11,530 nucleotides of DNA from Nitrospirae bacterium CG2_30_53_67 (lineage in GTDB: Bacteria > CG2-30-53-67), in the NCBI GenBank assembly GCA_001873285.1, contig MNYV01000110.1, positions 1-11,530 on the forward strand. The letters run 5' to 3'. A program made the translations under genes and the position numbers. Below, in pieces: positions 1 to 11,530 of the stretch; the stretch's first letter is position 1; every line of letters begins with the position of its first letter. Under the pieces are notes generated by a model. It saw only the letters and a list, made by a program, of their open reading frames with translations. It had not been told where the DNA came from and searched no databases.

Positions 1-2
1 TG

Positions 3-34
3 ATTCCCGCTCTTCCCACCGGGGAGAGGGGAAT
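3..34. repeat. Long imperfect hairpin just after rfbA
   Basis: Bases 3-17 can pair with 21-34, giving 14 base pairs with one bulged G (position 9), one G-T wobble (14 with 24) and a 3-base loop. The outer arms are ATTCCC and GGGAAT, the inner arms CTCTTCCC and GGGGAGAG. Such CCCTCTCCC/GGGAGAGGG hairpins recur between genes in many bacteria as REP- or MITE-like elements. It could also stop transcription after rfbA, but the sequence beyond it on the minus strand lies outside the window. Confidence 0.4.
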
Positions 35-67
35 GAATCCAAATCGGGCGGCTGGTTTCGATCATGC

Positions 68-949
68 TCATTCTTCTCGTCCGTCCTCATTCAGTATATG
101 TAAAAGATAGCGGCCGTAGTCGTTTTGGGAGAGTGGGAGGGCAAGGCGCTCAAGCTGGCCGGCGGTGATATAGCCCATCCGGTAGGCGATCTCTTCCAGG
201 CAGGCGATCTTCAAACCCTGGCGGGCCTCAATGGTCTTGATGAAGTTGGACGCCTCTTGTAAGGATTCATGCGTGCCGGTATCGAGCCAGGCCGTGCCCC
301 GCCCCAAAATCTCGACGCTCAATTCGCCCTTCTCGAGGTAGACCCGATTCAGGTCCGTGATCTCGAGTTCGCCCCGGCCGGAAGGCACTAAATGTTCTGC
401 AATCTCCACGACGTGTTCATCATAGAAATAGATCCCCGTGACCGCGTAGTGGGAGGGCGGATCCTTGGGTTTCTCCTGAATACTGATCACTTTTCCGGAT
501 GGGTCGAATTTCACAACGCCGTAACGTTCGGGGTCGTTGACCCAGTAGGCGAAGACGGTCGCGCCCAGGATTTTTTGAGCGCACCGTTGCAGCTTCTCGC
601 TCAACCCTTGCCCGTAAAAGATATTGTCACCCAGGATCAGACAGCTCGGCCCCCCCTCGACGAATTCCCGGCCGATCATAAAGGCCTCTGCAAGGCCTCT
701 CGGTTCAGGCTGTTCCGCATAACGGAGGGTGAGCCCCCACTGTTCACCGGCGCCGAGCAGATGTTGGAAGTTCGGGAGGTCGTGCGGCGTGGAGATGATC
801 AGGATCTCCCTCAACCCTGCAAGCATGAGCGTGGAGAGCGGATAATAGATCATCGGCTTGTCGTAGACCGGAAGGAGCTGTTTGCTCACGACCCGTGTAA
901 TGGGGTAAAGTCGCGTGCCGGCGCCTCCTGCAAGGATGATTCCTTTCAT
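68..949 (-). CDS. rfbA: Glucose-1-phosphate thymidylyltransferase
   Basis: RmlA/RfbA joins glucose-1-phosphate and dTTP to give dTDP-glucose, the first step towards dTDP-L-rhamnose and other dTDP-deoxy sugars. It has 293 residues, the normal length. The nucleotide-binding start [18 protein letters not shown] is perfect for the family, followed by [18 protein letters not shown] (residues 22-39), [12 protein letters not shown] (105-116), the ERYGVVKFD loop, [19 protein letters not shown], and [15 protein letters not shown]. No catalytic residue looks changed. The mutase in the first block could supply its substrate. RmlB, RmlC and RmlD are not in the window, so the final sugar is unknown; they may lie beyond base 1 or elsewhere. 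The ATG at 949 has AAGGA about 10 bases upstream, a little far. It is the last complete gene in the direction of transcription. Confidence 0.96.
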
Positions 950-989
950 GGGTCAACCATCCTTTCCGAGATATTGATTCAGCATAATT

Positions 990-2438
990 TTAATGCGCCC
1001 CTTTACCGATCAGAACCGCGGGGATGGTCTTAAACAGAAGCTTCAGATCCAGCCAGAAGGACCAGTTGTCTATATATTGCAGGTCCAGTTTCATCCATTC
1101 CTCAAATCCGATATCATTCCGGCCGCTGACCTGCCAGATGCAGGTGATGCCGGGCCGCATGGAAAGGCGCCGCCGCTGCCAGCGCTGATACTCCAGCACT
1201 TCTTTGTAGATGGGCGGCCGAGGGCCGACCAGGGACATATCACCCTTAAGCACATTGAAAAGCTGGGGCAGCTCATCAATGCTGAACTTCCGGATGAACC
1301 ACCCGACCGGTGTGACCCTCGGGTCATGGGCGATCTTGAATACCGGTCCGGTCATTTCATTTTGGTCCTTCAACTCGCCAAGATGTTTTTCGGCCCCCTG
1401 ATACATGGAACGGAACTTGTACATTTTAAATCTCCGGCCGTTCAGGCCCATTCGCATCTGGTTGAAAAGCACAGGGCCGGGCGAGGTCCCCTTGATCAGC
1501 AGGGCCACGGTCAGAAGGAGCGGAGAGAAGAATAGAATCAGCAGAAGCGAGACCAGTACATCAAATAGATGTTTGAAGATGAGTTGGACCTCATGCATGG
1601 AGGTGGTTTCAAACGACAACAATTTGAAGCCGAAAAGGTCGTGAAAAACAGGCTTGGCAATCCGGGGGTTGAAGAGGTCAAAGCGGAGGTGCGCCCGAAT
1701 CCCGGAGGTTTCACAGACCCGGATCACCTTCTCCACCAATTGGAACCAGCTCCGAGGCATGGCGATGATCACTTCGTCCACGACGTTTTCGTCCAGGATC
1801 CTGGGAAGATCGTCCACCGATCCTACCACCACGTGCCCCTCAATCTCCTCCCCTACCCGGATGGGATCCGGGTCCACGAATCCTGTGACACGCAGCCCCC
1901 ATTCCGGGTGTTCTTTAATGGCGTCCACCACCTCGATGGCCCGGGGCCCGCTTCCGATGATCAGGACGTTGCGGAAGTTGAAGCCCATGCCCCGGATATG
2001 ATGCATGACAAAGAAGGCCGCCCTTACCTTGACCGTGAGCATCGCCCCGGTCATCAGGAGAAAGATGACCGTGGTCAGCCGGCTGACATGGAGCTGCGGG
2101 AAAACATCGTGCATGAGGACCAGAATGATCATCATGGCAAGAAGGCCGGAGAGATACCCCCCCATCACCATGCCGAAGGTGCTTAACCGCGCCGACTTGT
2201 ACGCTCCGAATTGACGGAAGAAGAAGAGGGAAAAGGGGAGAATGATGACCAGCATCCAAAGATCCTCGCCGGTGAATGCCCGCTCTTCAATCACGTAAAG
2301 CTTGCCTAAGATTTCAAAAGACCGGCCGATCAGGAACTCGTTCCGGATGAGATGGGCCAGCCAGAAGGCCATGAGCTCGATGGCGACGTCGAAGGTGATC
2401 GAAATATTGGTGATCAGTTTTGCGCGTTCTCTAAGCAT
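990..2438 (-). CDS. Undecaprenyl-phosphate sugar-1-phosphate transferase (WbaP/WcaJ-type)
   Basis: A 482-residue inner-membrane enzyme that starts polysaccharide assembly by moving a sugar-1-phosphate from a nucleotide sugar to undecaprenyl phosphate. The layout is the standard polyprenyl glycosylphosphotransferase one. Four N-terminal membrane helices lie at about 14-34, 69-86, 97-118 and 128-148. A Rossmann-like domain begins NVLIIGSGPRAIEV (157-170). A fifth membrane segment (about 300-323) leads to the catalytic domain, with KFRSM (341-345), FSIDELPQLFNVLKGDMSLVGPRPP (385-409, catalytic-type Asp388-Glu389), RPGITCIWQVSGR (428-440) and DLQYIDNWS. All family-defining residues are present. 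The sugar could be glucose, galactose or another hexose; galactose or glucose would match the nucleotide sugars made upstream. It starts 47 bases after the fused sulfurylase/kinase, with GGAA about 8 bases before its ATG, and ends 40 bases before rfbA. Confidence 0.95.
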   Translation of the reverse strand: MLRERAKLITNISITFDVAIELMAFWLAHLIRNEFLIGRSFEILGKLYVIEERAFTGEDLWMLVIILPFSLFFFRQFGAYKSARLSTFGMVMGGYLSGLLAMMIILVLMHDVFPQLHVSRLTTVIFLLMTGAMLTVKVRAAFFVMHHIRGMGFNFRNVLIIGSGPRAIEVVDAIKEHPEWGLRVTGFVDPDPIRVGEEIEGHVVVGSVDDLPRILDENVVDEVIIAMPRSWFQLVEKVIRVCETSGIRAHLRFDLFNPRIAKPVFHDLFGFKLLSFETTSMHEVQLIFKHLFDVLVSLLLILFFSPLLLTVALLIKGTSPGPVLFNQMRMGLNGRRFKMYKFRSMYQGAEKHLGELKDQNEMTGPVFKIAHDPRVTPVGWFIRKFSIDELPQLFNVLKGDMSLVGPRPPIYKEVLEYQRWQRRRLSMRPGITCIWQVSGRNDIGFEEWMKLDLQYIDNWSFWLDLKLLFKTIPAVLIGKGAH

Positions 2439-2485
2439 GGATTATTTCCATTTCGGCCCGATCGGGAATCGCCCCCTGCACAATT

Positions 2486-4237
2486 TTATCCAAGAAGTAA
2501 TTCATCCTCAGGGTCGTTGGTGTCCAGATAATTTTCCCGGAGAAGATAGAGAAATATCTCCTGCGCGGCGGCCATGGGGCTGAGTTCGGATGTATCGATT
2601 CGGATTTCCGGATTCTCCGGAGATTCGTAAGGGTCGCTGACGCCTGTGAATTCGGGAATCAGACCTTTCCTCGCCTTGGCATAAAGCCCCTTCCGGTCCC
2701 GCTCTTCGCAGACTTCAAGCGGCGTAGCCACATGGATCTCGATGAAGGCCCCGTACTGCTCGATGGTTTCCCTGACGAAACGACGCGTCGCCGTATAAGG
2801 GGCGATCGGGGCGCAGATGGCCACTCCGCCGTTCTTGGTGATCTCGCTTGCGACAAAGCCGATGCGCCGTATGTTGAGGTCGCGGTGTTCCCTGGAAAAA
2901 CCCAGCTCGCTCGAAAGGTTGCGGCGCACGATGTCCCCATCCAGCAGTGTCACGGGCCTTCCGCCGGCCTCGATGAACTTGGCGTAGAGGATCTTTGCAA
3001 GGGTTGATTTCCCCGCGCCGGAAAGGCCGGTGAAGAAGAGGGTGAGCCCCTGTTTGTTCCGTTCCGGGAAAACCCTGCGAAGTTTCGCAATCACGTCAGG
3101 ATAGGAGAACCAGTTCGGAATGTCATGGTTGTGTCCCAGATGTTCTCTCAGATCCCTGTCGGTAAATTTGAGCCCGTTTCTTCCTTCCCTCTCGACCTGC
3201 TCGATCGGCAGGAATTTCTTGAGGTCCGGAACGTACCGCATCTCCTGGATGGGAATCATCTGAATTCCCAATTCGTCCTGAAACCGGCCCAGCAGGTGCT
3301 GGGCTGAGTATAAGGAATAAAATCTTTGACTGCCGTCCCGTGCTCCGGGCGGTGATGCGTGCTCGGGGCCCACAATGATATGGGTACACCCGTAGTTCTT
3401 GCGGATCACGGCATTGAGAATCGCCTCCCGCGGTCCGGCCATGCGCACGGCCATGGGGAGCAGGGAAAGCATGGCGAGGTTCGGCGGATAGTGGCGGAGA
3501 ATCGCCTCGTAACAATGCACTCGCGCAAAGTAATGCAGGTCGCCGGGCTTGGTCATACCCACGGCCGGATGCAGCAGGATATGCGCCTGGGCCTCCTTGG
3601 CCGCCTGGAGCGTGATCTCTCGGTGGATCCGATGCATGGGTTTGCTGGTATGAAAGGCCGTCACACGGCGCCATCCCAATTTGTCGAACTGCCGGCGCAG
3701 TTCCTCCGGGGTGCAGCGAAGCGTCTCAAAGTCGTAATGCAGCGGCAGTTGAATCCCCTCGATGGTTCCCCCGACGCAGGTCTGATGGACCTCTTCAAGA
3801 AGATAGCGGACGCCGGGATGCTCCCTGGAGGCGGCGCCGTAGACCTTTTCCGCTTCCTCCATTTTGTCCGGCCGGAAGATCTCCTCGATATTCAAGACGG
3901 CAAGCATGAACCCCTCCGGATCCCTCAATGCCAGATGATCTCCTATCGAGAGCTTTCCCGCGATAGGGTCCGGCACATCCAGGACGATCGGTATCGGCCA
4001 CAAGATTCCATCCGGCAGCCGCAGGGTCCGGACAACGGATTCATAGACCTCTCGGGTCATGAATCCTTTGAGCGGGGAAAACCCGCCGTTCATAAGGAGT
4101 TCAAGATCACAGATCTGTCTCGGGCTCAAGGTATGGGATGGGAAATTCTTTGCCGCTTCGTTCAGGGCCTTTGCGCGGTCAGGATCGACAATCAGATTGA
4201 CGAGTTTCGAACCATGGGGTTCGGTGAGATGGGTCAT
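2486..4237 (-). CDS. Fused sulfate adenylyltransferase (divergent)/adenylylsulfate kinase
   Basis: A 583-residue two-domain protein for PAPS synthesis: an ATP sulfurylase-like part (about 1-390), then an APS kinase (about 397-583). The kinase is intact: P-loop GLSGAGKS (404-411), LDGDIVRRNL, GFSREHRDLNIRRI, IAPY, ERDRKGLYAKA, FTGVSDPYE and a final IDT. It phosphorylates APS to PAPS. The sulfurylase part keeps the family frame: LMNGGFSPLKGFM, HPAVGMTKPGDLHYFARV and the MAGPREA segment. Its two signature motifs differ, however. Where the family has QTRNPMHRAH this protein has HTSKPMHRIH (196-205), and where the family has GRDHAGPG it has GPEHASPP (290-297). The two histidines are kept, but the Gln and Arg that hold sulfate, and the Arg of GRD, are gone. 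I read both spots directly in the DNA. Sulfurylase activity is therefore doubtful, while kinase activity is likely. The start ATG has AAGGA 7 bases upstream. It follows cysQ by 28 bases. Confidence 0.9.
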   Translation of the reverse strand: MTHLTEPHGSKLVNLIVDPDRAKALNEAAKNFPSHTLSPRQICDLELLMNGGFSPLKGFMTREVYESVVRTLRLPDGILWPIPIVLDVPDPIAGKLSIGDHLALRDPEGFMLAVLNIEEIFRPDKMEEAEKVYGAASREHPGVRYLLEEVHQTCVGGTIEGIQLPLHYDFETLRCTPEELRRQFDKLGWRRVTAFHTSKPMHRIHREITLQAAKEAQAHILLHPAVGMTKPGDLHYFARVHCYEAILRHYPPNLAMLSLLPMAVRMAGPREAILNAVIRKNYGCTHIIVGPEHASPPGARDGSQRFYSLYSAQHLLGRFQDELGIQMIPIQEMRYVPDLKKFLPIEQVEREGRNGLKFTDRDLREHLGHNHDIPNWFSYPDVIAKLRRVFPERNKQGLTLFFTGLSGAGKSTLAKILYAKFIEAGGRPVTLLDGDIVRRNLSSELGFSREHRDLNIRRIGFVASEITKNGGVAICAPIAPYTATRRFVRETIEQYGAFIEIHVATPLEVCEERDRKGLYAKARKGLIPEFTGVSDPYESPENPEIRIDTSELSPMAAAQEIFLYLLRENYLDTNDPEDELLLG

Positions 4238-4265
4238 GGAAAATCCTTATTCACCGGTGAGCATC

Positions 4266-5036
4266 CTAACCCATTAAAGAAAGATCGGAGACGGCAATGA
4301 AATGCTCGTGCTTGATGATCTTTTTGTTGTATTCGATCGGAACCTTTTTCAGGTCCACCACATGCCCTCCCGCCGCCTCGACGATGGCATGTCCCGCGGC
4401 CGTGTCCCACTCCCAGGTCGGCCCCAGCCTCGGGTAGAGATCCGCGCTCCCCTCGGCCACGGCACAGAATTTCAAAGAACTCCCTCTGGCGATCCTCTCT
4501 CTGATATTCAGTTTTTCCAGATACCTCTGCAGTTCTTCGGATGGATGAGACCGGCTTTGAACAACGACCAGGCCATCGCCGTCCGGGTTGCGGACGTGTA
4601 TCCTCACGGATTCATCGCCTCCGTTCTTTTTCCAGGCCCCTTCCTTCCTGGACGCATAGTAGAGAAGATGCTGAACGGGAACATAGATGACGCCGGCCGC
4701 CGGACGGTTATTTTCGATCAGGGCGATATTGACGGTAAATTCACCATTGCGTTTGATGAATTCCTTGGTGCCGTCCAGGGGATCGACCAGCCAGAAACGA
4801 TCCCACGTCTTTCTCTCAACGAACGGAATATCCTTGCCTTCTTCTGAAAGGACGGGGATATCGGGGTAGAGTCTGAGGAGCTCTTCGGATATGATTCTGT
4901 GGGAAACCCTGTCCGCTTCGGTCAGCGGAGACTGATCCTCCTTAAACTCAACATCAAACGTCTTCGCATATATATTAAGTATGGAGTCTCCGGCCTGAAC
5001 GGCTATATCACATACGGAGTTTATATGAATATCCAT
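4266..5036 (-). CDS. cysQ: 3'(2'),5'-bisphosphate nucleotidase CysQ
   Basis: A Li+-sensitive-type, Mg2+-dependent phosphatase of the inositol monophosphatase superfamily, 256 residues, the usual length. It hydrolyses PAP (adenosine 3',5'-bisphosphate), the by-product of sulfotransferases, to AMP; some members also act on PAPS. Family motifs are complete: SPLTEAD (residues 36-42), SEEG with the metal-binding Glu (64-67), the core DPLDGTKEF (85-93) and WEWDTAAGHAIVEAAGG (208-224, Asp211). PAP inhibits sulfotransferases, so its place between the sulfotransferase and the PAPS-forming enzyme makes sense as product clearance. The ATG at 5036 follows AAAGGG with a short spacer. The PAPS-synthesis gene starts 28 bases after the stop. 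An inositol monophosphatase role is possible on fold alone, but DPLDGTKEF and the neighbours favour CysQ. Confidence 0.93.
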   Translation of the reverse strand: MDIHINSVCDIAVQAGDSILNIYAKTFDVEFKEDQSPLTEADRVSHRIISEELLRLYPDIPVLSEEGKDIPFVERKTWDRFWLVDPLDGTKEFIKRNGEFTVNIALIENNRPAAGVIYVPVQHLLYYASRKEGAWKKNGGDESVRIHVRNPDGDGLVVVQSRSHPSEELQRYLEKLNIRERIARGSSLKFCAVAEGSADLYPRLGPTWEWDTAAGHAIVEAAGGHVVDLKKVPIEYNKKIIKHEHFIAVSDLSLMG

Positions 5037-5054
5037 ATTCCCTTTTCTCTAGGG

Positions 5055-5663
5055 TTATGCCCGGTTACGATAAAGATTATGGTCCACAACGCCCGCCATC
5101 TTTGTCTCATCGAGATGCCCGCCCAGGAAACGATTGATCTTTCCGGAAACGGTCAGAGGATCATGAATGACGTCACGATGGTTGAGGTAGAGAGCCTCGA
5201 ACCTCTCGTCCGATTCCAACATGGCCTGAACTTCCCGAAGGTGTTTTTCATAACTCCGGATCATTTTCCCATCATCCTTCGGGTCAAACGGTACGCCGCG
5301 GTGTTCGAGCATCTTGTTTTGAGAAGCCATGACTTCTTTGAGATCTCGGTTCAAAAACACGACTTTATAGGCGTGGCCGGAAGGAAGATCTTTCAGAAGA
5401 TAGGAAATCACCTTGACGGTCTTGCCCCGCAGGTCCCCAACCCAGGTCTTGTCCTTTCCCTTGGCCAATTCCTTGACTCTTTCCAGTTCATAATACCCTT
5501 TGGGGTTGTCGGTATCCGCCGTCCGCTCCCCGTCGGAAGCGATCGGAAGGCCGCCGGCCTCCAGCATCTTCATCAGCATGGAGGTGCCGGATCTGGGCAG
5601 ACCCGAAACCACGATCACGGGCCGGCCGTATCTTATCCTTCTGACAAAATTCCTGAATTTCAT
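5055..5663 (-). CDS. PAPS-dependent sulfotransferase family protein
   Basis: A protein of 202 residues from the ATG at 5663. Strand one and the 5'-phosphosulfate-binding loop are clear: PVIVVSGLPRSGTSMLMKML, with PRSGTS at residues 23-28. The 3'-phosphate-binding segment is VVFLNRDLKEVMASQ, with Arg106 and Ser114. The conserved stretch DNPKGYYE (61-68) follows the first helix. This is the shape of small bacterial cytoplasmic sulfotransferases that move sulfate from PAPS to an acceptor; the acceptor cannot be read from sequence. The frame stays open upstream to 5798, but that part runs across the antitoxin gene, and similarity to the family begins at RPVIVVSG, so I chose 5663. Its ribosome binding site is modest (GGAG, 11 bases away). 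It starts 22 bases after the antitoxin stop, and cysQ starts 18 bases after its own stop. The PAPS and PAP enzymes directly downstream strongly support the function. Confidence 0.85.
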   Translation of the reverse strand: MKFRNFVRRIRYGRPVIVVSGLPRSGTSMLMKMLEAGGLPIASDGERTADTDNPKGYYELERVKELAKGKDKTWVGDLRGKTVKVISYLLKDLPSGHAYKVVFLNRDLKEVMASQNKMLEHRGVPFDPKDDGKMIRSYEKHLREVQAMLESDERFEALYLNHRDVIHDPLTVSGKINRFLGGHLDETKMAGVVDHNLYRNRA

Positions 5664-5685
5664 GGGCCGCCACTCTCCATGCTGA

Positions 5686-5988
5686 TCATTTTTCTTCCGG
5701 TAATTTTTCCGAAGTTTTCCCAAATTTCCGGCGAGGCAGCAGACCAGGCGGATACATGTCAAACATAAGGTTCCAATATGCCCATGACCTGGGATCAAAA
5801 ACTCCGGTCGGGGGATTTTTTAATACATCCAGAAAGTCGTCATCTGAAAAATACTTTCTTGCTGCCGCTATATCCTTTATCGTGCCGTAAACCATGACCT
5901 GAGCAAGAAAACGTTTTGGATCTTTTATTGCCTCTGCCGGAGATTTCCACCATATCAAACGGACGGCAATATCTTCCAGTGTTTTCAT
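5686..5988 (-). CDS. Small partner protein of the nucleotidyltransferase (putative antitoxin)
   Basis: A 100-residue cytoplasmic protein with no signal peptide or membrane segment. It begins MKTLEDIAVRLIWWKSPAEA, continues LAQVMVYGTIKDI and has a C-terminal FDPRSWAYWNLMF followed by LPRRKFGK. I recognise this layout (LIWW-SP-EA near the start, FD-RSWAYW and P-PP-LP-R near the end) as that of a conserved small protein usually encoded beside AbiEii-type nucleotidyltransferases, where it is taken to be the antitoxin. Its biochemistry is not known to me. In pairs I recall, the small gene comes first; here it follows the enzyme. The ribosome binding site is weak: the stop region of the upstream gene contains TGAGGA, but 14 or more bases away. 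A 180-base stretch across it (5761-5940) counts about 43% G+C, against about 59% in the mutase gene. Confidence 0.75.
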   Translation of the reverse strand: MKTLEDIAVRLIWWKSPAEAIKDPKRFLAQVMVYGTIKDIAAARKYFSDDDFLDVLKNPPTGVFDPRSWAYWNLMFDMYPPGLLPRRKFGKTSEKLPEEK

Positions 5989-6005
5989 CGGTCTTATTTC
6001 TTTCC

Positions 6006-6680
6006 TCAGGTTCCAACAGGAGTCAATCCGCCCGGCAAGAAAGATATTTCAGGAATCTTCTTGATATCTACCTTTCGGACTTCTGAGATCAAAAACGATT
6101 GAATAGGGTCTGATAATGTGGACAGGTCTCCGTCACCAAAATAGCTCAATGCCTTCAAACTCAAAAAAGGATTAAAAGGCTCACCATATACGGCCTTTGC
6201 CGCCGACAAAACTGCCGGCAGATCTAAACCTGCTTTTAGAATGGCTGCAATATCCTGATAATCCTTGGCCTCTGCCCGGTCCTGTACGACCTTGATCTTG
6301 GTTGCGGCAGCATCCAGTAAGGATGCAACAAAAAAACCCGGCCCTTTAACTCTGTCCGGATCGGCCACACGGCGCATGTTCAAGCCGCCAAAGAAAGAGG
6401 CCTTAACAAATCCTCCGCGATCTACCAGGCAAACTAAAGTATCTGTCTTGGATTGGATTCGCTCCGCTCTCTTGAGAAATGGGATCTGTCGTTCCAATTC
6501 ATCCGGTGTGAATCCCCGGTTAGAAAAGAAATCAAAGTCAACAGAAATTCTATGGCCCAATCGGAGCGCCAAAGCTGTTCCACCATATAGAACAAAATCG
6601 TCCGGCATATCTTTCATCTCGGGCCATATTGCCTGCTGCGCCTCTGTAAGTATCTCAGGATGCGGTTTGAGTCTGGTCAT
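6006..6680 (-). CDS. AbiEii/AbiGii-family nucleotidyltransferase (toxin-like)
   Basis: A 224-residue member of the AbiEii-type nucleotidyltransferase family, the class that supplies the toxin in type IV AbiE systems. The diagnostic motif is clear: YGGTALALRLGHRISVDFDF, with GGT at residues 33-35 and the metal-binding D-x-D at Asp48 and Asp50. Further on, ATKIKVVQDR and AKDYQDI (Lys128, Asp140) match the conserved second half of the fold. Known AbiE toxins modify RNA with nucleotides (tRNA or GTP-binding is reported for family members); the target here is unknown. The ATG at 6680 is the first after an in-frame TAA, with GGA 5 bases upstream. A 145-base non-coding gap (6681-6825) separates it from the antiterminator, and its small partner starts 17 bases after its stop. 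It has no evident role in polysaccharide synthesis, and the module is AT-richer than its neighbours, so it was probably acquired separately. Confidence 0.82.
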   Translation of the reverse strand: MTRLKPHPEILTEAQQAIWPEMKDMPDDFVLYGGTALALRLGHRISVDFDFFSNRGFTPDELERQIPFLKRAERIQSKTDTLVCLVDRGGFVKASFFGGLNMRRVADPDRVKGPGFFVASLLDAAATKIKVVQDRAEAKDYQDIAAILKAGLDLPAVLSAAKAVYGEPFNPFLSLKALSYFGDGDLSTLSDPIQSFLISEVRKVDIKKIPEISFLPGGLTPVGT

Positions 6681-6825
6681 CTGATTCCACTCTTATTTCT
6701 TTCCCGGCACAGCTTCGCCCTCTCGGTTACAGGGGATGATTCACCCCCACCCTAAAAGGAAGGCAATATCAAATGTTTCTCTGCTGAAATGGCTGGTACA
6801 CCATCTCAGAAAGAGAAGAAATCTT
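6681..6825 (-). other. 145-base gap between the antiterminator and nucleotidyltransferase genes
   Basis: I find no gene here; the only ATG-started minus-strand frame I saw in its first part is 11 codons. An imperfect stem can form between 6776-6792 and 6801-6812, with a bulge and a mismatch and no T-tract, so it is not a clear terminator. The last bases before 6680 carry GGA as a weak ribosome binding site. No firm promoter was seen. The gap probably marks the edge of the inserted toxin-antitoxin-like pair. Confidence 0.4.
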
Positions 6826-7389
6826 TTATACCGGTTCGACCTCATCCATGGAGATCTCGGCCGAAACGGACTGCTGCAGCATATCCACGGATATAATCAG
6901 CCGGTGGCGTCCCCGTCTCTCCACCAGGATCCCCTCAATCCCCTGAAGGGGTCCGGCCTTGACCCTGACCCGGCTCCCTTCCTTGATATAGGGGTGCCCG
7001 CTGATCAGCCGGTCGCTCTCCACCATCTTATGCACCGCATCAATCTGGCTTTCAGGGATGGCGTAGAGTTCCGTGGATGTCTTGCCGATGATGCGGACCA
7101 CTCCTTTGACCTTCAATACCTCAAGGATCCGTTCCCTTTCAAGCGCAATCCTCACAAAAAGGTAACCGGGAAAGAGCGGAAGTAGAATGAGCTTCTTCCG
7201 GTCCCTTCTCCGGCTCAAGGTTTCGTAGAGCGGAAGAAATACCTCCACGCTCTTCCCTTTGAGTTCGATCTCGACCTTTTTCTCGTGGCGTGAACGGATA
7301 TGCACGGCATACCAGTTCTTCACGATGATCTTTTGAGATTCGTCCTCGGTATTTTTTTTGGTTTCGATCAGTATTCCGGTGTCAGCCAT
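6826..7389 (-). CDS. NusG-like transcription antiterminator (RfaH/UpxY/LoaP type)
   Basis: A specialised NusG paralogue of 187 residues. After a ~24-residue charged, non-conserved N-terminus comes an NGN domain (about 25-125). It opens with NWYAVHIRSRHEKKVE, continues with VEVFLPLYE and the hallmark PLFPGYLFVR (71-80), and ends near VVRIIG. A C-terminal KOW domain follows (about 136-180: EGSRVRVKAGPLQGIEGILV). Such proteins bind RNA polymerase and let it read through long polysaccharide operons. They are commonly encoded at the head of the operon they control. AAAAGG lies 5 bases before the ATG. A housekeeping NusG is unlikely, since it would normally sit beside secE and ribosomal protein genes and carry better conserved linkers. 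Its place at the head of the second block, behind a hairpin-bearing gap, suggests it acts on the sulfation and chain-initiation genes downstream. The target site is not established. Confidence 0.87.
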   Translation of the reverse strand: MADTGILIETKKNTEDESQKIIVKNWYAVHIRSRHEKKVEIELKGKSVEVFLPLYETLSRRRDRKKLILLPLFPGYLFVRIALERERILEVLKVKGVVRIIGKTSTELYAIPESQIDAVHKMVESDRLISGHPYIKEGSRVRVKAGPLQGIEGILVERRGRHRLIISVDMLQQSVSAEISMDEVEPV

Positions 7390-7561
7390 ACCAACCTTTT
7401 CACGTAAGAACCGTCCTTATTAAACAGCACGCTCATTCCCCGGCCCCCGATCGCTGTCGAGGGCATGCTTGACCGGTCTACGATTCATAGAGGGAATCCA
7501 GGAAAATCTTCTGGATCGTCCGGTCGAGCCGGACGATGACCCAAGGAGAGATGGCCCCCAT
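7390..7561 (-). other. 172-base gap between the mutase and the antiterminator genes
   Basis: This is the longest gap in the window. In transcription order it holds a possible 27-codon ORF starting right at the mutase stop (7561-7478), a perfect 9-bp hairpin (7537-7515), an overlapping 6-bp stem (7516-7496) and a GACCGGTC palindrome (7471-7478). A G-rich run follows, then a stretch matching 9 of 13 bases of the RfaH ops consensus (7439-7427). AAAAGG (7401-7396) ends 6 bases before the next ATG and is its ribosome binding site. No convincing sigma-70 promoter was found: the best -35-like TCGACA has only a poor -10 partner. The layout suits an operon boundary or leader region. Confidence 0.5.
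7515..7537 (-). terminator. Perfect 9-bp hairpin after the mutase gene (terminator or attenuator candidate)
   Basis: The arms ATCGTCCGG and CCGGACGAT (positions 7529-7537 and 7515-7523) are exact reverse complements around a 5-base loop, about 25 bases after the mutase stop. The stem is GC-rich, but only a short ATTTT lies beyond it on the minus strand, with no proper U-tract, so it is not a textbook intrinsic terminator. Its last two bases are shared with a second possible stem (7496-7501 with 7511-7516), so the two structures compete. It may act as an attenuator, an RNA-processing site or a pause element. Confidence 0.4.
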
Positions 7562-8932
7562 TCAGACCAGTTTCTCCAATTCGCTATCCACAAAACCCCT
7601 GATTTCATCCAGCCTCTTTTGGGTCTTTGCCTCAAACCTCATAACCAGGACCGGCTGGGTGTTGGATGCCCGGATCAACCCCCATGCGCCGTCGCCGAAA
7701 AGAATCCTCACGCCGTCCACGTCTATGATTTCATAATCTCGTGCAAATCGTTCCCTGGCCTTGTCCACAATGCCGAACTTTTTCTCTTCGGAACATTCCT
7801 TCCGGATCTCAGGCGTGGAGAAGGTCACCGGCAGGTCGGAGAGAAGTTCCGAAATCCTTTTCCCGCTCTTCTTCAGGATCTCGATGAACCGGCAGCTCGC
7901 ATAGATGGCATCGTCGTATCCGAAATAGCGGTCCGCAAAAAAGATATGCCCGCTCATCTCGCCGCCGAGGGCCGCATGGGTCTCCTTCATCTTCTGCTTG
8001 ATCAGGGAGTGGCCGGCCTTCCACATGACGGCATGGCCTCCGTTCTTTCGAATATCGTCATACATGACCTGAGAGCACTTGACCTCGGAGACGAACGTGG
8101 CGCCGGGTTTCTCCTTTAAAATTTCTCTTGAGAAGAGGACCATCAACTGGTCTCCCCAGATGATCTTACCCTGGTCGTCTATCACGCCGATCCGGTCCGC
8201 ATCACCGTCATAGGCAATCCCGGCATCGGCCTTATCCTTTAATACCCTCTGGATCAGAGATTTTAAATTCTCAGGAACCGTGGGGTCCGGGTGATGGTTC
8301 GGGAACCTCCCGTCCACCTCGCAGAATAGAGGGGTAACACGGCATCCCAGACCGGCCAGGAGCTCGGGCGCGACGGTTCCGGCCATGCCGTTCCCGGCAT
8401 CCAGCGCCACATGGACCGAAGGGAGTTGTGCCAGTCCTTCAAATAGTTTCCTTACATAATGAATATATTCCGGTATGATCGCCGTTCCCGAACACGTGCC
8501 CTGGCCGCTCTCGAATCTGCCGGAAGCGATCACGTCATAGATCTCCCGGATCTGTTCTCCGTGCAGGGTATCCTTGCCCACACAGACCTTGAAGCCGTTG
8601 TAGTCCGGAGGATTATGGCTGCCGGTCACCATCAAGCCTCCATCCACATCAAGATGAAATAATGAAAAATATAGAAGCGGCGTAGGGCAGGCCCCGATGT
8701 CCACGACGTGGATCCCCGTGGAAACCACGCCCTGGATCAGGGCGGAGGCCAGATCCCCTGAGCTTAAACGCCCGTCCCTTCCGACCGATATCTTGCGAAG
8801 GCCCTTCTTCACAGCAAGGGTCCCGTAGGCCTGTCCGATCCTGCGGGCGACCTCCGGGTCCAGGTCCTGTCCGATGATTCCACGGATATCGTAGGCCCGG
8901 AAGATTCCTGGAGAGACTGGATGGTTCTTCAT
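7562..8932 (-). CDS. Phosphomannomutase/phosphoglucomutase
   Basis: An alpha-D-phosphohexomutase of 456 residues, the usual length of AlgC/ManB-type dual enzymes. It interconverts hexose 6-phosphate and hexose 1-phosphate (glucose and/or mannose) through a phosphoserine. All four signature loops are present: the catalytic TGSHNP with Ser105 (residues 103-108), the Mg2+ loop DGDADR (242-247), the sugar-specificity loop GGEMSGH (323-329) and the phosphate loop RASNTQP (421-427). GGEMSGH and the N-terminal FRAYDIRGI are the pattern of PMM/PGM enzymes rather than glucosamine mutases. Glucose-1-phosphate from it could feed both the UDP-glucose branch upstream and RfbA at the other end of the window. 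Its ATG overlaps the galE stop (ATGA). It ends the first compact gene run; a 172-base gap with a strong hairpin follows. Whether glucose or mannose is preferred cannot be read from the sequence. Confidence 0.95.
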   Translation of the reverse strand: MKNHPVSPGIFRAYDIRGIIGQDLDPEVARRIGQAYGTLAVKKGLRKISVGRDGRLSSGDLASALIQGVVSTGIHVVDIGACPTPLLYFSLFHLDVDGGLMVTGSHNPPDYNGFKVCVGKDTLHGEQIREIYDVIASGRFESGQGTCSGTAIIPEYIHYVRKLFEGLAQLPSVHVALDAGNGMAGTVAPELLAGLGCRVTPLFCEVDGRFPNHHPDPTVPENLKSLIQRVLKDKADAGIAYDGDADRIGVIDDQGKIIWGDQLMVLFSREILKEKPGATFVSEVKCSQVMYDDIRKNGGHAVMWKAGHSLIKQKMKETHAALGGEMSGHIFFADRYFGYDDAIYASCRFIEILKKSGKRISELLSDLPVTFSTPEIRKECSEEKKFGIVDKARERFARDYEIIDVDGVRILFGDGAWGLIRASNTQPVLVMRFEAKTQKRLDEIRGFVDSELEKLV

Positions 8933-9879
8933 CGGCTCTTGCCTCCTGGTCTTTTCTGATGATCCTTGAAATATGCCACGGTTTTTTCCAACCCCTCTTT
9001 CAGGGAAACACCGGGCCTCCAGCCGAGAATCCTCTCGGCTTTGCCCGCGTTCAGGGAATTCCTGCGCAGATCCCCCGGACGGGCCGGCCCATAAAGGGGT
9101 TTGTTGCCGAAGCCCGTGACCGCTGCGATCAGGTCATAGAGCTGATTGACATCGGTCTCGATTCCGGTCCCGATGTTGAAACAATCACACTCCCCTTTCT
9201 CTATGGCAAGGTAATTGGCCCGGGCCACATCCCCGGCATATACATAGTCCCGGATATAACGTCCGTCTCCATTAATCGTCGGCGTGCGCCCCTCGAGCAT
9301 GGCCTGAACGAAGATCGCCACGACCCCGGCTTCACCGAGAGGGTCCTGCCTCGGCCCGTAGACATTGGAGTACCGAAGCACCGTGTAGTTAAGACCGTGC
9401 TCCGCCTTGTAATAGGGAAGATAGTATTCCATGCAGATCTTGGTCACCCCGTAGGGGGACATGGCGGAAAAAGGAAGGCCCTCCGTAGCCGGAAGATGTT
9501 CCGTGGCGCCGTAAACGGTCCCGCCTGAGGAAGAAAAGATGACCTTCTTCACGCCGTACTTCACACAGTTCTGCAAAAGATTCACAGACCCCACCACATT
9601 GATCATGGCGTCATGCACGGGATTTCTGACCGAGTCGGCCACGCTGATCTGAGCGGCCAGGTGGTGCACCAGATCCGGCTTCTCCTTTTTGAAGACCTCG
9701 CTCAGCTTTGGAGAGCAGATATCCACCTTGTAAAACCGGGCGGCAGGATTCACGTTTTCCTTCTTACCCGAGGAGAGATCATCCACCACGACGACTTCCA
9801 GTCCGTGCTCCGCCATCACATCGGCCGCATGCGACCCGATGAATCCGGCTCCTCCTGTAATCAGCGTCTTTGACATCAT
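8929..9879 (-). CDS. galE: NAD-dependent UDP-glucose 4-epimerase (GalE-type)
   Basis: An extended short-chain dehydrogenase of 316 residues. It has the glycine-rich NAD site TGGAGFIGSH (residues 8-17), the acidic VVDDLSSG after the second strand, HHLAAQ, the SSSGGTVYG strand, and the catalytic YGVTK (Tyr143, Lys147). The substrate domain shows LRYSNVYGPRQDP and IRDYVYAGDVARA. GalE-type enzymes interconvert UDP-glucose and UDP-galactose. This subgroup (about 310 residues, YGPRQDP) also includes enzymes acting on UDP-GlcNAc/GalNAc or uronates, so the substrate is inferred. Two ATGs occur in tandem at the start. AAGGA lies 4 bases before the first (9879) and 7 before the second (9876), so either may be used. 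The stop codon overlaps the ATG of the mutase in an ATGA arrangement, which indicates translational coupling. Confidence 0.88.
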   Translation of the reverse strand: MMSKTLITGGAGFIGSHAADVMAEHGLEVVVVDDLSSGKKENVNPAARFYKVDICSPKLSEVFKKEKPDLVHHLAAQISVADSVRNPVHDAMINVVGSVNLLQNCVKYGVKKVIFSSSGGTVYGATEHLPATEGLPFSAMSPYGVTKICMEYYLPYYKAEHGLNYTVLRYSNVYGPRQDPLGEAGVVAIFVQAMLEGRTPTINGDGRYIRDYVYAGDVARANYLAIEKGECDCFNIGTGIETDVNQLYDLIAAVTGFGNKPLYGPARPGDLRRNSLNAGKAERILGWRPGVSLKEGLEKTVAYFKDHQKRPGGKSR

Positions 9880-9901
9880 TCATTCCTTTCCGTATTCCTG
9901 G

Positions 9902-11203
9902 TCATCCTCTCCCGATGCATGAATAGATGAACCCGAGTTTCCTCATATATTGGGGATCGTAGATATTCCTTAGATCCACGACAACAGGCGAACGAAGCAG
10001 CGCCTTGATCTTCTCCATATCGAGCATGCGGAACTGGTTCCATTCGGTGATGAAGATCAAGGCATCCGAGCCCTGTGCCGCGTCGTAGGCATTCTCACAG
10101 TACTCCACGTTCTTCAGCATCTTCTTCGCCCCTTCCATGGACTCGGGATCAAAGACCTTGACCCCCGCCCCCTTTTTCTGAAGCCCCTCGATGATAACCA
10201 GGGAAGGCGCGTCCCTCATGTCGTCCGTATTGGGCTTGAAGGCCAGTCCCAGAATCCCTATCGTCTTCCCCTTAAGTTCGCCCACCGCCGACTCGATCCT
10301 GGCGACCATCCTTTGCTTTTGTTCTTCATTGACTTCAATGGCCGACCGGACGATCTTCAGATCCATGGAATTCCGCTCTGCAAGCTGCACCAGGGCCTCC
10401 GTATCCTTGGGAAAGCACGACCCTCCGAAACCCGGGCCCGGATGAAGGAATTTGGATCCGATCCTTCCGTCCAGCCCCATGCCTTTGGCCACGTGGTGGA
10501 CGTCGGCCCCCACCTTCTCGCAAAGGGCGGCGATTTCATTGATGAAGGAGACCTTGGCCGCCAGGAAGGCGTTGGAGGCATACTTGATCATCTCGGCGCT
10601 CTCCACGGAGGTAAAGACCATGGGTGTCTCGATCAGGAACAGGGGCCTGTAGAGATCCCGCATGATGGCCTGCGCCTGGTCACTCGACGTCCCGATGACC
10701 ACGCGGTTGGGACGCATGAAATCCTCGATGGCAGACCCTTCCCTTAAAAACTCGGGGTTCGAAACCACATCGAAGGTGCAGGGTTCGGCCTGGTGTTTCC
10801 GGATGATCCCCTCCACCCATTTTCCGGTCCCCACAGGGACCGTGCTCTTATCCACAATCACCTTGTACCCGTTCATGTACCGGCCGATGTCCTCGGCTAC
10901 ATCCTCTACGTAGGAAAGGTTTGCCGAACCATCGCCGTGCCTCGGCGTCCCCACGGCAATAAAGATCACCAGAGATTTTTCCACGGCGGACTTCATATCT
11001 GTCGTGAAATTGAGTCTCCCTTCCCGGACGTTTTTTTTCACCATGTCTTCGAGACCCGGCTCATAGATAGGGATCTTCCCCTGATTGAGGGCATCGATCT
11101 TTGCCTTGTCTTTGTCCACACAGGTCACGTTCATTCCGAACTCGGAAAAACAGGTCCCGGAAACCAACCCGACGTATCCGGTTCCGATGATGGAAATATG
11201 CAT
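9902..11203 (-). CDS. ugd: UDP-glucose 6-dehydrogenase
   Basis: The enzyme oxidises UDP-glucose to UDP-glucuronate with two NAD+ in the cytoplasm, supplying uronic acid for surface polysaccharide. From the ATG at 11203 it is 433 residues, normal for the UgdA/TuaD/RkpK family. Visible motifs, in order: the N-terminal NAD-binding GTGYVGLVSG (residues 7-16), STVPVGTG (120-127), NPEFLREGSA (149-158), the central helix around NAFLAAKVSFINE, the catalytic loop PGPGFGGSCFPKDT with nucleophile Cys263, and GLAFKPNTDDMRDAPS in the C-terminal domain. No key residue is missing. The upstream epimerase would use its product (UDP-GlcA to UDP-GalA), and the downstream phosphohexomutase would feed the glucose-1-phosphate pool from which UDP-glucose is made. 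The next gene starts 22 bases after this stop. Function is close to certain; the symbol ugd is used in the general sense. Confidence 0.97.
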   Translation of the reverse strand: MHISIIGTGYVGLVSGTCFSEFGMNVTCVDKDKAKIDALNQGKIPIYEPGLEDMVKKNVREGRLNFTTDMKSAVEKSLVIFIAVGTPRHGDGSANLSYVEDVAEDIGRYMNGYKVIVDKSTVPVGTGKWVEGIIRKHQAEPCTFDVVSNPEFLREGSAIEDFMRPNRVVIGTSSDQAQAIMRDLYRPLFLIETPMVFTSVESAEMIKYASNAFLAAKVSFINEIAALCEKVGADVHHVAKGMGLDGRIGSKFLHPGPGFGGSCFPKDTEALVQLAERNSMDLKIVRSAIEVNEEQKQRMVARIESAVGELKGKTIGILGLAFKPNTDDMRDAPSLVIIEGLQKKGAGVKVFDPESMEGAKKMLKNVEYCENAYDAAQGSDALIFITEWNQFRMLDMEKIKALLRSPVVVDLRNIYDPQYMRKLGFIYSCIGRG

Positions 11204-11208
11204 AGCAA

Positions 11209-11213
11209 CTCCT
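11209..11213 (-). promoter_or_regulatory. Ribosome binding site that sets the start of ugd
   Basis: A perfect AGGAG lies 5 bases upstream of the ATG at 11203 and directly follows the TGA stop of the upstream epimerase (11217-11215). It supports the ATG at 11203 over the in-frame TTG five codons earlier (11218). The layout suggests translational coupling of the two genes. Confidence 0.75.
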
Positions 11214-11214
11214 C

Positions 11215-11530
11215 TCAAGAGACAAGCTCAGTCTTGTTTTCAAGATACCACTCCACAAACCTGCTGATCCCCTCTTCAATCTTCACCTTGGGATCATAAC
11301 CGAGCAGTTCCCTGGCCCGGGTGATATCCGCAAATGTGACGGGGACATCGCCGGGTTGATCCGGCATATTCCGGATGACTGCATCCCTGCCGAGGTTCTT
11401 TTCAATCAATGCGATGAGATCTCTCAGTGTAATGACAGACTCCTCGCCGAGGTTGATCACGGCATATCCGAGGGGGCGGTCCAGAGCAAGAAGAATGCCG
11501 TCCGCCAGATCATCAATATATGTGTAATCC
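11215..11530 (-). CDS. UDP-glucuronate 4-epimerase-like protein, C-terminal part (5' end outside window)
   Basis: This is the C-terminal ~104 residues of an extended short-chain dehydrogenase (NAD-dependent sugar-nucleotide epimerase). The frame is open to the window edge, so the start and the Rossmann domain are missing. The visible part begins DYTYIDDLADGI, the usual 'R-D-F/Y-T-Y-I-D-D' substrate-domain motif, followed by VINLGEES. Near the end come QPGDVPVTFADI, LLGYDP and a final EGISRFVEWY. The QPGDVP-T-AD and EG-RFVEWY pattern is typical of UDP-glucuronate 4-epimerases (CapI/LspL type), which interconvert UDP-GlcA and UDP-GalA in the cytoplasm. The next gene makes UDP-GlcA, which supports the call. 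The TGA stop lies 11 bases before the dehydrogenase start and merges into its ribosome binding site, so the two are probably co-transcribed. A related UDP-sugar epimerase is the main alternative, because the catalytic half cannot be seen. Confidence 0.82.
   Translation of the reverse strand, partial: DYTYIDDLADGILLALDRPLGYAVINLGEESVITLRDLIALIEKNLGRDAVIRNMPDQPGDVPVTFADITRARELLGYDPKVKIEEGISRFVEWYLENKTELVS

Follow-up and report, generated by a model that had tools for sequence, protein, structure and literature searches.

The window, by which we mean the whole analysed stretch of 11,530 nucleotides from Nitrospirae bacterium CG2_30_53_67, encodes a fusion that is probably an APS kinase whose N-terminal sulfurylase-like half no longer makes APS and which provides PAPS for polysaccharide sulfation. 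Normal ATP sulfurylase activity is likely absent from the fusion. Comparisons with relatives suggest as a new feature that the changed pocket is kept rather than decaying, unlike the drifted pocket of the Thiobacillus denitrificans group. The features of the window are listed in Table 1.

Table 1. Features of the fusion protein and of its gene neighbourhood in the window.
Feature	Position (nt)	Strand	Residues	Remarks
Sulfurylase-like/APS kinase fusion ORF	2486-4237	-		ATG start, 583 aa
PUA_2 domain of fusion			6-163	Pfam, 170 bits
ATP-sulfurylase domain of fusion			172-388	Pfam, 231 bits
PUA_2 + ATP-sulfurylase-like half of fusion			1-390	
APS kinase domain of fusion	2519-3052	-	396-573	All motifs present
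PF01583 APS_kinase match in fusion			396-548	198.1 bits
HTSKPMHRIH	3623-3652	-	196-205	In place of QTRNPxHxxH
GPEHASPP	3347-3370	-	290-297	In place of GRDHAGPG
RMAGPREA	3422-3445	-	265-272	Kept pocket segment
CysQ, 3'(2'),5'-bisphosphate (PAP) nucleotidase	4266-5036	-		TIGR01331, 317 bits; 28 bp upstream of fusion
Sulfotransferase	5055-5798	-		Sulfotransfer_3 / Sulfotransfer_1; probable PAPS consumer
Polyprenyl glycosylphosphotransferase (WcaJ/EPS type)	990-2438	-		TIGR03025, 417.8 bits; downstream of fusion
RmlA, glucose-1-phosphate thymidylyltransferase	68-949	-		TIGR01207, 488.5 bits
UpxY-type NusG antiterminator of polysaccharide operons	6826-7389	-		NF033644, 131.7 bits
Phosphomannomutase/phosphoglucomutase, NAD-dependent epimerase, UDP-glucose 6-dehydrogenase	7562-11218	-		Sugar-nucleotide genes

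The fusion was aligned using phmmer with Penicillium 1i2d, Aquifex 2gks and T. denitrificans 3cr8. HTSKPMHRIH and GPEHASPP sit exactly on QTRNPMHRAH and GRDHAGPG/GRDHASPG, which confirms the initial annotation, where both ATP sulfurylase (Sat) motifs were described as replaced within positions 3265-3653. The Sat signature QxRN is lacking, residues 196-199 being HTSK, and GPEHAS stands at 290-295 instead of GRD(H/P)AG; compared with canonical Sat, Gln196 is changed to His and Asn199 to Lys. In a docking model of the human enzyme, arginines R421 and R522 lie against the sulfate (PMC11697783). The HxxH of Sat (H202 and H205) and the RMAGPREA segment are intact in the fusion, as had been observed initially. 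Judging by the human motifs, R421 and R522 presumably correspond to S198 and P291 of the window fusion. The description of the fused APS kinase as intact also holds: the P-loop GLSGAGKST, LLDGDIVR (DGD) and the later motifs are present, and G404, S406-G407, G409-T412 and D433-D435 are invariant or nearly so across the alignment of relatives. Chance was rejected as an explanation, and so was a sequencing error at both motif sites, which the initial annotation had considered, because dozens of independent genomes carry these substitutions too.

The whole fusion matches NF004040 (bifunctional sulfate adenylyltransferase/adenylylsulfate kinase) with 831.8 bits (cut-off 669), and also exceeds the cut-offs of TIGR00339 (Sat; 384 bits, cut-off 323) and TIGR00455 (APS kinase; 193.5 bits, cut-off 138.7). 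NF004040 does not tell both kinds of protein apart, and therefore automatic annotation presents the window fusion as bifunctional. An AlphaFold2 monomer model built with 32 relatives has a mean pLDDT of 87.1, mostly above 90 in the Sat half. The best structure matches of the model are the whole fungal enzymes of Penicillium, 1I2D/1M8P (Z 52.9-53.9); the truncated yeast enzyme 1r6x gives Z 51.5 over 379 residues, and 3CR8 gives Z 41 with 47% identity over 493 aligned residues. In the predicted structure the sulfurylase fold is retained, and fold alone says nothing on activity.

A protein-pattern scan yielded 17 loci, all with FHTSKPMH, a sample that is biased because FHTSKPMH itself served as one search pattern. 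Surveys without this bias, conducted with the profile and the protein, covered the window's phylum, one class, one order and one phylum sample. The fusion profile scored above the cut-off in 6 of 8 genomes of the window's phylum, and matches were found in 65 of 369 genomes of the class of a gammaproteobacterial carrier, in 12 of 54 genomes of the order and in 18 of 299 of the phylum sample. The fusions fall into several motif types: canonical QTRNP/GRDHAGP, HTSKP/GxEHAxPP, QTSKPMHRLQ/GPKHAYPP, QTTQPMHRLE, QPPGP/QPAGV and further odd ones, including QARQP of T. denitrificans. Two fusions from another family of the window's class (L051 and L053, in genomes G006 and G007) carry ITRNP or TTRNP together with GRDYAGP; the Gln and the His of GRDH are changed there, the Arg and Asn are kept, and the lineage is apart from the window's clade.

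In trees built with the motif columns removed, the window fusion belongs to a distinct clade of 42 rows sharing (H/Q)TSKP-type and GxxHAxPP motifs, with SH-aLRT support of 99 in the Sat-half tree and 100 in the full-length tree. The separate sulfurylase clade with conserved HTSKP/GPEH-type motifs, suggested initially as one option, is thus recovered, and no description of it was found in the open-access literature. The 3CR8 group (4 rows) lies apart from the 42-row clade in both trees. However, the AU tests do not reject uniting the two (p-AU 0.632) or placing all 51 non-canonical rows in one clade (p-AU 0.111). The motif change needs five steps on the full-length tree; because the AU tests leave these joint clades unrejected, we claim a distinct clade and give no count of independent losses. 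Two clade fusions have an in-frame TAG, one near residue 174 (L117 3928-5808, G110) and the other before residue 66 (L120 974-2521, G338); these may be assembly errors, pseudogenes or otherwise.

Relative to canonical enzymes, the clade has fixed, or almost fixed, the substitutions R198S, N199K, H236Y, R241H and G297P. The mean column entropy of the Sat half is 1.28 in the clade versus 1.30 in canonical fusions. For the clade as defined by the tree, and with the five motif-defining columns left out, the pocket has an entropy of 0.57 versus 1.35 for the domain (P=0.0001); in the HTSKP-type subset the pocket value is 0.26. The 3CR8 group has 0.86 in the pocket versus 0.78 in the domain, that is, no excess conservation, and 300 random clade quartets with equal mean domain entropy gave pocket values of at most 0.68, all below that group. 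With just four rows in the 3CR8 group, the contrast in pocket conservation is suggestive. As judged from codon comparisons, the Sat-like half is under purifying selection, with dN/dS about 0.03-0.09 where estimable and synonymous sites near saturation. Pseudogene decay of the window gene was ruled out because of the open 583-aa frame, the low dN/dS and the conserved pocket. The initial annotation was right about the loss of the sulfate-contacting side chains. The pocket, however, is strongly conserved in its changed form, so that calling it "dead" would go too far.

The source of APS was sought in the genomes carrying the fusions. If the domain is inactive, APS had been expected to come from another gene, and the search for a second sat in the window's genome did reveal a single-domain canonical Sat (QTRNP, GRDHAG), located on one contig with the dissimilatory AprA. 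The fusion is the only APS kinase above the cut-off in this genome. Among the 76 fusion genomes compared, a set enriched for the window's clade, an independent sulfurylase is present in 40 of the 43 genomes with non-canonical fusions versus 3 of the 33 with canonical QTRNP fusions (Fisher p about 2e-14, a value that ignores shared ancestry). Dissimilatory APS reductase AprA was found in 29/43 and 0/33 genomes, respectively. Shared ancestry could explain much of this contrast because independent evolutionary events are few: only 2-3 phylogenetically independent pairs are available, not enough to support a test. Both QTRNP and GRDHAG are kept in each of the 20 further separate Sats that were read. 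Five genomes (G020, G133, G250, G348 and G637) have no single-domain Sat but possess CysD and CysN; in G133, G250 and G348, which carry a QTTQP fusion, the CysN frame found along with CysD is 649 aa long and could represent a CysNC fusion that brings an APS kinase of its own. Three genomes with non-canonical fusions (G017, G019 and G338) gave no Sat, CysD or CysN above threshold; their fusion contigs are short and genome completeness is not given. In genome G104, two AprA genes and a canonical Sat occur together with two different non-canonical fusions (L112 and L136; NTSKP and HPRHL). In a window relative (L036; G005/G009), the canonical Sat contains an in-frame TAA close to the end.

The fusion, cysQ, sulfotransferase and EPS genes are all on the same strand, with a gap of 18 bp between cysQ and the sulfotransferase gene. 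Since cysQ, a sulfotransferase and EPS genes lie nearby, the probable role of the fusion is to provide PAPS for polysaccharide sulfation; this is the natural reading of the context, with a polysaccharide as the putative acceptor. The adjacency of cysQ and the fusion also occurs in three relatives (L005, L006 and L026). In Thiotrichaceae-like carriers, the fusion is situated between a polysaccharide tyrosine autokinase and the PrsT/PrsK/PrsR genes of an exosortase locus, and in other carriers it neighbours rml genes, glycosyltransferases and, in some cases, sulfotransferases. Zero counts in the per-genome sulfotransferase search are uninformative because the search missed the window's own sulfotransferase. 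A 100-aa ORF (5686-5988, reverse strand) overlaps the 5' end of the sulfotransferase frame, whose actual start may be further inside. The EPS cluster also includes an ORF for an AbiEii-like nucleotidyltransferase (6006-6680, reverse strand; Pfam, 56 bits), and no AbiEi partner was found among the window ORFs scanned.

The proposed pathway would begin with APS made by a separate sulfurylase, which in the window's genome would be the canonical Sat on the AprA contig; some other genomes would use CysDN instead. This ready-made APS would be phosphorylated to PAPS by the kinase half, the neighbouring sulfotransferase would spend PAPS on sulfating a polysaccharide from the surrounding cluster, and CysQ would clear PAP, the by-product of that step. 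The sulfurylase-like half probably keeps the multimer assembled. The strong conservation of the pocket in its altered form makes ligand binding probable, and a retained ligand-binding role is plausible on this evidence. The ligand is probably a nucleotide or sulfonucleotide, namely APS, PAPS or ATP, and the pocket would then serve in regulation or in the delivery of APS. More tentatively, the domain could have been re-specialised to sense sulfonucleotides or to dock APS, a few fixed substitutions having turned a catalytic pocket into a conserved regulatory one; it would then couple the making of PAPS for coat sulfation to the dissimilatory APS pool. We regard this as possible rather than likely. 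If true, this would invert the arrangement in the fungal enzyme, in which the dead kinase is the PAPS sensor.

What counts against an APS kinase without APS synthesis is that the protein keeps HxxH, RMAGPREA and the fold, that a working enzyme would also show a conserved pocket, and that no other sulfurylase was found in three genomes. HxxH, RMAGPREA and these three genomes, together with the retained T197, P200, G290 and H293-A294, the constraint on the Sat half equal to the canonical one and the low dN/dS, favour a domain that is still an ATP sulfurylase tuned to local PAPS synthesis, in which Lys199 and His196 (and His241) replace the charge of Arg198 and Arg291. However, both sulfate-facing arginines are absent clade-wide, and in parts of the clade the kinase persists although HxxH has lost its second histidine (QTSKPMHRLQ, QTTQPMHRLE) or the motif is largely gone (QPPGP, QPAGV). 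The separate sulfurylases in 40 of 43 genomes also speak against this explanation, which we consider quite unlikely. A pocket repurposed for another reaction or oxyanion, such as APS hydrolysis or phosphorolysis or adenylylation of another anion, would agree with the five fixed substitutions on a conserved background, a pattern resembling re-specialisation and not decay. Nevertheless, apart from PAPS metabolism and EPS, the context hints at no substrate or partner gene, and the motif drift in sub-lineages (QTTQP, QPPGP) speaks against one indispensable chemistry throughout the clade. We consider such a repurposing very unlikely.

Following the proposal made for T. denitrificans 3CR8, the domain could also be a structural remnant that does no more than stabilise the multimer and whose pocket is irrelevant. 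This is a sub-case of the preferred reading as far as missing APS synthesis is concerned and differs from it on the pocket. It has a known precedent in 3CR8, and a common clade of both types was not rejected (AU p=0.63), but the pocket of the clade is far more conserved than the domain, an excess that the T. denitrificans group does not have, and we hold this option to be unlikely.

The preferred reading, an APS kinase with a sulfurylase-like half that no longer makes APS, has consequences for annotation. Although NF004040 names such proteins bifunctional, the fusions of 43 of the 76 genomes in the clade-enriched set are probably without the first activity, and annotation of this kind misleads metabolic reconstruction of sulfur bacteria. 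The carriers are bacteria that mostly make or consume APS through separate enzymes. The clade lends itself to a clean test of how a catalytic pocket can become a non-catalytic one that stays conserved, and it suggests that uncultured sulfur-metabolising bacteria have sulfated exopolysaccharides.

Among known systems, the bifunctional Sat/APS kinases (Aquifex 2GKS; NF004040/PRK05537) share with the window fusion a family model that matches it over the full length, but the fusion has other residues at the active site of the first activity. Fungal ATP sulfurylase (Penicillium 1I2D/1M8P) has the same domain order and fold. In the fungal enzyme the active domain is the sulfurylase and the kinase-like domain serves as a regulatory PAPS site, so the roles are reversed relative to those proposed here. 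The two-domain APS kinase of T. denitrificans (PDB 3CR8), reportedly the work of Gay, Segel and Fisher in 2009, likewise has a Sat-like domain N-terminal to an intact APS kinase, and both proteins have lost QTRNP and GRDHAG. Its motifs differ from those of the window fusion (QARQPMHRAQ, GGEHQPDGG), and it also lacks RMAGPREA and HxxH, which the window fusion keeps; the pocket of its four-row group is not conserved, in contrast to the strongly conserved pocket of the window's clade. Papers citing 3CR8 refer to a sulfurylase-like domain in APS kinase thought to stabilise the hexamer. The APS kinase of Entamoeba histolytica is also fused to a sulfurylase-like domain, catalytically silent and reported to enhance kinase activity (PMC13213808); unlike the bacterial window fusion, it is eukaryotic, dimeric and mitosomal, and the tree excludes its sequence. 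The mirror image of the fungal enzyme drawn in the initial annotation thus fits in kind but is not a new idea: an APS kinase with an inactive sulfurylase-like domain is already known, because T. denitrificans 3CR8 and the Entamoeba APS kinase precede the window fusion.
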